DNA of 64,000 nt from the NCBI RefSeq assembly GCF_012396185.1, contig NZ_JAAXOW010000002.1:124001-188000 (forward strand), in the 5' to 3' direction. The notes below the pieces were generated by a model. It was not told the origin of the DNA. It ran no database searches and worked only from the letters and a program-made list of their open reading frames with translations. The first letter of the stretch is position 1. Every line of letters starts with the position of its first letter. The stretch comes from Sanguibacter hominis ATCC BAA-789 (GTDB taxonomy: Bacteria > Actinomycetota > Actinomycetes > Actinomycetales > Cellulomonadaceae). The position numbers and the translations under genes were made by a program. Positions 1 through 64,000 of the stretch are shown here, piece by piece.

Positions 1-187
1 CGGCCTGGTCGACCAGGTCGTCCTCCTCCAGCGCCGCGTCCTGTTCGCAGGCCCGCCCGACGAGGCGCTCGCGCCCGAACGTCTCGTCGAGGCGTTCACC
101 GGCCTCGACCTCGGACGGATCGGGGACCTGCGTACTCCCTCCGGATGCATCCCCACCATCCCGACGACGCCGAGGAGCGCCTCATGA
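1..187 (+). CDS. Metal ABC transporter ATP-binding protein, C-terminal end (partial)
   Basis: Only the last ~61 codons are in the window; the frame runs from base 2 to a TGA at 185-187. The fragment has the look of the tail of an ABC ATPase (VLLQRRVLFAGPPDEAL, typical of the region after the H-loop). Its stop overlaps the permease ATG at 184 as ATGA, so the two are translationally coupled. Assignment rests mainly on this coupling to a metal-type ABC-3 permease and an MntR-like regulator; the catalytic motifs lie outside the window. Confidence 0.75.
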   Translation, partial: GLVDQVVLLQRRVLFAGPPDEALAPERLVEAFTGLDLGRIGDLRTPSGCIPTIPTTPRSAS

Positions 188-1017
188 ACGACGTCCTCGC
201 CACGCTCGTCGAGCCCTTCCAGTACGGGTTCCTCCAGCGCGCGTTCGCCGTCACGCTCGTCGCGTCGATCGTGTGCGCGCTGCTCTCCTGCTGGCTCGTC
301 CTCGTCGGCTGGTCCCTCATGGGCGACGCCGTGTCGCACGCCGTCCTGCCCGGCGTCGTGCTGTCCTACCTCGCCGGTGTGCCGTTCGCCGTCGGCGCCC
401 TCGTCTTCGGGATCGGGTCGGTCGCCCTCATCGGCACCGTGCGCGACACGTCGAAGCTCAAGGAGGACACCGCGATCGGCGTCGTCTTCACGAGCCTCTT
501 CGCGCTCGGCCTCGTGCTCGTCTCCGTCACCCCGAGCCAGGTCGACCTCAGCCACATCCTGTTCGGCAACGTCCTCGGCGTCGCGCCCGCCGACCTCGTG
601 CAGGTCGCGGTCCTCGGCGCGATCGTCGTCGTCGCCCTCCTCGCGAAGCGACGCGACCTCACGCTCTACGCGTTCGACCCTGCGCACGCCCACGCGATCG
701 GTCTCTCGCCGCGGCGGCTCGGCGCGCTGCTCCTCGGCCTGCTCGCCGTGACCGTCGTCGTCGCCCTGCAGGCCGTCGGCGTGATCCTCGTCGTCGCGAT
801 GCTCATCATCCCCGGCGCGACCGCCTACCTGATGAGCGACCGGATCGACCGGATGCTCGTCGTCGCGCCCCTCGTCGCGGCCGTGTGCGCCGTCGTCGGC
901 TTCACCGCGTCGTACGCGCTCGACGCGTCGCCCGCCGGCATGGTCGTCCTCGCGCAGGGCGTCGTGTTCACGTGCGTGCACCTCGGCACGTGGCTCACGC
1001 GCCGACGGTTATCGTGA
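184..1017 (+). CDS. Metal (probably manganese) ABC transporter permease, ABC-3 family
   Basis: A 277-residue integral membrane protein of the ABC-3 (ZnuB/MntC/SitC) family, with about eight hydrophobic helices. The family hallmarks GDAVSHAVLPGV near residue 44 and the helix-rich LVVAMLIIPGATAYL near residue 204 are visible. It would form the membrane channel of a divalent-metal importer. I prefer ATG 184 over an upstream in-frame ATG at 145 because GAGGAGCG lies just before it and because it gives a 4-base ATGA overlap with the ATPase gene. The solute-binding protein gene must lie outside the window. Manganese rather than zinc is inferred from the adjacent MntR-like gene; a separate zinc system exists at 47777-50798. 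Confidence 0.88.
   Translation: MNDVLATLVEPFQYGFLQRAFAVTLVASIVCALLSCWLVLVGWSLMGDAVSHAVLPGVVLSYLAGVPFAVGALVFGIGSVALIGTVRDTSKLKEDTAIGVVFTSLFALGLVLVSVTPSQVDLSHILFGNVLGVAPADLVQVAVLGAIVVVALLAKRRDLTLYAFDPAHAHAIGLSPRRLGALLLGLLAVTVVVALQAVGVILVVAMLIIPGATAYLMSDRIDRMLVVAPLVAAVCAVVGFTASYALDASPAGMVVLAQGVVFTCVHLGTWLTRRRLS
1010..1015 (+). promoter_or_regulatory. Candidate -10 box for leaderless mntR-like mRNA
   Basis: TATCGT ends 6 nt before the GTG start at 1022 and there is no Shine-Dalgarno sequence. The box lies inside the 3' end of the permease gene, so the regulator may be transcribed both with the importer and on its own. No convincing -35 element is seen. Confidence 0.45.
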
Positions 1018-1021
1018 GCCT

Positions 1022-1729
1022 GTGCGCCGCGACATCGACATCACCCCCGTCGTCGAGGACTACCTCAAGGTCGTGTGGTCGGCCCAGGAGTGGTCCGACA
1101 CCCCTGTGACGACCAAGCAGCTCGCCGAGCGGCTCGGGGTGGGCGCGTCGACCGTCTCGGAGACCGTCCGTCGCATGTGCGGCATGGGTCTCCTCGAGCA
1201 CGAGCGCTACGGCGCGATCTCGCTCACCGAGGAGGGCCGCGACCTCGCCGTCGCCATGGTCCGCAGGCACCGCCTGCTCGAGACCTACCTCGTGGAGCGC
1301 CTCGGCTACCAGTGGGACGAGGTCCACGAGGAGGCCGAGGTTCTCGAGCACGCCGTCTCCGATCTGCTCATCGACCGCATGGACGCCGCGCTCGGCCACC
1401 CGCGCCGCGATCCGCACGGCGACCCGATCCCCACGGCGCAGGGCGAGCTCGAACCGAGCTCCGCCCGCACGATCGACGAGCTGCCGCAGGGCACGGCCGG
1501 AGTCGTCACCCGCATCTCCGACGCCGACGGCGACATGCTGCGCTGGTTCACGGACCTTGGCCTCGGTCTCGACGCGCGCGTCGAGGTCCGCGCCCGGCGC
1601 GAGTTCGCCGGCGTCGTCACGGTCGCCTGGACGCCAGGCGACGGCGGACCCGAGCGGCAGGCCGACCTCGGCCTCCCCGCCGCACGCGCCGTGTGGGTCG
1701 ACGTCGTGGACGCCGAGGCGGGGGAGTGA
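1022..1729 (+). CDS. DtxR/MntR-family metal-dependent transcriptional repressor
   Basis: A 235-residue DtxR-family repressor: winged helix (about 1-70), metal-binding/dimerisation domain (about 71-140) and a C-terminal FeoA/SH3-like domain (about 150-230). Aligning by eye to DtxR and Bacillus MntR, the site residues are Asp13 (Met10 in DtxR, Asp8 in MntR), His83, Glu87, His102, Glu106 (Cys102 in DtxR, Glu99 in MntR), Glu109 and His110. Asp and Glu replace the DtxR Met and Cys, which is the Mn-sensor pattern. GTG 1022 lies 4 nt after the permease stop and gives a normal family N-terminus. It most likely represses the neighbouring importer with Mn(II). The MFS gene downstream overlaps it by 4 bases. 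Confidence 0.88.
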   Translation: MRRDIDITPVVEDYLKVVWSAQEWSDTPVTTKQLAERLGVGASTVSETVRRMCGMGLLEHERYGAISLTEEGRDLAVAMVRRHRLLETYLVERLGYQWDEVHEEAEVLEHAVSDLLIDRMDAALGHPRRDPHGDPIPTAQGELEPSSARTIDELPQGTAGVVTRISDADGDMLRWFTDLGLGLDARVEVRARREFAGVVTVAWTPGDGGPERQADLGLPAARAVWVDVVDAEAGE

Positions 1730-2967
1730 CCGCCGCGACGGACCGCCAGACGCCCGGGCTGCGGGCAGCGATGCCCGCGCTCCTCGCGCTCGCGGTCGGA
1801 GGCTTCACGATCGGCACGACCGAGTTCGCGTCCATGGGGCTCGTCCCGCTCATCGCCGACGACCTCGCGGTCTCGGTCCCGACCGCCGGGCACGCGGTGA
1901 CCGCGTACGCCGTGGGCGTCGTCGCGGGCGCGCCGACGCTCACGGTCCTCGCGGCACGCGTCGAGCGCACCCGCCTGCTCCTGATCCTCATGGGCATGTT
2001 CGTGATCGGGCACGTGCTGTCCGCGCTCGCCGGCTCGATGGGCCTGCTGATCGTGGCGCGGTTCCTCGCGGGGCTGCCGCACGGCGCGTTCTTCGGCGTC
2101 GGCGCGGTCGTCGGGGCTGCGGTCGCGGGGTCGCAGAACCGCGGCAAGGCCATCGGGATGATGATGGCTGGCCTGACCATCGCGAACATGATCGGCGTTC
2201 CGCTCACGACGCGCGTCGGGCAGCTGTGGGGCTGGCGTGCGACGTTCTGGATCGTCGCCGTCCTGGCGCTGCTCACGATGCTCGCGCTCTGGCGTCTCGT
2301 GCCGCGCGGCGCCGGCGGCGAGGGGTCGTCGGTCCGTGGCGAGGTGCGCGCCCTGGGCAACGGACCGCTCTGGATCGCGTTCGCGGCCGGTGCGATCGGC
2401 TTCGGCGGCCTGTTCGCCGTCTACACGTACGTCGCTCCGCTCGTCACCGAGGTCGGCGGCATGGCGGACTCGAGCGTGCCGCTCGTCATGGGGCTGTTCG
2501 GGCTCGCGATGACGGTCGGGGTGTTCTTCGGCGGGCGGCTCGTCGACCGCGGCGTGCTCCGCACGGTCGTGCTCGGCTTCGTGTCGACGCTGCTCGCTCT
2601 CGTCGTCCTCGGGGCGACGGGTTCCGCGCCCGTCATGCTCGTCGTCGGGCTCGTCGCGCTCGGCGTGACCTCGCAGGTGCTCGGGCTCGCGATGCAGGCC
2701 CGGCTGATGGACCTCTCGCCGCTCGCGCCGTCGCTCGGGGCAGCGCTGTGCCACTCAGCGCTCAACGCTGGCAACGCGGAGGGGGCGTTCGTCGGCGGGC
2801 TCGTGATCGACGCTGGCTGGGGCTACCTCTCGACCGCGTGGGTCGGGGCGGCGCTGACCGCCGTCGGGCTCGTGATCGTGCTCGTCGCCGGGCGCCAGCG
2901 CGTCGGTCTGCCTGTCGCCGAGCGGGTTCGCCGCAGCCTCGAGGACGAGCCCGCTGACGAGGCGTGA
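1726..2967 (+). CDS. MFS transporter, AraJ/DHA1-like
   Basis: A 413-residue major facilitator protein with twelve hydrophobic segments in two halves joined by a loop near residues 195-210. The N-terminus (TIGTTEFASMGLVPLIA) and the segment GAPTLTVLAARVERTRLLL place it with the AraJ/YdhP/chloramphenicol-efflux-like DHA1 proteins, which export drugs or sugars. GTG 1726 overlaps the stop of the regulator gene (GTGA), so it is probably co-transcribed with it. The substrate cannot be read from sequence. Metal export is possible given the neighbours but would be a guess, because this family is not known for it. An ATG at 1771 would remove only the cytoplasmic tail. Confidence 0.85.
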   Translation: MTAATDRQTPGLRAAMPALLALAVGGFTIGTTEFASMGLVPLIADDLAVSVPTAGHAVTAYAVGVVAGAPTLTVLAARVERTRLLLILMGMFVIGHVLSALAGSMGLLIVARFLAGLPHGAFFGVGAVVGAAVAGSQNRGKAIGMMMAGLTIANMIGVPLTTRVGQLWGWRATFWIVAVLALLTMLALWRLVPRGAGGEGSSVRGEVRALGNGPLWIAFAAGAIGFGGLFAVYTYVAPLVTEVGGMADSSVPLVMGLFGLAMTVGVFFGGRLVDRGVLRTVVLGFVSTLLALVVLGATGSAPVMLVVGLVALGVTSQVLGLAMQARLMDLSPLAPSLGAALCHSALNAGNAEGAFVGGLVIDAGWGYLSTAWVGAALTAVGLVIVLVAGRQRVGLPVAERVRRSLEDEPADEA

Positions 2968-3047
2968 CGCCGCCCAGCCGACGTTCAGACACGCATGGGA
3001 CCATGGTCCCGGCCGCAGCCGGGCGGCCTGGAACCGAGGAGCGCCCA

Positions 3048-3710
3048 GTGACCGACAGGACCGCCGCCCACGCGCCCGACGGCGCGTCGCAGCTCGACGA
3101 GACCGACGACGCCGCTCTCACGCCGCGCCCGCTCGCGGACCGCACCCTCGGCCGCCTCCTCGTCGTCCTCGGCCTCGTCGGCTTCGCGGGCTCGCTCGCG
3201 CTCGCGATCGAGCGCTACCTGTCGCTCGTCGACCCGGACCACCAGCCGACCTGCTCGATCAACGCGCTGCTCACGTGCAGCCCGGCGATGGCGTCCGACG
3301 CGGGCAGCCTCCTCGGGTTCCCCAACCCGTACATCGGCCTCGGCGCGTTCCCCGTCGTCGTCACGATCGGCGTCGTGCTCCTCGCCGTCCCCGGCATCGC
3401 GCTCCCGCGCTGGTTCTGGCGGACGTTCCTCGCCGTCGCGACCGCCGCCATGGGGCTCATCGGCTACCTCGTGTACACGAGCCTCGAGGTGCTCGTCGCG
3501 CTGTGCCCGTACTGCATGGTCGTGTGGTTCGCGACGCTGCCGATCTTCTGGTTCCTTCTCGTGCGCAACGTCCAGGACGGGCTGTTCGGCGGCACCGCGT
3601 CCGCGGGCATCGTGCGTCAGCGCGGCCTCCTGCTCGCCGCGATGTTCGTCGGGCTCCTCGCATGGATCGTCGTCGGTCTCGGCCCGAGCATCGCGGGCGC
3701 CTTCGCCTGA
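3048..3710 (+). CDS. Vitamin K epoxide reductase (VKOR) family protein
   Basis: A 220-residue membrane protein of the VKOR family, which in actinobacteria reoxidises DsbA-type thiol oxidases using quinone and so drives disulfide formation outside the membrane. The loop cysteine pair (CSINALLTC, with the following Ser/Asn-rich loop) and the active-site CPYC near residue 151 are present, together with four to five hydrophobic helices. There is no fused thioredoxin domain. GTG 3048 is chosen because ACCGAGGAGCG precedes it. No Dsb-like partner is in the window. The mobile-element scar starts about 45 bp after its stop. Confidence 0.87.
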   Translation: MTDRTAAHAPDGASQLDETDDAALTPRPLADRTLGRLLVVLGLVGFAGSLALAIERYLSLVDPDHQPTCSINALLTCSPAMASDAGSLLGFPNPYIGLGAFPVVVTIGVVLLAVPGIALPRWFWRTFLAVATAAMGLIGYLVYTSLEVLVALCPYCMVVWFATLPIFWFLLVRNVQDGLFGGTASAGIVRQRGLLLAAMFVGLLAWIVVGLGPSIAGAFA

Positions 3711-3754
3711 CTCCCCGTCGAGGTCGGCTCGGACGCCGTACACGGGCTCGGTCC

Positions 3755-5227
3755 CAGTTGACGTTGACCAACACGTACGACCGGGCTGGGCAGCGCACGG
3801 CGTTGACGTATGCCTCGGGTGACGCCGAGCTTGCCGCGTGGTCCATGGGATACGACATCCAAGGGCGGGTCACGGTCCAGGAGGGGCCGAGCGCTGGCAC
3901 GGAGGGTCGCACGCAGTCGTTCGCGTATGACGGGGCTGATCGTCTGGTGTCCGTCAAGGACGTGCTCGACGGCATGTGCACGACGCGGGACTACGGGTTC
4001 GACCACGGGGGGAACCGTCGGTCGAAGACGGTCAAGTCCTTCGAGGGAGAATCGTGCGTCGGCGAGGCTGCGGTCGAGGAGAGGGCGTGGACCTACGACG
4101 GCGCGGAGCGGGTCCAGACCGGCGCGAACGGTCAGGGTGCGTACGTGTATGACGTGTTCGGACGCCAGACGAGCGTGCCGGGCGTCGATACTGTGGTGGG
4201 CGCTGACGGTGGGGCGCTGTCCGTCGGATACTTCGACAACGACCTGGCGCGCTCCATTACGCAAGGGGACGCGGCGACGACGTTCACCCTTGACGCTGCG
4301 CAGCGGCGAGCAGCGCAGACGACCGTCACAGCCGGCTCGCGGACGACCGTTCAGCGGCACTACACCGACTCCTCCGACAACCCGGGGTGGGCCACGGCGA
4401 CCACGGACGGTAGTGAACCGGTCGTCTCGCGTTATGTCTCGGGCATCAACGGGGACCTTGCCGCCACGGTGACCGGTTCGCGGGTGACGTTGGACGTTGT
4501 CGACCCGCTCGGATCCATCGCCACCACGGTGACCCTCGACGGTGCCACGCGCACGGTGGCAGGCCTGGGCGTCTACGACGAGTACGGCAACGCCATCACC
4601 TCCGGCCCGTCCACCGGAGCCGTCAGCTACGGATGGCTGGGCGGCAAGGAGAGGGCGGCGGACTCGTCAGGCCTGGTCCTGATGGGCGTACGGTTGTACA
4701 ACTCCGTCACCGGCCTGTTCACCTCCGTCGACCCGGTCGAAGGTGGGAATGAGACCATCTACGGTTACCCGAACGACCCGGTCAACAAGCTCGACCTCGA
4801 CGGGCGCAGTTGGCTGAGGCGACTGAAGGGCGCTGGCTCAAGTGTGGTGAAGTGGGGCATTAGGAATCGTGGAACCATCGTAAGTCTGGGTGCGACGGCA
4901 GGGTGTGCTATACCCGCGGTGGGTTGGGCATCGTGCGCGGCTCTCCAAGCGGGGGCCTACGCGGTTCGCGCACAGCAGCGGGGGCTGACAAAGAAGAATC
5001 TCAAGGCAAATCTGTTTGACGGGGTCGCGACAGTGGCAGGATTTGGCGTTATTGGTACCCCAATGCGAATGGCAAAATGCGGCCGGATGGGCAACCCGAT
5101 CTACAACTCGCGCGGGACGTATGTTAAATCGTGGCATGTTGGGAAAAAGACCGGCCGAGCGCTCAGTTTGGGTGTGACCGCGCCCTATGTGTTCTCAAAG
5201 AGCGCCGCGCTCAGGAGGAAGAGATAG
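3755..5227 (+). pseudogene. Rhs/YD-repeat protein, 5'-truncated: end of core plus C-terminal toxin tip
   Basis: About 490 codons of an Rhs protein that has lost its start and most of its shell. YD-type repeats run from YDRAGQRTALTYASGD through YDIQGRV, YDGADRLVSV, YDGAERVQTG and YDVFGRQTS. The core ends with GVRLYNSVTGLFTSVDPV and a PNDPVNKLDLDG motif near 4770-4804, the point where Rhs proteins join their variable tip. The remaining ~140 residues are an unrecognised tip with hydrophobic and basic parts (SLGATAGCAIPAVGWASC, then a Lys/Arg-rich end). Base composition falls visibly in the tip, a common sign of acquired polymorphic-toxin DNA. No start codon with a ribosome site exists at the 5' junction, so it is probably not expressed as a full toxin. 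The stop TAG is followed at once by the ATG of the next gene. Confidence 0.8.
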
Positions 5228-5697
5228 ATGATCGTCATTATTGGCAATCGGCGCCTGGTGGGTTTGCTAAATATGATCGGCCTGCTCGTCGTTGGAGCGA
5301 TGTGGTGCTTCGTTGGCCTAGTTATGACACCTGCGGTGCAGAACTTCTTTGAAGTCGAGGAAGATCCGCCAAGCATTGCGGTCGCTGTGATTGGGATTGG
5401 CTTTGGGCTAGTGACGGTTTGGTATGGGGCCGCGCAGTCTGTGACGCGACGTCCTGGTGCGATTCGAACGGCGCAATGGCCCTTCGGCACGGTGCTTGAA
5501 GGCGCTTGGTCCTTTGAAGCGCATGAGGGGGAGGTCTGGTGGGGCGCGAAGACGGTGGAGATAGTGGGCTCGCGCGAGATGCATGAGGATGTCAGGCTCG
5601 GTGTTCTGACCAGATTCACGTTCTTGAGTTCGGCACGACAGACAAGCCGAGTGGTCGCTACATTGAACGGCTGGGCCCGCGCTGAACCGCCCCGGGT

Positions 5698-5701
<4 letters not shown>
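5228..5701 (+). CDS. Small two-helix membrane protein in the immunity position of the Rhs tip; C-terminus altered by an IS end
   Basis: A 157-residue protein with two hydrophobic segments (about residues 8-34 and 47-70) followed by a soluble part. I do not recognise the family. Its ATG follows the Rhs stop codon directly and a strong AGGAGG lies 9 nt upstream, inside the Rhs tip gene, so it is coupled to the toxin gene as immunity genes usually are. From base 5683 the reading frame runs inside the left inverted repeat of the IS3-type element, so the last residues (EPPRV) and the stop codon come from the insertion sequence and the original C-terminus is lost. GC content is low compared with the rest of the window. 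The immunity role is inferred from position only. Confidence 0.6.

Positions 5702-5710
<9 letters not shown>
5683..5710 (+). repeat. Left inverted repeat of the IS3-type element
   Basis: Starts TGAACCGCCCCGGGTTT and matches the reverse complement of 6960-6987 at 26 of 28 positions (mismatches at 5700 and 5703). It supplies the last codons and stop of the gene at 5228-5701. Confidence 0.92.
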
Positions 5711-6615
<905 letters not shown>

Positions 6616-6618
<3 letters not shown>

Positions 6619-6936
6619 CCTGACTGACGGGCGGTCGAGCTCCGCCGCGAAGAAAGCCGACGCACTGCGCAGGATCGCATTCGCTCGGCGCAGCTCGCGG
6701 TTCTCCCGCTCGAGCTCCGCCAAGCGTTCGGCGTCGGCGGTCGTGGTCCCCGGGCGGGTGCCGGCGTCGATCTCAGTCCGCTGAACCCAGCCGCGCAACG
6801 TCTCGGGGTTGATACCGAGCTGGTCACCGATACGCCGACACGCGCCAGCCGCCGAGCCTGGATCCTTCTTCGCCTCGAGCACGAGCCGGACCGCACGCTC
6901 GCGAAGTTCATCGGGGTACTTCCTGGGTGCTGCCAT
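6616..6936 (-). CDS. IS3-family transposase orfA (helix-turn-helix)
   Basis: A 106-residue OrfA: helix-turn-helix DNA-binding segment (RKYPDELRERAVRLVLEA, then GINPETLRGWVQ) followed by a leucine-zipper-like coiled coil (LAELERENRELRRANAIL). It binds the IS ends and normally forms OrfAB by a -1 frameshift near its 3' end. The ATG at 6936 has GGAGG 9 nt upstream; an ATG 9 bases earlier overlaps that ribosome site. OrfA is intact, but its partner orfB is broken. Confidence 0.85.
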
Positions 6937-6959
6937 GACTCTCATCCTCCGTGGATTGA

Positions 6960-6987
6960 GAGCCTCTACGAAACCCGGGGCGGTTCA
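6960..6987 (-). repeat. Right inverted repeat of the IS3-type element
   Basis: Partner of the repeat at 5683-5710; ends AAACCCGGGGCGGTTCA. It supplies the last codons and stop of the truncated IS30-type frame that reads leftward from 7520. Confidence 0.92.
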
Positions 6988-7520
6988 AGCCGCTCCTGGA
7001 CGTACTCCCGCAGCCTTGGGTTTTCGACAAGCTTCGCGGTCCTGGGCCGCTTGGCGGCCTGCTGTGCCTTCCACTGCGCGACCACCGCGCGGTACCCCTG
7101 CTTCCCACTACGAGTGGCGGCGTTGCGACGCAGTTCTCGAGAGATCGTTCCAGAGTCACGCCCGATAGTGCGGGCGATCTCACGCACGCCCTTGCCCTGG
7201 ACCTTGAGCAGCGCGATCTCCTCGCGTTCCTCGAAGGTCAGGTAACGGCCGCTGGGCTCGGCGAGCGAGATCGGTGGCATGCCGCCAGCGTGGCGAAACC
7301 AGAGGGTCCCGACCGGCACAGATACGCCCACTGTCAGCGCCGCCTCGGCTGAGGTGATGCCCGTTGCGATCAGCCGCCAGAACTCCCGCCGTACAGCTCG
7401 CGATGGCTCCGGGCGACCGGGCGAGCGCATCGCCGGCCTGAGGGCTCGATCGGCACGCCACTGTCGGCGAAGCCCTTCGGGCATCTCGCTGGTCTTCTTA
7501 CTCCACACCGCCGTCGCCAT
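6988..7520 (-). pseudogene. IS30-family transposase, N-terminal fragment
   Basis: About 178 codons of an IS30-type transposase. The N-terminal HTH_38 region (YLTFEEREEIALLKVQGKG, then REIARTIGRDSGTISRELRR) is clear, followed by the linker GYRAVVAQWKAQQAAKRP. The DDE catalytic half is missing because the IS3-type right end cuts the gene at 6987. The lost half is not found on the far side of that IS. The sequence just upstream of its ATG (about 7521-7570) probably holds the surviving IS30 terminal repeat, but its partner is absent so it cannot be delimited. Confidence 0.8.
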
Positions 7521-7647
7521 CCCTGAACACCTCCGAGCTCAAGGTGTTACGACGACAGGTTGAATCCGCTTGGTTCGCAGGGATCGTTGTCGTGGTGCCG
7601 TGAAGTCGTGCAGGCGACGCGATGACCGCCCGCTCCCCGCGGGCCGG

Positions 7648-7653
7648 TAAACT
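7648..7653 (+). promoter_or_regulatory. Candidate -10 box for leaderless leuS mRNA
   Basis: TAAACT is followed by 7 nt and then the GTG start of leuS at 7661, with no Shine-Dalgarno sequence. This spacing predicts transcription starting at the G of the start codon. The -35 region is not recognisable. Confidence 0.5.
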
Positions 7654-7660
7654 CGCGAGA

Positions 7661-10588
7661 GTGACTGACAACCCCAGCGTCCCGAACCAGCCTGCTCCCG
7701 CGCGCTCCGGCGCTACGTCCACGGAGGAGCCGCGACTGCGCTACACGCCGCAGCTCGCCGAGGAAATCGAGCTGCGCTGGCAGGACCGCTGGGCTGAGCG
7801 CGGCACGTTCTGGGCCGCGAACCCGAGCGGGGCGCTCACGGACGGCAAGGGCCGCCACGCAGACCCGTCGTCGTCGAGCTTCTTCGTCATGGACATGTTC
7901 CCGTACCCCTCGGGTGCGGGCCTGCACGTCGGCCACCCGCTCGGCTACATCGCGACCGACGTCGTCGGGCGCTTCCGCCGCATGTGCGGCGACAACGTGC
8001 TGCACGCGCTCGGCTTCGACGCGTTCGGCCTGCCCGCCGAGCAGTACGCGGTCCAGACGGGTCAGCACCCTCGCATCACGACCGACCAGAACATCGCGAA
8101 CATGCAGCGCCAGCTGCGTCGCCTCGGCCTCGCCCACGACGAGCGTCGCTCGTTCGCGACGACGGACAGCGAGTACGTGCGCTGGACGCAGTGGATCTTC
8201 CTGCAGATCTTCAGCTCCTGGTACGACGAGTCGGCCGTCCGGCCCGACGGCGGCACGGGCATGGCCCGCCCGATCTCCGAGCTCGAGGCCGAGCTCGCGG
8301 ACGGCACCCGCCCGACGCCCGACGGCACGCCGTGGGCCGACATGGACGCCGTCGCGCGGCGCCGCCTCGTCGACTCCTACCGGCTCGCCTACGTCTCCGA
8401 GTCGCCCGTGAACTGGTGCCCGGGCCTCGGCACGGTCCTCGCGAACGAGGAGGTCACGGCCGACGGCCGCTCCGAGCGCGGCAACTTCCCCGTGTTCCAG
8501 CGCAGCCTGCGCCAGTGGAACATGCGCATCACCGCGTACGCCGACCGCCTGGCAGACGACCTCGAGGACATCGACTGGCCCGACAAGGTCAAGGCGATGC
8601 AGCGCAACTGGATCGGCCGCTCCCAGGGGGCCAAGGTCACGTTCGCCGTGCAGGGCGGCACCGAGGTCGAGGTCTTCACGACACGCCCCGACACCCTCTT
8701 CGGCGCGACCTTCATGGTCGTCGCCCCTGAGCACCCGGTCCTCGATGAGGTCCCCGCAGCATGGCCCGACGGCACGCGCGACGTCTGGACCGGCGGGCAC
8801 GCGAGCCCCGCCGAGGCCGTCGCCGCGTACCGCGCCGAGGCTGCTGCGAAGACCGCCGTCGAGCGTCAGGCCGACGCCGGCCGCAAGACGGGCGTGTTCA
8901 CCGGCCACCTCGCGACCAACCCCGTCAACGGTGAGCTGCTCCCCGTCTTCACCGCCGACTACGTCCTCATGGGCTACGGCACCGGCGCGATCATGGCCGT
9001 CCCGGGCGGCGACGAGCGCGACTACGCGTTCGCCCAGGCCTTCGACGTGCCCGTCGTCTACACCGTCGACGCGCCCGAGGGCACGCCGGACGGCGCGCGC
9101 ACGGGAGACGGCGCGATCATCAACTCGTCGAACGACTCGATCTCGCTCGACGGCCTGTCCGTCCCCGAGGCCAAGGCCGCGATGATCGCGTGGCTCGAGG
9201 AGCGCGGCATCGGCGAGGGCACCATCACGTACCGTCTGCGCGACTGGCTGTTCAGCCGTCAGCGCTACTGGGGCGAGCCGTTCCCGATCGTGTACGACGA
9301 AAACGACCTGCCCATCGCGATCCCGGACTCCGCCCTGCCCGTCGACCTGCCCGACGTGCCCGACTACTCGCCGCGCACGTACGACCCGCAGGACGCCCAG
9401 TCGTCGCCCGAGCCCCCGCTCGGCCGCAACGAGGACTGGGTCACCGTCACCCTCGACCTCGGCGACGGCCCGCGCGAGTACCGCCGCGACACGAACACGA
9501 TGCCCAACTGGGCCGGTTCGTGCTGGTACTACCTGCGCTACCTCGACCCGACCAACGCCGACGCGGCGGTGTCCGCCGAGCTCGAGAAGTACTGGCTCGG
9601 CCCCGACCACAACGCGACCGCCGGCGCCGCGGGCGGCGTCGACCTGTACGTCGGCGGCGTCGAGCACGCCGTGCTGCACCTGCTCTACGCACGCTTCTGG
9701 CACAAGGTCCTCTTCGACCTCGGGCACGTCTCGGGTGCGGAGCCGTTCCACAAGCTCTTCAACCAGGGCTACGTCCAGGCGTACGCCTACACGGACGCGC
9801 GCGGCGCCTACGTCCCCGCTGCGGAGGTCACGGAGACGACGGGCGCCGACGGCGAGACCGAGTACCGCTACCACGGCGAGGTCGTGCAGCGCGAGTACGG
9901 CAAGATGGGCAAGTCCCTCAAGAACGTCGTCACGCCCGACGAGATGTACGACGCGTACGGCGCCGACACCTTCCGGGTCTACGAGATGTCGATGGGTCCG
10001 CTCGACCTGTCGCGCCCGTGGGAGACGCGCGCCGTCGTCGGCTCGCAGCGCTTCCTGCAGCGGCTGTGGCGCAACGTCGTCGACGAGACGAACGGCGCCG
10101 TGACCGTGACAGACGACGAGCCCGACACCGCGACGCTGCGCGTGCTGCACCGCGCGATCGCGGACGTGCGCGCCGAGATGGAGGCGATGCGCCCCAACAC
10201 CGCGATCGCCAAGCTCATCACGCTCAACAACCACCTCACGAGTCTGCCCGCCGTCCCGCGCGTCGCAGCCGAGGCGATCGTGCTCATGACCGCGCCCGTC
10301 GCGCCGCACATCGCCGAAGAGCTGTGGGAGCGCCTCGGCCACACCGAGTCGCTCGCCTACGAGCCCTTCCCGGTCGCCGACGAGGCGTACCTCGTCGAGG
10401 ACACCGTGACGTGCGTCGTCCAGGTCCAGGGCAAGGTCCGCGCACGTCTCGAGGTGTCGCCGTCGATCAGCGACGCCGACCTCGAGGCCGCCGCCCTCGC
10501 CGAGCCCGCGCTCGTGCGCTTCCTCGACGGCCGTCCCGTGCGGAAGGTCATCGTCAAGGCGCCGAAGCTCGTCAACGTCGTCATCTGA
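7661..10588 (+). CDS. leuS: Leucyl-tRNA synthetase
   Basis: Class I aminoacyl-tRNA synthetase that charges tRNA-Leu; 975 residues, normal for bacterial LeuRS. The HIGH-type motif [16 protein letters not shown] is at about 81-96. The CP1 editing domain follows ([20 protein letters not shown], later [15 protein letters not shown]). The KMSKS loop is [10 protein letters not shown] at about 746-755, then the anticodon-binding domain. GTG 7661 is preferred to the ATG at 7622 because a -10 box sits exactly 7 nt upstream of it. The JetA gene begins only 3 nt after the leuS stop, so the Jet genes may depend partly on leuS transcription. Confidence 0.97.
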
Positions 10589-10591
10589 CGG

Positions 10592-12121
10592 GTGGAGATC
10601 CCGCACACCGCGATCGGCGGTGCGCTCGCCGGTGCGCAACGCGCCTTCGAGCGCCCGACGCTCACGCTCCTGCACAAGCAGAGCGCGCCGCTCGTCGTCG
10701 CCGTCTTCGCGTCCGCGTTCCAAGGGCGGCAGTCGATCGGCGTCGAGCAGCTGCACCTCGAGGTCTCCGACCTGCTCGCCGAGCTCACGCGCGCCGGCAC
10801 CCCTGACGTGCCGGACGACCCGGCGCGCGTCCTGTGCGCGCGCTGGGTCCGCGAGCGGTGGCTCATCAAGAACGTCAACGACGCGGACGAGGAGGAGTAC
10901 CAGCTCACCTCGCACGCTCAGGAGGCGCTCGACTTCGTCGCACGCGCCGGCGGTGCCCGTTCCCTCGTCTCGGAGTCGCGCATCCGCGCGCTGCTCGACG
11001 CCGTCGACCACTTCGCGCAGGACGCCAACCCCGACCGCGACGCACGGATCGCGTCGCTCGACGAGCAGATCGCCCGGCTGAGCGCCGAGCGCGACCGGCT
11101 CGCCCGCGGCGGCGCTGTCGAGCCCGTGCCCGACGCCCGCATGGAGGAGCAGCACGACCACCTCCTGCTGCTCATGCGCGAGCTGCCGACCGACTTCACG
11201 CGCGTCGCGGAGTCGATCAAGGAGCTGCAGCGCACGATCATCCAGCAGCTCCGCGAGGACGACCGGCCTACGGGCGAGATCCTCGAGGAGTACCTGACCG
11301 CGTCCGAGAACCTCATGGAGAACACGCCCGAGGGGCGTGCGTTCCTCGGTGCGCTCGAGCTGCTCGGTGACCCGGGGCTGCTCGCGCGGCTCGACGCCGA
11401 CCTCGCGGCGATCCTCCAGCACCGCTTCGCCGACCGGCTCACGCGCAGCCAGCGCACCGCTCTGCGCGGCATCCGGCACCAGATCGTCTCGTCGATCGAG
11501 GTCGTGCTCGCCGAGCAGGCGCGCGCGTCGCGGACGCTCACCGCGCAGATCCGCTCGCACAACCCGCTGCGCGACCGCGAGCTCGACCACGCGATCCGTG
11601 ACGTCGTCTCCGCGCTGTCGGAGTGGTTCCCGCAGACGGCGCGCGGTGCCCGCGTCGAGCCGCTCACGTGGCTCGGCCGCGCCCACCTCGGAAGGCTGCG
11701 CGACTCGCTGCACGACCTGCGGCCCGAGTCGCCGCCCCCGGTCCTCGACGACTGGGCCGACGACGAGCCCGGGCTCGACGAGGCCGAGCTCGCGCAGATC
11801 CGCTCGATGGGCGGCCCACGGCACGCCGACATCGACGCGCACGTGCGCGCGCTGCTCGCCGCCGGCACGGACGTCTCCGTAGCCGAGGCGTTCGCGGCGG
11901 GCACGGAAGAGCTGCGCCGCCCGGTCGACCTGCTCGGCTACCTCGAGCTCGCCGACGCGACGCCGACGACCGCGGCCGCCGAGGTACCAGTCGAGAGCGT
12001 CGTGGCCCGCAGGCCGGACGGCACGCAGCGCACGTTTGTCGTGCCGCGCGTGCCGTTGCGACCGACCCCCAGCGACGAGAACCTGACCCCTGCCCCGCCC
12101 GACACCGGAGGACGACCATGA
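10592..12121 (+). CDS. jetA: JetA/MksF-like kleisin subunit (DUF3375 family) of a Wadjet-type SMC complex
   Basis: A 509-residue protein that I assign to the DUF3375/JetA family, the kleisin-like subunit that bridges the SMC arms in Wadjet/MksBEF complexes. These complexes extrude DNA loops and restrict small circular plasmids. Seen here: winged-helix-like N-terminus (LLHKQSAPLVVAVFASAF), a charged coiled segment at about 145-220 (IASLDEQIARLSAERDRLA) and an arginine-rich helical C-terminal half. GTG 10592 follows the leuS stop by 3 nt without a clear ribosome site. It overlaps jetB by 4 bases (ATGA). The assignment rests on the three-gene order with jetB and jetC more than on any single motif. 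Confidence 0.8.
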   Translation: MEIPHTAIGGALAGAQRAFERPTLTLLHKQSAPLVVAVFASAFQGRQSIGVEQLHLEVSDLLAELTRAGTPDVPDDPARVLCARWVRERWLIKNVNDADEEEYQLTSHAQEALDFVARAGGARSLVSESRIRALLDAVDHFAQDANPDRDARIASLDEQIARLSAERDRLARGGAVEPVPDARMEEQHDHLLLLMRELPTDFTRVAESIKELQRTIIQQLREDDRPTGEILEEYLTASENLMENTPEGRAFLGALELLGDPGLLARLDADLAAILQHRFADRLTRSQRTALRGIRHQIVSSIEVVLAEQARASRTLTAQIRSHNPLRDRELDHAIRDVVSALSEWFPQTARGARVEPLTWLGRAHLGRLRDSLHDLRPESPPPVLDDWADDEPGLDEAELAQIRSMGGPRHADIDAHVRALLAAGTDVSVAEAFAAGTEELRRPVDLLGYLELADATPTTAAAEVPVESVVARRPDGTQRTFVVPRVPLRPTPSDENLTPAPPDTGGRP

Positions 12122-12933
12122 CCGAGGACCTGACCACGGTGCCCTTCTCGCCGGGCCCCGGCGCGTTCGTCGACACGGTCGCCATGGAGGAGGACTCGGC
12201 CGTCCTGTTCGACGGCGACAAGGGCCAGCTCCCGTACGAGGCGCGGCGCGCCTTCGCGCTGCTCCTGCGCTCGCGCTACCTCTCCGCGGCGGACAACCCG
12301 GGGGAGTGGCGTGCGCTGCTCGCCCACCAGGACGTCCTCGAGAGCCGCTGCCACGACCTGTTCCTGCAGCTCGTCGTCGACCGTGACTACGAGCTGGCGT
12401 ACAAGACGCAGGTCCGCGAGGACGGGCTCGCCGTGCCGATCCTGCTCAAGGACGAGCCGTACAAGCGCGTCGAGACGCTCATGATGGTGCACCTGCGCAA
12501 CGCGTTCCGTCAGCAGCAGGGTGCGGGCGAGCGGGTCGCGTTCATCGATGCCGAGGAACTGGTCGAGTACGCGCTGAGCTACCTCGCGCGGGACGAGACG
12601 AACCTTGCTGCGCGCCGCCGCGAGGCGGACAACGCGATCGCGACGCTCGTGCGCGAGCACGTCCTCGACGAGGTCGGCGAAGGGCGCTACCGCATCCTGC
12701 CCGTGATCGAGGTGCTGCTCCCGGTGGACCGCCTCCACGAGCTCGCGCGGTGGCTGCGGAACCCTGGTGGCGCGGACGCCGACGGGGCCGCTCACCTGGA
12801 CAGCGCCCTCGACGAGGGCGACGCCGACGACGAACCTCTCGACGACGTCGCGCCCGAGGACGACGCGACCGACGAGGCCGCGCCGCGCACCGCGGACGCC
12901 CCGCACGACGACGCCGAGGAGGCGCTGCTGTGA
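12118..12933 (+). CDS. jetB: JetB/MksE-like subunit (DUF4194 family)
   Basis: A 271-residue protein of the DUF4194/JetB (MksE-like KITE) family, which dimerises on the kleisin of the SMC complex. The core is residues 30-215, with winged-helix signatures such as LPYEARRAFALLLRSRYLSA and VPILLKDEPYKRVETLMMVH. The C-terminal 50 residues are an Asp/Glu/Ala-rich tail (DEGDADDEPLDDVAPEDD), probably disordered. ATG 12118 overlaps the jetA stop and its own stop overlaps the jetC GTG at 12930, so the three subunits are translationally coupled. Confidence 0.85.
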   Translation: MTEDLTTVPFSPGPGAFVDTVAMEEDSAVLFDGDKGQLPYEARRAFALLLRSRYLSAADNPGEWRALLAHQDVLESRCHDLFLQLVVDRDYELAYKTQVREDGLAVPILLKDEPYKRVETLMMVHLRNAFRQQQGAGERVAFIDAEELVEYALSYLARDETNLAARRREADNAIATLVREHVLDEVGEGRYRILPVIEVLLPVDRLHELARWLRNPGGADADGAAHLDSALDEGDADDEPLDDVAPEDDATDEAAPRTADAPHDDAEEALL

Positions 12934-15900
12934 CGACCATGAGCCAGTCCCTGTTCGGGCTGATCCCGACCGCGTCGACGGGCCAGCAGTGGGTCGCGCG
13001 CTCGATGCAGCTCATCAACTGGGGCGGCTACCACGGCTTCCACGAGGTCGCGTTCGCCTCGACCGCCACGCTCCTGTCGGGCGGGTCGGGCACCGGCAAG
13101 TCGACGCTCCTCGACGCGTACATCGCGCTGACGATGAGCCACACGACCCCGTTCAACGGTGCGTCCAACGGCGCGGCGTCGGGCCGGGCGCGCGGCCGCG
13201 AGCAGCGCAACGTGCTCTCGTACGCACGCGGCAAGCTCGACGAGGCCCGTGTCGCGGGCACGAGCTCGTCGCGCGACGCGGTCCTGCGCGGGGACGGCAC
13301 CGACACGTGGTCCGCGATCGCGATGACGTGGGCCGACCAGGTCGGGCAGACGTTCACCGCGGTCCGCGCCTACTACGTCCCCGCCGCCGCGACCCGCAAC
13401 GACGAGTGCACGCTCGTGCGCGCGACGACGGACTCGGCGTTCGACCTGCGTTCGCTCGAGCCGTTCGCGACCGGGCGCTTCCCGCGCGGCCCGCTCCAGG
13501 AGCGGCTCGGCCTCGCGTTGCACGACACGGACATCGCGTTCACGACGCGCCTGCACGCGACCCTCGGCATCGGCGCCGCAGGCGACGGGGCGAAGGCCAT
13601 GGGCCTGCTCGCCCGCATCCAGGCCGGGCAGCAGATCACGACCGTCGACGCGCTCTACAAGTCGATGGTCCTCGAAGAGCCGGAGACGCTCGCGAAGGCG
13701 CAGGAGGCGATCGACCACTTCGACGAGCTGAGCGAGGTCCGCGAGGAGATGCTGACCGCGCAGCGGCAGCTCGAGGTCCTCTCGCCGATCGTGGGGCTGC
13801 GCCAGCGCGTCGAGGCGGCTCGCGAGCAGCTCGAGGTCGTCTCGACGCTCGGCGTCGAGCGCGCGTCCGAGCGCACGACGCCGTTCGCGCACTGGCACGA
13901 CTCACGGCGCCTCGAGCTCGCCCGCGCCCAGGAGGTCGCCAACCGGCGCGCCCACGCGCAGGCCGAGGAGCGCAAGGTCGGGCTCGACGCGCAGATCCTC
14001 GTGACCGAGCGTGAGCACGAGGAGGTCAAGGACAACCAGCGTCGCAACGGCGGCGACGAGATCGCTCGCCTCGAACGCGAGATCGCGGCGCTCGAGGATG
14101 CCCTCGGCGACACCGAGGTCCGCCACGCGCGCTTCGAGCAGCACCGCGCCGTCGTCGGCGTGCCCGTCACGTCGAAGAGCGAGTTCGAGGCGCTGCGACG
14201 CACCGCGGCCGCGTTCGTCGACTCGCGTGACGCGCGTGAGCGTGAGCTCGCCGACGCGGTCTACGAGGCGCGTGCCGCGCAGGCTGAGGCTGTGCGCGGC
14301 CTCGAGACGCTCGACCGTGAGAAGGCGTCCCTCGCGGTGCGCCGTGGCAACGTCGCGGCCGAGGACCACCAGGCGCGGTGCCTGCTCGCTCAGGCGGCCG
14401 GACTGACGCCCGACGAGCTCCCGTTCGTCGCGGAGCTGCTCGACGTCCGTGCCGAGCACGAGCCGTGGCGCGAGGCGATCGGCCTCGCGCTCGGGGGCTT
14501 CGCGACGACGCTCCTCGTCGACGCCGACCACCTCACCGCGTTCCGCCGTGCGATCAACGACGTGGACCTGCGCCGTCGCCTCCGGTTCGAGGGCGTACGG
14601 ACGGGCCTGCCCGTCGTCGAGCAGGCCGACCGTTCCCGGCTCGACGGGCGTCTCGACGTCAAGCACGGCCCGTTCACAGGCTGGCTCACCGACCGCCTCG
14701 CCCGGCAGTTCGCGTACGTGTGCGTCGACGACCCCGCCGACCTCGGCAAGCACGCGAAGGCGCTCACGCGCACGGGCCAGACGAACGACGGCAGCAGGGG
14801 AGCGCACGGTGGGCGCGGCCGGCCGAGCGTCCTCGGGTTCTCCAACGAGCGGCGCCTCGCGCAGATCGACGAGGAGCGCCGCGAGGCGACCGTCGCGGTC
14901 GCCGAGCGTCGCCGGGACGTCGAGGACGCCGAGGCTGCAGCCCGCGCGTTCACCGACCAGTTCGCCGCCTACCAGGCCATCGGCGGGTTCGCGTGGGACG
15001 AGATCGACGTGCGCGGCGCGACGCGCCGCGTCGCCGAGCGTCGCGAACGGTTCGACGAGCTCGCCGCGGGCAGCGACGTGCTGCGCGCTCTGCGCGAGGA
15101 CGAGCAGCGTCTCGCCGCGAGGCTCAAGGACCTGCGCACGCAGTCGTCGCGCGCCGCGGTCGAGATGGAGCGCCTCGAGACTGCGTGGGGGACGCTCACC
15201 GACGAGGTCGACGAGCTCTCCGACGGTCTCGCCGAGCTCGAGGACGCGGGCGTCGCGGCGACCGACGTCCAGGTGACGCTGCTCGACGACCGCCTCGCGG
15301 CGTCGGGCTGGGACGGGGGCGACCTCCGGGCGTTCACGAGCGCGGTCGCGGCCATGCGGGCCGATCTCGTGCACGCGCACGAGCTCGCTGCGCACGACCT
15401 GCAGTCCGCGCAGGACACGCTCGCGCGGACGTTCGAGCGCTTCGTCGAGATGTGGCCCAACCCGAACCTCGGCACGGACCCCGACGACTCCTACGACGAC
15501 TTCAGGCGGATCCTCGGCGAGATCGAGCATCAGCGCATGTACTCGCTGCGCGAGCGGTGGAGCCGTGCGATCTCACGCCTCTCGGGCCGCGACCTGACCA
15601 TGCTCGACACGGCGATCGAGCAGGCGGTCGCGGACATCCGCGCGCGCATGGAACCCGTCAACGAGATCCTCTCGGTCCTGCCCTTCCACGACGACGCGCA
15701 CCGCCTGCGCATCACCGCGACCGTCACGGAGGCGCACGACATCACGACGTTCCGTCGCGAGCTGCGGGCCCTCGCGAAGGACGTGCCCGACGACGCGACG
15801 CCCGTCGAGCGCGAGCGGCGCTACGCGCGGATGGCGAAGCTCCTCGCCCGCATCCGGCCGGACAGCCCGGAGCGCCGCCGGCTCGTGGACGTGCGCGAGC

Positions 15901-16277
15901 ACGTGCGGATCAGTGCGGAGTGCGTCGACCTCGAGGGCAACCACGTGAGCGTCTATGACCACATCGCGGGGAAGTCTGGCGGCGAGTCGCAGGAGCTCAT
16001 CGCGTTCATCGTCGGCGCGGCGCTGCGCTACCAGCTCGGCGACGCGGACGCCGAGCGGCCGCGGTACGCGCCTGTGTTCCTCGACGAGGCGTTCATCAAG
16101 GCGGACTCGCGGTTCGCCGGGCGGGCGGTCGGTGCGTGGCGGGGGCTCGGGTTCCAGCTGATCATCGGTGCGCCGCTCGACAAGGTGTCGGCGCTCGAGC
16201 CGCACGTGGACCTGGTGCTGCAGGCGGTCAAGGACGAGGTCGGGCGCTCGCGCGTGCAGTGGGTCGCGGCGTCCTGA
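12930..16277 (+). CDS. jetC: JetC/MksB-like SMC ATPase
   Basis: A 1115-residue SMC/MukB-like ATPase. Walker A is GGSGTGKSTLLDA at about 51-63. Long charged coiled coils run from about 280 to 480 and 640 to 900. A hinge-like globular part lies near 495-570 (ELLDVRAEHEPWREAIGLAL). The signature motif is GKSGGESQELIAF near 1014, and Walker B is PVFLDEAFIKAD near 1050. ATP binding and hydrolysis would drive DNA loop extrusion in the cytoplasm. GTG 12930 overlaps the jetB stop; an ATG at 12939 is an alternative. All ATPase motifs look intact. The gene that should follow, the topoisomerase-VI-like nuclease jetD, is absent: a convergent gene ends 7 bp downstream. Confidence 0.9.
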   Translation: MTTMSQSLFGLIPTASTGQQWVARSMQLINWGGYHGFHEVAFASTATLLSGGSGTGKSTLLDAYIALTMSHTTPFNGASNGAASGRARGREQRNVLSYARGKLDEARVAGTSSSRDAVLRGDGTDTWSAIAMTWADQVGQTFTAVRAYYVPAAATRNDECTLVRATTDSAFDLRSLEPFATGRFPRGPLQERLGLALHDTDIAFTTRLHATLGIGAAGDGAKAMGLLARIQAGQQITTVDALYKSMVLEEPETLAKAQEAIDHFDELSEVREEMLTAQRQLEVLSPIVGLRQRVEAAREQLEVVSTLGVERASERTTPFAHWHDSRRLELARAQEVANRRAHAQAEERKVGLDAQILVTEREHEEVKDNQRRNGGDEIARLEREIAALEDALGDTEVRHARFEQHRAVVGVPVTSKSEFEALRRTAAAFVDSRDARERELADAVYEARAAQAEAVRGLETLDREKASLAVRRGNVAAEDHQARCLLAQAAGLTPDELPFVAELLDVRAEHEPWREAIGLALGGFATTLLVDADHLTAFRRAINDVDLRRRLRFEGVRTGLPVVEQADRSRLDGRLDVKHGPFTGWLTDRLARQFAYVCVDDPADLGKHAKALTRTGQTNDGSRGAHGGRGRPSVLGFSNERRLAQIDEERREATVAVAERRRDVEDAEAAARAFTDQFAAYQAIGGFAWDEIDVRGATRRVAERRERFDELAAGSDVLRALREDEQRLAARLKDLRTQSSRAAVEMERLETAWGTLTDEVDELSDGLAELEDAGVAATDVQVTLLDDRLAASGWDGGDLRAFTSAVAAMRADLVHAHELAAHDLQSAQDTLARTFERFVEMWPNPNLGTDPDDSYDDFRRILGEIEHQRMYSLRERWSRAISRLSGRDLTMLDTAIEQAVADIRARMEPVNEILSVLPFHDDAHRLRITATVTEAHDITTFRRELRALAKDVPDDATPVERERRYARMAKLLARIRPDSPERRRLVDVREHVRISAECVDLEGNHVSVYDHIAGKSGGESQELIAFIVGAALRYQLGDADAERPRYAPVFLDEAFIKADSRFAGRAVGAWRGLGFQLIIGAPLDKVSALEPHVDLVLQAVKDEVGRSRVQWVAAS

Positions 16278-16283
16278 CCTGTC

Positions 16284-18128
16284 TCAGCGCTTGCGCGTGC
16301 CGAAGATCGTGCGCGTGATCTCGCGACCGAGCTGTGTCCCGGCTGAGCGGAGGAGCGCGTCGAGCCCGCCGCTCGCACCGCTGCTGCGTGACCGTCTCTG
16401 CGCCCGCGGGGCAGGGCGGGCGGCGTCGCGCTCGAGCTTCGCGCGCATGCGCTCGAGCTCGGCGGCCTGCTTCTTCGCCTCCTTCTCGGCGGCAGCGCGG
16501 GCGGCCTCGTCCGCCTTCGCCTGCTCCCCGGCCAGCCGCTGCGCCTCCGCAGCGGCCGCCTGCGCGGCGACGCGCTGCGCGAGCAGCTCGTACGCGGACT
16601 CGTTGTCGACGGCGGTCGCGTAGCGCGGCGCGAGGGGCGACGCCGCGACGAGGCTGTCGAGGGTCGCGGCCGGTGCCGGGTCCATCGATCCCTGGGGCGC
16701 GCGCAGCCGCGTCCACGCGACGGGCGTCGGTGCGCCCTTCTCGCTCAGCACCGTCACGACGGCCTCGCCCGTGCCCAGCTCCTGCAGGAGGCGCTCGAGG
16801 TCGTAGTCGCTCGTCGGGTAGGTGCGCGCGGCTGCACGCAGGGCCGCGGCGTCGTCGGGCGTAAACGCGCGCAGGGCGTGCTGGACCCGGTTGCCGAGCT
16901 GCGCCAGCACGTCCGCTGGCACGTCCTTCGGGCTCTGCGTCACGAAGAACACGCCCACGCCCTTGGACCGGATGAGTCGGACTGTCTGCACGACCTGCGT
17001 GAGGAAGTCCTTCGAGGCGCCCGTGAACAGCAGGTGCGCCTCGTCGAAGAAGAACACGAGGCGCGGCTTGTCGACGTCGCCCACCTCGGGAAGCTCGCCG
17101 AACAGGTCGGCGAGCAGCCACATGAGGAACGTCGAGAACAGCTGCGGACGGTCCTGCACCGCGGGCAGCTGGAGCGCGGAGACGACCCCGCGCCCGTCCG
17201 GCGCGGTGCGCAGCAGGTCGGCCGTGTCGAAGGCGGGCTCGCCGAAGAACGCGTCCGCGCCCTGCGCCTGCAGCGCGACGATCTCCCGCAGGATCACGCC
17301 CGCCGTCGCTGCCGAGACCCCGCCGAGCGTCGTGAGCTCGGCCTTGCCCTCGGGTGAGGTGAGGTACGAGATCGTCGCCTTCAGGTCCTTGAGGTCGAGC
17401 AGTGCGAGGCCCTGCGTGTCTGCCCAGTGGAAGATCAGCCCGAGGCACGACTCCTGCGTGTCGTTGAGCCCGAGGACCTTCGCGAGCAGGAGCGGCCCGA
17501 AGTCCGTGACGGTGGTGCGGACCGGCGTGCCGACGCCCATGCCTCCGAGCGAGAACGGCTCGACCGGGAAGCTTGCCGCTGTCCAGTCCTGGCCGAGGCT
17601 CGCCGTGCGTGCGAGCAGCTTCTCGCCGCCAGCGCCCGGGACAGCCATGCCGGACAGGTCGCCCTTGATGTCCGCGACGAACACGGGGACGCCGTGCGTC
17701 GAGAGCTCCTCGGCCATGAGCTGGAGCGTGCGTGTCTTGCCGGTGCCGGTCGCGCCAGCGACGAGGCCGTGCCGGTTGAGCATCGCGAGCGGGAGGCCGA
17801 CCTGGACGTCGGGGAGCGGGACCGCCTCGGCGCCGCCGTCGGTGGAGAGGAGCGCGCCGAGGCGGAGCATGGGGCCGGCGAACGTGTAGCCGTCCGCGAC
17901 ACGCTGGGCGTGCTCGTTGCGCGCCGCGGGAGCGGGAGGCGCGGGGGCGCTCGGCGCGGCGGCGGGAGGCGCGGGCGAGGCGGGCGGGGGAAGCGTGGCG
18001 GCGGCCTCGGCCGCCTCGAGCGCGGCCTGCGCGGCGACCGCGCGGGCCTCAGCGGCCTCTGCCGCAGCGTGGGCGGCTGCGGCGCGCAGAGCCGCGAGGT
18101 CGGCAGGACCGTGGGCGTCGTCGCTCAT
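16284..18128 (-). CDS. HerA-like/DUF853 AAA+ ATPase
   Basis: A 614-residue protein of the HerA/DUF853 group of FtsK-HerA ATPases. Walker A is GATGTGKT at 125-132, Walker B is RLVFFFDEAHLLF near 350, and the nearby IRSKGVGVFFVTQSPKDVP is the sensor-like strand typical of the family. Residues 12-70 are an Ala/Pro-rich, probably disordered N-terminus. Residues 535-590 form a charged Ala-rich coiled coil. Such proteins are hexameric DNA or protein translocases whose substrate in most bacteria is unknown. The ATG at 18128 has no ribosome site but has a -10 box 6 nt upstream. It ends tail to tail with jetC, 7 bp apart. A functional link is possible but not shown. Confidence 0.85.
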   Translation of the reverse strand: MSDDAHGPADLAALRAAAAHAAAEAAEARAVAAQAALEAAEAAATLPPPASPAPPAAAPSAPAPPAPAARNEHAQRVADGYTFAGPMLRLGALLSTDGGAEAVPLPDVQVGLPLAMLNRHGLVAGATGTGKTRTLQLMAEELSTHGVPVFVADIKGDLSGMAVPGAGGEKLLARTASLGQDWTAASFPVEPFSLGGMGVGTPVRTTVTDFGPLLLAKVLGLNDTQESCLGLIFHWADTQGLALLDLKDLKATISYLTSPEGKAELTTLGGVSAATAGVILREIVALQAQGADAFFGEPAFDTADLLRTAPDGRGVVSALQLPAVQDRPQLFSTFLMWLLADLFGELPEVGDVDKPRLVFFFDEAHLLFTGASKDFLTQVVQTVRLIRSKGVGVFFVTQSPKDVPADVLAQLGNRVQHALRAFTPDDAAALRAAARTYPTSDYDLERLLQELGTGEAVVTVLSEKGAPTPVAWTRLRAPQGSMDPAPAATLDSLVAASPLAPRYATAVDNESAYELLAQRVAAQAAAAEAQRLAGEQAKADEAARAAAEKEAKKQAAELERMRAKLERDAARPAPRAQRRSRSSGASGGLDALLRSAGTQLGREITRTIFGTRKR

Positions 18129-18134
18129 GCGGGC

Positions 18135-18140
18135 ATCTTA
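18135..18140 (-). promoter_or_regulatory. Candidate -10 box for the HerA-like gene
   Basis: Minus-strand TAAGAT lies 6 nt before the ATG at 18128, predicting a leaderless transcript. It is back to back with the degV -10 box, so 18129-18183 is a compact divergent promoter region. Confidence 0.5.
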
Positions 18141-18170
18141 TGACCCACGTGCTGCGGCGGCGTGTTGGCG

Positions 18171-18176
18171 TAGTCT
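18171..18176 (+). promoter_or_regulatory. Candidate -10 box for degV
   Basis: TAGTCT followed by 7 nt and the ATG at 18184; no Shine-Dalgarno sequence. Predicts a leaderless transcript. Confidence 0.5.
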
Positions 18177-18183
18177 GCGAGCG

Positions 18184-19047
18184 ATGCCACACCTCTCCCA
18201 CGCCGTGCGGGTCGTCACCGACTCGACGGCGTCCTTGCCTGCCGCGACGCTCGAGCGCCTGCGGATGACGGTCGTGCCGTTGCACGTCCACGTGGGCGAC
18301 ACGGTCTACCTGGAGGGTGTCGATCTCGCGCCGGAGCAGGTCGCGGCGCTCGTCGCCGGCCCGGAGCGTGTGACGACGTCGCAGCCCACCCCCGCGATGT
18401 TCGCCGAGGCGTACGCGCGGCTCGCGAGCGAGGGGGCGCAGGAGATCGTGTCGGTGCACCTGTCGGGCGAGCTGTCCGGGACGGTCGGTGCCGCCGCGCT
18501 CGGTGCGCGCGAGGTCGGCGTCCCGGTGCACGTCGTCGACTCGCGCACGGTGGCCGGTGCGCTCGGCACGGCCGCGGAGGTCGCGGCGCGCGCCGCGGCG
18601 GGCGGCGCGACGGGGGAGGACGTCGCAGAGCGCGCGCGGCGGACGGCCGAGGCCTCTGACGCGACCTTTCTCGTCGACTCCCTCGACTACCTGCGCCGCG
18701 GCGGGCGCCTGAGCCGGACGGCGAGCGCGATCGGCGGGATGCTCGCGATGAAGCCGCTCCTGACGGTCGTGGACGGTCGCGTCGAGGTGCTCGCGAAGGT
18801 GCGTACGCGGGCCGCCGCGATCGAGCGGCTCGCGGAGATCGCACGTGGCCAGGTGCGCGGCTGCTCGTCGCCCGTCGTCACGGTGCACCACCTCGACTCC
18901 CCGCACGACGCCGGTGAGCTGGCGGTCGAGCTCACGGGAGCGACCGGGGTCGCGGCTCGGGTGACGCCTGTCGGGGCGGTCCTCGGTGCGCACGTGGGTC
19001 CCGGGCTCCTCGCGGTCGTCGTGGCCGACGCCGACCCGCGGGGCTGA
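18184..19047 (+). CDS. DegV family fatty-acid-binding protein
   Basis: A 287-residue DegV-family protein. The family binds a fatty acid in a two-lobe fold, and some members are FakB subunits that present fatty acids to the FakA kinase. Typical features are the opening VRVVTDSTASLPAATLER, the ligand-loop TSQPTPAMFAEAYARL near 62, HLSGELSGTVGAA near 95 and FLVDSLDYLRRGGRLS near 163. No FakA-like kinase gene is in the window, so fatty-acid kinase partnership is only a family-based guess. Confidence 0.9.
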   Translation: MPHLSHAVRVVTDSTASLPAATLERLRMTVVPLHVHVGDTVYLEGVDLAPEQVAALVAGPERVTTSQPTPAMFAEAYARLASEGAQEIVSVHLSGELSGTVGAAALGAREVGVPVHVVDSRTVAGALGTAAEVAARAAAGGATGEDVAERARRTAEASDATFLVDSLDYLRRGGRLSRTASAIGGMLAMKPLLTVVDGRVEVLAKVRTRAAAIERLAEIARGQVRGCSSPVVTVHHLDSPHDAGELAVELTGATGVAARVTPVGAVLGAHVGPGLLAVVVADADPRG

Positions 19048-19157
19048 CAGCTCCCGGGCAGGCACGCGGCTGCCCACAGGGTTGCGTTCTCGACGCGGGT
19101 CGCACGCTGCGCGCGTGAGCCCTGACGAGGCGGCCGTCCGCGAAGGACGGTGGCGTC

Positions 19158-19988
19158 ATGTCCCTGCCGCTGCCCGAGACCGACGACGTCACCGCACTGC
19201 GCGCTCGCCTGCGGGGGCACGTCGAGCCTCCGAGCGTGCGCCGGACAGCGGAGGCCCCGGAGGTCGAGGACGAGCCGTGGGAGTCAGGTCCCGTCCGGTG
19301 GGAGGTCTCGGGACGCGCCGCGACCGCCGTCGCCGTCGTCCTGGTGCTCGCCGTGGCCGTGCTCGGCGTGCTGCTGTGGCGGGGAGGCCCCGGCGACGTC
19401 GTCGTCCTCCCAGACACGGCGGGTCTCACGACGGGAGCACCCGGCGCGAGCGCGCCGGCCGGCGCAGCGCCCGGCACGTCGTCCGAGGGCGCGACGCCCG
19501 GTGGCGAGGCAGGCGAGGGGACGCAGGCGCCTGGCACGCCTACGCTCCTCGTCCACGTCGTCGGGGAGGTGCGGGAGCCGGGCGTCGTCCGGCTGCCGCC
19601 CGGCTCGCGCGTCGGCGACGCGATCGAGGCTGCCGGCGGCGCGAAGCGCACCGCAGACCTCGCGGCCCTCAACCTCGCCGCGCCCGTCACGGACGGGGAG
19701 CAGGTGCGGGTCCCGAAGCCGGGGGAGGTGGCGCTCACGAACCCGCAGTCGTCGGGTGGCGACCCCGCGGGCAGCACGGGTGGTGCCGGTGGTGGCGCGC
19801 TCGACCTCAACACCGCCGATGCCGCGACGCTCGAGACCCTCCCCGGGGTGGGTCCTGTGCTCGCCGAACGGATCGTGAGCCACCGCGACCAGCACGGGCC
19901 CTTCGCCTCGGTCGACGCGCTGCAGGACGTGAGCGGCATCGGGCCTGCGACGTTCGACCGGCTGCGCGACCTGGTGCGGGTGGGGTGA
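19158..19988 (+). CDS. comEA: ComEA-like helix-hairpin-helix DNA-binding protein
   Basis: A 276-residue membrane-anchored DNA receptor of the competence type. One transmembrane helix lies at about 55-75 (TAVAVVLVLAVAVLGVLLW). A Gly/Ala/Thr-rich linker follows, then an SLBB domain (VHVVGEVREPGVVRLPPGSR) and two helix-hairpin-helix units at the C-terminus (LDLNTADAATLETLPGVGP and VSGIGPATFDRLRDLVR). It would bind incoming DNA outside the membrane and hand it to ComEC, whose gene overlaps by 4 bases. AAGGA upstream of ATG 19158 supports the start. Confidence 0.92.
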   Translation: MSLPLPETDDVTALRARLRGHVEPPSVRRTAEAPEVEDEPWESGPVRWEVSGRAATAVAVVLVLAVAVLGVLLWRGGPGDVVVLPDTAGLTTGAPGASAPAGAAPGTSSEGATPGGEAGEGTQAPGTPTLLVHVVGEVREPGVVRLPPGSRVGDAIEAAGGAKRTADLAALNLAAPVTDGEQVRVPKPGEVALTNPQSSGGDPAGSTGGAGGGALDLNTADAATLETLPGVGPVLAERIVSHRDQHGPFASVDALQDVSGIGPATFDRLRDLVRVG

Positions 19989-21574
19989 GCAAGCGGCTCG
20001 ACGTCCGTCTCGTGCCCGCCGCGCTCGCCGCGTGGGGCTGCGCGGCGGTGCTCGCCCCCGCGGGTGCGCGAGCTGCGGTCGTCGCCGCGGTGGGCGCTCT
20101 CGTCCTCGGCACGATCCTGGCGGCTGTCCTCGTGCGGGCTGGGCGCGGCAGGCTCGGCACCCTCGCCGCGGTGACCCTCGCCGTCGTCGCGGCGGTCGCG
20201 GCCTCAGCCGCGATCACGACCGCGCGAGCGTCCTCGTCCCTCGCGGACGGCGCCGCCCGGGCCGGCGCTCCCGTCTGGCTCACCGCCGTCGTCACGTCGG
20301 ACCCACGACCGATGGCTGCCCCGTGGGAGGAAGGCCCGCCGACGCGCAGCGCAGTGACGTTGCGCGTCATGCGCCTCGAGTCGGGCTCCGATCTCTCGCA
20401 CCGCACCGCGCAGGACGTGCGGCTCCCGGTGTCGGTCGTCGGGAACGGTGCGTGGGCGGACGTGGCGTACGGGTCGACCGTCACGACGTCGGGCACGTTG
20501 CGGCCCGCCGACGGCTCTCGTCCCGAGCGCTTCGAGCTCGCCCGGCCCGCGCAGCCCGTCGTCGTCGCGCCTGCGGGCGCCCTGTTCCGGGCTGCCGCGC
20601 ACGTCCGTGCCGGGCTCGCCGCGACCGTCGCGAACCAGGACGACGACGTCGCCGGGCTCGTGCGGGGCATGACCGTCGGTGACCGGGCCGCTCTCGCCCC
20701 CGAGCTCGACGCTGCGATGCGCACCACGGGGCTGACGCACCTGACGGCTGTCTCGGGCGCGCACGTCGTGATCGTCATCGGGACGCTCCTCGTCCTGCTG
20801 GCCGCGCTCAAGGTGCCGCCGCGCGCGAGGGTCGCGGTCCTCGTCGTCGCGCTGGCCGCGTTCGTCATCCTCGTGCGGCCGGACGCCTCGGTGCTCCGGG
20901 CTGCCGCGATGGGTGGCGTCGCGCTCCTCGGGATCGCTGCCGGGCGGCCAGCGAGTGCGCTCCCGGCGCTCGCCGGTGCGGTGGTCGTGCTGCTCGTCGT
21001 GGACCCGTGGCTCGCGCGTTCGTTCGGCTTCGTGCTGTCGGTCGTGGCGACGGGGGCGCTCGTGCTCGGCGCGTCTCCGCTCGCCGCTGTGCTCGAGCGA
21101 CGTCGTGTGCCGTCCTGGCTCGCGCTCGCCGTCGCGGTGCCGACCGTCGCGCAGCTCGCGTGCGGGCCCGTCGTCGTGCTCCTGTCGCCCGCGCTGCCCA
21201 CCTACGCGATCCTTGCGAACGTCGTCGTCGCGCCCGTCGTCGCGCCGGCGACGGTGAGCGGCGTGCTCGCCGCGCTGCTGAGCACGGTGTGGCCCGCGGT
21301 CGCGGGCGTCGTCGTGCTGCCCGCGTGCTGGGCGGCCCGATGGATCGCGTGGGTGTCCACGACGCTCGCAGGCTGGCCGGGTGCCGCGCTGCCGTGGCCT
21401 GAAGGTGTGCCTGGAGCGGTGCTGCTCGCGGCCGCGACCCTCACGGCGTGGGCGGCGGTCGCCGCGATACCGGCAGCCCGGTGGTTCTGGCAGGACGCGC
21501 GGGTGCGACGTCGGCGTCACCGCGCGGTCGCCAGGAGCCGTCGCGACGGCTCGGCCGTGCGTCGGTGTCGGTGA
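19985..21574 (+). CDS. comEC: ComEC/Rec2-like competence membrane channel, without the metallo-hydrolase domain
   Basis: A 529-residue polytopic membrane protein with the ComEC N-terminal DUF4131-like region and the competence domain (GLVRGMTVGDRAALAPELDA, LTHLTAVSGAHVVIVIGTLL, VLRAAAMGGVALLGIAAGRP). It forms the inner-membrane channel for single-stranded DNA. Full-length ComEC proteins end in a beta-lactamase-like metallo-hydrolase domain; here the protein stops after the membrane part with a basic tail, and no separate hydrolase gene follows. GTG 19985 overlaps the comEA stop (GTGA). Confidence 0.9.
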   Translation: MSKRLDVRLVPAALAAWGCAAVLAPAGARAAVVAAVGALVLGTILAAVLVRAGRGRLGTLAAVTLAVVAAVAASAAITTARASSSLADGAARAGAPVWLTAVVTSDPRPMAAPWEEGPPTRSAVTLRVMRLESGSDLSHRTAQDVRLPVSVVGNGAWADVAYGSTVTTSGTLRPADGSRPERFELARPAQPVVVAPAGALFRAAAHVRAGLAATVANQDDDVAGLVRGMTVGDRAALAPELDAAMRTTGLTHLTAVSGAHVVIVIGTLLVLLAALKVPPRARVAVLVVALAAFVILVRPDASVLRAAAMGGVALLGIAAGRPASALPALAGAVVVLLVVDPWLARSFGFVLSVVATGALVLGASPLAAVLERRRVPSWLALAVAVPTVAQLACGPVVVLLSPALPTYAILANVVVAPVVAPATVSGVLAALLSTVWPAVAGVVVLPACWAARWIAWVSTTLAGWPGAALPWPEGVPGAVLLAAATLTAWAAVAAIPAARWFWQDARVRRRRHRAVARSRRDGSAVRRCR

Positions 21575-21593
21575 TCCGTGGGATTCTTGGAGC

Positions 21594-22604
21594 ATGGTCT
21601 CGCGTGCTCGTCCGTCCTCCCGCCCTGCCGCTGGATCTGCGACCTGGGACACCGTGAGCCTCGCTCCCGTCGTGCTCGTCCACGGCGCCGAAGGGCTGCT
21701 CGTCGAGCGCGCGGTCCAGCGCCTCACGGCCCTCGCCCGCGAGGCGATGCCCGAGGTCGAGGTGGTCGACGTCGAGGCGAGCACGTACCAGAGCGGGATG
21801 CTCGCAGTCGAGACGAGCCCCTCGTTGTTCGCGGAGGAGCGCCTCGTGATCGTGCGCGGCGCCGAGGCGATGAGCGACGACCTCACGCAGGACGTGCTCG
21901 ACTATCTCGCCGCTCCTGCGCCGGACGTCTTCCTCGTCGTCGAGCACCGCGGCGGTCAGCGCGGCAAGAAGCTGCTCGACGCGGTCAAGGCGTCTGGGGC
22001 TCCCGTCGCTGTGTGCGAGCCGATCAAGAAGGACGCCGACAAGGTCGCGTTCGCCGCTGCCGAGTTCCGCGCGGCCGGGCGCCGTGCTGATGCCGGCGCG
22101 GTCCGTGCTCTCGTCGAGGCTCTCGGCTCCGACCTGCGGGAGCTCGCGTCCGCATGCTCGCAGCTCTGCTCCGACACGACCGGCACGATCTCCGAGGGTG
22201 TGGTCGGCCGCTACTACGGCGGGCGCGTCGAGGCGACCGGCTTCCGCGTCGCTGATGCCGCCGTCGCAGGGAACCGCGCCGAGGCGGTCGCGCTCCTCCG
22301 GCACGCGCTCTCGACCGGTGTCGACCCCGTGCCGATCGTCGCCGTCCTGGCGATGAAGCTCCGCGCCCTCGCGAAGGTCGCTGCGATGCGCGGCCGCGGG
22401 GGAGCGACCGCCGGTCAGCTCGGTATGGCTCCGTGGCAGATCGACAAGGCACGCAAGGATCTGCAGCGCTGGACGCCCGAGGGGCTGGCGCAGGCGATCA
22501 CGGCCGTCGCCGAGGCGGATGCCGAGGTCAAGGGCGCGGGCCGGGACCCCGTCTATGCGGTCGAGCGTGCCGTGCTCCGCATCTGTGCCGCGACCCAGGA
22601 CTGA
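21594..22604 (+). CDS. holA: DNA polymerase III delta subunit
   Basis: A 336-residue HolA protein, the clamp-loader subunit that opens the sliding clamp. The N-terminus VVLVHGAEGLLVERAVQRL, the segment LAAPAPDVFLVVEHRGGQ and the C-terminal collar region (YYGGRVEATGFRVADAAVAG) fit bacterial and actinobacterial delta. It follows comEC by 19 bp, as in most actinobacteria. ATG 21594 has no clear Shine-Dalgarno; GATTCT ends 6 nt upstream and may be a -10 box. Confidence 0.9.
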   Translation: MVSRARPSSRPAAGSATWDTVSLAPVVLVHGAEGLLVERAVQRLTALAREAMPEVEVVDVEASTYQSGMLAVETSPSLFAEERLVIVRGAEAMSDDLTQDVLDYLAAPAPDVFLVVEHRGGQRGKKLLDAVKASGAPVAVCEPIKKDADKVAFAAAEFRAAGRRADAGAVRALVEALGSDLRELASACSQLCSDTTGTISEGVVGRYYGGRVEATGFRVADAAVAGNRAEAVALLRHALSTGVDPVPIVAVLAMKLRALAKVAAMRGRGGATAGQLGMAPWQIDKARKDLQRWTPEGLAQAITAVAEADAEVKGAGRDPVYAVERAVLRICAATQD

Positions 22605-22622
22605 CCCCGTCCCGGACATGCC

Positions 22623-22653
22623 GAAGGCGCCGACCCCGAGGGGCGGCGCCTTC
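22623..22653. terminator. Bidirectional hairpin terminator between holA and rpsT
   Basis: Perfect 10-bp stem GAAGGCGCCG/CGGCGCCTTC with an 11-nt loop, between the convergent 3' ends of holA and rpsT. Confidence 0.75.
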
Positions 22654-22691
22654 AGCAACTCACGTTCCCGGCGTGGAGGCCGGGAGGCACA

Positions 22692-22952
22692 TCACAGGCC
22701 GTTGACGGCCTTCGCCAGCGCGGACTTGCGGTTCGCAGCCTGGTTGGCGTGGATGACGCCCTTCGACACGGCCTTGTCCAGCTTCCTGGACGCAACCAGG
22801 AGCGCAGCGGTCGCCGCGTCCTTGTCGCCGGTGGCCACGGCCTCGCGGACCTTGCGGACGTTGCTCTTGAGCTCCGTCTTCACGGCCTTGTTACGCAGGC
22901 GCGCCTTCTCGTTGGTGCGGATGCGCTTGATCTGAGACTTGATGTTCGCCAC
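22692..22952 (-). CDS. rpsT: 30S ribosomal protein S20
   Basis: An 86-residue, Lys/Arg/Ala-rich S20 protein ([18 protein letters not shown] start, [18 protein letters not shown] end) that binds 16S rRNA. Start GTG 22952; AGAAAG about 7 nt upstream is a weak ribosome site. The holA-rpsT-lepA neighbourhood is conserved in actinobacteria. Confidence 0.96.
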
Positions 22953-23092
22953 GTATGGACTTTCTGGTGTGTTCGCCCGAAGGCGAGCTGACAGGTCGTA
23001 GAGGACTGCTCCAACGCCGGGACTTGGGGTGGGGAACCCGTGGAGAGGCGCTGGACCTGTGCCCGCCGACCTGGGCGGACACGCAGAGATCA

Positions 23093-23098
23093 ATGCTA
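23093..23098 (-). promoter_or_regulatory. Candidate -10 box for rpsT with a ~135-nt leader
   Basis: Minus-strand TAGCAT, with TCGACC 17 nt upstream as a possible -35. This would give a leader of about 135 nt before the GTG at 22952. Apart from this, 22953-23179 shows no gene. S20 is autoregulated through its mRNA leader in other bacteria; no specific structure is claimed here. Confidence 0.4.
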
Positions 23099-23179
23099 CC
23101 AGCCGCCCCGGACCGGGTCGACCCTCTGCGACGCGACGGGCGTCACGCCGCCGGCCGCGTCCGAGCGTTGCCCTCTGTG

Positions 23180-23767
23180 TCAGCCGATCTGCGCGGTGAC
23201 CAGGGAGAACGTCGCCCGGTCCATGATCGCGCCCTCGCGTCGGACCTGCTCCGGGTCGATCCGCAGCACACGGTCGAGCCGCACCTCCGAGTCGCGTCCG
23301 CGCGTGTCCCAGGGGCCTGACCCGATGTCGAGCCAGCGGCGTCCTCGCTGCGCCTCGGACGCGGCGTCGCGCGTGTGGTCCTTGCTCGTGAGCATGAGGG
23401 CGAGGAGCCACGGGCCGTCGTGCCCGACGACGAGCACGGGACGGTCCTTGCCCTGCGTGTGGTCCTCCTCGTAGGGCACCCACGTCCACACGATCTCGCC
23501 CGGGTCGGCGTCGCCGTCGATCGCGGGTGCATAGACCGGGTCGATCGGCCCTGTGAAGTCGCCGGGGTAGACGTCGCGGCCGGCCGACGGCGTCGACGTG
23601 GAGCGCGAGGGCGCGGGACGCGGTGTCGCACGGTCCTTGCGTGCTGGACGAGGAGACCGGGTGGTGGTCCCTGTCGTCGTGCGCCCGCTGCTGCGCGACG
23701 ACGTGAGCAGAGCAGCGGCGGCGCGAGCGGCTCCTGCGAGGAGGTCGGACCAGGGACGAGTCGGCAT
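23180..23767 (-). CDS. PemK/MazF-like endoribonuclease-fold protein, solitary
   Basis: A 195-residue protein. Residues 1-65 are a low-complexity Ala/Arg/Ser/Thr-rich extension with no clear signal peptide. Residues 70-190 look like a PemK/MazF barrel, with strands around [39 protein letters not shown] and [12 protein letters not shown]. MazF toxins cut single-stranded RNA. No antitoxin gene flanks it: upstream is the divergent lepA and downstream is rpsT. Genes like this next to lepA are common in actinobacteria, which suggests a housekeeping or standalone role rather than a mobile toxin-antitoxin pair. ATG 23767 has a -10 box 7 nt upstream. Confidence 0.7.
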
Positions 23768-23774
23768 GCGCGCC

Positions 23775-23780
23775 AGGATA
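23775..23780 (-). promoter_or_regulatory. Candidate -10 box for the PemK-like gene
   Basis: Minus-strand TATCCT is followed by 7 nt and the ATG at 23767; no Shine-Dalgarno sequence. Divergent from the lepA promoter at 23831-23859. Confidence 0.5.
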
Positions 23781-23830
23781 CGGCGGTCGGCGTTCCCGCG
23801 ACGGGCGGGCGAGAGGGTGTGGACGGCGAG

Positions 23831-23859
23831 TTCGACGGCCGTGGCGGTCATGGGACAAT
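23831..23859 (+). promoter_or_regulatory. lepA promoter, leaderless type
   Basis: TTCGAC (23831-23836), 17-nt spacer, then GACAAT (23854-23859), then 7 nt and the GTG at 23867. The -35, spacer and -10 all fit a primary-sigma promoter whose transcript would start at the start codon. Confidence 0.55.
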
Positions 23860-23866
23860 GGGACCC

Positions 23867-25753
23867 GTGACCCCGATTCCCACAGCAGCCCAGACGGCCC
23901 GCATCAAGCCCGCCGCCACCGCGCCCGAGCTGCTGCGCAACTTCTGCATCATCGCCCACATCGACCACGGCAAGTCGACCCTCGCCGACCGCATGCTCCA
24001 GCTCACCGGCGTCGTCGAGCAGCGCGCGATGCGTGCGCAGTACCTCGACCGCATGGACATCGAGCGCGAGCGTGGCATCACGATCAAGTCGCAGGCGGTG
24101 CGCATGCCGTGGGCGCACAGCGACGCGGACGGCGTCTCGACACCGTACGCGCTCAACATGATCGACACCCCGGGCCACGTCGACTTCACCTACGAGGTGT
24201 CGCGGTCTCTCGCCGCGTGCGAGGGCGCGGTGCTCCTCGTCGACGCCGCGCAGGGCATCGAGGCGCAGACGCTCGCCAACCTCTATCTCGCGATGGAGAA
24301 CGAGCTCGCGATCATCCCGGTGCTCAACAAGATCGACCTCCCGGCCGCGCAGCCGGAGAAGTACGCGGAGGAGATCGCCGGCCTCGTCGGTGTCGACCCG
24401 GAGACGGTCCTCAAGGTGTCCGGCAAGACGGGCGTGGGCGTCACCGAGCTGCTCGACCGCATCGTCGAGACCGTCCCCGCGCCTGTCGGCGACCCGGACG
24501 CCCCGGCACGCGCGATGATCTTCGACTCCGTGTACGACACGTACCGCGGCGTCGTGACGTACGTCCGCGTCGTCGACGGCAAGCTCAACCCACGTGAGCG
24601 CATCGTCATGATGTCGACGAAGGCGACGCACGACCTGCTGGAGATCGGCGTCTCGGCGCCCGAGCCGCACCCCACGCAGGGGCTCGGGGTCGGCGAGGTC
24701 GGCTACCTCATCACGGGTGTCAAGGACGTGCGGCAGTCGAAGGTCGGCGACACGGTCACGAACGCGGGCAAGCCAGCGTCCGAGGCGCTCGGCGGCTACA
24801 GCGACCCGAAGCCGATGGTCTTCTCGGGGCTGTACCCGATCGACGGCTCCGACTACCCGGTGCTGCGGGACGCGCTCGACAAGCTCAAGCTCAACGACGC
24901 TGCGCTCGTCTACGAGCCGGAGACGTCGGTCGCGCTCGGTTTCGGCTTCCGCGTTGGCTACCTGGGTCTGCTGCACCTCGAGATCGTGCGCGAGCGCCTC
25001 GAGCGCGAGTTCGACCTCGACCTCATCTCGACCGCCCCCAACGTCATCTACGAGGTGACGATGGAGGACAAGTCCGTCGTCACGGTGACGAACCCGAGCG
25101 AGTTCCCGGGCGGCAAGATCGGCGAGGTCCGTGAGCCGGTCGTCAAGGCGACGATCCTGGCGCCGAGCGAGTTCATCGGCGCGATCATGGAGCTCTGCCA
25201 GACGAAGCGCGGTGACCTCCAGGGCATGGACTACCTCTCGGCGGACCGTGTCGAGCTGCGCTACTTCCTGCCGCTCGCGGAGATCGTGTTCGACTTCTTC
25301 GACCAGCTCAAGTCGAAGACCCGCGGCTACGCGTCGCTCGACTACGACGTGATCGGTGAGCAGGCCGCCGACCTGGTGAAGGTCGACATCCTGCTGCAGG
25401 GCGAGCAGGTCGACGCGTTCAGCGCGATCGTGCACAAGGAGAAGGCCTACGCCTACGGCGTCATGATGACGGGCAAGCTCAAGGACCTCATCCCGAGGCA
25501 GCAGTTCGAGGTGCCCATCCAGGCAGCCGTCGGCGCGCGCGTCATCGCCCGCGAGACGATCCGGGCGATCCGCAAGGACGTGCTGGCCAAGTGCTACGGC
25601 GGTGACATCTCCCGCAAGCGCAAGCTGCTCGAGAAGCAGAAGGAGGGCAAGAAGCGCATGAAGACGATCGGTCGCGTGGACGTCCCCCAGGAGGCGTTCA
25701 TCGCCGCGCTCTCGTCCGACGCTGCTGACCCGAAGGACAAGGGCAAGAAGTGA
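23867..25753 (+). CDS. lepA: Elongation factor 4 (LepA) GTPase
   Basis: A 628-residue ribosomal translocase-like GTPase. G1 is AHIDHGKST at 30-38, G3 is [10 protein letters not shown] near 100, G4 is NKIDLP near 152. The LepA-specific C-terminal domain ends with [17 protein letters not shown] and [18 protein letters not shown]. It back-translocates or remodels stalled ribosomes. GTG 23867 is chosen because a promoter lies 7 nt upstream and the resulting N-terminus ([15 protein letters not shown]) is typical for actinobacteria. It overlaps hemW by 4 bases. Confidence 0.97.
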
Positions 25754-27024
25754 CGCCCGCCCTGCCGGAGGGGGAGCCGGCGCCGCTCGACGGCGCTCTG
25801 CCCCGCTGGGCAGGCGGCACGACGTCGGACCGCAGGTTCGGTGTGTACGTGCACGTGCCGTTCTGCACCGTCCGTTGCGGCTACTGCGACTTCAACACGT
25901 ACACGGCGACCGAGCTCGGCGGGGGTGCGAGCCAGGAGTCGTACGCTGACACGGCGTTGCGCGAGATCACGCTCGGGCGCGGTGTGCTCGAGCGCGCAGG
26001 CTTCCCGCGTCGTCCTGTCTCGACGGTGTTCTTCGGCGGTGGCACCCCGACGATCCTTGCGGCGAGCGACCTCGCCCGGCTGCTCGACGGCATCCGTGAC
26101 GCGTGGGGTCTCGAGGAGGGCGCCGAGGTCACGACCGAGGCGAACCCCGACTCGGTGACCCCGGAGTACCTCGCGACGCTCGCGGCGGCAGGCTTCACGC
26201 GAGTCTCGTTCGGGATGCAGTCGGCGGTGCCGCACGTGCTCTCGACGCTCGAGCGGACGCACGACCCGGCCCGCATCCCCGACGTCGTGGCGTGGGCGCG
26301 CGCGGCTGGGCTCGACGTGTCGCTCGACCTCATTTACGGGACGCCGGGGGAGTCGCTCGCCGACTGGCGCACGAGCGTCGAGACGGCGCTCGCGACGGGC
26401 GTCGACCACGTCTCGGCCTACGCTCTCGTCGTCGAGCAGGGCACGAAGATGGCGGTGCAGGTACGTCGCGGCGAGCTGACGCTGCCCGACGAGGACGACC
26501 AGGCCGCGAAGTACGAGCTCGCCGACGACCTGCTCAGCGCCGCAGGCCTGCACTGGTACGAGGTCTCGAACTGGGCGCGCACCCGGCCCGACGGTTCTGT
26601 CGCGGCCTGCCGCCACAACCTCGCGTACTGGCGTGGCGACGACTGGTGGGGAGTGGGACCTGGAGCGCACTCGTACGTGGGAGGACCGCTCGCCGCCGAC
26701 GACGGCACGTCCGTCGACGGGATGCGCTGGTGGAACGTCAAGCACCCGCGGCGGTACGCCGCGTCGCTCGAGCGGGGGGAGAGCCCCGCGGCGGGGCGCG
26801 AGGCGATCGATGCGTCGACCGCTGCGCTCGAGCGGGTGATGCTGGGCGTCCGCCTCGCGGAGGGCCTCGACCTGTCCGTCCTGTCCGACGCCGGTCGGCG
26901 GGCTGTGGCCGGTCATGTCGCCTCGGGCCTGCTGGACGGTCGGGCCGCGGTCCGGGGGCGGGCGCTCCTGACCCGACAGGGCCGCCTCCTCGCGGACGCC
27001 GTCGTACGAGACCTCACCGACTGA
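25750..27024 (+). CDS. hemW: HemW-like radical SAM protein (coproporphyrinogen III oxidase-like)
   Basis: A 424-residue radical SAM enzyme. The iron-sulfur motif is CTVRCGYC at 39-46, followed by [11 protein letters not shown] and [19 protein letters not shown], which are typical of HemW/HemN. The HemN-type C-terminal domain is present ([12 protein letters not shown], then EVSNWARTR). HemW proteins chaperone heme rather than oxidise coproporphyrinogen. GTG 25750 overlaps the lepA stop. A 4-base overlap with lepA is usual in this phylum. Confidence 0.93.
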
Positions 27025-27112
27025 CGGCTGGACGGGGTGCGTCGCGTCGCGCGGCGGGGCTCTCACGCTGCTACGGTCCGACGGACGTCATGCACCGACC
27101 AGCGGAGACACG

Positions 27113-28087
27113 ATGAGCGAGAACTTTCCCCCTAACCCGGACGGCACCGACGGAGTGCCCGGCTCGGGCGGTCAGCCGCAGGACCCTGGCGCGCAGCCGC
27201 CGTACGGTCAGCCTTACGGCCAGAAGCCTCCATTCGGCCAGCAGCCCGGCGCGCAGCCGCCGTACGGTCAGCCCTATGGCCAGCAGCCTCCCTACGGTCA
27301 GCAATTCGGTCAGCAGCCTCCTTATGGCCAGCAGTCACCGTTCGGTCAGCAGCCCTACGGCCAGTTCCCGAACGCGGGCGGCGGCACACTCGGCGTCCCT
27401 GCGCACGGCCCCTTCTCGTTCGGCGAGGGCTTCACCGTCGCGTGGCGCGCGTTCGGGGCGCGAGCGGGGATGTGGCTGGGCCTGATGGCCATCTGCGCCG
27501 TCGTGAGCCTGGCGACCTCGGCGTTCCTCGGCGGTCCGGTGGACTGGAACGCGAACGTGAACGGGGAGTCGTTCAGTGCGGCCAACCTCTTCCCGAGCCC
27601 GTCGTGGGCCGCGACTGCCCTCCTGCGGGACCTGGCCGCGCAGCTTGTCGTCGCGATCCTGACGATCAAGCTGACGCAGCACGCCGTGCGTCAGGTCCGC
27701 GGTGAGCAGGTGACGTTCAGCTCGTTCTTCACGACGGTCAACGGGAACGCGACCATCATCTCTGCGTTCGTCATCGCGGCGGCGACGATCCTGGTCGACC
27801 GCGCGCCGTTCATCGGGCCGCTCGCGGGTGTCGCCCTGACCGCGATGACGATCTTCGTCGGCGCGTTCGCGGCCGAGCCCGGCGCCAGGGGCATCAGCCC
27901 TGTCCAGGAGAGCGTCCAGCTCTTCATCCAGCGTCCGGGCGCAGCCCTTGCGACCTTCGCCGGCGGGTTCCTCCTGATCCTCGGCGGCTTCATCGCGTGC
28001 TGCGTCGGGCTGCTCGTGGCGGTCCCGCTCGCGTCGCTGTACAGCGGGTACGGGTTCCAGCGGATCCTGGGGCGTCCGATCGGCTGA
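27113..28087 (+). CDS. Membrane protein with PYGQ-repeat N-terminal tail (paralogue 1)
   Basis: A 324-residue protein. Residues 1-90 are a Pro/Tyr/Gly/Gln-rich low-complexity tail with repeats of the type [10 protein letters not shown]. Residues 95-320 carry about five to six hydrophobic helices ([66 protein letters not shown]). It resembles the GDPD-membrane/DUF4013-like integral proteins of unknown role. GGAG lies 7 nt before ATG 27113. It is the tandem paralogue of the gene at 28285. The tail would be cytoplasmic or extracellular; direction cannot be told by eye. No function is claimed. Confidence 0.75.
27190..27365 (+). repeat. In-frame PYGQ-coding repeat, first copy
   Basis: Repeated units coding for PPYGQPYGQ(K/Q) and FGQQ. 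At DNA level the theme is CCGTACGGTCAGCC/TACGGCCAGCAG with synonymous drift, so the array is under protein-level selection or slow to homogenise. Confidence 0.75.
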
Positions 28088-28103
28088 GGCCGACCGCGCC
28101 AGC

Positions 28104-28130
28104 GGGCGGCGGCACCTGGTGCCGCCGCCC
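28104..28130 (+). terminator. Hairpin terminator after paralogue 1
   Basis: GGGCGGCGGCACC paired with GGTGCCGCCGCCC; 10 to 11 GC-rich pairs around a short CCTGG loop. It separates the two paralogues into different transcripts. Confidence 0.7.
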
Positions 28131-28284
28131 GTCCTGCTCCTTCGCCCGGGTGAAGGTCGGCAGAGGGTGCATGTCCCCTGGGTATTTGGGCCTTTCGTCA
28201 CTACGCTGTGGGGCGATGACGTGCGGTATCGCGCGGAGTCCCGGCGCCCGCCGGTGTGTCCGGCCCCGATCTGAGGAGCGAACA

Positions 28285-29187
28285 ATGTCTGACAGCAACG
28301 TCCCGCCGTACCCGGGCGAGGTGCCCGGTCCGGACGGCCAGCCGCCGTACGGCGCGCCGACGCCGCCGCCGGGGCAGCCCGCTCCGGGTCAGCAGCCCTA
28401 CGGCCAGCAGCCGCCCGTGGGTCAGCCTTACGGCCAGCAGCCCTACGGCCAGCAGCCGCCTGCGGGTCAGCCTTACGGCCAGCAGCCCTACGGCCAGCAG
28501 CCGTACCAGGGCGCGCCCGGGCAGAGCCCGATCGATGTCGGGGCCGCTTTCTCGTACGGCTGGGACAAGTTCACGAAGAACATCGGCCCGATCCTCCTGG
28601 GCTCGCTCGCGTGGGCGGTCGGTATCGGCATCCTGATCGGGATCTTCTACGCCATCATCATCGGTGGCGCCGCCGCGGCGTCGTCGCTCGACTCTGACGG
28701 GGGCTTCCTCGCGGTCGGCTTCGGCAGCATGGTTCTCTTCCTCGGCGTCTCGCTGCTGCTCGGCGTGTTCTTCCAGGCGGCTGCGACGAACGTCGGGCTC
28801 GTCGCGACGACAGGTCGCTCGATCACGGTCGGTGACTTCTTCTCGATCCCGAACTTCTCGAAGGCTCTGCTGACAGCACTCCTGGTCGGCGTTGCCACCG
28901 CGGTGTCCATGATCGTCGTCGTCGGCCCGCTCGCCGTCGGGTTCTTCGGGATCTTCGCGCTCCATTTTGCGATCGACAAGGGGCTCGGTGCCGTCGACGC
29001 GATCAAGGCCAGCATCGACGTCGCACTGAAGAACGCCGGTCAGGTGGCGCTCCTCATGCTGCTCGTCTACGTCGCCAACTCTGTCGGCAGCGCGCTCTGC
29101 GGGGTCGGCCTCATCGTGTCGATGCCGGTCGCGATGATCGCGACCGCATACTGCTACCGCCGCGTGGTGGGCCAGCAGCCCGCCTGA
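28285..29187 (+). CDS. Membrane protein with PYGQ-repeat N-terminal tail (paralogue 2)
   Basis: A 300-residue protein with a Pro/Tyr/Gly/Gln-rich tail (residues 1-75, repeats such as QPYGQQPYGQQP) and about six helices (GSLAWAVGIGILIGIFYAII, GFGSMVLFLGVSLLLGVFFQ, LLTALLVGVATAVSMIVVV, LLMLLVYVANSVGSALCGVG). The tail type and the order tail-then-membrane are shared with the gene at 27113; the membrane parts are only distantly alike. GAGGAG lies 6 nt before ATG 28285, and a TACGCT -10-like box is at 28202-28207. Unknown function; the tail could drive multimerisation or contact peptidoglycan. Confidence 0.75.
   Translation: MSDSNVPPYPGEVPGPDGQPPYGAPTPPPGQPAPGQQPYGQQPPVGQPYGQQPYGQQPPAGQPYGQQPYGQQPYQGAPGQSPIDVGAAFSYGWDKFTKNIGPILLGSLAWAVGIGILIGIFYAIIIGGAAAASSLDSDGGFLAVGFGSMVLFLGVSLLLGVFFQAAATNVGLVATTGRSITVGDFFSIPNFSKALLTALLVGVATAVSMIVVVGPLAVGFFGIFALHFAIDKGLGAVDAIKASIDVALKNAGQVALLMLLVYVANSVGSALCGVGLIVSMPVAMIATAYCYRRVVGQQPA
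28384..28512 (+). repeat. In-frame PYGQ-coding repeat, second copy
   Basis: Tandem TACGGCCAGCAG units coding for PYGQQ. The units are more uniform than those of the first copy. Confidence 0.75.
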
Positions 29188-29199
29188 CGCGCTCAGCAG

Positions 29200-29233
29200 G
29201 AGGCCCGGCACACCGAAGGGTGTGCCGGGCCTC
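29200..29233. terminator. Strong hairpin terminator
   Basis: A 15-bp stem (GAGGCCCGGCACACC with its complement) and a GAAG tetraloop between two convergent genes; likely works in both directions. Confidence 0.8.
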
Positions 29234-29253
29234 TCGCATGTCTGTGCAGGGGA

Positions 29254-30108
29254 TCAGACCGGCTCGGTGACGAAGTCGATGAGCTCCTCGACGCGCCCGA
29301 GGAGTGCGGGCTCGAGGTCCGCGTAGGACCGCACGGTTCCGAGGATCCGCTTCCAGCCCTGCGCGACATCCGCCTGATCTGCGTGGGGCCAGCCGAGCTC
29401 GCGCAGGATCCCGGTCTTCCACTCGGTGCCTCGCTCGATGATGGGCCACTTCTCGAGACCGATGCGCGCCGGCCGGACGGCCTGCCACACGTCGACGAAC
29501 GGGTGGCCCAGCACCTTGACGGTGCCGTTCGGAACGAGGCGCAGCGCCTCGTCGGCGAGCCGCCGCTCTTTCGTCCCGGGCAGCAGGTGGTCGACGAGTA
29601 CGCCGACGCGTCTCTCTCGGGTCGGTCGGAACTCACGCAGCGCGTCGGCGAGGTTGTCGACTCCCTCGAGCAGCTCGACGACGACACCCTCGACGCGCAG
29701 GTCGTCGCCCCAGACGCGCTCGACAAGCTCGGCGTCGTGCTTGCCCTCGACCCAGATGCGTGAGCCGCGAGCCACGCGGGCGCGTGCGTCGCGTACGACC
29801 GTCGACCCGGACGCGGTGCGCGTCGGGGCGGCGGTAGCGCGGCCGACGGGCGCGGTGAGGATGACAGGTTCGCCGTCGATCCAGAACCCTGGGCCGAGCG
29901 GGAACGTGCGTGTCCGGCCGGCGCGGTCCTCAAGCTCGACGACGTGCTGACCGCCGGACTTCTCGACGCGGACGACGGCGCCGACCCAGCCGGTCATGAC
30001 CTCCTCGACGACGGTCCCGCGCTCGGCGGGCACGGGACGGGAGACGGGGCGCCGGGGGTGGTGGTCCGAGCCGCCGGACAGGACGTCAGAGCCATAGCGA
30101 TCGTGCAC
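29254..30108 (-). CDS. DUF3097 family protein
   Basis: A 284-residue soluble protein of the actinobacterial DUF3097 family. Notable parts are an N-terminal domain with GWVGAVVRVEKSGGQHVVEL, then RIWVEGKHDAELVERVWGDD and VGVLVDHLLPGTKERRLADE, which resembles a Toprim-like core (Glu followed by DHLLPGTKE). That hints at nucleic-acid metabolism but I would not assign an activity. GTG 30108 has a -10 box 6 nt upstream and no ribosome site. Confidence 0.75.
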   Translation of the reverse strand: MHDRYGSDVLSGGSDHHPRRPVSRPVPAERGTVVEEVMTGWVGAVVRVEKSGGQHVVELEDRAGRTRTFPLGPGFWIDGEPVILTAPVGRATAAPTRTASGSTVVRDARARVARGSRIWVEGKHDAELVERVWGDDLRVEGVVVELLEGVDNLADALREFRPTRERRVGVLVDHLLPGTKERRLADEALRLVPNGTVKVLGHPFVDVWQAVRPARIGLEKWPIIERGTEWKTGILRELGWPHADQADVAQGWKRILGTVRSYADLEPALLGRVEELIDFVTEPV

Positions 30109-30114
30109 CTGGCC

Positions 30115-30120
30115 ACCCTA
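30115..30120 (-). promoter_or_regulatory. Candidate -10 box for the DUF3097 gene
   Basis: Minus-strand TAGGGT followed by 6 nt and GTG 30108; predicts a leaderless transcript. Confidence 0.5.
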
Positions 30121-30218
30121 GCTGGCGGCCGGAGATCGCTGGGTAAGCGTGTGTGACGCTGATCGCGGCGTCCGTCCACAGGCCTGTTGTATCGGTCGCG
30201 CCGCGAGCGTGGGTGCCC

Positions 30219-30224
30219 TAGTTT
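30219..30224 (+). promoter_or_regulatory. Candidate -10 box for the lipoprotein gene at 30232
   Basis: TAGTTT followed by 7 nt and ATG 30232; predicts a leaderless transcript. Confidence 0.5.
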
Positions 30225-30231
30225 GTCGGTC

Positions 30232-30894
30232 ATGTCTCAGGGGGTGCGGGGAGTGAAGGTCGGGGTCCGGGCGAGCGCAGCGTGGGTTGCCGTGGTGTTG
30301 TTGCTGGTGGGGTGCACGGCGCAGGCCGAGGTTCAGCCGCCTGCCGGTACGAGCACCGCTGGCGGTGTCTCGTCCGCCCCGACGCCAGCGCCTTCGGGGA
30401 CACTGGACCCGACGCCGTCGGAGGCGCCCGTCCCGGGTCCCACGATCGCGCCGCCGCCGCCGAGGCCCGTCGCACCTGACACTCTCGATGACCCGACCCC
30501 CGAGGGGGCGCTGTCGGCGATCAGGTACTTCTACGACCTCTACCCGTACGCGTATGCGACGGGCGACATCGAAGGTCTCAAGGACGTCAGTGGCAACGCG
30601 TGCGGCTACTGCATGAAGCTGATGGACCGGATCGAGAAGCTCCACGCCGACGGCGGGGCCGCCTCAGGGCTGGCTGTCGAGATCTTGAGCGCTGAGTACC
30701 TTCCAGATACGGCGACACCGTTCTACTTCGAGTTTCAGGTCGAACTGAAGCAGAACGGCGGACTGGTCCGGCGGACGCCTGTTGCCGAGCCCGAGGTCCA
30801 CGACGGTCAGGAAGCGCGGCTGCACATTGTGCTTGAGCTTGGCGACGTATGGGAGTTCACGAAGGTGCTGACCGTTCGCGATGATGATGCCTGA
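30232..30894 (+). CDS. Lipoprotein, DUF6318-like
   Basis: A 220-residue secreted lipoprotein: basic start, hydrophobic stretch and lipobox LLLVGC near residue 26, then a Pro/Thr/Ser/Ala-rich linker to about residue 80. The C-terminal domain has PTPEGALSAIRYFYDLYPYA and the cysteine pair CGYC, as in DUF6318 proteins, which sit outside the membrane with unknown function. It overlaps the next gene by 14 bases. Confidence 0.78.
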   Translation: MSQGVRGVKVGVRASAAWVAVVLLLVGCTAQAEVQPPAGTSTAGGVSSAPTPAPSGTLDPTPSEAPVPGPTIAPPPPRPVAPDTLDDPTPEGALSAIRYFYDLYPYAYATGDIEGLKDVSGNACGYCMKLMDRIEKLHADGGAASGLAVEILSAEYLPDTATPFYFEFQVELKQNGGLVRRTPVAEPEVHDGQEARLHIVLELGDVWEFTKVLTVRDDDA

Positions 30895-31762
30895 CTGGAC
30901 GTCGCGTGCTTCGACGATAGTCAGCAGTGCCGGCCTTCTCTTCACGCTCGCGATCTCTGGCAATAGCGGCGACGTGGGAGTGACGACCGACGCCGATGGC
31001 GATGGAGTTCTCACCTCAGGAACGCGAGTCAGGGAAGGCGAGCGCCGCGACAGGCGAGAGCCGCATCCTGTCGCGCGGACGCGGGCGATGGATCCGGGGG
31101 AGTGCTCGCTCGCTGAGCTGACGGCGAACCCTGGTGTGGCGTTCTGGTGCTCGGCGGCGATCGGGGAGTCCGCTGGCTGTGCGGAGGACGAGCGGTTCCG
31201 GGTGCCGTACTTGCGTAGCGTCTGGGACGCGACAACCGGGGCGTGGGGTCCGTGGACTCTCTACCGGGATGCGGGTTGTGAGGGCGACGGGGACCCGGGC
31301 GAGGGTGATGTCGGTGCGGAGGTCGAGCGGGAGATCAAGCGGCTGGAGCTGAAGGGTTCGCCGCTGGGGCGAAGCCCGGGCACGGCAGTGACCTACGTGC
31401 AGACGGACACGATCGTGTGGACGGACGCGGTGCCGCAGGTGTTCGACCTGACGATCCTCGGGCAGGCGGTCGAGCTCGAGATGACCCCGGTCCAGTTCTC
31501 GTGGGACTTCGGGGACGGCTCTCGGCCTCTGGTCACGACCAAGACGGGAGGGCCGTACCCCGACAAGTCTGTGAGCCACGTCTACACACGTCTGGAGACG
31601 GTGCAGATCAGGCTGACGACGACGTGGAGCGGACGCTACCGCCTGGCGGGTTCGCAGGCGTGGCTGCCGGTGAGCGGCATGGCGACGACGACCAGCGTCG
31701 ACGAGCCCCTTGAGCTGCGCGAGTACCGCACGCGCCTCGTCGCCGGCCCGTTGGCGGACTGA
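30881..31762 (+). CDS. Secreted PKD-domain protein
   Basis: A 293-residue protein. An N-terminal hydrophobic segment (TIVSSAGLLFTLAIS) could be a signal or anchor. A Cys-containing region follows (PGECSLAELTANPGVAFWC, then CAEDERFRVPY), then a PKD-type beta domain with the hallmark FSWDFGDGS near residue 203. PKD domains usually mediate surface interactions. Start candidates are ATG 30881, 30884 and 30887; the first overlaps the lipoprotein gene by 14 bases. No strong ribosome site is seen, so coupling to the upstream gene is likely. Function unknown. Confidence 0.7.
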   Translation: MMMPDWTSRASTIVSSAGLLFTLAISGNSGDVGVTTDADGDGVLTSGTRVREGERRDRREPHPVARTRAMDPGECSLAELTANPGVAFWCSAAIGESAGCAEDERFRVPYLRSVWDATTGAWGPWTLYRDAGCEGDGDPGEGDVGAEVEREIKRLELKGSPLGRSPGTAVTYVQTDTIVWTDAVPQVFDLTILGQAVELEMTPVQFSWDFGDGSRPLVTTKTGGPYPDKSVSHVYTRLETVQIRLTTTWSGRYRLAGSQAWLPVSGMATTTSVDEPLELREYRTRLVAGPLAD

Positions 31763-31829
31763 ACCGGCCCTCGGTGCGACTTCGCGCACAGCGTGACGAA
31801 GACCGCCGTCCCAACATCGCGCGGCCCGT

Positions 31830-31861
31830 TAAGATTGGCACTCGAAGGCCGGGAGTGCGAA
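31830..31861 (+). promoter_or_regulatory. CIRCE operator with overlapping -10 box of hrcA-dnaJ
   Basis: TTGGCACTC, 9-nt spacer, GAGTGCGAA at 31835-31861, close to the CIRCE consensus TTAGCACTC-N9-GAGTGCTAA. The -10-like TAAGAT (31830-31835) overlaps its first base. HrcA bound here would block its own promoter. The ribosome site for hrcA (GGAGGAGG) is at 31893-31900. Confidence 0.85.
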
Positions 31862-31910
31862 CAGCTGGCGCCCCGGGATCGGTCCGGCGCGACGGAGGAG
31901 GCGGCGCAAG

Positions 31911-32930
31911 ATGAGCTCAGAGCGCAGGCTCGACGTGCTGCGTGCGATCGTCGAGGACTATGTGACGACGCGCGAGCCCGTGGGCTCGAAGCTTCTCGCC
32001 GAGCGGCACAGCCTCGGCGTGTCTCCGGCGACGATCCGCAACGACATGGCGGCGCTCGAGGAAGAGGGCCTGATCGCGCAGCCTCACACGTCGGCAGGTC
32101 GCGTCCCGACCGACCGCGGCTACCGGCTCTTCGTCGACCAGCTTGCGGAGGTCAAGCCCCTCTCGCGGCCCGAGCGCCGCGCGATCTCCGTGTTCCTCGA
32201 CCAAGCCGTCGACCTCGACGACGTGATCTTCCGGGCCTCGCGACTCCTCGCTCACCTCACGCAGCAGGTCGCCGTCGTGCAGTACCCGTCGCTCCGGCGG
32301 TCGGGGCTGCGCCACCTCGAGCTCGTCCCGGTTCCCGGCAGCCGCCTGCTCGTCGTCATCATCACGGACACGGGCCGCGTCGAGCAGCGCACCCTGTCCC
32401 TGAGCGAGGACGTCGACGAGGCGCTGATCGCGATCGTCCGCGGCCGCCTCAACGCGGCCGTCCTCGGACGGCGGCTCCCGGAGATCCGGGAGGCGTTGCC
32501 CGGCCTGCTCGAGCAGTTCGACGAGACGCAGCGACCGCTCGTCCAGGAGATCTTCGACCTCCTTGCCGACACCCTCGCAGAGGAGACGGAGGAGCGCATC
32601 GTCCTCTCCGGAGCATCCAACCTTGCGCGCAGCGACGCCGGGCTCGAAAGCTCGCTGCGGCCCGTCCTCGAGGCGCTCGAGGAGGAGGTCGTCCTGCTCG
32701 GCCTGCTCACCGAGATGTCCGAGGACTCGCGCGGCGTGGCCGTGCGCATCGGTCATGAGACGCAGCATGCCGGGCTCTCCGTCACCTCTGTCGTCAGCAC
32801 CGGTTACGGTACTGAGGGTGACTCGGTCGCGCTCCTCGGCTCGATCGGTCCGACCCGGATGGACTACCCGGGGACGATCGCCTCCGTGCGCGCGGTCGCC
32901 CGCTATCTCACACGCATCCTCGCCACCTGA
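31911..32930 (+). CDS. hrcA: Heat-inducible transcriptional repressor HrcA
   Basis: A 339-residue HrcA repressor: winged helix with RKL-type motif ([56 protein letters not shown]) and the GAF-like plus dimerisation regions. It binds CIRCE and is tuned by GroEL. The CIRCE lies 50 bp upstream, so it represses itself and dnaJ. Strong GGAGGAGG supports ATG 31911. Confidence 0.96.
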
Positions 32931-32990
32931 CCGGACGCGCCCGCGCTGCGGGAACGCGCCACCCTCGACCCACCACCAGGAAGCAGCTTC

Positions 32991-34103
32991 GTGACGGACT
33001 ACTACGAGATCCTCGGCGTCCCGCGTGACGCGACCCAGGACCAGATCAAGAAGGCCTACCGCAAGCTCGCGCGCGAGCTCCACCCGGACGTCGCCGGGGC
33101 GGACGCCGAGGACCGGTTCAAGGACGTGACTCGCGCGTACGAGGTTCTGGGCAGCCCGGACAAGCGCCAGTCGTATGACATGGGCACCGACCCGTCCTCG
33201 CCCGGCGGCGGCCAGGGTGGCGCGTTCGGCTTCCAGGACATCTTCGAGACGTTCTTCGGTGGCGGCCAGGCGCAGCGTGGTCCGGTGCCGCGCTCGCGCC
33301 GCGGCCAGGACGCGCTCGTCCGCCTCGACATCGACCTCGCAGAGGCGACGTTCGGCACGCGCCGCGAGCTGCCCGTCGACACGGCTGTCGTCTGCAGCAC
33401 GTGCGGCGGCTCGTGCTGCCGACCGGGGACGTCAGTCCGCACCTGTGAGGTGTGCGGCGGCCGGGGCTCGGTCCAGCGGGTCGCACGTTCCTTCCTCGGC
33501 CAGGTCATGACGACCGCGCCGTGCTCAGCCTGCCAGGGCCACGGCACGACCGTCCCCGAGCCGTGCCCGGACTGCGCGGGCGAGGGCCGCGTGCGCAGCC
33601 GCCGCACGCTCGTCGTCGAGGTCCCCGCCGGTGTAGACACGGGTACCCGGATCAAGATGACCGGCCAGGGTGAGGCGGGCCCCGCCGGTGGCCCTGCCGG
33701 CGACATCTACGTCGAGATCCGCGAGAAGAAGCACGAGCGCTTCATCCGCCGCGGCGACGACCTGCACTGCACGCTCGAGATCCCGATGACGGCAGCCGCG
33801 CTCGGCACGACGATCGAGCTCGAGACCCTCGACGGGCTCCAGGAGGTCGTGTGCCCGCCCGGCACGCAGCCCGGTGACACCGTCACCCTGCGCAACCTTG
33901 GCGTCGGTCACCTGCACGTCGGCGGTCGCGGCGACCTCGAGGTCCACGTCGACGTCGTCGTCCCCACCTCGCTCGACGAGGAGCAGGCCGAGCTCCTGCG
34001 CCGTCTCGCCGCGCTGCGCGGAGAGGAGAAGCCCGAGGCGAAGGTCTCGGCCGCGCACCCGGGCGTCTTCGCCCGGCTGCGTGAGAAGATCGCAGGCCGC
34101 TGA
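32991..34103 (+). CDS. dnaJ: Chaperone DnaJ
   Basis: A 370-residue Hsp40. J domain 1-65 with HPD at 31-33, then a short G/F-like stretch (FGFQDIFETFFGGG), a zinc-binding domain and two C-terminal substrate domains. Three of the four zinc repeats are regular (CEVCGGRG, CSACQGHG, CPDCAGEG). The first reads CSTCGGSC, so its final Gly is replaced and an extra Cys follows. It stimulates DnaK. GTG 32991 has AGGAAG upstream. Such hrcA-linked copies are usually the second DnaJ of actinobacteria. Confidence 0.95.
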   Translation: MTDYYEILGVPRDATQDQIKKAYRKLARELHPDVAGADAEDRFKDVTRAYEVLGSPDKRQSYDMGTDPSSPGGGQGGAFGFQDIFETFFGGGQAQRGPVPRSRRGQDALVRLDIDLAEATFGTRRELPVDTAVVCSTCGGSCCRPGTSVRTCEVCGGRGSVQRVARSFLGQVMTTAPCSACQGHGTTVPEPCPDCAGEGRVRSRRTLVVEVPAGVDTGTRIKMTGQGEAGPAGGPAGDIYVEIREKKHERFIRRGDDLHCTLEIPMTAAALGTTIELETLDGLQEVVCPPGTQPGDTVTLRNLGVGHLHVGGRGDLEVHVDVVVPTSLDEEQAELLRRLAALRGEEKPEAKVSAAHPGVFARLREKIAGR

Positions 34104-34130
34104 CCGCACTCGACGTGAGAGGGTGCGCAG

Positions 34131-34904
34131 ATGAGCGCTCCGGTATTCCTGGCTGAGTCCGCCCGCCTCGAGCAGTACCCCGCCGGGTCGGTGTACGTGC
34201 TCGACGGACCGGAGGGCCGGCACGCGGGTGTCGTCCAACGACGCCGTGCTGGCGAGCAGATCGACGTGGTCGACGGCGAGGGCCTCCGCCTGCGTTGCAC
34301 GATCCGCGACGTCCACGACTCTCAGGTGACCCTCGAGGTCGACGAGGTGTGCCGCGACCGCGACCCGGCCCCGCGCCTCGTGCTCGTCCAGGCCCTCGCC
34401 AAGGGGGACCGCGACGAGCTCGCGATCGAGGCCGCGACCGAGGTCGGCGTCGACTGTGTGATCCCGTGGCAGGCGTCACGGTCGATCGTCGTGTGGCGCG
34501 GCGACCGCGCCGCGCGCTCGCGAGCCCGCTGGGTCGCGACCGTCCGCACCGCCACGAAGCAGGCGCGCCGCGCGCGGGTCCCCGAGGTGGAGGAGGCGCT
34601 GACGACGTCGCGCCTCGCCGCGCGCACCGCCGAGGTCGTGTCGGGTGGGGGCGCTGTTCTCGTCCTGCACGAGGAGGCGACGACGCCGATCTCCGCCGCG
34701 AACGTCCCGGAACCGGCCGCCGAGGCTCAGGTGCTCGTCGTCGTCGGGCCAGAAGGCGGCATCGCCGGCGAGGAGCTTGCAGAGCTCACCGAGGCGGGCG
34801 CACAGCCCGTCCTGCTGGGTCCGCACGTCCTGCGCACCTCGACCGCAGGGCCCGTGGCGCTCGCGCTCCTCGCGGACCGGCTGGGGTTCTGGGGCGGTCG
34901 CTGA
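34131..34904 (+). CDS. rsmE: 16S rRNA (uracil1498-N3)-methyltransferase
   Basis: A 257-residue SPOUT methyltransferase that uses SAM to methylate U1498 of 16S rRNA. An N-terminal PUA-like domain (DGPEGRHAGVVQRRRAGEQI) is followed by the SPOUT fold with the knot motifs VVVGPEGGIAGEELAELTEA and LGPHVLRTSTAGPVALALL. ATG 34131 follows GAGGGTGCGCAG. It lies 27 bp after dnaJ in the usual hrcA-dnaJ-rsmE order. Confidence 0.95.
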   Translation: MSAPVFLAESARLEQYPAGSVYVLDGPEGRHAGVVQRRRAGEQIDVVDGEGLRLRCTIRDVHDSQVTLEVDEVCRDRDPAPRLVLVQALAKGDRDELAIEAATEVGVDCVIPWQASRSIVVWRGDRAARSRARWVATVRTATKQARRARVPEVEEALTTSRLAARTAEVVSGGGAVLVLHEEATTPISAANVPEPAAEAQVLVVVGPEGGIAGEELAELTEAGAQPVLLGPHVLRTSTAGPVALALLADRLGFWGGR

Positions 34905-34933
34905 GCGACCGCTAGAGCCAGCGGCTCAGCGCG

Positions 34934-35434
34934 TCACTTGACCGTGATCGTCGCCGAGACGAGGTTGAGCGGCTGACCGTCCATCGCTGACGACTCGAAG
35001 ACGGCGACCGTCCAGGTGCCGGGCTCGAGGTCGACCGTAGTCTCGAAGGGCCCGACCTCGCCGTTCGCGCCCGTCATGGTGCTGCCTTCCTGCGAAGGCT
35101 CCTCGAGCGAACCGCCCTCCGCATAGACGACCCAGCTGAGGTTGCCCTCGAACGCGGTCGCCTCGCCCGTGATGGCGACGCTCGGTCCGGTGACGACGGC
35201 GCCGTCGACGGGCGAGGTGAGGACCGTCGTCCCGTTCGTCGCGGACTGCCCGGGGGTCGGCTCGGCCTCGGGCGACGTCGTCGTGGGAGCGGGTGCCGTC
35301 GTCGGAGCCGGGGTCGTCGTGGCTGCCGTCGACGTCGGGTCCGTCGCGGCAGGCGTCGACTCGTCTGCGCACGCGGCGAGAGACCCGACGAGCAGCGCGA
35401 CGACGAGCGCGGAGCGGACGGTCGAGCGGGACAT
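34934..35434 (-). CDS. Lipoprotein with C-terminal Gmad2-like immunoglobulin domain
   Basis: A 166-residue secreted lipoprotein: lipobox SLAAC near residue 22, Thr/Pro/Ala-rich linker (about 25-68), then a beta-sandwich domain (TSPVDGAVVTGPSVAITGEA, then WTVAVFESSAMDG) resembling Gmad2 domains of germination and stress proteins. ATG 35434 has GGAGG 5 nt upstream. It lies opposite to its neighbours. Role unknown. Confidence 0.75.
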   Translation of the reverse strand: MSRSTVRSALVVALLVGSLAACADESTPAATDPTSTAATTTPAPTTAPAPTTTSPEAEPTPGQSATNGTTVLTSPVDGAVVTGPSVAITGEATAFEGNLSWVVYAEGGSLEEPSQEGSTMTGANGEVGPFETTVDLEPGTWTVAVFESSAMDGQPLNLVSATITVK

Positions 35435-35579
35435 GGTGCCTCCAGAGCGTGTGCGGACATGGCCGTGCACCCACTCTGCCAGGAGGTCGTCCCCGCGGGG
35501 CGGTCGACACGGCACGGCGTCGGTAGACTGCTCGTGACCAGGACGCACCAGCGCGGAGGACGACGGCTCAGGCCGGCCC

Positions 35580-36695
35580 ATGCCAGAGACCACAGCAACA
35601 GCAGGACCGGGACGCCCCGACGACGACGCAGCTCCCGCTCGCCCCCGGACGCGTGCCGGTGCACGCCTCGAGCACCGGATCGTCGTCCCGCCGCAGGTCG
35701 ACATGGTCGCCCTCCTCGGCCCGCAGGACGGCGTGCTCAGAGCGATCGAGGAGGGCTTCGAGCGTGTCGACGTGCACGCGCGTGGCAACCAGATCACGGT
35801 GAGCGGCCCGGCCGGTGACGTCGCGCTCGCCGTCCGCCTCGTCGACGAGCTCGTCGAGCTCGCGGAGGCTGGCACGCCGCTCAGCCCCGACGTGGTGACG
35901 CGATCGGTCGCGATGCTCGCCTCGCAGGGTGCACCGCGTCCCGCCGAGGTGCTCAGCCACGACATCGTGTCGAACCGCGGCCGGACGATCCGCCCCAAGA
36001 CGCTCGGGCAGAAGCGCTACGTCGACGCGATCGCGTCGTCGACCGTCACGTTCGGCATCGGGCCGGCCGGTACCGGCAAGACGTACCTCGCCATGGCGAC
36101 CGCCGTCCAGGCGCTCCAGGCGAAGAAGGTCAGCCGCCTCGTGCTGACGCGGCCCGCGGTCGAGGCGGGGGAGCGGCTCGGGTTCCTGCCCGGCACGCTC
36201 ACCGACAAGATCGACCCCTACCTGCGTCCGCTGTACGACGCGCTGCACGACATGATCGACCCGGAGTCGATCCCGCGGCTCATGGAGTCCGGCACGATCG
36301 AGGTCGCACCGCTCGCGTACATGCGTGGGCGCACCCTGAACGACGCGTTCATCATCCTCGACGAGGCGCAGAACACGACGCCCGACCAGATGAAGATGTT
36401 CCTCACCCGCCTCGGCTTCGGCTCGACGATGGTCGTCACGGGCGACATCACGCAGGTGGACCTCCCGGGCGGCGTCCGCTCCGGGCTGCGGGTCGTCGAG
36501 GACGTCCTGAGCGGTGTCGACGACGTCGAGTTCTGCCACCTCACGAGCGAGGACGTCGTCCGCCACCGACTCGTCGGCGAGATCATCGAGGCGTATGCCC
36601 GGTGGGACGTCGAGAAGCAGGCCGCACAGCCCACCACCCGGCCGTCCGGCCGACCAGAACGCACCCGCCCGGAGAGCCAGGAGAGGCACGCATGA
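35580..36695 (+). CDS. phoH: PhoH-like ATPase
   Basis: A 371-residue PhoH protein with an N-terminal KH-like RNA-binding region (about 30-110) and a RecA-like ATPase: Walker [17 protein letters not shown] near 160, Walker [16 protein letters not shown] near 258. PhoH acts with YbeY in RNA processing; the gene order here matches. A TAGACT -10-like box is at 35524-35529. The ribosome site before ATG 35580 is weak. It overlaps ybeY by 4 bases. Confidence 0.94.
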
Positions 36696-37144
36696 CGATC
36701 GAGGTCAACAACGAGTCGGGCTTCGAGGTCGACGAGGCGGAGTTCGCCGCGCTCGCCCGCTACGTCCTCGACGCGATGCACCTGCACCCGCAGACGGAGC
36801 TGTCGATCCTCATGGTCGGCACGGACGTCATGACCGAGCTGCACGTGCAGTGGATGGACGAGCCTGGGCCGACCGACGTCCTGTCGTTCCCGATGGACGA
36901 GCTGCGGCCCGGCCGTGAGGGCGACGTGACGCCCGCAGGCCTCCTCGGCGACGTCGTGCTGTGTCCCGAGGTTGCCGCGCAGCAGGCGAAGGTGGCCGGC
37001 CACTCGACGATCGAGGAGATGCTGCTGCTGACGACGCACGGGATCTTGCACCTCCTCGGGTTCGACCACGCGGAGCCGGAGGAGGAGAAGGAGATGTTCG
37101 CCCTCCAGCGCAAGCTGCTGCTGACGTTCCTCGCGAGTCGATGA
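36692..37144 (+). CDS. ybeY: Endoribonuclease YbeY
   Basis: A 150-residue metal-dependent RNase for 16S rRNA 3'-end maturation and ribosome quality control. The zinc-binding H-x3-H-x5-H motif is [12 protein letters not shown] near 113-124. ATG 36692 overlaps the phoH stop and its own stop overlaps the next ATG, so the four genes phoH to era are coupled. Confidence 0.96.
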
Positions 37145-38484
37145 GCGAGGTCCCGGTCCCCGCGCTGCTCGTCGGCGCGACGCTCGGGATCGTGCTGGCC
37201 GCACTCCTGAGCTCGGGCGAGGTCGCCGTCCAGCGCGTCACCCGGTCGTCGATGGCCGAGGTCGCGGAGAACGGCACGAAGGCAGGCCGCAGGGCTGCGG
37301 CCCTCGTCGTCGATCCGCGGCGGACGGCGTCCGCTGCGGCGTTCTGGCGCATCGTCGCCGAGATGACTGCGACCGCGTGCATCACCCTGAGCCTCGAGCA
37401 TGCGCTCGACGTCTGGTGGCACGTGCTCGGCCTTGCTGTCGTCATCTCGTCGCTCGTCGCGCTCGTCCTCGTGCGGCTGAGCCCGCGCTCCTTCGGTCGG
37501 CGGCACCCTGCGAGCGTGCTCGTGGCGCTCGGACCCCTGCTGCTGGCTGCCTTGAGACTGGCCGGCTGGACGGCCGGGACGTCGATCTCGTCGTCGGAGG
37601 ACGTCGGCGAGCACGAGCTCCAGGAGATGGTCGACCGCGTCAACGAGTCCGAGGTGATCGAGGAGGAGGAGCGCGAGCTGATCCGCTCCGTCTTCGGTCT
37701 CGGCAGCACGCTCACGCGCGAGGTCATGGTGCCGCGCACCGACATGGTCACGACCCCGACGACGACGCTGCTGCCCAGCGTCCTGCGGCTCTTCCAGCGT
37801 TCGGGCTTCTCCCGTGTCCCCGTCGTCGGAGACTCCGAGGACGACGTCCGCGGCGTCGTCTACTTCAAGGACGTCGTCGACCGCCTGCACGGAGACCCGG
37901 TCTCGGGGGTGGTGGACCCGGCTGAGGCGACGACAACCGTCGAGGACGTCATGCGTCCCGCGCACTTCGTGCCCGAGTCGAAGCCTGTCGACGACCTGCT
38001 GCGCGACCTGCAGGAGTCGCGCTCGCACATGGCGCTCGTCGTCGACGAGTACGGCGGCACCGCTGGCCTCGTGACGATGGAGGACGCGATCGAGGAGATC
38101 GTCGGCGAGGTGACCGACGAGCACGACCCGGACGCGGCGGAGATCGTCGAGACCGGCCCGGGCGAGTACCGCGTGCCCGCCCGCACGAACCTCTGGGAGC
38201 TGGGCGAGCTCCTCGGCCTCGAGCTCGAGGACGACGACGTCGACACGGTCGCGGGGCTCCTCGCCAAGGCCCTGGGCCGGGTTCCGCTCCTCGGCTCGCA
38301 CGCGGAGGTCTCGGGCGTGCACCTCGTCGCGGAACGTGTCGAGGGCAGACGCAAGCGCGTCTCGACCATCCTTGCCCACCGGGTGGCGCCGCCCGAGAAC
38401 GACCACAGCGACAGCGACCAGCGCGAGCAGCGCGCGTCGCGGCACGACCGTGCCGACCGCAACGACCGCAGGAGTGACTCATGA
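37141..38484 (+). CDS. Hemolysin C/CorC-like CBS-domain membrane protein
   Basis: A 447-residue protein. The DUF21/CNNM membrane domain takes residues 1-140 (four hydrophobic helices, [20 protein letters not shown] at the start). Two CBS domains follow (about 200-330, including [15 protein letters not shown] and [20 protein letters not shown]). The CorC_HlyC transporter-associated domain is at the C-terminus (about 345-420), then an Arg/Asp-rich tail. Family members take part in Mg or Co efflux; the hemolysin name is historical. It overlaps ybeY and era by 4 bases each. Confidence 0.9.
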
Positions 38485-39419
38485 GCCGCAAGCCCTCGAA
38501 CGACGCCGGGGAGTTCCGCTCCGGCTTCGCCTGCCTCGTGGGGCGCCCGAACGCGGGCAAGTCCACCCTGACGAACGCGCTCGTCGGCGAGAAGGTCGCG
38601 ATCACGTCGGGTCGTCCGCAGACGACGCGGCACACGATCCGCGGCATCGTGCACCGCGACGACGCGCAGCTCGTGCTCGTCGACACCCCTGGGCTGCACC
38701 GTCCGCGCACGCTGCTCGGCGAGCGGCTCAACACGCTCGTGCGGGACACGTTGACGGAGGTCGACGTGATCGTCTTCTGCCTGCCGGCGGACCAGAAGGT
38801 GGGCCCGGGCGACAGGTTCATCGCGAGCGAGCTCGCGGCCCTGATGCGCGGCCGGCGGCCCACGCCGGTCGTCGCCGCGGTCACGAAGGCGGACAAGGTC
38901 TCCCGGCAGGAGCTCGCGGACCAGCTCCTGGCTGTCTCGGCGCTCGGTGACTGGGCGGACATCGTCCCTGTCTCTGCCGTCGGCGGCTACCAGGTCGACG
39001 AGCTCGCGGACGTCCTCGTGTCGCGGCTGCCCGTCGGCCCGATGCTCTACCCGGACGGCGAGCTGACCGACGAGCCCGAGGCCGTCATGGTCGCCGAGCT
39101 CGTGCGCGAGGCGGCGCTCGAGGGGGTGCGCGACGAGCTCCCGCACTCGCTCGCCGTCGTGGTCGACGAGATCGTCCCGAGGGAGGGCGGTCGCAAGGAC
39201 GATCCGCTCGTCGACGTGCGCGTCAACCTGTTCGTCGAGCGGGACTCGCAGAAGGCGATCATCATCGGCAAGGGTGGCGCGCGCCTGCGTGACGTCGGCA
39301 CCCGGGCACGCCAGGGGATCGAGCGCCTGCTGGGCAGCAGGGTCTACCTCGATCTGCACGTCAAGGTCGCGAAGGACTGGCAGCGCGACCCGAAGCAGCT
39401 CGGCCGTCTCGGCTTCTGA
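38481..39419 (+). CDS. era: GTPase Era
   Basis: A 312-residue GTPase for 30S assembly. G1 GRPNAGKST at 21-29, G3 DTPG near 71, G4 TKAD near 135, and a C-terminal KH domain (KAIIIGKGGARLRDVGTRAR) that binds the 16S rRNA 3' end. It ends a four-gene overlap chain that starts at phoH. Confidence 0.97.
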   Translation: MSRKPSNDAGEFRSGFACLVGRPNAGKSTLTNALVGEKVAITSGRPQTTRHTIRGIVHRDDAQLVLVDTPGLHRPRTLLGERLNTLVRDTLTEVDVIVFCLPADQKVGPGDRFIASELAALMRGRRPTPVVAAVTKADKVSRQELADQLLAVSALGDWADIVPVSAVGGYQVDELADVLVSRLPVGPMLYPDGELTDEPEAVMVAELVREAALEGVRDELPHSLAVVVDEIVPREGGRKDDPLVDVRVNLFVERDSQKAIIIGKGGARLRDVGTRARQGIERLLGSRVYLDLHVKVAKDWQRDPKQLGRLGF

Positions 39420-39558
39420 CCACAACGGCGCGACGGCGTCCACCGTTCACCCGCCGGGCGTCTCGCCGCGCGAGGGCGGCTGATCCTCGCTAGATTCGGG
39501 GCGGCCAGTCGTCGTCGTACGCAGGCGGCGGGCTCCATGTTCGAGAGAAAGAAGCCTC

Positions 39559-41478
39559 ATGAGCGAGCAGCACGACACTCCGACACCGGACCAGCACGGC
39601 TATCCGCCGCCCGCGGCAGCCACGGACGTGATCGACCTGACGGAGGCCCAGGCCCCGGCGAAGCCGTTCGCGGGCGTCCCCGACTCCGACTATGTGCGTG
39701 ACATCGTGAGCGCCCTGCTGCTCCTCGTGTCGCTCCAGCTCGTCTGGAACGGTGCGGGCGAGAGCGCGGCCGGCGTCGCGTGGGTGCTCGCACCGACGCT
39801 TCTGTCGGTCGTGTCGCTCGCGCTGCCGTACCTCGCGCGCTTCGGGGCGCTGCCGGCGTCGTGGACGGTGCACACGACGCGTCGCGCGCGCGTCCTGCTC
39901 AACCTTCCGTACATCCTTGCGGTCGTGGCGCAGGTCGTTCTCGACGCCGCTGTGCGGTCGCGCCTCGAAGGGGTCGGCGCAGCTGCCGCCCTCGGGCTCG
40001 CGGGTGCGCTCCTCGCGGCGACCCCGCGAGCGAGCGAGCTCGGCCCCGTCGAGCAGGACCGCGCCGCGACGTCGACGTGGTCGCGCGTCGCCGCGCTCGT
40101 CGCCGCCGTCTCGGGGATCGGCCTGCTCGCATGGATCGTCCTGTACGTCGTCGAGATCTCGTCGCGCACGTCGTCGGGCAACCGTACGAGCGTCGTCATC
40201 GCCCTGGTGGCGACGACGCTGGTCGCCCTGGCGCTGCTCGCTCCGGTCCTTGCCGCCGCCCTCGGTCGGACGATCGCCTGGTCGCGTGCGCTCGTCGCTC
40301 TCGCCGTCGCGCACGTGCTGGTCCTGTTCGTGACGGACGGCGACCAGGTCCGGTCGCTCGTCGAGACCCTCCACCCGCTGCGGGACGTCCTCTTCTTGCC
40401 GAACGGGTTCGGGCTGTTCCTCCTGCCCGCGGTCGCCGTCCTGGCGGCTAGCCCCGCGGTGCGTCGCAGGGCGACGCAGAACGTCGCGGTCGCCTGGTTC
40501 GAGTCCGTCCGCGTGACGCTCCTGCTGCAGGCGCTGCTCGCGGTCGTCCTCGCGGTGGCGAGCGTGCTGCAGATCTGGATCACCGGGAGCCGTGTCGCCG
40601 ATCTCGTCCCGGCGGCGGTCGTCCTCCTGCTGATCGCAGGCCTCGCCCTCGGTGCGCTGTCGACCGTGGGGCGCAAGAGCCCCGCAGACTCGCGTGGCAC
40701 GGTCCTCGTGCTCATGGGTGCCTCGCTCGTCACCGGGTGCGTGCTGCTCGGCATGACCGGCGGTCCGCTGCGCGTCTTCCTGCCGTTCCTTGTCATCAGG
40801 CTCGCCATCGCGCTCGTCCTGCCGGCCGCGGTGATCCTCGCACTGACGGTCCCGGACCCGGTCCGTGAGTACCTCGCGGCGAACCCGCGGACGCCCCGGC
40901 CGGGGGACGGCTCGGCCGCGTACCGCTGGACGCCGCGCCCCGAGCGACCGCAGGCGGCCCGCCCGGCTCCTGCTCAGGCGTCGTACCCGTCCGCCGTGAG
41001 CGGGCACGAGGTCGGCTACCCGCCAGCGCCTCAGGGCGCACCCGCCCCCGCGCAGTCGTCCCCGACCGCCCCGGCCCTCGCGCCCGACTCGAGCGGTTAC
41101 GGCATGGTGCCCGTCGAGTCGCCCGCGCCTGCGGCGCCCGCCGAGGTGCCCTCGGCACAGGAGACGACGACGGTCCTGCCCGCCGCGACGTCGACGGAGA
41201 TCGGTGCACCTGAAGCGCACGAGATCGTCTCTCCGACCGAGAAGGTCGCGCTGAGCGACCCGATCGACCAGGCCGGTCGGGAGGAGGGTGGGTTCACGTG
41301 GGCCCAGGCGGCCGACCCGTCGACCCCTGCAGCGACTCTCGCCCAGATCGTCCAGGACGCCCCGACCCTGAGGGCTGCGGTCGCGTCGAACCCGACCACC
41401 TACCCGGCACTCCTCGAGTGGCTCGGGCAGCTGGGCGACCCTGAGGTCGACGCGGCTCTCGCCGCTCGGGTGAACTGA
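39559..41478 (+). CDS. Twelve-helix membrane protein with C-terminal LRV-like domain
   Basis: A 639-residue protein. After ~50 soluble residues come about twelve hydrophobic segments (for example DIVSALLLLVSLQLVW, LLNLPYILAVVAQVVL, FLPFLVIRLAIALVLP) to about residue 435, a Pro/Ala-rich linker (435-575) and a ~55-residue C-terminal domain (ADPSTPAATLAQIVQDAPTL, then NPTTYPALLEWLGQLGDPEV). That last domain recurs at the N-terminus of the next gene and looks like a leucine-rich-repeat-variant (LRV) module. A GAAAGAAG ribosome site precedes ATG 39559 and TAGATT at 39491-39496 may be its -10. Function unknown. Confidence 0.7.
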   Translation: MSEQHDTPTPDQHGYPPPAAATDVIDLTEAQAPAKPFAGVPDSDYVRDIVSALLLLVSLQLVWNGAGESAAGVAWVLAPTLLSVVSLALPYLARFGALPASWTVHTTRRARVLLNLPYILAVVAQVVLDAAVRSRLEGVGAAAALGLAGALLAATPRASELGPVEQDRAATSTWSRVAALVAAVSGIGLLAWIVLYVVEISSRTSSGNRTSVVIALVATTLVALALLAPVLAAALGRTIAWSRALVALAVAHVLVLFVTDGDQVRSLVETLHPLRDVLFLPNGFGLFLLPAVAVLAASPAVRRRATQNVAVAWFESVRVTLLLQALLAVVLAVASVLQIWITGSRVADLVPAAVVLLLIAGLALGALSTVGRKSPADSRGTVLVLMGASLVTGCVLLGMTGGPLRVFLPFLVIRLAIALVLPAAVILALTVPDPVREYLAANPRTPRPGDGSAAYRWTPRPERPQAARPAPAQASYPSAVSGHEVGYPPAPQGAPAPAQSSPTAPALAPDSSGYGMVPVESPAPAAPAEVPSAQETTTVLPAATSTEIGAPEAHEIVSPTEKVALSDPIDQAGREEGGFTWAQAADPSTPAATLAQIVQDAPTLRAAVASNPTTYPALLEWLGQLGDPEVDAALAARVN

Positions 41479-41487
41479 CTCAGAAAC

Positions 41488-41526
41488 CTCCCGCAGGGGG
41501 CGCCGTCCTGGCGCCCCCTGTGGGAG
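41488..41526 (+). terminator. Strong hairpin terminator
   Basis: Stem of 17 pairs (CTCCCGCAGGGGGCGCC with its complement, one G-T pair) and a 5-nt loop, between the two LRV-domain genes. Confidence 0.8.
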
Positions 41527-41591
41527 CATGGGCACGGCTGACGAGACGGTGAGCCGGACGAGCGTGTCCGCATGACAGGGGAGAACACAGC

Positions 41592-43541
41592 ATGACCGAC
41601 CAGATCCAGCAGCAGGCCGCGGACCCGCGGACTCCGGGCGAGACGCTCGCCCGCATCGCCTACGAGCGTCCGGACCTTCGCGCGACGATCGCCGCGAACC
41701 CGTCGGCCTACCCGGAGCTGCTCACGTGGCTCGGTGCGTTCGGCGACCCCCAGGTCAACGCTGCGATCGCCGCGCGCACGTCGGCCCCCGCGGCCGGTGC
41801 GGCCGGAGCACCGGCCGCGGGCGCCCCGGGCTGGGCCCCGCAGCAGCAGCCTGGCGCCGAGCAGGCCTGGAGCGCTCAGGCACAACCCGCCGTGCAGGGA
41901 TGGTCGGCACCTCAGCCTCAGCCGGGAGCGGCGGCGTGGCAGGGCCAGGCTGGCGGCTACGCCGGCGCGGGCGGGCCAGGCGTCGTCAGCTATGACTCGG
42001 GTGCGCCCGAGCGGCGGTCACGCCGTGGTCTCGTCGTCGGCGGCGCCGTCGCTGCCGGTGTCCTCGTGCTCGGCGGCGGCGCCTGGGCGGCCAAGACGCT
42101 GATCTTCGACAAGATCGGTGGCTCGGACTCGCCGGAGGCAGCCGTCACCAAGCTGGTCGAGAGCGCGACCGACAAGGACATCCTCGCGATGTACGGCTCG
42201 TTGTCACCTGCCGAGGTCAGCCACATCAAGGCGCAGTACGACTCGTTCGTCGAGAACGCCGAGGGCAACGACGAGTACCAGTCGGCGTTGGACAGCTACC
42301 AAGCGGTCCTCGACGCGGTCACGCTCGACGTGACCGGGCTCGAGGTGCGCTCCGAGTCGATCGCGGAGGGTGTCGCCAAGGTCTATCTCGACGCCGGCTC
42401 GTTCTCGCTCGACGGCGACACGGACAAGATCGCGACCGAGGTCGCGGATCTCGTCTACGAGGTCTCGTCGAGTGCGCTCGGCAGCAGCATGTCGGGCGCC
42501 TTCCCGCTCGAGCTCCCCGACAAGGAGGAGACGAAGGCGGAGATCAAGGCGGACCTCGACGAGTCGCTGCCCGCGAAGGGCGACATCGCCGACCTCGACG
42601 GCCAGAAGGCGTACGTCGTCGCGGTCGAGGAGGAGGGCTCCTGGTACGTCAGCCCGTACCTCACCCTCGCCGAGTACGCGCTCGAGAGCGCAGGCGGGAC
42701 GCGTGGCACCCTCCCGGCGGCCTCGGCCGTCAAGGGCTTCGACTCGCCCACGGCTGCGGCCTCGGGACTCGTGGACGCGACGCTCGCCTACATGAAGAGC
42801 GGCGACCCGCAGGACCTCGCGGTCGCCCTCCCGCTCGCAGAGCGCCGCCTCGCCGCCCTGTACCTCCCGAAGCACGACGGCACCGACCTCGCGGGTCTCA
42901 CGATCGAGAACGGCTTCGCCGAGCGGTCCAAGGACGCCGCTGTCGCCAAGGTCGTGTTCGACGGGTTCAAGATCTCCTACAGCGACCAGGGCCAGACCGC
43001 GAACGTCACCCTTGACCCGACCTGCGTGAAGCTCGACGTGTCTGGGATGGGCTCGGGCGAGATCTGCGTCGACAAGGCGCCGCTCATCAAGGAGATGGGC
43101 ATGCAGGATGCCAGCCTGGTCGCCCTCTCCGAGGGGGGCTCGTGGTTCCTGAGCCCCATCTCGTCGCTCGTCGACTCGTCGACGGCGATGGGCAACGCGA
43201 TGGTGAAGCTCCAGAAGGAGGGCAAGCTCGACGACCAGACATGGATCGAGGAGCAGACCACCGCCCTCATGGCCTACATCCAGGAGCAGCCCGGCTTCGC
43301 GATGCTCGGCTCGCTCGGCGGTCTGCCGGGGACGAGCTACGGCTACGAGGACGGTACCGGCCTCGACGGATTGACCGACGGCTCTGGGCTGAGCGACCTC
43401 CCGCAGGGCGACGACGTCCTGGGTGACAGCGCAGACGGCACGAGCGATGCCCCCCTCACCGACGAGGAGATTGCCGACCTGTTCGGCGAGAACCTCAGCG
43501 AGGAAGAGATCGCTGACGCCTTCGGCGGCGCAGGCCAGTAG
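41592..43541 (+). CDS. Single-pass membrane protein with N-terminal LRV-like domain and large outer part
   Basis: A 649-residue protein. Residues 1-65 are an LRV-like module (QQAADPRTPGETLARIAYER, NPSAYPELLTWLGAFGDPQV). Residues 65-140 are a Pro/Gln/Gly-rich linker, and one helix lies at about 142-165 (LVVGGAVAAGVLVLGGGAWA). The outer part (165-570) seems to hold two related domains, each with a VTKLVES- or ASGLVDA-like start and an EGGSWFLSP/EEGSWYVSP core. The last 75 residues are acidic with repeats (LTDEEIADLFGENLSEEEIA). ATG 41592 follows GGGGAGAACACAGC. Function unknown; the layout suggests a cytoplasmic interaction module joined to an outer sensor. Confidence 0.7.
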   Translation: MTDQIQQQAADPRTPGETLARIAYERPDLRATIAANPSAYPELLTWLGAFGDPQVNAAIAARTSAPAAGAAGAPAAGAPGWAPQQQPGAEQAWSAQAQPAVQGWSAPQPQPGAAAWQGQAGGYAGAGGPGVVSYDSGAPERRSRRGLVVGGAVAAGVLVLGGGAWAAKTLIFDKIGGSDSPEAAVTKLVESATDKDILAMYGSLSPAEVSHIKAQYDSFVENAEGNDEYQSALDSYQAVLDAVTLDVTGLEVRSESIAEGVAKVYLDAGSFSLDGDTDKIATEVADLVYEVSSSALGSSMSGAFPLELPDKEETKAEIKADLDESLPAKGDIADLDGQKAYVVAVEEEGSWYVSPYLTLAEYALESAGGTRGTLPAASAVKGFDSPTAAASGLVDATLAYMKSGDPQDLAVALPLAERRLAALYLPKHDGTDLAGLTIENGFAERSKDAAVAKVVFDGFKISYSDQGQTANVTLDPTCVKLDVSGMGSGEICVDKAPLIKEMGMQDASLVALSEGGSWFLSPISSLVDSSTAMGNAMVKLQKEGKLDDQTWIEEQTTALMAYIQEQPGFAMLGSLGGLPGTSYGYEDGTGLDGLTDGSGLSDLPQGDDVLGDSADGTSDAPLTDEEIADLFGENLSEEEIADAFGGAGQ

Positions 43542-43569
43542 GGCCCGTCTCGACGATCGACAGCTTTTG

Positions 43570-43585
43570 GTCTCGTGAACGAGAC
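43570..43585. promoter_or_regulatory. 16-bp palindrome upstream of the leu leader promoter
   Basis: GTCTCGT-GA-ACGAGAC, two perfect 7-nt arms, 24 bp upstream of the -10 box of the leader gene. The size and place fit a repressor or activator site. In actinobacteria an IclR-type regulator (NdgR/LtbR) controls leucine genes and would be the first candidate, but I cannot confirm the motif. Confidence 0.5.
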
Positions 43586-43588
43586 GAA

Positions 43589-43646
43589 GCAGGCGCTGCG
43601 CAGAGGGGTACAGTGACACACATGTGCTCGGCTGCGCAGCGCCTGC
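43589..43646. repeat. Perfect 15-bp inverted repeat around the leader promoter and ATG
   Basis: GCAGGCGCTGCGCAG at 43589-43603 and CTGCGCAGCGCCTGC at 43632-43646, separated by 28 bp that contain the -10 box and the leader ATG. The second arm codes for the residues just before the Leu run. Confidence 0.8.
43609..43614 (+). promoter_or_regulatory. Candidate -10 box of the leu leader transcript
   Basis: TACAGT followed by 7 nt (GACACAC) and the ATG of the leader peptide at 43622; predicts a leaderless leader-peptide mRNA. No consensus -35 is seen. Confidence 0.5.
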
Positions 43647-43659
43647 TGCTCCTTCCCTG

Positions 43660-43675
<16 letters not shown>
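43622..43675 (+). CDS. leuL: leuA leader peptide
   Basis: A 17-residue open frame, MCSAAQRLLLLPCRDEA, with four consecutive Leu codons (CTG CTG CTC CTT at 43643-43654). This is the signature of a leucine attenuator leader. The frame begins 7 nt after a -10 box and ends 87 nt before leuA. The stop codon falls in the loop of the following hairpin, as expected when ribosome position controls folding. Confidence 0.8.
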
Positions 43676-45517
<1,842 letters not shown>

Positions 45518-45639
45518 CGCAGCCTGTCGATGCCGGCAGGTCCCCGCAACAGGGGGCCGGCCGGTGTCGTGCGCGGGGAGGACCTGCGAAGGTGCGCGGC
45601 GCGCACGAGCTCCTGACGGCTCGTGGCAGAGGGATGGCG

Positions 45640-45645
45640 GACAAT
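45640..45645 (+). promoter_or_regulatory. Candidate -10 box for recO
   Basis: GACAAT followed by 6 nt and the GTG at 45652; the same hexamer precedes lepA. Predicts a leaderless transcript. Confidence 0.45.
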
Positions 45646-45651
45646 GGTCAG

Positions 45652-46437
45652 GTGCCCCTGTATCGAGACGAAGCGATCGTCCTGCGCGCCCAGAAGCTGG
45701 GCGAGGCAGACCGCATCGTCACGCTCCTGACGCGCGAGCACGGGAAGGTGCGCGCCGTGGGCAAGGGCGTGCGCAGGACGTCGTCACGCTTCGGCGCACG
45801 CCTCGAGCCCTTCATGTACGTCGACCTCCAGCTCCATGTCGGCCGGTCGCTCGACGTCGTGACGCAGGCCGACACGCTCGGTGCCTTCGCACGGCCCGTG
45901 TGCGAGGACTATGCGCTCTACACGGCTGGCACCGTCATGCTCGAGACGGCGGACAGGCTCGTCGCCGACGAGCGGGAGCCGTCCCTCCCGCAGTTCTGGC
46001 TGCTCGTCGGGGCCGTGCGCTCGCTCGCGGAGCGACGCCAGGACCCGGGCCTGGTCCTCGACTCGTACCTCTTGCGCGCCCTCGCCGTCGGCGGCTGGGC
46101 GCCGAGCTTCACCGAGTGTGCGCTGTGCGGCACGCCTGGACCACACCACGCGTTCTCGGTCGCCTCCGGCGGGGCCGTGTGCAGCCGGTGCCGCCCGCCC
46201 GGGTCGACCGCGCCGGCTCCCGAGACGTTCGCGCTGCTCGCTGCGCTGCTCGCGGGTGACTGGGCGAACGCCGTGCTCGCCGAGGAACGGCACCGTCGCG
46301 AGGCGAGCGGTCTGGTCGCCGCGTACAGCCAGTTCCACCTCGAGCGGACGCTGCGCTCCCTGCGCATGGTCGACCGCGACGACCGCGACCGCTCGGCACC
46401 CACAGCTCCCGCTCACCGACCCGTGGAGGCCCGCTAG
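45652..46437 (+). CDS. recO: DNA repair protein RecO
   Basis: A 261-residue recombination mediator that loads RecA with RecF/RecR. N-terminal OB fold ([20 protein letters not shown]), the segment [20 protein letters not shown], and a zinc site with CALC near 160 and CSRC near 182. GTG 45652 gives the usual actinobacterial start (VPLYRDE); an in-frame ATG at 45634 is less likely because the -10 box would lie inside it. The stop codon abuts the uppS ATG. Confidence 0.94.
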
Positions 46438-47256
46438 ATGGCCAGGTCCTCGTCTGCCCGCCCCGCCGGCACGCGCCAGCCGGTGCCGCCGCCACCGCAC
46501 CCCTCGGGTGAGGTCGCGCCGTCGGTACCGCCCGAGCTCGTGCCGCAGCACGTCGCCGTCGTCATGGACGGCAACGGCCGGTGGGCCAACGCGCGCGGTC
46601 TTCCGCGCACGGCTGGCCACGCCGCCGGCGAGGCTGCGCTCCTCGACGTCGTCGCGGGTGCGATCGACATCGGGGTCAAGCACGTGTCGGCGTACGCCTT
46701 CTCGACCGAGAACTGGAAGCGGTCCCCCGAGGAGGTGCGCTTCCTCATGGGCTTCTCGCGCGACGTCCTGCGCCGTCAGCGGGACACGCTCGACGAGTGG
46801 GGCGTCCGGGTGAGGTGGTCGGGCCGTCGCCCCCGGCTGTGGCGCTCGGTCATCAAGGAGCTCGAAGAGGCTGAGCGTCGCACCCTGGGCAACGACGTGT
46901 GCACGCTGACGATGTGCGTCAACTACGGCGGGCGCGCCGAGATCGCGGATGCGGCGAAGGCGATCGGCCGCGAGGTCGCAGCGGGGCGTCTCGACCCGGA
47001 GCGGATCACGGAGCGCACCGTGCAGCGGTTCCTCGACGAGCCTGACCTGCCCGACGTCGACCTGTTCCTCCGGAGCTCGGGCGAGCAGCGGACGTCGAAC
47101 TTCATGCTGTGGCAGTCGGCTTATGCCGAGCTCGTGTTCTTCCCGGAGCCCTGGCCGGACTTCGACCGTCGCACGCTGTGGCGCGCGGTCGAGGAGTACG
47201 CGCGGCGGGACCGTCGCTACGGTGCGGCGGTCGACGCGCCCGTCGAGCCGGCCTGA
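46438..47256 (+). CDS. uppS: Isoprenyl transferase (undecaprenyl/decaprenyl diphosphate synthase)
   Basis: A 272-residue cis-prenyltransferase making the lipid carrier for cell wall precursors. Catalytic Asp44 lies in [17 protein letters not shown], the FSTENWKRS motif is near 90, and the C-terminal [19 protein letters not shown] and [13 protein letters not shown] signatures are complete. The ATG directly follows the recO stop. Its last 40 bases overlap the convergent DedA-like gene. Confidence 0.95.
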
Positions 47257-47780
47257 GCCGCGCGTCGTCGTGCACGGCGGCGGACGACGTGCGCGACGAC
47301 GATCGCCGTGAGGGCGAGGAGCGCGGCGAGCCCCCAGGGCGAGCCGGCGAACGCGGCGACGAGCGACGTCCAGGCAGCCCAGCCGATCGTCGCGTAGATG
47401 ACACCGTGCGCCGCGCAGCCGAGGATCATCGCCGGGAGGTAGCGGGCGAACGGCATCCGGGTGACGCCTGCGGCCGTGTTGACGACCGTCTTGGTGCCGG
47501 GGAGCAGATAACTCGCCGGCACGATCGCGACGCCCCACCGGTGGATCGCGGCGACGCCGCGGTCCGTACCGCCGCCCTCGATCCAGCCGCGGAAGCGCGG
47601 GAAGCGCGTCGGTCGGTCTGCCGTCTGGGTGAGCGCGCGCGTCGTGATGCTGCGCGCGATCCAGTAGAACGCCTGGTTGCGGATGAACGCGATGCCGCCG
47701 AACGTCACGAACAGCACCCAGAAGGGGCTCGTGTGGGCGTCGGGCAGGAGCCCGGCCGTGACGGCGGCGGGAAGTGTCAT
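47217..47780 (-). CDS. DedA/SNARE-associated (VTT) membrane protein
   Basis: A 187-residue protein with about four hydrophobic helices and DedA/VTT features ([56 protein letters not shown]). DedA proteins flip or recycle lipid carriers such as undecaprenyl phosphate, which makes the position beside uppS notable. ATG 47780 overlaps the zur stop (ATGA), so it is read with the zinc operon. Its 3' end overlaps uppS by 40 bp. Confidence 0.85.
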
Positions 47781-48163
47781 GCCTGGGCGCAGGTCTCGCA
47801 GGTCCCGAACAGCTCGATCGTGTGCTCGATTTCCCGGAAACCGTGGGAGTCGCCCACGAGCGCGGCCCAGGCCTCGACGGTCGGCCCGTCGATCTCGACG
47901 GTGCGCCCGCACGAGCGGCACACGAGGTGGTGATGGTGCTCGCTCCGGGCGCACCGGCGGAACAGGTTCTCGCCGTCGGCTGTCCGCAGGACGTCGACGT
48001 CCTCGCTCTCGGCGAGCGCCTGCAGCGCCCGGTAGACGGTTGCGAGCCCGATGCTCTCGCCGCGCTCGCCGAGCGCGTCGTGCAGCTGCTGGGCGGAGCG
48101 GAACTCGTCGGTCTGGCCGAGCGTGTCCCAGATGGCGGCGCGCTGCCGCGTCATACGTCTCAC
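47777..48163 (-). CDS. zur: Zinc uptake regulator (Fur family, Zur)
   Basis: A 128-residue Fur-family repressor: winged helix (1-80), then a metal domain with HHHHLVCRSCGRTVEIDG (four His and CxxC) and a closing CETC, the structural zinc pair. Placement after znuACB and a Zur-type box upstream of znuA identify it as Zur rather than Fur. GTG 48163 overlaps the znuB stop and has GGAGG 4 nt upstream; ATG 48154 is the alternative start. Confidence 0.9.
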   Translation of the reverse strand: MRRMTRQRAAIWDTLGQTDEFRSAQQLHDALGERGESIGLATVYRALQALAESEDVDVLRTADGENLFRRCARSEHHHHLVCRSCGRTVEIDGPTVEAWAALVGDSHGFREIEHTIELFGTCETCAQA

Positions 48164-49056
48164 GGTGCCTCCAGGATGACGTCGGACGTGACGTCCGGGT
48201 GGGGGTCGTGGTGCCCCCGTCGCCGCGCGAGCAAGGGGCTGGCCACCGCGACGACCGCGTACACGGCGATCGCGAGCACGACGATCATCGCACCCGGCGA
48301 CACGTTGACCCAGTAGGTGAGGGAGAGCCCGACGACGCAGATGACGACGCCGGTCATGATCGCGAGCCGCATCGTCCAGACGAAGGACTTCGTGACGAGC
48401 TGCGCGATCGCGACGGGCACGATCATGAGCGCGGAGACGAGGAGCAGCCCGACGACGCGCATCGCGACGGTCACGGTGAGCGCAGACATCACGGCGATCG
48501 CGATGTTGAGGAACCGGACGGGCAGGCCGGACGCGCGCGCGAACTCCTCGTCCTGCGAGACGGCGAAGAGCGCGGTGCGCAGCCCCAGCCCGAGACCGAG
48601 GACGACGAGGGCGAGGACCGCGGTCAGGACGAGGTCCGTCGTCGTGACGACGGAGATCGAACCGAACAGGTAGGTCATGAGGTTCGAGCTCTGCCCGCCG
48701 GCGAGCTCGATGATGAGCACACCGCCCGCGATGCCGCCGTAGAACAGGAGGGCGAGCGCGACGTCGCCGCTCGTGCGGCCTCGTTCCCGCACGACCTCGA
48801 TGCCGATGGCCCCGATGATCGCCGTGACGACCGCACCGGGGATCGCGAGGGCGTCCTGCGTGAGGCCCAGCCCGGCGCCGACGAGCCACCCGAGCGCGAC
48901 GCCCGTGAGGGCGACGTGACCGATGCCGTCGCCGAGGAGCGAGAGCTTGCGCTGGACGAGGTACGTGCCCATGACGGGGGCCACGACGCCCACGAGCAGG
49001 GCGGCGAGGAGCGCGCGCTGCATGAGCGGCGTCTGGAGCATCTCGACGATCTCCAT
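48160..49056 (-). CDS. znuB: Zinc ABC transporter permease
   Basis: A 298-residue ABC-3 family permease with about eight helices (MQRALLAALLVGVVAPVMGT at the start, LLGDGIGHVALTGVALGWLV near 35). It forms the channel of the high-affinity zinc importer. Its ATG lies 1 nt after the znuC stop, and its stop overlaps the zur GTG. Confidence 0.93.
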   Translation of the reverse strand: MEIVEMLQTPLMQRALLAALLVGVVAPVMGTYLVQRKLSLLGDGIGHVALTGVALGWLVGAGLGLTQDALAIPGAVVTAIIGAIGIEVVRERGRTSGDVALALLFYGGIAGGVLIIELAGGQSSNLMTYLFGSISVVTTTDLVLTAVLALVVLGLGLGLRTALFAVSQDEEFARASGLPVRFLNIAIAVMSALTVTVAMRVVGLLLVSALMIVPVAIAQLVTKSFVWTMRLAIMTGVVICVVGLSLTYWVNVSPGAMIVVLAIAVYAVVAVASPLLARRRGHHDPHPDVTSDVILEAP

Positions 49057-49057
49057 G

Positions 49058-49861
49058 TCACGCTCCTTCGCTGAAGAGGTGCTCGGGCAGGACGGGTGGC
49101 AGGGAGCGGGGCTCCGGGTCGCCGTGGACGTGCACGTGGTCGTGGTCGGCGGCGTCGTGGCCGTGCGCGGCGCGCGGCGGTGCGCCGTCGTGCACGATGC
49201 GACCGTGGCGCAGCACGACGGCGCGGGAGATGAGGTCGGCGAGCTCGCCGAGCTCGTGCAGCACGACGACGATCGTGCGGCCGCTCGCGACGAGGCGGCG
49301 CAGCGTGGCGGCGAGCGCTTCCTGGGACGGGTGGTCGACGCCGGCGACGGGCTCGTCGAGGATGAGCAGCTCGGGGTCGCGGACGAGGGCGCGAGCGATG
49401 AGCACGCGCTGCTGCTGACCGCCGGAGAGCTCGGTGACGGCCTGGTCCCGGCGGTGGGCGAGCCGGACCTCGGTGAGCGCAGCGTCGACGCGGGCGCGCC
49501 AGTCGCGGGGCTTGCGCAGCGAGCGGGAGGTCAGGAGGCCCGACGCGACGATCTCGGCGACCGTCGCGGGCACGCCGGCGGACGCGCCGACCCGCTGTGG
49601 GACGTAGCCCACGCGGTCCCAGGGCGCGGAAGGGCCGAGCGGCGCGCCGAGGATCTCGACGGTGCCCTCCGTCACGGGGACGGCGCGCACGAGGGAGCGG
49701 ACGAGCGTCGACTTGCCCGAACCGTTGGTGCCGAGCACGGCGACGACCTCACCGCGCTCGACGCGCAGGTCGATGCCGTGCAGGATCTGGGAGCCTTCGA
49801 GCCGGACGCCGAGGCCGCGGACGTCGAGCGCCGGGCTGGCCGGCTCATTCTGGTCAGGCAC
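49058..49861 (-). CDS. znuC: Zinc ABC transporter ATP-binding protein
   Basis: A 267-residue ABC ATPase: Walker A GTNGSGKST near 44, signature LSGGQQQR near 143, Walker B LLILDEPVAGVD near 162. A His/Asp-rich C-terminal stretch (HGHDAADHDHVHVHGD) may bind metal. GTG 49861 overlaps the end of znuA by 8 bases. Confidence 0.93.
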   Translation of the reverse strand: MPDQNEPASPALDVRGLGVRLEGSQILHGIDLRVERGEVVAVLGTNGSGKSTLVRSLVRAVPVTEGTVEILGAPLGPSAPWDRVGYVPQRVGASAGVPATVAEIVASGLLTSRSLRKPRDWRARVDAALTEVRLAHRRDQAVTELSGGQQQRVLIARALVRDPELLILDEPVAGVDHPSQEALAATLRRLVASGRTIVVVLHELGELADLISRAVVLRHGRIVHDGAPPRAAHGHDAADHDHVHVHGDPEPRSLPPVLPEHLFSEGA

Positions 49862-50798
49862 AGCCGAGCGCCTCCTTGAGAGCGGTGAGGTTCGCGGTCA
49901 TCGCGACGAGGTAGTCGTCGTCGGCGGCGAGCTGGGCGTCGGTGCGGGACTCGAGCGGGTCGAGGACGGCGGTCGAGATGCCGAGGTCGTCGGCGAGGAC
50001 CTCCGCCACCTTGGCGGTCGCCGCAGACTCGGAGAACACGGTGCTCACACCAGCCTCGGAGATCACCTTCGACACTTCCCGCAGGCGGGCGGGAGAGGGC
50101 TCCGTCTCGGGGTCGAGCCCCGAGATGCCGACCTGCTCGAGGTCGTAACGGTGGGCGAGGTAGCCGAACGCCTCGTGCGTCGTGACGAAGGTGCGGCTGT
50201 CGCAGCTCGCGAGGCCGGTCGTGAACGACTCGTCGAGGTCGGTCAGGGTCGCGACGAGCTCGGCGGCGCGCTCACGGTAGCCCGCGGCGTCGTCCGGGTC
50301 GGCAGCGGCGAAGGTCTCGCCCACCTCGGTGGCGAGCCCGGCGAGGAGGGTCGGGTCGAGCCAGAAGTGCGGGTCGAGGCTGCCGTGGTCGTGGCCGTCG
50401 TGCGACTCGCTCTCGCCCTCGTCGTCGTGCTCCGCGTCGGCGTCGAGCTCGGCGAAGCGGGCGGCGTCGAGCACGGCCTTCGGTGCGCCGTCGGCGACGG
50501 CCTGGTCGACGGCGGCCTGGAAGCCGGACTGGTAGACGACGACGTCGGCCTGGCCGACCGTGCGCAGCGTCGCGGGGGAGAGCTCGAGGCTGTGCGGCTC
50601 GCCGCCGGGCGGGGTGAGGTTGGAGACGCTGACGGCGGGACCTCCGACCTGCTCGGCGACGAACTGGAGCGGGTAGAACGACGTGAGGACGTCGAGGGCG
50701 GCGTCCGGGTCGTTCGAGCTGGACGAGCAGCCTGCGGTGCCGAGCGCGAAGGCGAGGGCGGCTGCGGCGGTCACGAGGGTGCGGGAGCGGAAGGTCAC
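49854..50798 (-). CDS. znuA: Zinc ABC transporter substrate-binding lipoprotein
   Basis: A 314-residue ZnuA/TroA-like lipoprotein. Lipobox LGTAGC near residue 24, a His/Asp/Glu-rich loop (HDDEGESESHDGHDHG) before LDPHFWLDP, and a final Cys. The His-rich loop is typical of zinc rather than manganese binders. I choose GTG 50798: it gives a normal signal peptide (VTFRSRTLVTAAAALAFA) and lies 7 nt after a GAGAAT box with TTGACA 18 nt further up. ATG 50807 and TTG 50813 are longer alternatives that would place the start inside that promoter. Confidence 0.88.
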   Translation of the reverse strand: MTFRSRTLVTAAAALAFALGTAGCSSSSNDPDAALDVLTSFYPLQFVAEQVGGPAVSVSNLTPPGGEPHSLELSPATLRTVGQADVVVYQSGFQAAVDQAVADGAPKAVLDAARFAELDADAEHDDEGESESHDGHDHGSLDPHFWLDPTLLAGLATEVGETFAAADPDDAAGYRERAAELVATLTDLDESFTTGLASCDSRTFVTTHEAFGYLAHRYDLEQVGISGLDPETEPSPARLREVSKVISEAGVSTVFSESAATAKVAEVLADDLGISTAVLDPLESRTDAQLAADDDYLVAMTANLTALKEALGCA

Positions 50799-50805
50799 GT
50801 CCCAC

Positions 50806-50835
50806 ATTCTCAACGGTAATGAGAACCATTGTCAA
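50806..50835 (-). promoter_or_regulatory. znuA promoter overlapped by the Zur operator
   Basis: On the minus strand: TTGACA (50835-50830), 18-nt spacer, GAGAAT (50811-50806), then 7 nt to the GTG at 50798. The Zur-type site at 50820-50834 covers the -35 box and part of the spacer, so bound repressor should exclude RNA polymerase. Confidence 0.6.
50820..50834 (-). promoter_or_regulatory. Zur box
   Basis: TGACAATGGTTCTCA on the minus strand, matching the actinobacterial Zur pattern TGAAAATGATTTTCA at 12 of 15 positions by eye. Confidence 0.75.
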
Positions 50836-50856
50836 AATGAGGGCTCGCGGGCCGGG

Positions 50857-50862
50857 TAGCCT
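50857..50862 (+). promoter_or_regulatory. Candidate -10 box for glyS
   Basis: TAGCCT, predicting transcription start near 50869 and a leader of about 57 nt that ends with the ribosome site CGGAG at 50912-50916. No T-box features are seen. Confidence 0.45.
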
Positions 50863-50925
50863 GGAACCTTGCAACCGCCCCGCAAGCCATGCGCGGGCGT
50901 CGACCATGTCAACGGAGTGATTTCA

Positions 50926-52314
50926 GTGGCCGCACCGTCCAAGCGTCTCGACGCAGTCGTTTCCCTCGCCAAGCGCAGGGGCTTCGTCTTCCAGTCTGGT
51001 GAGATCTACGGCGGCTCCCGCTCCGCCTGGGACTACGGGCCCCTCGGCGCCGAGCTCAAGGAGAACATCAAGCGCCAGTGGTGGCAGTCGATGGTCCGTG
51101 GTCGCGACGACGTCGTCGGGATCGACTCCGCGGTCATCCTCCCCAAGAAGGTCTGGGAGGCCTCCGGCCACGTCGCCGTCTTCACCGACCCCCTCGTCGA
51201 GTGCACGAGCTGCCACAAGCGCTACCGTGCCGACCACCTGCTCGAGGAGTTCGAGGAGAAGAAGGGGCGCGTCCCCGAGAACGGCCTCGCCGACATCGTC
51301 TGCTCCGCGTGCGGCACCAAGGGTGCATGGACCGAGCCGCAGAACTTCTCGGGCCTCCTCAAGACCTACCTGGGCCCCGTCGACAACGAGGAAGGGCTGC
51401 ACTACCTGCGCCCCGAGACCGCCCAGGGCATCTTCGTGAACTTCGCCAACGTCCAGGGCGCCTCCCGCAAGAAGCCGCCGTTCGGCATCGGCCAGATCGG
51501 CAAGTCCTTCCGCAACGAGATCACGCCCGGGAACTTCATCTTCCGCACACGTGAGTTCGAGCAGATGGAGATGGAGTTCTTCGTCGAGCCCGGCACGGAC
51601 GAGGAGTGGCACCAGACCTGGATCGACACGCGCATGGCCTGGTACACGGACCTCGGCATCGCGCCGGAGAACCTGCGCCTGTACGAGCACCCGAAGGAGA
51701 AGCTCTCCCACTACTCCAAGCGGACGGTCGACATCGAGTACCGCTTCGGCTTCACGGGCAGCGAGTGGGGCGAGCTCGAGGGCATCGCGAACCGCACCGA
51801 CTTCGACCTTAAGACCCACTCGGAGATCTCAGGCAAGGACCTGTCCTACTTCGACCAGGCCAAGAACGAGCGCTACTACCCGTACGTGATCGAGCCTGCG
51901 GCAGGTCTCACGCGCTCGCTCATGGCCTTCCTCGTCGAGGCGTACGCCGAGGACGAGGCGCCGAACGCGAAGGGCGGCGTCGACGTCCGCACGGTCCTGC
52001 GCCTCGACCCCCGACTCGCGCCCGTCAAGGCCGCGGTCCTGCCGCTGTCCCGCAACGAGCAGCTCTCGCCCAAGGCCCGCGACCTCGCCGCACAGCTGCG
52101 CAAGACCTGGAACATCGACTTCGACGACGCCGGCGCGATCGGCCGTCGCTACCGTCGCCAGGACGAGATCGGCACGCCGTTCTGCATCACCGTCGACTTC
52201 GACACCCTCGAGGACCACGCCGTGACGATCCGGCACCGTGACTCGATGGAGCAGGAGCGCGTCGCGCTCGACCAGGTCGAGGGCTACCTCGCAGCGCGCC
52301 TGATCGGCGCCTGA
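50926..52314 (+). CDS. glyS: Glycyl-tRNA synthetase (dimeric type)
   Basis: A 462-residue class II synthetase of the homodimeric GlyQS type. It starts [20 protein letters not shown], has class II motifs ([16 protein letters not shown], then [20 protein letters not shown]) and an anticodon-binding domain ([20 protein letters not shown]). A Cys pair (CTSC, later CSAC) lies in the insertion after motif 1. GTG 50926 has a ribosome site 9 nt upstream; an in-frame TTG at 50869 is rejected. Confidence 0.97.
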
Positions 52315-52337
52315 CAGCACCCCAGCACCACGACGCA

Positions 52338-52370
52338 CCGGAGGCTGGCAGCGACGCTGCCGGCCTCCGG
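52338..52370 (+). terminator. Hairpin terminator after glyS
   Basis: 15-pair stem (CCGGAGGCTGGCAGC with its complement, one T-G pair) and a GAC loop, 23 nt after the glyS stop. Confidence 0.8.
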
Positions 52371-52397
52371 CGTTGTTCTCGGAGCGACGCGGGACGT

Positions 52398-52403
52398 TAC
52401 GCT
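52398..52403 (+). promoter_or_regulatory. Candidate -10 box for the membrane protein gene at 52410
   Basis: TACGCT followed by 6 nt and ATG 52410; no Shine-Dalgarno sequence. Confidence 0.5.
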
Positions 52404-52409
52404 GCGCGC

Positions 52410-52949
52410 ATGAACCCGGAACCGTCGCTCCCGCGCGCCGTGGACGCGACGCCGCTGCCCGGGGCGGTGCAGAGCCCGGCGCTGCCCTGGTGGGTCGTCC
52501 CCGCGGCTGCGCTCGCCGGCCTCGTCACGACAGGGCTGCCGCTCGCGCTCGTGCTCAGGCCGAGAGAGGTCGTCTACCTGCCGGACGACGCACGTCCCGT
52601 CGAGCCTGGGCTGTTCGACCTGATCGCGGTCCCGACGCTCTGGTTGCTCGTCCTCGTCATCGCGCTCGCCGCGCTCGTGTTCGGTACGCTCGTGCGCACG
52701 ATGCTCAACCGATCCCTGCGACGGGGTGCGCCCTTGTCGCCGTGGCGTCTGGGCGCCGTCTCGAGCCTGGCGTGGCTCGTGGTCCTGCCGGTGATGGGCG
52801 GTGGCTTCACGCTCGTCGTCGTCGTGTTCACGGCGGGGATCGCCGCACTCGTGCTCGGCGGTGCGATCGTGGCGTTCTGCCTGCCCGGCTCGTTCCTGGC
52901 GGCAGCGATCGTCGCGCGGCTGGCCACACCTGACCGGACCGCCGGCTGA
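52410..52949 (+). CDS. Small membrane protein of unknown function
   Basis: A 179-residue protein with four hydrophobic helices (WWVVPAAALAGLVTTGLPLA, LWLLVLVIALAALVFGTLV, SLAWLVVLPVMGGGFTLVVV, GGAIVAFCLPGSFLAAAIVA) and short Pro- and Arg-rich loops. No family recognised. It sits between the glyS terminator and dus; 34 bp separate it from dus, so both may be co-transcribed. Confidence 0.65.
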   Translation: MNPEPSLPRAVDATPLPGAVQSPALPWWVVPAAALAGLVTTGLPLALVLRPREVVYLPDDARPVEPGLFDLIAVPTLWLLVLVIALAALVFGTLVRTMLNRSLRRGAPLSPWRLGAVSSLAWLVVLPVMGGGFTLVVVVFTAGIAALVLGGAIVAFCLPGSFLAAAIVARLATPDRTAG

Positions 52950-52983
52950 GAGGTAGCCGTCCGGCGATGGGATGATGGAGCCC

Positions 52984-54177
52984 ATGAGCACCACTGCCCT
53001 CGACCCGACGACCGCACGCCGCCCCGGCGAGCGGCTCCTCCCGCCACTGCAGATCGGCGCGCACTCGATCGACACCCCCGTCGTCCTCGCGCCCATGGCC
53101 GGCGTCACGAACGGCGCGTTCCGTCGACTGTGCCGCGAGCACGGTGCGGGCCTCTACGTGGCGGAGATGGTGACGTCACGGGCGCTCGTCGCGCGCAACG
53201 AGGAGTCCTTGCGGATCGTCACGTTCGACGAGGACGAGAAGGTGCGCTCGGCGCAGGTGTACGGCGTCGACCCGGCGACCGTGGGCGCTGCGGTGAAGAT
53301 CATCGCGGGGGAGGGGCGCGCAGACCACGTCGACCTGAACTTCGGTTGCCCTGTGCCCAAGGTGACGCGCAAGGGCGGTGGCGCCGCGTTGCCGTGGAAG
53401 CGGGAGCTGTTCACGCGCATCGTCGCGGCCGCCGTCGAGGCGGCGGCTCCCTACGGCGTGCCGGTGACCGTCAAGATGCGCAAGGGCATCGATGCCGAGC
53501 ACCACACCTACCTCGAGGCAGGCCTGATCGCGGAGAGCCTGGGGGTCGCTGCGGTCGCGCTGCACGCACGCACGGCCGCCGAGTACTACTCGGGCCACGC
53601 CGACTGGTCCGCGATCGCCGAGCTCAAGCGCACGGTCACCTCGATCCCGGTCCTCGGCAACGGGGACATCTGGAGCGCTGAGGACGCGGTCGCGATGGTC
53701 GAGCAGACGGGCTGCGACGGTGTCGTCGTCGGGCGCGGCTGCCAGGGGCGGCCGTGGCTGTTCGCCGATCTTGCCGCGGCGTTCGACGGGCGCGACGAGC
53801 GCGTGCGGCCGGGCCTGCGCATGGTCGCCGACACGATCTACCGGCACGGCGAGCTCATGGTCGAGGAGTTCGGTGACGAGGACAAGGGCATGCGCGACCT
53901 GCGCAAGCACATGGCCTGGTACCTCAAGGGCTACCCGGTGGGCGGCGACAGCCGGCGCGGCCTCGCGATGGTCTCGACGCTCGCGGAGCTGCGCGAGCTG
54001 CTCGACGCGCTCGACCTGGACCAGCCGTACCCCGGCGAGGCTGCCGAGGGCACGCGCGGACGGCAGGGGACGCCGAAGAGGCCGCACCTCCCGGAGGGGT
54101 GGCTCGACTCGCGTGAGCTCGACGACGACTTCCGGGCCAGGCTGGCCGAGGCCGAGCTCTCCGTCTCGGGCGGCTAG
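52984..54177 (+). CDS. dusB: tRNA-dihydrouridine synthase, DusB type
   Basis: A 397-residue FMN-dependent enzyme reducing uridines in tRNA. TIM barrel with VVLAPMAGVTNGAFRRLCRE near 36, the active-site loop DLNFGCPVPKVTRKGGGAAL (catalytic Cys) near 118, VKMRKGID near 166 and HARTAAEYYSG near 195. The C-terminal ~40 residues are a charged extension. ATG 52984 is chosen; GATGAT ends 7 nt upstream and may be a -10 box, while ATG 52972 and 52975 would lie within it. Confidence 0.94.
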   Translation: MSTTALDPTTARRPGERLLPPLQIGAHSIDTPVVLAPMAGVTNGAFRRLCREHGAGLYVAEMVTSRALVARNEESLRIVTFDEDEKVRSAQVYGVDPATVGAAVKIIAGEGRADHVDLNFGCPVPKVTRKGGGAALPWKRELFTRIVAAAVEAAAPYGVPVTVKMRKGIDAEHHTYLEAGLIAESLGVAAVALHARTAAEYYSGHADWSAIAELKRTVTSIPVLGNGDIWSAEDAVAMVEQTGCDGVVVGRGCQGRPWLFADLAAAFDGRDERVRPGLRMVADTIYRHGELMVEEFGDEDKGMRDLRKHMAWYLKGYPVGGDSRRGLAMVSTLAELRELLDALDLDQPYPGEAAEGTRGRQGTPKRPHLPEGWLDSRELDDDFRARLAEAELSVSGG

Positions 54178-54206
54178 GCTCCCGGGCGCCGAGGCTCGGC
54201 GAGTCG

Positions 54207-54851
54207 TCAGCGGACGGCGACCCTCGTCACCCTGTCGACCATGTGGTCGGCGAGGCGCACGGCGCCCGACTCGTGGGCGTCGAGCAGCGCCCGTGCCGAC
54301 TCCTGCGTCGGGTCGGTGAACCACGACGCGACGGTCACCCCGTGCTCGGGGCGCGAGACCAGCTCGATCGGGTCGCCCGCGCGCACCGTCCCGGGCTGGA
54401 GGACCCGGAGGTACGTCCCGACGAGCCCGGCCTCGCCGAAGCGGCGCACCCAGCGCGGCTCGCGCATCCGGTCGGCGAAGGTCGCGCACGGTGTACGGGG
54501 CATGGTCGCCTCGACGACGACGTCGTCGCCGATGCGCCACGTCTCACCGATGATCGCGGCCGACGTCTCGACGCCCGCGACCCGGAGGTTCTCGCCGAAG
54601 AGGCCCGGGGGGACCGGCCGGCCGAGACGCCGCGCCCACTCCTCGGCTTCGTGCTCGGCGTACGCGTACAGGGCCTTGTCCGGCCCGCCGTGGTGCTTCT
54701 TGTCCGCCTGGGTGTCGCCCTCGAGGCCCAGCAGACCGACGGCGACAGGTTCGGCCGTCGCGGTCTTGTCGATCGAGGTCTCCCTCCCGAGGGAGGGCAC
54801 GTGGACGGGGCGCGGTGCGCGGCAGACGGCGACGAGGGTGGCTTCGGTCAC
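54207..54851 (-). CDS. MOSC domain protein, YiiM-like
   Basis: A 214-residue MOSC-domain protein. The family carries molybdenum cofactor sulfur chemistry or reduces N-hydroxylated bases and drugs (YiiM). GLEGDTQADKKHHGGPDKAL and LFGENLRVAG are family hallmarks, and PRTPCATFADRM holds the conserved Cys. GTG 54851 has a -10 box 6 nt upstream. It faces dus, with 29 bp between the stops. Confidence 0.88.
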   Translation of the reverse strand: MTEATLVAVCRAPRPVHVPSLGRETSIDKTATAEPVAVGLLGLEGDTQADKKHHGGPDKALYAYAEHEAEEWARRLGRPVPPGLFGENLRVAGVETSAAIIGETWRIGDDVVVEATMPRTPCATFADRMREPRWVRRFGEAGLVGTYLRVLQPGTVRAGDPIELVSRPEHGVTVASWFTDPTQESARALLDAHESGAVRLADHMVDRVTRVAVR

Positions 54852-54857
54852 GCGTCG

Positions 54858-54863
54858 ATCCTA
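54858..54863 (-). promoter_or_regulatory. Candidate -10 box for the MOSC gene
   Basis: Minus-strand TAGGAT followed by 6 nt and GTG 54851; predicts a leaderless transcript. Confidence 0.5.
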
Positions 54864-54874
54864 GGTGGCGGCGC

Positions 54875-54903
54875 GCGCGCCCGCCGGTGTGCGGCGGGCG
54901 CGC
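54875..54903 (-). terminator. Hairpin terminator of the GH13 glucosidase gene
   Basis: Perfect 12-bp stem GCGCGCCCGCCG/CGGCGGGCGCGC with a 5-nt loop, just after the stop codon at 54914. Confidence 0.7.
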
Positions 54904-54913
54904 GGCGCCGCGG

Positions 54914-56632
54914 TCAGGCGCTCTCGGGAAGCGCCCACACCGTCGTGTCGGTGGGCACGCCGTCGTCCACGGGGCCGCTCGCGACGAGGACCTCGTACCC
55001 GACGGGCACCTCGACGGGCGTGCCGCCCAGGTTCGTCATGACGAGCAGGTCGCCGTTGCGGAAGGCGACGACCGCCGGGTCGTCTGCGAACGCGTCGACC
55101 CACGCGAGGTCACCCGCCCCGAGCCCGAGCCGACGGCGCTCGGCGAGCGCCGTGCGGTACAGCTCGTAGGTCGAGCCGTCGACCCCGCGCTGACGGTCAG
55201 CAGCGAGCTCGCGGTAGCTGTCGGGCTGGGGGAGCCAGGTCGCAGCGCTCGGGCCGAAGCCGAGCCCCGGCGCGTCGCCCGCCCACGGCATAGGGACGCG
55301 GCATCCGTCGCGGCCCGCCTCGGTGTGTCCGCTGCGGAACCATGCGGGGTCCTGGCGCAGGGAGTCGTCGAGCGTCGTGTGCTCGGGCAGGCCGAGCTCC
55401 TCGCCCTGGTACAGGTAAGCGGAGCCGGGCAGCGCGAGCATCTGAAGGGTGGCCGCGCGGGCGCGCCGCAGGCCCACGACCGCGTCCGGCTGCGGCTCGT
55501 GCGCGCGGATGCCGTTGGGTCGTCCGCCGCCGGGGATCGCGAGCCGCGACGCGTGCCGCACGACGTCGTGGTTCGACAGGACCCAGGTCGTCGGCGCGCC
55601 GACCTCGTCGTAGGCGCCGAGCGACGTCGTCACGACGTCGCGGAGCGCCGCGGCGTCCCACGGGGTCGTCAGGTAGGCGAAGTTGAACGCCTGCTGCATC
55701 TCGTCGGGACGGACGTAGCGGGCGAGGGCCGAGAGCGGCTCGACCCAGGCCTCGGCGCAGAGCGCGCGGTCGCCGTCGCACTCGGCGAGGACCGTGTTCC
55801 ACTCGCGGTAGATCTCGTGGACGCCGGGCTGGTCGAACATCGGGGTGAGCGCGGTGACGTTCGCGGCCTCGCCCGTCGATCCGTCGACCATGGACGTGTT
55901 GCCGTCCCAGTCCGGCAGGCCGTCCTTCTTGACCATGCCGTGCGCGACGTCGACGCGGAACCCATCGACGCCCTTGTCGAGCCAGAACCGCAGGATGTCG
56001 ACCATCTCCGCGCGCACCTCGGGGTTGGTCCACTCGAGGTCGGGCTGGGAGGAGTCGAACATGTGCAGGTACCACTGCGTGTCGGTGGCTCCGAGGCGGG
56101 CGGCGTCGGGGTGCTTGTCGACGCGCGTCCAGGCGGGCCCGCCGAAGACGGAGCCCCAGTTGTTCGGCGGTTCCTCGCCGTTCGCCTTGCCGTCGCGGAA
56201 CATGTAGCGGGCACGCTCGGGGCTGCCGGGGCCGGCGGCGAGCGCAGCCTGGAACCACGCGTGCTGGTCCGAGGTGTGGTTGGGGACGAGGTCGATGACG
56301 ACGCGGAGGCCGAGTGCATGGGCGCGCTCGAGGAGCATGTCGAAGTCTGCGAGGGTCCCGAAGAGCGGGTCCACGTCGCGGTAGTCGGCGACGTCGTACC
56401 CGCCGTCGGCCTGCGGCGACCGGTAGAAGGGCGAGAGCCACAGCGCGTCGACGCCGAGCTGGGCAAGGTGGTCGAGGCGCGCGGCGATGCCCGCGAGATC
56501 GCCCATGCCGTCACCGTCGGCGTCCGCGAAGGAGCGCGGGTACACCTGGTAGATCACGGCGTCGCGCCACCACTCGGCGGGCGCGGGGTGTGCGGGGTGG
56601 ATCGTGGTCGCGGTGACGGGGGTGAACGTCAC
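54914..56632 (-). CDS. GH13 alpha-glucosidase (oligo-1,6-glucosidase/AglA-like)
   Basis: A 572-residue cytoplasmic GH13 enzyme with no signal peptide. It releases glucose from imported malto- or isomalto-oligosaccharides. Conserved regions: VVIDLVPNHTSDQHAWF, GFRVDVAHGM (Asp nucleophile), ALCAEAWVEPL (Glu acid/base), LSNHDVVRH (third Asp). QVYPRSFADADGDGMGDLAG near the start is typical of the oligo-1,6-glucosidase subfamily, with a calcium-site-like DADGDGMGD. GTG 56632 is preceded by ACGAGG. A LacI-type palindrome lies 45 bp upstream, so the neighbouring regulator probably controls it. It reads in the same direction as lacI but after a strong terminator. Confidence 0.92.
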   Translation of the reverse strand: MTFTPVTATTIHPAHPAPAEWWRDAVIYQVYPRSFADADGDGMGDLAGIAARLDHLAQLGVDALWLSPFYRSPQADGGYDVADYRDVDPLFGTLADFDMLLERAHALGLRVVIDLVPNHTSDQHAWFQAALAAGPGSPERARYMFRDGKANGEEPPNNWGSVFGGPAWTRVDKHPDAARLGATDTQWYLHMFDSSQPDLEWTNPEVRAEMVDILRFWLDKGVDGFRVDVAHGMVKKDGLPDWDGNTSMVDGSTGEAANVTALTPMFDQPGVHEIYREWNTVLAECDGDRALCAEAWVEPLSALARYVRPDEMQQAFNFAYLTTPWDAAALRDVVTTSLGAYDEVGAPTTWVLSNHDVVRHASRLAIPGGGRPNGIRAHEPQPDAVVGLRRARAATLQMLALPGSAYLYQGEELGLPEHTTLDDSLRQDPAWFRSGHTEAGRDGCRVPMPWAGDAPGLGFGPSAATWLPQPDSYRELAADRQRGVDGSTYELYRTALAERRRLGLGAGDLAWVDAFADDPAVVAFRNGDLLVMTNLGGTPVEVPVGYEVLVASGPVDDGVPTDTTVWALPESA

Positions 56633-56676
56633 GGGGGCCTCGTTTCGTCGTCGTCGGTGTGAGCGCCACAAGGGCT

Positions 56677-56692
56677 ATCGAATCGATTTGAT
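56677..56692. promoter_or_regulatory. LacI-type operator upstream of the glucosidase gene
   Basis: ATCGAATCGATTTGAT, a 16-bp near-palindrome with a central CG (core AATCGATT), typical of LacI-family sites. It lies 45 bp upstream of the GTG at 56632. Confidence 0.65.
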
Positions 56693-56699
56693 GAACAGT

Positions 56700-56740
56700 A
56701 CGCGCAAGGCCCCGGTGGAAGCCACCGGGGCCTTGCGCGT
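56700..56740 (-). terminator. Very strong hairpin terminator of the lacI-type gene
   Basis: Perfect 19-bp stem (ACGCGCAAGGCCCCGGTGG with its complement) and a 3-nt loop, 6 bp after the regulator stop. It would insulate the downstream glucosidase gene. Confidence 0.85.
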
Positions 56741-56745
56741 GAGCG

Positions 56746-57783
56746 TCAGTCGGCGGTCGGAGCCACGCCGGTGGACTCGCGCACGACGAGCTCCGGGTGG
56801 AAGAGGATCTCCGAACGGGGGATCGGGTCTCCCGCGATCTGCGACATGAGCGACGTCACGGCTGCGGTCCCCATCGCGGTGACGGGCTGACGGATCGTCG
56901 TGAGCGGCGGGTCCGTGAACGCGATCAGCGGCGAGTCGTCGTACCCGACGATCGAGACGTCGCGAGGGATCTTGAGCCCGCGGGTCCGCGCGGCCCTGGT
57001 CGCACCCAGAGCCATGAGGTCCGAGCCGCAGATGATCCCCGTGTGACCGCTGTCGATGAGCTCGCCCGCGGCCGCCTGGCCGCCCTCGACCGAGAACAGC
57101 GACGTCGCGACGTGCGGTGCGACGTCGTGCTCGCCGAGGTGGCGGGCGATCGACGTGGTGAACCCCTCGACCTTGCGGCGCACGGTGACGTAGCGGTCCT
57201 GGCCGATCGCGAGGCCGATTTTGCGGTGCCCGAGCGACACGAGGTGGCGGACCGACAGCTCCATCGAGTTGTAGTCGTCGTTGGAGATGAACGGTGCGTC
57301 GATGCCCTCGGCCCAGCCGTTGATCATCACGAGGTGCACCCCGCGGTCACGCAGGCGGTGGTACCGCTCGTGCGACGCTGTGACGTCGGCGTGGAGCCCG
57401 GAGACGAAGATGATGCCGGCGACCCCGTGGTCGAGCAGCATCTCGATGTACTCGTCCTCGGTCGTGCCGCCGGGCGACTGGGTGCACAGCAGGGGCGTGT
57501 ATCCGTGCTCGGAGAGGCGCGACTCGATGACCTGTGCGAACGCCGGGAAGACCGGGTTCGTGAGCTCGGGTACGACGAGGCCGATGAGGCCTGCGGAGTG
57601 GCTCTTGAGCTTCTCCGGTCGCTCGTAGCCGAGCAGGTCGAGGGCAGCGAGCACCGCCTGGCGTGTCTCGCCGGACACGCCCGCCTTGCCGTTCAGCACC
57701 CGGGACACGGTCGCGGTGCTGACACCAGCCTGCACGGCGAGATCGGATAGACGGGTGCGCACGGGTTGCAATGTACGGGACAA
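56746..57783 (-). CDS. LacI-family transcriptional regulator of the maltodextrin cluster
   Basis: A 345-residue LacI-family regulator: helix-turn-helix TRLSDLAVQAGVSTATVSRV plus hinge LNGKAGVS, then a periplasmic-binding-like effector domain (AGLIGLVVPELTNPVFPAFA, GVAGIIFVSGLHAD, VSIVGYDDSPLIAFTDPPLT). It is divergent from malE, with glucosidase on its other side, which marks it as the local MalR-type repressor. I choose TTG 57783, which has AAGGAGG 4 nt upstream; GTG 57762 is the shorter alternative and lacks a ribosome site. Confidence 0.9.
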   Translation of the reverse strand: MSRTLQPVRTRLSDLAVQAGVSTATVSRVLNGKAGVSGETRQAVLAALDLLGYERPEKLKSHSAGLIGLVVPELTNPVFPAFAQVIESRLSEHGYTPLLCTQSPGGTTEDEYIEMLLDHGVAGIIFVSGLHADVTASHERYHRLRDRGVHLVMINGWAEGIDAPFISNDDYNSMELSVRHLVSLGHRKIGLAIGQDRYVTVRRKVEGFTTSIARHLGEHDVAPHVATSLFSVEGGQAAAGELIDSGHTGIICGSDLMALGATRAARTRGLKIPRDVSIVGYDDSPLIAFTDPPLTTIRQPVTAMGTAAVTSLMSQIAGDPIPRSEILFHPELVVRESTGVAPTAD

Positions 57784-57920
57784 CAGGCCTCCTTGCCATG
57801 ATCCGACGCCCGCGACAGAAACGTGTCGTCGCTGACGCGCGAGCGTTCGCGCCGCCTGTTGAGCCGTTTGTCCCACCCGGGCGACGCTCGAGTCTAGCCC
57901 CTCTGCAATGTTGCGTGAAA

Positions 57921-57964
57921 GTTACCGTAACGGCTTGCATCGGGTCGTCGTCGCGAACTACCGT
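57921..57964 (+). promoter_or_regulatory. malE promoter region with GTTAC-C-GTAAC operator
   Basis: GTTACCGTAAC (57921-57931) is a perfect 5-1-5 inverted repeat. It is followed by a possible -35 TTGCAT (57935-57940), 18-nt spacer and -10 TACCGT (57959-57964). This would give a ~60-nt leader with the ribosome site GGGAGA at 58018-58023. The palindrome is placed to act as a LacI-type operator. Confidence 0.5.
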
Positions 57965-58029
57965 CGGTCGTATCAGCGCTCGCTACGGATGTCGTGGTGG
58001 GCATGGATCAACATTTTGGGAGACATGCG

Positions 58030-59289
58030 ATGCGACGGAGCATCCCCTTCGTGGCCGCGGTCGTCGGGCTCGGCCTGACGCTCACCGCGTGCGGCGGGAA
58101 CAGCGGCACCGAGACGACCACCACCAAGGCGCCGGAGGCCACGACGACGTCGGAGGCCCCCAAGTTCTCCGGTGAGCTGACCTTCTGGGTCGACGAGGAG
58201 CGCATCAAGGACTTCCCCGGTGTCGCGTCCGACTTCGAGGCCGAGTTCGGCGTCAAGGTCAACCTGGTCCAGAAGGCCAACGCCGACATGAAGACCGACT
58301 TCCTGGCGCAGGCCCCGACCGGCAAGGGGCCCGACCTGATCGTCGGCGCCCACGACTGGGTCGGCGAGCTCGTCGCGAACGGCGCCGCTGCACCCATCCA
58401 GCTCGAGGACGCGTCCGGCCTCTCGGCCGGGTCGCTCAGCGCCTTCTCGTCCGAGGGCCAGCTCTACGGCGTTCCCTACGCGGTCGAGAACATCGCGCTC
58501 ATCCGTAACAACGAGCTCGTCAAGGAGACCCCGGCGACGATCGACGAGCTCATCGCGCAGAACGACGAGACGAAGGCCAAGTACCCGCTCGTCGTCCAGC
58601 AGGGCAAGGACGGCGACGCGTACCACCTCAACCCGCTGATGACGTCCTTCGGCATCTCGATCCTCGCGACCGACGCCGACGGCAGCTACATCGGCGAGGC
58701 CGGCATCACGGGCACGGGCGGCGACGCCTGGGCCGAGTGGCTGGCCGAGCAGGGCAAGAAGGGCTGGCTGTCCGCGGACATCGACGGTCAGGTTGCGACC
58801 GACGCGTTCAAGAACGGCGAGACCCCGTACATCATCACGGGTCCGTGGAACGTCGTGGGTGGCGAGGGCCGCTTCTCCGAGACCGGCATGGACGTCTCCG
58901 TCCTCCCGATCCCGTCCGCGGGTGGCGAGACGGCGCGCCCGTTCGCCGGCTACCAGGGCATCTACGTCAGCGCCGAGTCCACCAACAAGGTCGCGGCCAA
59001 CGCGTTCGTCTCCTACATCGCTCGCGGTGACGTCCAGACGAAGCTCTACAAGGAGGGTGGCCGTATCCCCGTCGCCTCCGAGGCTGCCGCCGCCGTCGAC
59101 AACGAGCTCCTGAAGGGCTTCGCCCTCGCGGGCCAGGACGCGGTCGCCGCTCCGGGTCTCAAGGAGATGGACTCCATCTGGGGCAACTGGGGCAAGACCC
59201 AGGTCGCGATCATCTCCGGCAAGGCCACCAACCCGGCCGACGCCTGGGCCGAGCTGGGCACCCAGATCAACGACCTCTTCAAGAAGTGA
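58030..59289 (+). CDS. malE: Maltose/maltodextrin ABC transporter substrate-binding lipoprotein
   Basis: A 419-residue family 1 solute-binding protein anchored through the lipobox LTAC (Cys21). A Thr-rich linker follows (to about residue 45), then the MalE fold with LTFWVDEERIKDF, DLIVGAHDWVGEL, YGVPYAVENIALIRN and YIITGPWNV (aromatic sugar-stacking residues). GGGAGA precedes ATG 58030. A strong hairpin follows the gene, so MalE should be made in excess over MalFG. Confidence 0.95.
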   Translation: MRRSIPFVAAVVGLGLTLTACGGNSGTETTTTKAPEATTTSEAPKFSGELTFWVDEERIKDFPGVASDFEAEFGVKVNLVQKANADMKTDFLAQAPTGKGPDLIVGAHDWVGELVANGAAAPIQLEDASGLSAGSLSAFSSEGQLYGVPYAVENIALIRNNELVKETPATIDELIAQNDETKAKYPLVVQQGKDGDAYHLNPLMTSFGISILATDADGSYIGEAGITGTGGDAWAEWLAEQGKKGWLSADIDGQVATDAFKNGETPYIITGPWNVVGGEGRFSETGMDVSVLPIPSAGGETARPFAGYQGIYVSAESTNKVAANAFVSYIARGDVQTKLYKEGGRIPVASEAAAAVDNELLKGFALAGQDAVAAPGLKEMDSIWGNWGKTQVAIISGKATNPADAWAELGTQINDLFKK

Positions 59290-59343
59290 TGACCTGCGCG
59301 GCCCGCGCTGACGAGGCCGGCAACCGCGCAGCCAACACGCACT

Positions 59344-59382
59344 GATGTGGAGCCCTCGCCTCTGTGGCGAGGGCTCCACATC
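59344..59382 (+). terminator. Intercistronic hairpin between malE and malF
   Basis: Perfect 17-bp stem GATGTGGAGCCCTCGCC with its complement and a TCTGT loop. It probably works as a partial terminator or an mRNA 3'-end stabiliser. Confidence 0.8.
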
Positions 59383-59446
59383 ATGAGCAGACTGAAGTGA
59401 CACAACGGTGGGCGCGGTGAGGCGACACCCGACGGAGGCACCCCAA

Positions 59447-61081
59447 ATGAGTGAGCGAAGCGCCCTGTCCGAGACAGGGTCCACGGTCGCGTCAGCGCCC
59501 GACCTGACACCGCGTCGGGGCACCACGTCCCACGCCCGTGACATCGGCAAGGGCTTCCTCGTGAAGCTCCTGCTCGTGATGCTCGTCGACGCCCTCGGCG
59601 TCTACGGGATCATCACAGCAACCACGATCGGGCACTGGCCGATCGTCGTGTCCCTCGTCGTCGGCCTCGCTGCCGTCAACTGGGTCTACTTCTCGCGCCG
59701 CATGGTGCCGCTCAAGTACCTGCTCCCGGGCCTCCTGTTCCTGCTCGTGTACCAGGTCTTCGTCATGGGCTACACGGGCTACGTCGCCTTCACGAACTAC
59801 GGCACCGGGCACATGCTCACCAAGGAGCAGGCGATCGAGCGCCTGCAGCAGTACAACCAGGTGCGTGTCCCTGACTCGCCGACGTACCCGCTCACGGTCC
59901 TCCAGCGTGACGGTGAGATCTACTTCGGCATCGTCGACGAGGGCAAGGCCCTCATCGGCAGCGCGGACACCCCCCTCGAGGAGCACCCCGACGCCGAGGT
60001 CGTCCAGGCTGGAGAGAAGACGCAGCGCATCGCGTCCGCCCCCGGGTTCGAGACGGTCGACTTCGCCGGGCTGCTCACCCTCGACGAGGACGTCAGCGTG
60101 ATCACCGTCCCGTGGAGCTCCGACCCCACGAGCGGCAGCCTCAGCACCGACTTCGGCGCCAACGGGTTCCGGAACCAGCCTGCCCTCGCGTACGACGCCG
60201 CCGAGGACACGATGACGCACGTCGAGACGGGCGTCGTCTACTACGCCGAGAACGACGGTTCGTTCACCGCCGCAGACGGGACGACCCTGACGCCGGGATG
60301 GCGCGTCGCGGTCGGGTTCGACAACTTCACGCGCATGTTCACCGAGGAACGCCTCTCGGGTCCGTTCCTCAAGGCGGCCACCTGGACCTTCGCGTTCGCC
60401 TTCCTGTCGGTCGCGACGACCTTCGCGCTCGGGCTCTTCATCGCGATCACGTTCAACGACGAGCGCGTCCGCGGCCGCAAGATCTACCGGTCGTTGCTGA
60501 TCCTCCCGTACGCGTTCCCGGGCTTCCTCTCCGCGCTCATCTGGGCCGGGATGCTCAACCGGTCGTACGGCTTCATCAACCAGACGCTCCTCGGCGGCGC
60601 CTCCATCGACTGGCTTGGCGACCCGTGGCTCGCCAAGATCGCGATCATCGGGGTCAACCTGTGGCTCGGCTTCCCGTACATGTTCCTGATCACGACCGGA
60701 GCCCTGCAGTCGATCCCGAGCGACATCAACGAAGCGGCTCGCATCGACGGCGCCGGTCCTGCGCGAGTGTTCCGCAGCCTGACGCTGCCGCTGCTGCTCG
60801 TCTCGGTGACGCCGCTGCTGATCGCGAGCTTCGCGTTCAACTTCAACAACTTCTCGTTGATCTACATGCTCACCAAGGGTGGCCCGGTCTACGTCGGCAA
60901 CGAGTACGGCCTCGGGTCGACGGACATCCTCATCTCGACCGTGTACAAGATCGCGATCGAAGGTGGCGGCGCGAAGGACTACGGGCTCGCGAGCGCCATG
61001 TCCATCATCATCTTCCTGATCGTGGGGATCGTGTCCTACATCGGGTTCCGCAAGACCCGCTCGCTCGAGGAGATCAACTGA
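59447..61081 (+). CDS. malF: Maltose/maltodextrin ABC transporter permease MalF
   Basis: A 544-residue permease. Three N-terminal helices, a long outer domain (about residues 130-285, the P2-like domain), then the BPD transmembrane core with the EAA loop INEAARIDGAGPARVFRSLT near 428. It is larger than typical sugar permeases and close to MalF proteins with an enlarged loop. GACGGAGG is 8 nt upstream of ATG 59447. One base separates it from malG. Confidence 0.95.
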   Translation: MSERSALSETGSTVASAPDLTPRRGTTSHARDIGKGFLVKLLLVMLVDALGVYGIITATTIGHWPIVVSLVVGLAAVNWVYFSRRMVPLKYLLPGLLFLLVYQVFVMGYTGYVAFTNYGTGHMLTKEQAIERLQQYNQVRVPDSPTYPLTVLQRDGEIYFGIVDEGKALIGSADTPLEEHPDAEVVQAGEKTQRIASAPGFETVDFAGLLTLDEDVSVITVPWSSDPTSGSLSTDFGANGFRNQPALAYDAAEDTMTHVETGVVYYAENDGSFTAADGTTLTPGWRVAVGFDNFTRMFTEERLSGPFLKAATWTFAFAFLSVATTFALGLFIAITFNDERVRGRKIYRSLLILPYAFPGFLSALIWAGMLNRSYGFINQTLLGGASIDWLGDPWLAKIAIIGVNLWLGFPYMFLITTGALQSIPSDINEAARIDGAGPARVFRSLTLPLLLVSVTPLLIASFAFNFNNFSLIYMLTKGGPVYVGNEYGLGSTDILISTVYKIAIEGGGAKDYGLASAMSIIIFLIVGIVSYIGFRKTRSLEEIN

Positions 61082-61082
61082 C

Positions 61083-61988
61083 ATGGCTTTCCAGACCTCG
61101 GCTCCCGGCACCCCCGTCCAGTACCGCGACACGCGCCCCAAGGGTCAGGTGTGGTGGCGGCAGATCGGCTGGCGGCACGTCGTCGCGGTCGCGCTGATCA
61201 TCTACGCGGTGTTCCCGCTCGTCTTCGCGCTGTCGACGTCGCTCAACCCGGGCGGCTCGATCAGCGGTTCGAGCAAGCTCTTCCAGAACATCGACCTGGC
61301 CAACTTCACGAAGCTCTTCGCCGAGACCGACTTCCCGTCGTGGGCGCTGAACTCGATCGTCATCTGCACGATCACCGCGCTGGGCACGCTCCTGATGGGG
61401 GCGTCCGCCGCCTACGCGTTCTCCCGGTTCCGCTTCCGTGGGCGCCACGGCGCGCTCACGTCTCTCCTGATCATCCAGATGTTCCCGCAGATGCTCGCGT
61501 TCGTCGCGATCTTCCTGCTGCTGCTCTCGCTCGGCGACGTGTTCCCGCTGATCGGCCTCAACCAGATCCTCGGACTCATCGCGATCTACCTGGGCGGCTC
61601 GCTCGGGAGCAACACGTTCCTCATGTACGGGTTCTTCAACACGATCCCGCGTGAGCTCGACGAGGCGGCGAAGCTCGACGGGTGCACGCACGCACAGATC
61701 TTCTGGCAGATCATCCTGCGGCTCGTGCTGCCGATCCTCACCGTCGTGGGCCTGCTGTCCTTCGTCGCGACGTACGGCGACTTCATCATCGCCAAGGTCG
61801 TCATGCAGGCGAACGACAAGTTCACGATCGCCGTCGGCCTCTACCAGTGGGCGTCCAACCCCCGCGCCGTGCCGTGGTCGCTGTTCGCCGCAGGCGCGAT
61901 CATCGCCGCCATCCCGGTCGTGATCCTGTTCCTCTTCCTGCAGAAGTACATCGTCTCCGGCCTCACTGCGGGGTCCGTCAAGGGATGA
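61083..61988 (+). CDS. malG: Maltose/maltodextrin ABC transporter permease MalG
   Basis: A 301-residue permease with six helices and the EAA loop RELDEAAKLDGCTHAQIFWQ near 184. It pairs with MalF. No MalK-type ATPase gene is in the window, so a shared MsiK-like ATPase elsewhere would be needed, as is usual in actinobacteria. Its stop overlaps the next ATG (ATGA). Confidence 0.95.
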   Translation: MAFQTSAPGTPVQYRDTRPKGQVWWRQIGWRHVVAVALIIYAVFPLVFALSTSLNPGGSISGSSKLFQNIDLANFTKLFAETDFPSWALNSIVICTITALGTLLMGASAAYAFSRFRFRGRHGALTSLLIIQMFPQMLAFVAIFLLLLSLGDVFPLIGLNQILGLIAIYLGGSLGSNTFLMYGFFNTIPRELDEAAKLDGCTHAQIFWQIILRLVLPILTVVGLLSFVATYGDFIIAKVVMQANDKFTIAVGLYQWASNPRAVPWSLFAAGAIIAAIPVVILFLFLQKYIVSGLTAGSVKG

Positions 61989-63844
61989 TCGACCGCACCA
62001 CCCGTGGTGCGGGGGCGCTCATGGCGCTCCCGCACCACGACGGCTCCGAGATCTATGTCCAGCAAGGCCCCTACCAGCTCGGGTCCGTCCTCACGGTCCG
62101 CGTGCGCGTGCCGCGCGGTTACGGCGAGACTGCCGTCCTCCTGCGCTTCGTCCAGGATGCCGAGCCCCGCACGGTGCGCACCGCTCTCGCGCACAGCGAC
62201 GAGCACGACCACTGGTACGAGGCGCAGCTCCCGCTGCACAACCCGGTCACGAGCTACCGGTTCGCTCTCGTGCTGCCTGGCGACGTGCACTGGCTCAACG
62301 CCCGCGGGGTCCACGACCGTGGCGTGACGGACGAGAACGACTTCCGCATCACGACTGCCGCTCCCGCGCCCGCGTGGCTCCACCACGCCGTCGTCTACCA
62401 GGTGTTCCCGGACCGCTTCGCGCGGTCCGCCGCCGCAGACGAGCGCCCGCTGCCGGACTGGGCCGAGCCCGCCACGTGGGACGACGAGCCTGCCGCGCAC
62501 GGCGCCCGCACAGGCAAGCAGCTCTACGGTGGTGACCTCGACGGCGTGATCGAGCACCTCGACCACATCGCCGGCCTCGGTGTGACGACGGTCTACCTCA
62601 CGCCCATCTTCCCGGGAAGATCCGCGCACCGGTACGACGCGTCGACGTTCGACCACGTCGACCCGCTGCTCGGCGGCGACGACGCGCTCGCGCGCCTCAG
62701 CGAGGCCCTGCACTCCCGCGGCATGCGGATCATGGGCGACATCACGACGAACCACACCGGTGAGGGACACGAGTGGTTCCACCGTGCCCGCACGGACGAG
62801 AGCTGCGCCGAGCGCGACTTCTACTACTGGATCGACGGGGGACCGGGGTACGCGAGCTGGCTCGGGCACAGCAACCTGCCGAAGCTCAACTTCGCGTCGC
62901 CGGAGCTCGGCCCGCGTCTGATCGACGGACCTCGCTCGGTCATCGGCAGATGGCTCGAAGCACCCTGGTCGCTCGACGGGTGGCGCGTCGACGTCGCCAA
63001 CATGACCGGTCGGTACGCCGACGAGGACCACAACGAGGACGTCGGCCGTCGCCTGCGCGCGACGCTCGCCGAGGTGAACCCCGACGCCGCGCTCATCAGC
63101 GAGCACTTCCACGACGCGCGGGGCGACCTGTCCGGCGAGACGTGGCACGGCAACATGAACTACACGGCGTTCTCGAACCCGGTGTGGACGTGGCTCGCCG
63201 CGCCGGACAACGGCATCCGGTACATGGGAGTCGAGGGGCTCGCGATGCCGCGCCGCACCGGTGCTCAGATGGTCGCCGAGATGCGCGACTTCGACGCCGC
63301 CGTCCCGTGGCAGGTGCTGCTGAACCAGTGGAACATGCTCGGATCGCACGACACCCCGCGCATCCGCACGGTCGTCGGCTCCCGCGAGATGCAGGAGGTC
63401 GCTGCCGGTCTCCTGTTCACGTACCTCGGCGTCCCCGCGATGTTCGCGGGCGACGAGCTCGGGCTCACGGGCACGACAGGCGAGCACTCGCGCGTCCCGA
63501 TGCCGTGGGACAGCCCAGACCGTCGGGACGACGTCATCCATGAGCGCTACCGCACCTTGGCGCGCCTGCGCGCCGAGCACCGTGCGCTGCGCGAAGGTTC
63601 GCTGCGCTGGGTCCTCACGGAGGACGACGCCGTGGGCTACGTCCGCGAGACGACCGACGAGGCGCTCCTCGTCGTCGTCGCGCGTGCCGCGTGGGCAGGT
63701 GCCGAGCTGCGCCTCGCGGTACCGGGCGGCGCGGCTGCGACGCTCTACGGCAGCGCGGACCTCGCGGTCACGGAGCGCGACGGCGCGACGAGCGTCGTCG
63801 TGCCGGGCGACGGGCCGGCGTTCGGGGTGTGGAGGCTGCGATGA
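61985..63844 (+). CDS. GH13 maltodextrin-degrading enzyme (maltogenic amylase/MalZ-like)
   Basis: A 619-residue cytoplasmic GH13 enzyme. Residues 1-125 are a beta domain of CBM34 type (VLTVRVRVPRGYGETAVLLR). The catalytic barrel follows: MGDITTNHTGEGHEWFHRA, GWRVDVANMTGRY (Asp nucleophile), ALISEHFHDARG (Glu acid/base), LGSHDTPRIRT (third Asp), and the late FAGDELGLTG. The N-domain plus missing signal peptide fit enzymes that trim imported dextrins. ATG 61985 overlaps the malG stop, so it is part of the malEFG operon. Confidence 0.92.
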   Translation: MIDRTTRGAGALMALPHHDGSEIYVQQGPYQLGSVLTVRVRVPRGYGETAVLLRFVQDAEPRTVRTALAHSDEHDHWYEAQLPLHNPVTSYRFALVLPGDVHWLNARGVHDRGVTDENDFRITTAAPAPAWLHHAVVYQVFPDRFARSAAADERPLPDWAEPATWDDEPAAHGARTGKQLYGGDLDGVIEHLDHIAGLGVTTVYLTPIFPGRSAHRYDASTFDHVDPLLGGDDALARLSEALHSRGMRIMGDITTNHTGEGHEWFHRARTDESCAERDFYYWIDGGPGYASWLGHSNLPKLNFASPELGPRLIDGPRSVIGRWLEAPWSLDGWRVDVANMTGRYADEDHNEDVGRRLRATLAEVNPDAALISEHFHDARGDLSGETWHGNMNYTAFSNPVWTWLAAPDNGIRYMGVEGLAMPRRTGAQMVAEMRDFDAAVPWQVLLNQWNMLGSHDTPRIRTVVGSREMQEVAAGLLFTYLGVPAMFAGDELGLTGTTGEHSRVPMPWDSPDRRDDVIHERYRTLARLRAEHRALREGSLRWVLTEDDAVGYVRETTDEALLVVVARAAWAGAELRLAVPGGAAATLYGSADLAVTERDGATSVVVPGDGPAFGVWRLR

Positions 63845-63873
63845 GCAGCCACGGGCTGCGCGGGCGGCTGGAC

Positions 63874-63879
63874 TAGGCT
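63874..63879 (+). promoter_or_regulatory. Candidate -10 box for dgt
   Basis: TAGGCT followed by 6 nt and GTG 63886; predicts a leaderless transcript. Confidence 0.5.
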
Positions 63880-63885
63880 TACGCC

Positions 63886-64000
63886 GTGTCAGATCCCGCC
63901 CCGCAGCCTGGTTACGCGCCTGCCGACATGGAGCGCTGGGTGCCCGAGCCGCCCAAGAGCAAGGCCCGCACCCCGTTCGAGCGTGACCGCGCCCGTCTCG
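63886..64000 (+). CDS. dgt: dGTP triphosphohydrolase, N-terminal part (cut by window end)
   Basis: The 38 visible codons read VSDPAPQPGYAPADMERWVP then EPPKSKARTPFERDRARL. The ERWVPEPPK...RTPFERDRARL stretch is the conserved N-terminus of actinobacterial dGTPases, and dgt follows glyS/dus in many actinobacteria. The HD catalytic motif is outside the window. Confidence 0.8.
   Translation, partial: MSDPAPQPGYAPADMERWVPEPPKSKARTPFERDRARL

Follow-up and report, generated by a model that had tools for sequence, protein, structure and literature searches.

A nuclease-free JetABC set conserved beside leuS in Sanguibacter and related Actinobacteria, likely an auxiliary condensin

The stretch of DNA analysed here (the window, 64,000 nucleotides of Sanguibacter hominis ATCC BAA-789) carries the jetABC genes of a type I Wadjet system without the nuclease gene jetD. 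Type I Wadjet, JetABCD, is also known as MksBEFG or EptABCD. The reading that we consider likely is that this is a Wadjet core that lost JetD and kept its motor, and that it works as an auxiliary condensin of the MksBEF type beside SMC-ScpAB.

The three genes follow one another on the forward strand. As the first-pass annotation had described, the set directly follows leuS (7622..10588, +; assigned by sequence) and its genes overlap by four bases each. The GTG start of jetA (10592..12121, +; 509 aa, MksF/MukF-like kleisin, DUF3375) lies 3 bp past the leuS stop, and an ATGA overlap joins jetA to jetB (12118..12933, +; 271 aa, MksE/MukE-like KITE protein, DUF4194). The junction of jetB with jetC (12930..16277, +; 1115 aa, MksB/MukB-like SMC ATPase) is a GTGA overlap if a GTG start is used for jetC; an alternative ATG 9 bp downstream would leave a 5-bp gap. 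The annotation had closed the set at 16283. Its coordinates hold, except that jetC stops at 16277 and the last 6 bp are the gap to the end of an opposite-strand gene, also noted there, which encodes a HerA_C (DUF853-type) ATPase convergent to jetC (16284..18128, −; Pfam HerA_C, 622 bits). Beyond it, degV (18169..19047, +; Pfam DegV) forms the right border of the leuS/degV insertion site.

PADLOC profiles identified the products as JetA1 (580 bits, 9.7e-175), JetB1 (260 bits, 3.4e-78) and, over its full length, JetC1 (1454 bits), while Pfam assigned DUF3375 to jetA (381 bits), DUF4194 to jetB (125 bits) and AAA_29 with SbcC_Walker_B to jetC. All three proteins matched solved Wadjet chains of E. 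coli and P. aeruginosa by sequence, JetA reaching E ~1e-16 against the JetA chains 8q72, 8as8 and 8dk1 (phmmer) and JetC 1.8e-49 against E. coli JetC (8as8). As the first reading had it, the ATPase motifs of JetC are unbroken, with GGSGTGKS as Walker A, KSGGE as the signature and VFLDEA as Walker B. The AF2 model of JetB was matched first by JetB (8dk1/8as8; TMt 0.65-0.75) and next by MukE; that of JetA was matched by Wadjet JetA and then by MukF over ~500 columns at TM-scores of 0.25-0.30, which are low because the domain arrangement differs or the relative placement of the domains is uncertain in the model. The three genes thus code for the kleisin, KITE and SMC subunits of type I Wadjet, and all are intact. 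MukBEF belongs to the same superfamily, and the predicted JetA and JetB folds match its MukF and MukE too, but the similarity is much lower, and the MukB N-terminal domain (PF04310) scores 20.7 bits, under the cut-off of 23. Furthermore, MukBEF stands in place of SMC-ScpAB, but the present genome encodes both SMC and ScpB.

What the operon does not contain is JetD, the Toprim nuclease with DUF3322 and DUF2220/JetD_C domains. The initial observation that none is readable in the window extends to the whole genome (2,982,542 bases), where we found no match to any of four profiles: PF09983 and PF11795 from Pfam, PADLOC PDLC00530, the model best fitting actinobacterial JetDs, and a profile made from an alignment of eight neighbourhood JetDs. 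The option that JetD is encoded elsewhere is thereby excluded for this genome. Searches of this kind detected JetD in two related genomes (G005 and G025) and in C. glutamicum, and therefore work. That a JetD acts in trans and was overlooked, being too divergent for the profiles or missing from the assembly, is very improbable. The assembly is in eight contigs and profile searches have their limits, but its completeness is 100 and its contamination 0.12, the searches that came back empty are the ones that find JetD in other genomes, and three relatives closed in a single contig (G001, G003 and G015) showed no JetD by profile search either.

The set therefore resembles type I Wadjet in that full-length homologues of JetA, JetB and JetC lie in one operon with the same gene order, overlaps and ATPase motifs, and differs from it in that JetD/MksG is missing from locus and genome alike and in its place in the leuS/degV core region. 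It should not be classed as Wadjet, since a defining part, JetD, was searched for and is absent. Another close counterpart is MksBEF of P. aeruginosa, which probably derived from JetABCD by loss of JetD and which shares with SMC-ScpAB the task of organising and segregating the chromosome (PMC10586767, PMC7485682). Both are three-gene kleisin-KITE-SMC sets with no nuclease; ours combines an SMC-like ATPase with intact motifs, a kleisin and a KITE protein, is conserved and under purifying selection, and coexists with SMC-ScpAB, going by the SMC and ScpB matches. It differs in subfamily and phylum, belonging to the actinobacterial JetC1 group (PDLC00517), in its linkage to leuS, and in that its chromosome role is a putative one. 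The components, and a nuclease-free MksBEF from Pseudomonas, are already known. Going by the literature that we found, the novelty lies in the actinobacterial lineage linked to leuS, in the intermediates with jetD scars described below and in how large a fraction is JetD-less.

Comparison of the leuS-jetABC-HerA locus over relatives, which the first-pass annotation had proposed, showed that the JetD-less set is kept between leuS and degV and that the HerA_C gene is variable. JetC has an orthologue in all five sampled congeners (72-96% identity) and in many other genera; the named loci include Flavimobilis, Isoptericola, Krasilnikoviella, Paraoerskovia, Luteimicrobium, Timonella, Jonesia and Puerhibacterium. 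The arrangement beside leuS occurs in at least 10 genera. It amounts to 25 distinct loci, typically ordered leuS-jetABC-(herA or glgP)-degV-comEA, and none of them has jetD (0/25). We checked 12 same-family genomes that have no such set beside leuS, and in 11 of them degV is the next gene after leuS, in one case at a distance of ~1.1 kb; jetABC therefore occupies the leuS-degV junction. The distance from leuS to jetA ranges from 1 to 301 bp over the 25 loci and is at most 14 bp in 12 of them. Because of this short gap, jetABC is probably co-transcribed with leuS. By our own count in the order sample, 28 of 36 same-family genomes carry JetC of this clade, a frequency far higher than the ~5-10% prevalence of Wadjet in bacteria (PMC10586767).

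Such a distribution bears on whether we are looking at a complete Wadjet that is decaying after a recent loss of jetD in one strain, the case that the first reading had named as refuting. Scarred loss of jetD does happen in Actinomadura relatives. Here, however, the five sampled congeners and the related genera carry the same JetD-less set at the same site, which refutes a strain-specific loss, and no stops or broken motifs were seen in the sets of the clade. Selection points the same way. By the Nei-Gojobori method, dN/dS of JetC in three congeneric pairs is 0.059-0.095, against 0.068-0.106 for leuS. Between the window and the relative with 96%-identical JetC, the values are 0.059 for JetC, 0.111 for JetA, 0.236 for JetB and 0.106 for leuS; the two further pairs are similar, and JetB is the least constrained in all three. 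The genes jetA, jetB and jetC are under strong purifying selection, and we discarded the decaying one-strain Wadjet on these comparative data as scarcely credible.

Several lines show that JetD was lost repeatedly from JetABC sets. On a JetC tree of 95 sequences (17 with JetD, 78 without), the labels need at least 11-12 changes, a soft count, since the tree was quickly made and its outer branches are long. The JetC and JetD trees of the same 17 loci are largely congruent, with pairwise identities correlated at r=0.97; JetD was therefore passed down along with JetABC, and its absence means loss. Direct proof comes from two Actinomadura species, in which deletion scars lie beside intact jetABC, between jetC and the next gene. 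The complete Actinomadura locus, L151, reads jetABC-jetD-histidine kinase. L152 has the same neighbours, but all that separates jetC from the kinase is MTPAGTTRPAAYDAIATAGPTPFRRIEQEAIPLTEAATRLLDVLPKSPP (scar at L152:11343-11436), the first codons of jetD joined to its last ~40 codons. At L150 (scar at 11349-11423), both tips of jetD are retained and frameshifted. These scars, together with the congruent trees, bear out the option of loss that had been put forward from the window. Promicromonospora likewise has loci with jetD (L128) and without it (L057, L061, L139), as does Myceligenerans (L138 with, L132 without). At the leuS locus we found no jetD remnant, so loss there is read from the tree and may be old, or may have preceded insertion beside leuS. 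A review has proposed that MksBEF and MukBEF come from Wadjet through loss of JetD (PMC10586767), and the clade offers natural before-and-after pairs for testing this proposal: jetD present, scar, clean loss and fixed core set.

JetABC is thought to extrude DNA loops and JetD to cut when extrusion has revealed a small circle, according to the total-extrusion model (PMC10586767). On the condensin reading that we favour, the kleisin JetA and the KITE protein JetB would close JetC ATPase dimers, and the complexes, probably paired into a dimer of dimers, would bind DNA and extrude loops like Wadjet. Without JetD, this extrusion would never end in cleavage. The leuS operon would supply JetABC at the level of a housekeeping gene, and the complex would work alongside SMC-ScpAB in organising or segregating the chromosome. 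The genome encodes SMC (913 bits) and ScpB (167 bits), so JetABC would be an extra, second condensin. A chromosome role is probable by analogy, from conservation under strong constraint, near-core distribution, operon position, coexistence with JetABCD and the Pseudomonas precedent. The first-pass annotation had listed a pure loop-extruding condensin among its options; it stands as the best remaining reading of the putative function.

The C. glutamicum homologue, which has the nuclease, is a plasmid-defence system (PMC10123090), and a chromosome role therefore cannot be assumed. The main alternative, unlikely in our judgement, is that JetABC is still directed against plasmids, either sequestering small circles by extrusion, as has been proposed for Smc5/6 silencing, or passing them on to a nuclease unrelated to JetD whose gene lies elsewhere. 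The sensor and motor part is unbroken, and PADLOC scores the entire clade as Wadjet. Moreover, the N-terminal segment of JetB, F[VI]..V.MEED...LF.GD.G, is equally conserved in sets with and without JetD. Nothing in the sequence therefore points to remodelling of the surface that would face JetD, and the segment is uninformative about the JetD contact. An 'IFDR' motif has been described for JetB (PMC10586767); it could not be placed in the JetB of this lineage. Against plasmid defence speak the housekeeping position and the presence in 28/36 family genomes, unlike the patchy spread of defence genes, and the lack of a conserved adjoining nuclease gene, the neighbours being herA_C, degV, glgP, comEA and comEC. 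We looked for a replacement nuclease at more than 20 loci by classing the neighbours with Pfam and clustering them, and none was both conserved and nuclease-like. A GIY-YIG nuclease match beside degV (L045:13024-13773, and at the same position in L046) is weak and limited to two sister genomes. HerA_C was rejected as a substitute for JetD; it is a helicase-type ATPase and stands beside the set in some genera only.

Four genomes (G005, G020, G209 and G375) contain a set of this clade together with a complete, divergent JetABCD, and the two are therefore not interchangeable. Such coexistence would also fit a JetABC that protects against or regulates JetABCD arriving from outside, or further SMC systems, for instance as a competitor for JetD or for DNA. 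We regard this as improbable: complete Wadjet is missing from most carriers, and the JetC proteins of the two sets are just ~26-37% identical.

Among 396 Micrococcales genomes, we found JetC in 172 (E up to 1e-30) and JetD in 89, and 89 of the 172 JetC-bearing genomes have no JetD at all. An adjacent JetD was seen in 6 of 80 named loci; on five contigs the sequence ends too soon past jetC to judge. Wadjet has been reported in ~42% of actinobacterial genomes (PMC10482375), in calls that may not all include JetD. A census that takes JetA, JetB or JetC for 'Wadjet' puts plasmid defence too high, and since about half of the JetC-bearing genomes are without the nuclease, many Micrococcales 'Wadjet' calls may be chromosome machines and not plasmid defences. 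We see roughly even chances for the wider proposition, that Actinobacteria repeatedly made a housekeeping condensin of plasmid-cutting Wadjet by deleting jetD, and that one such conversion became near-core in the Cellulomonadaceae/Jonesiaceae group as part of the leuS operon.

Further JetD-less sets were observed in other lineages. One, comprising L064 (G046) and others of family f11, has JetC ~30% identical to that of the window. Its jetA, jetB and jetC are often kilobases apart (e.g. G046:C1:1266589-1284052, where siderophore-transport and alcohol-dehydrogenase genes lie between jetB and jetC), and all three are kept in 10 of 10 genomes checked. Another occurs in Microbacteriaceae, mostly Curtobacterium (L159-L184, L186, L187, L190), with JetC at 39-42% identity; jetD was detected in none of the jetABC sets found there, and most Curtobacterium loci with a long enough flank share a conserved small downstream ORF and a POT transporter. 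Finally, L077 (G011) and L080 (G035) encode divergent JetC homologues of ~1,306-1,318 aa, ~150-200 aa above the usual length, with no adjacent jetD.

Upstream of leuS, an insertion of ~3.9 kb (window positions 3711-7633) separates it from a VKOR gene. Within it lie a C-terminal fragment of Rhs/YD-repeat type, a small ORF that looks membrane-bound and partly frameshifted remnants of IS3-like (rve) and IS30-like (HTH_38) transposases. The mobile-element scar noted in the first reading is real, but it is absent from the closest relative, whose JetC is 96% identical, and is therefore recent and unrelated to the set. We also rejected the scar as the cause of the arrangement, as L044 has the same jet set without it.
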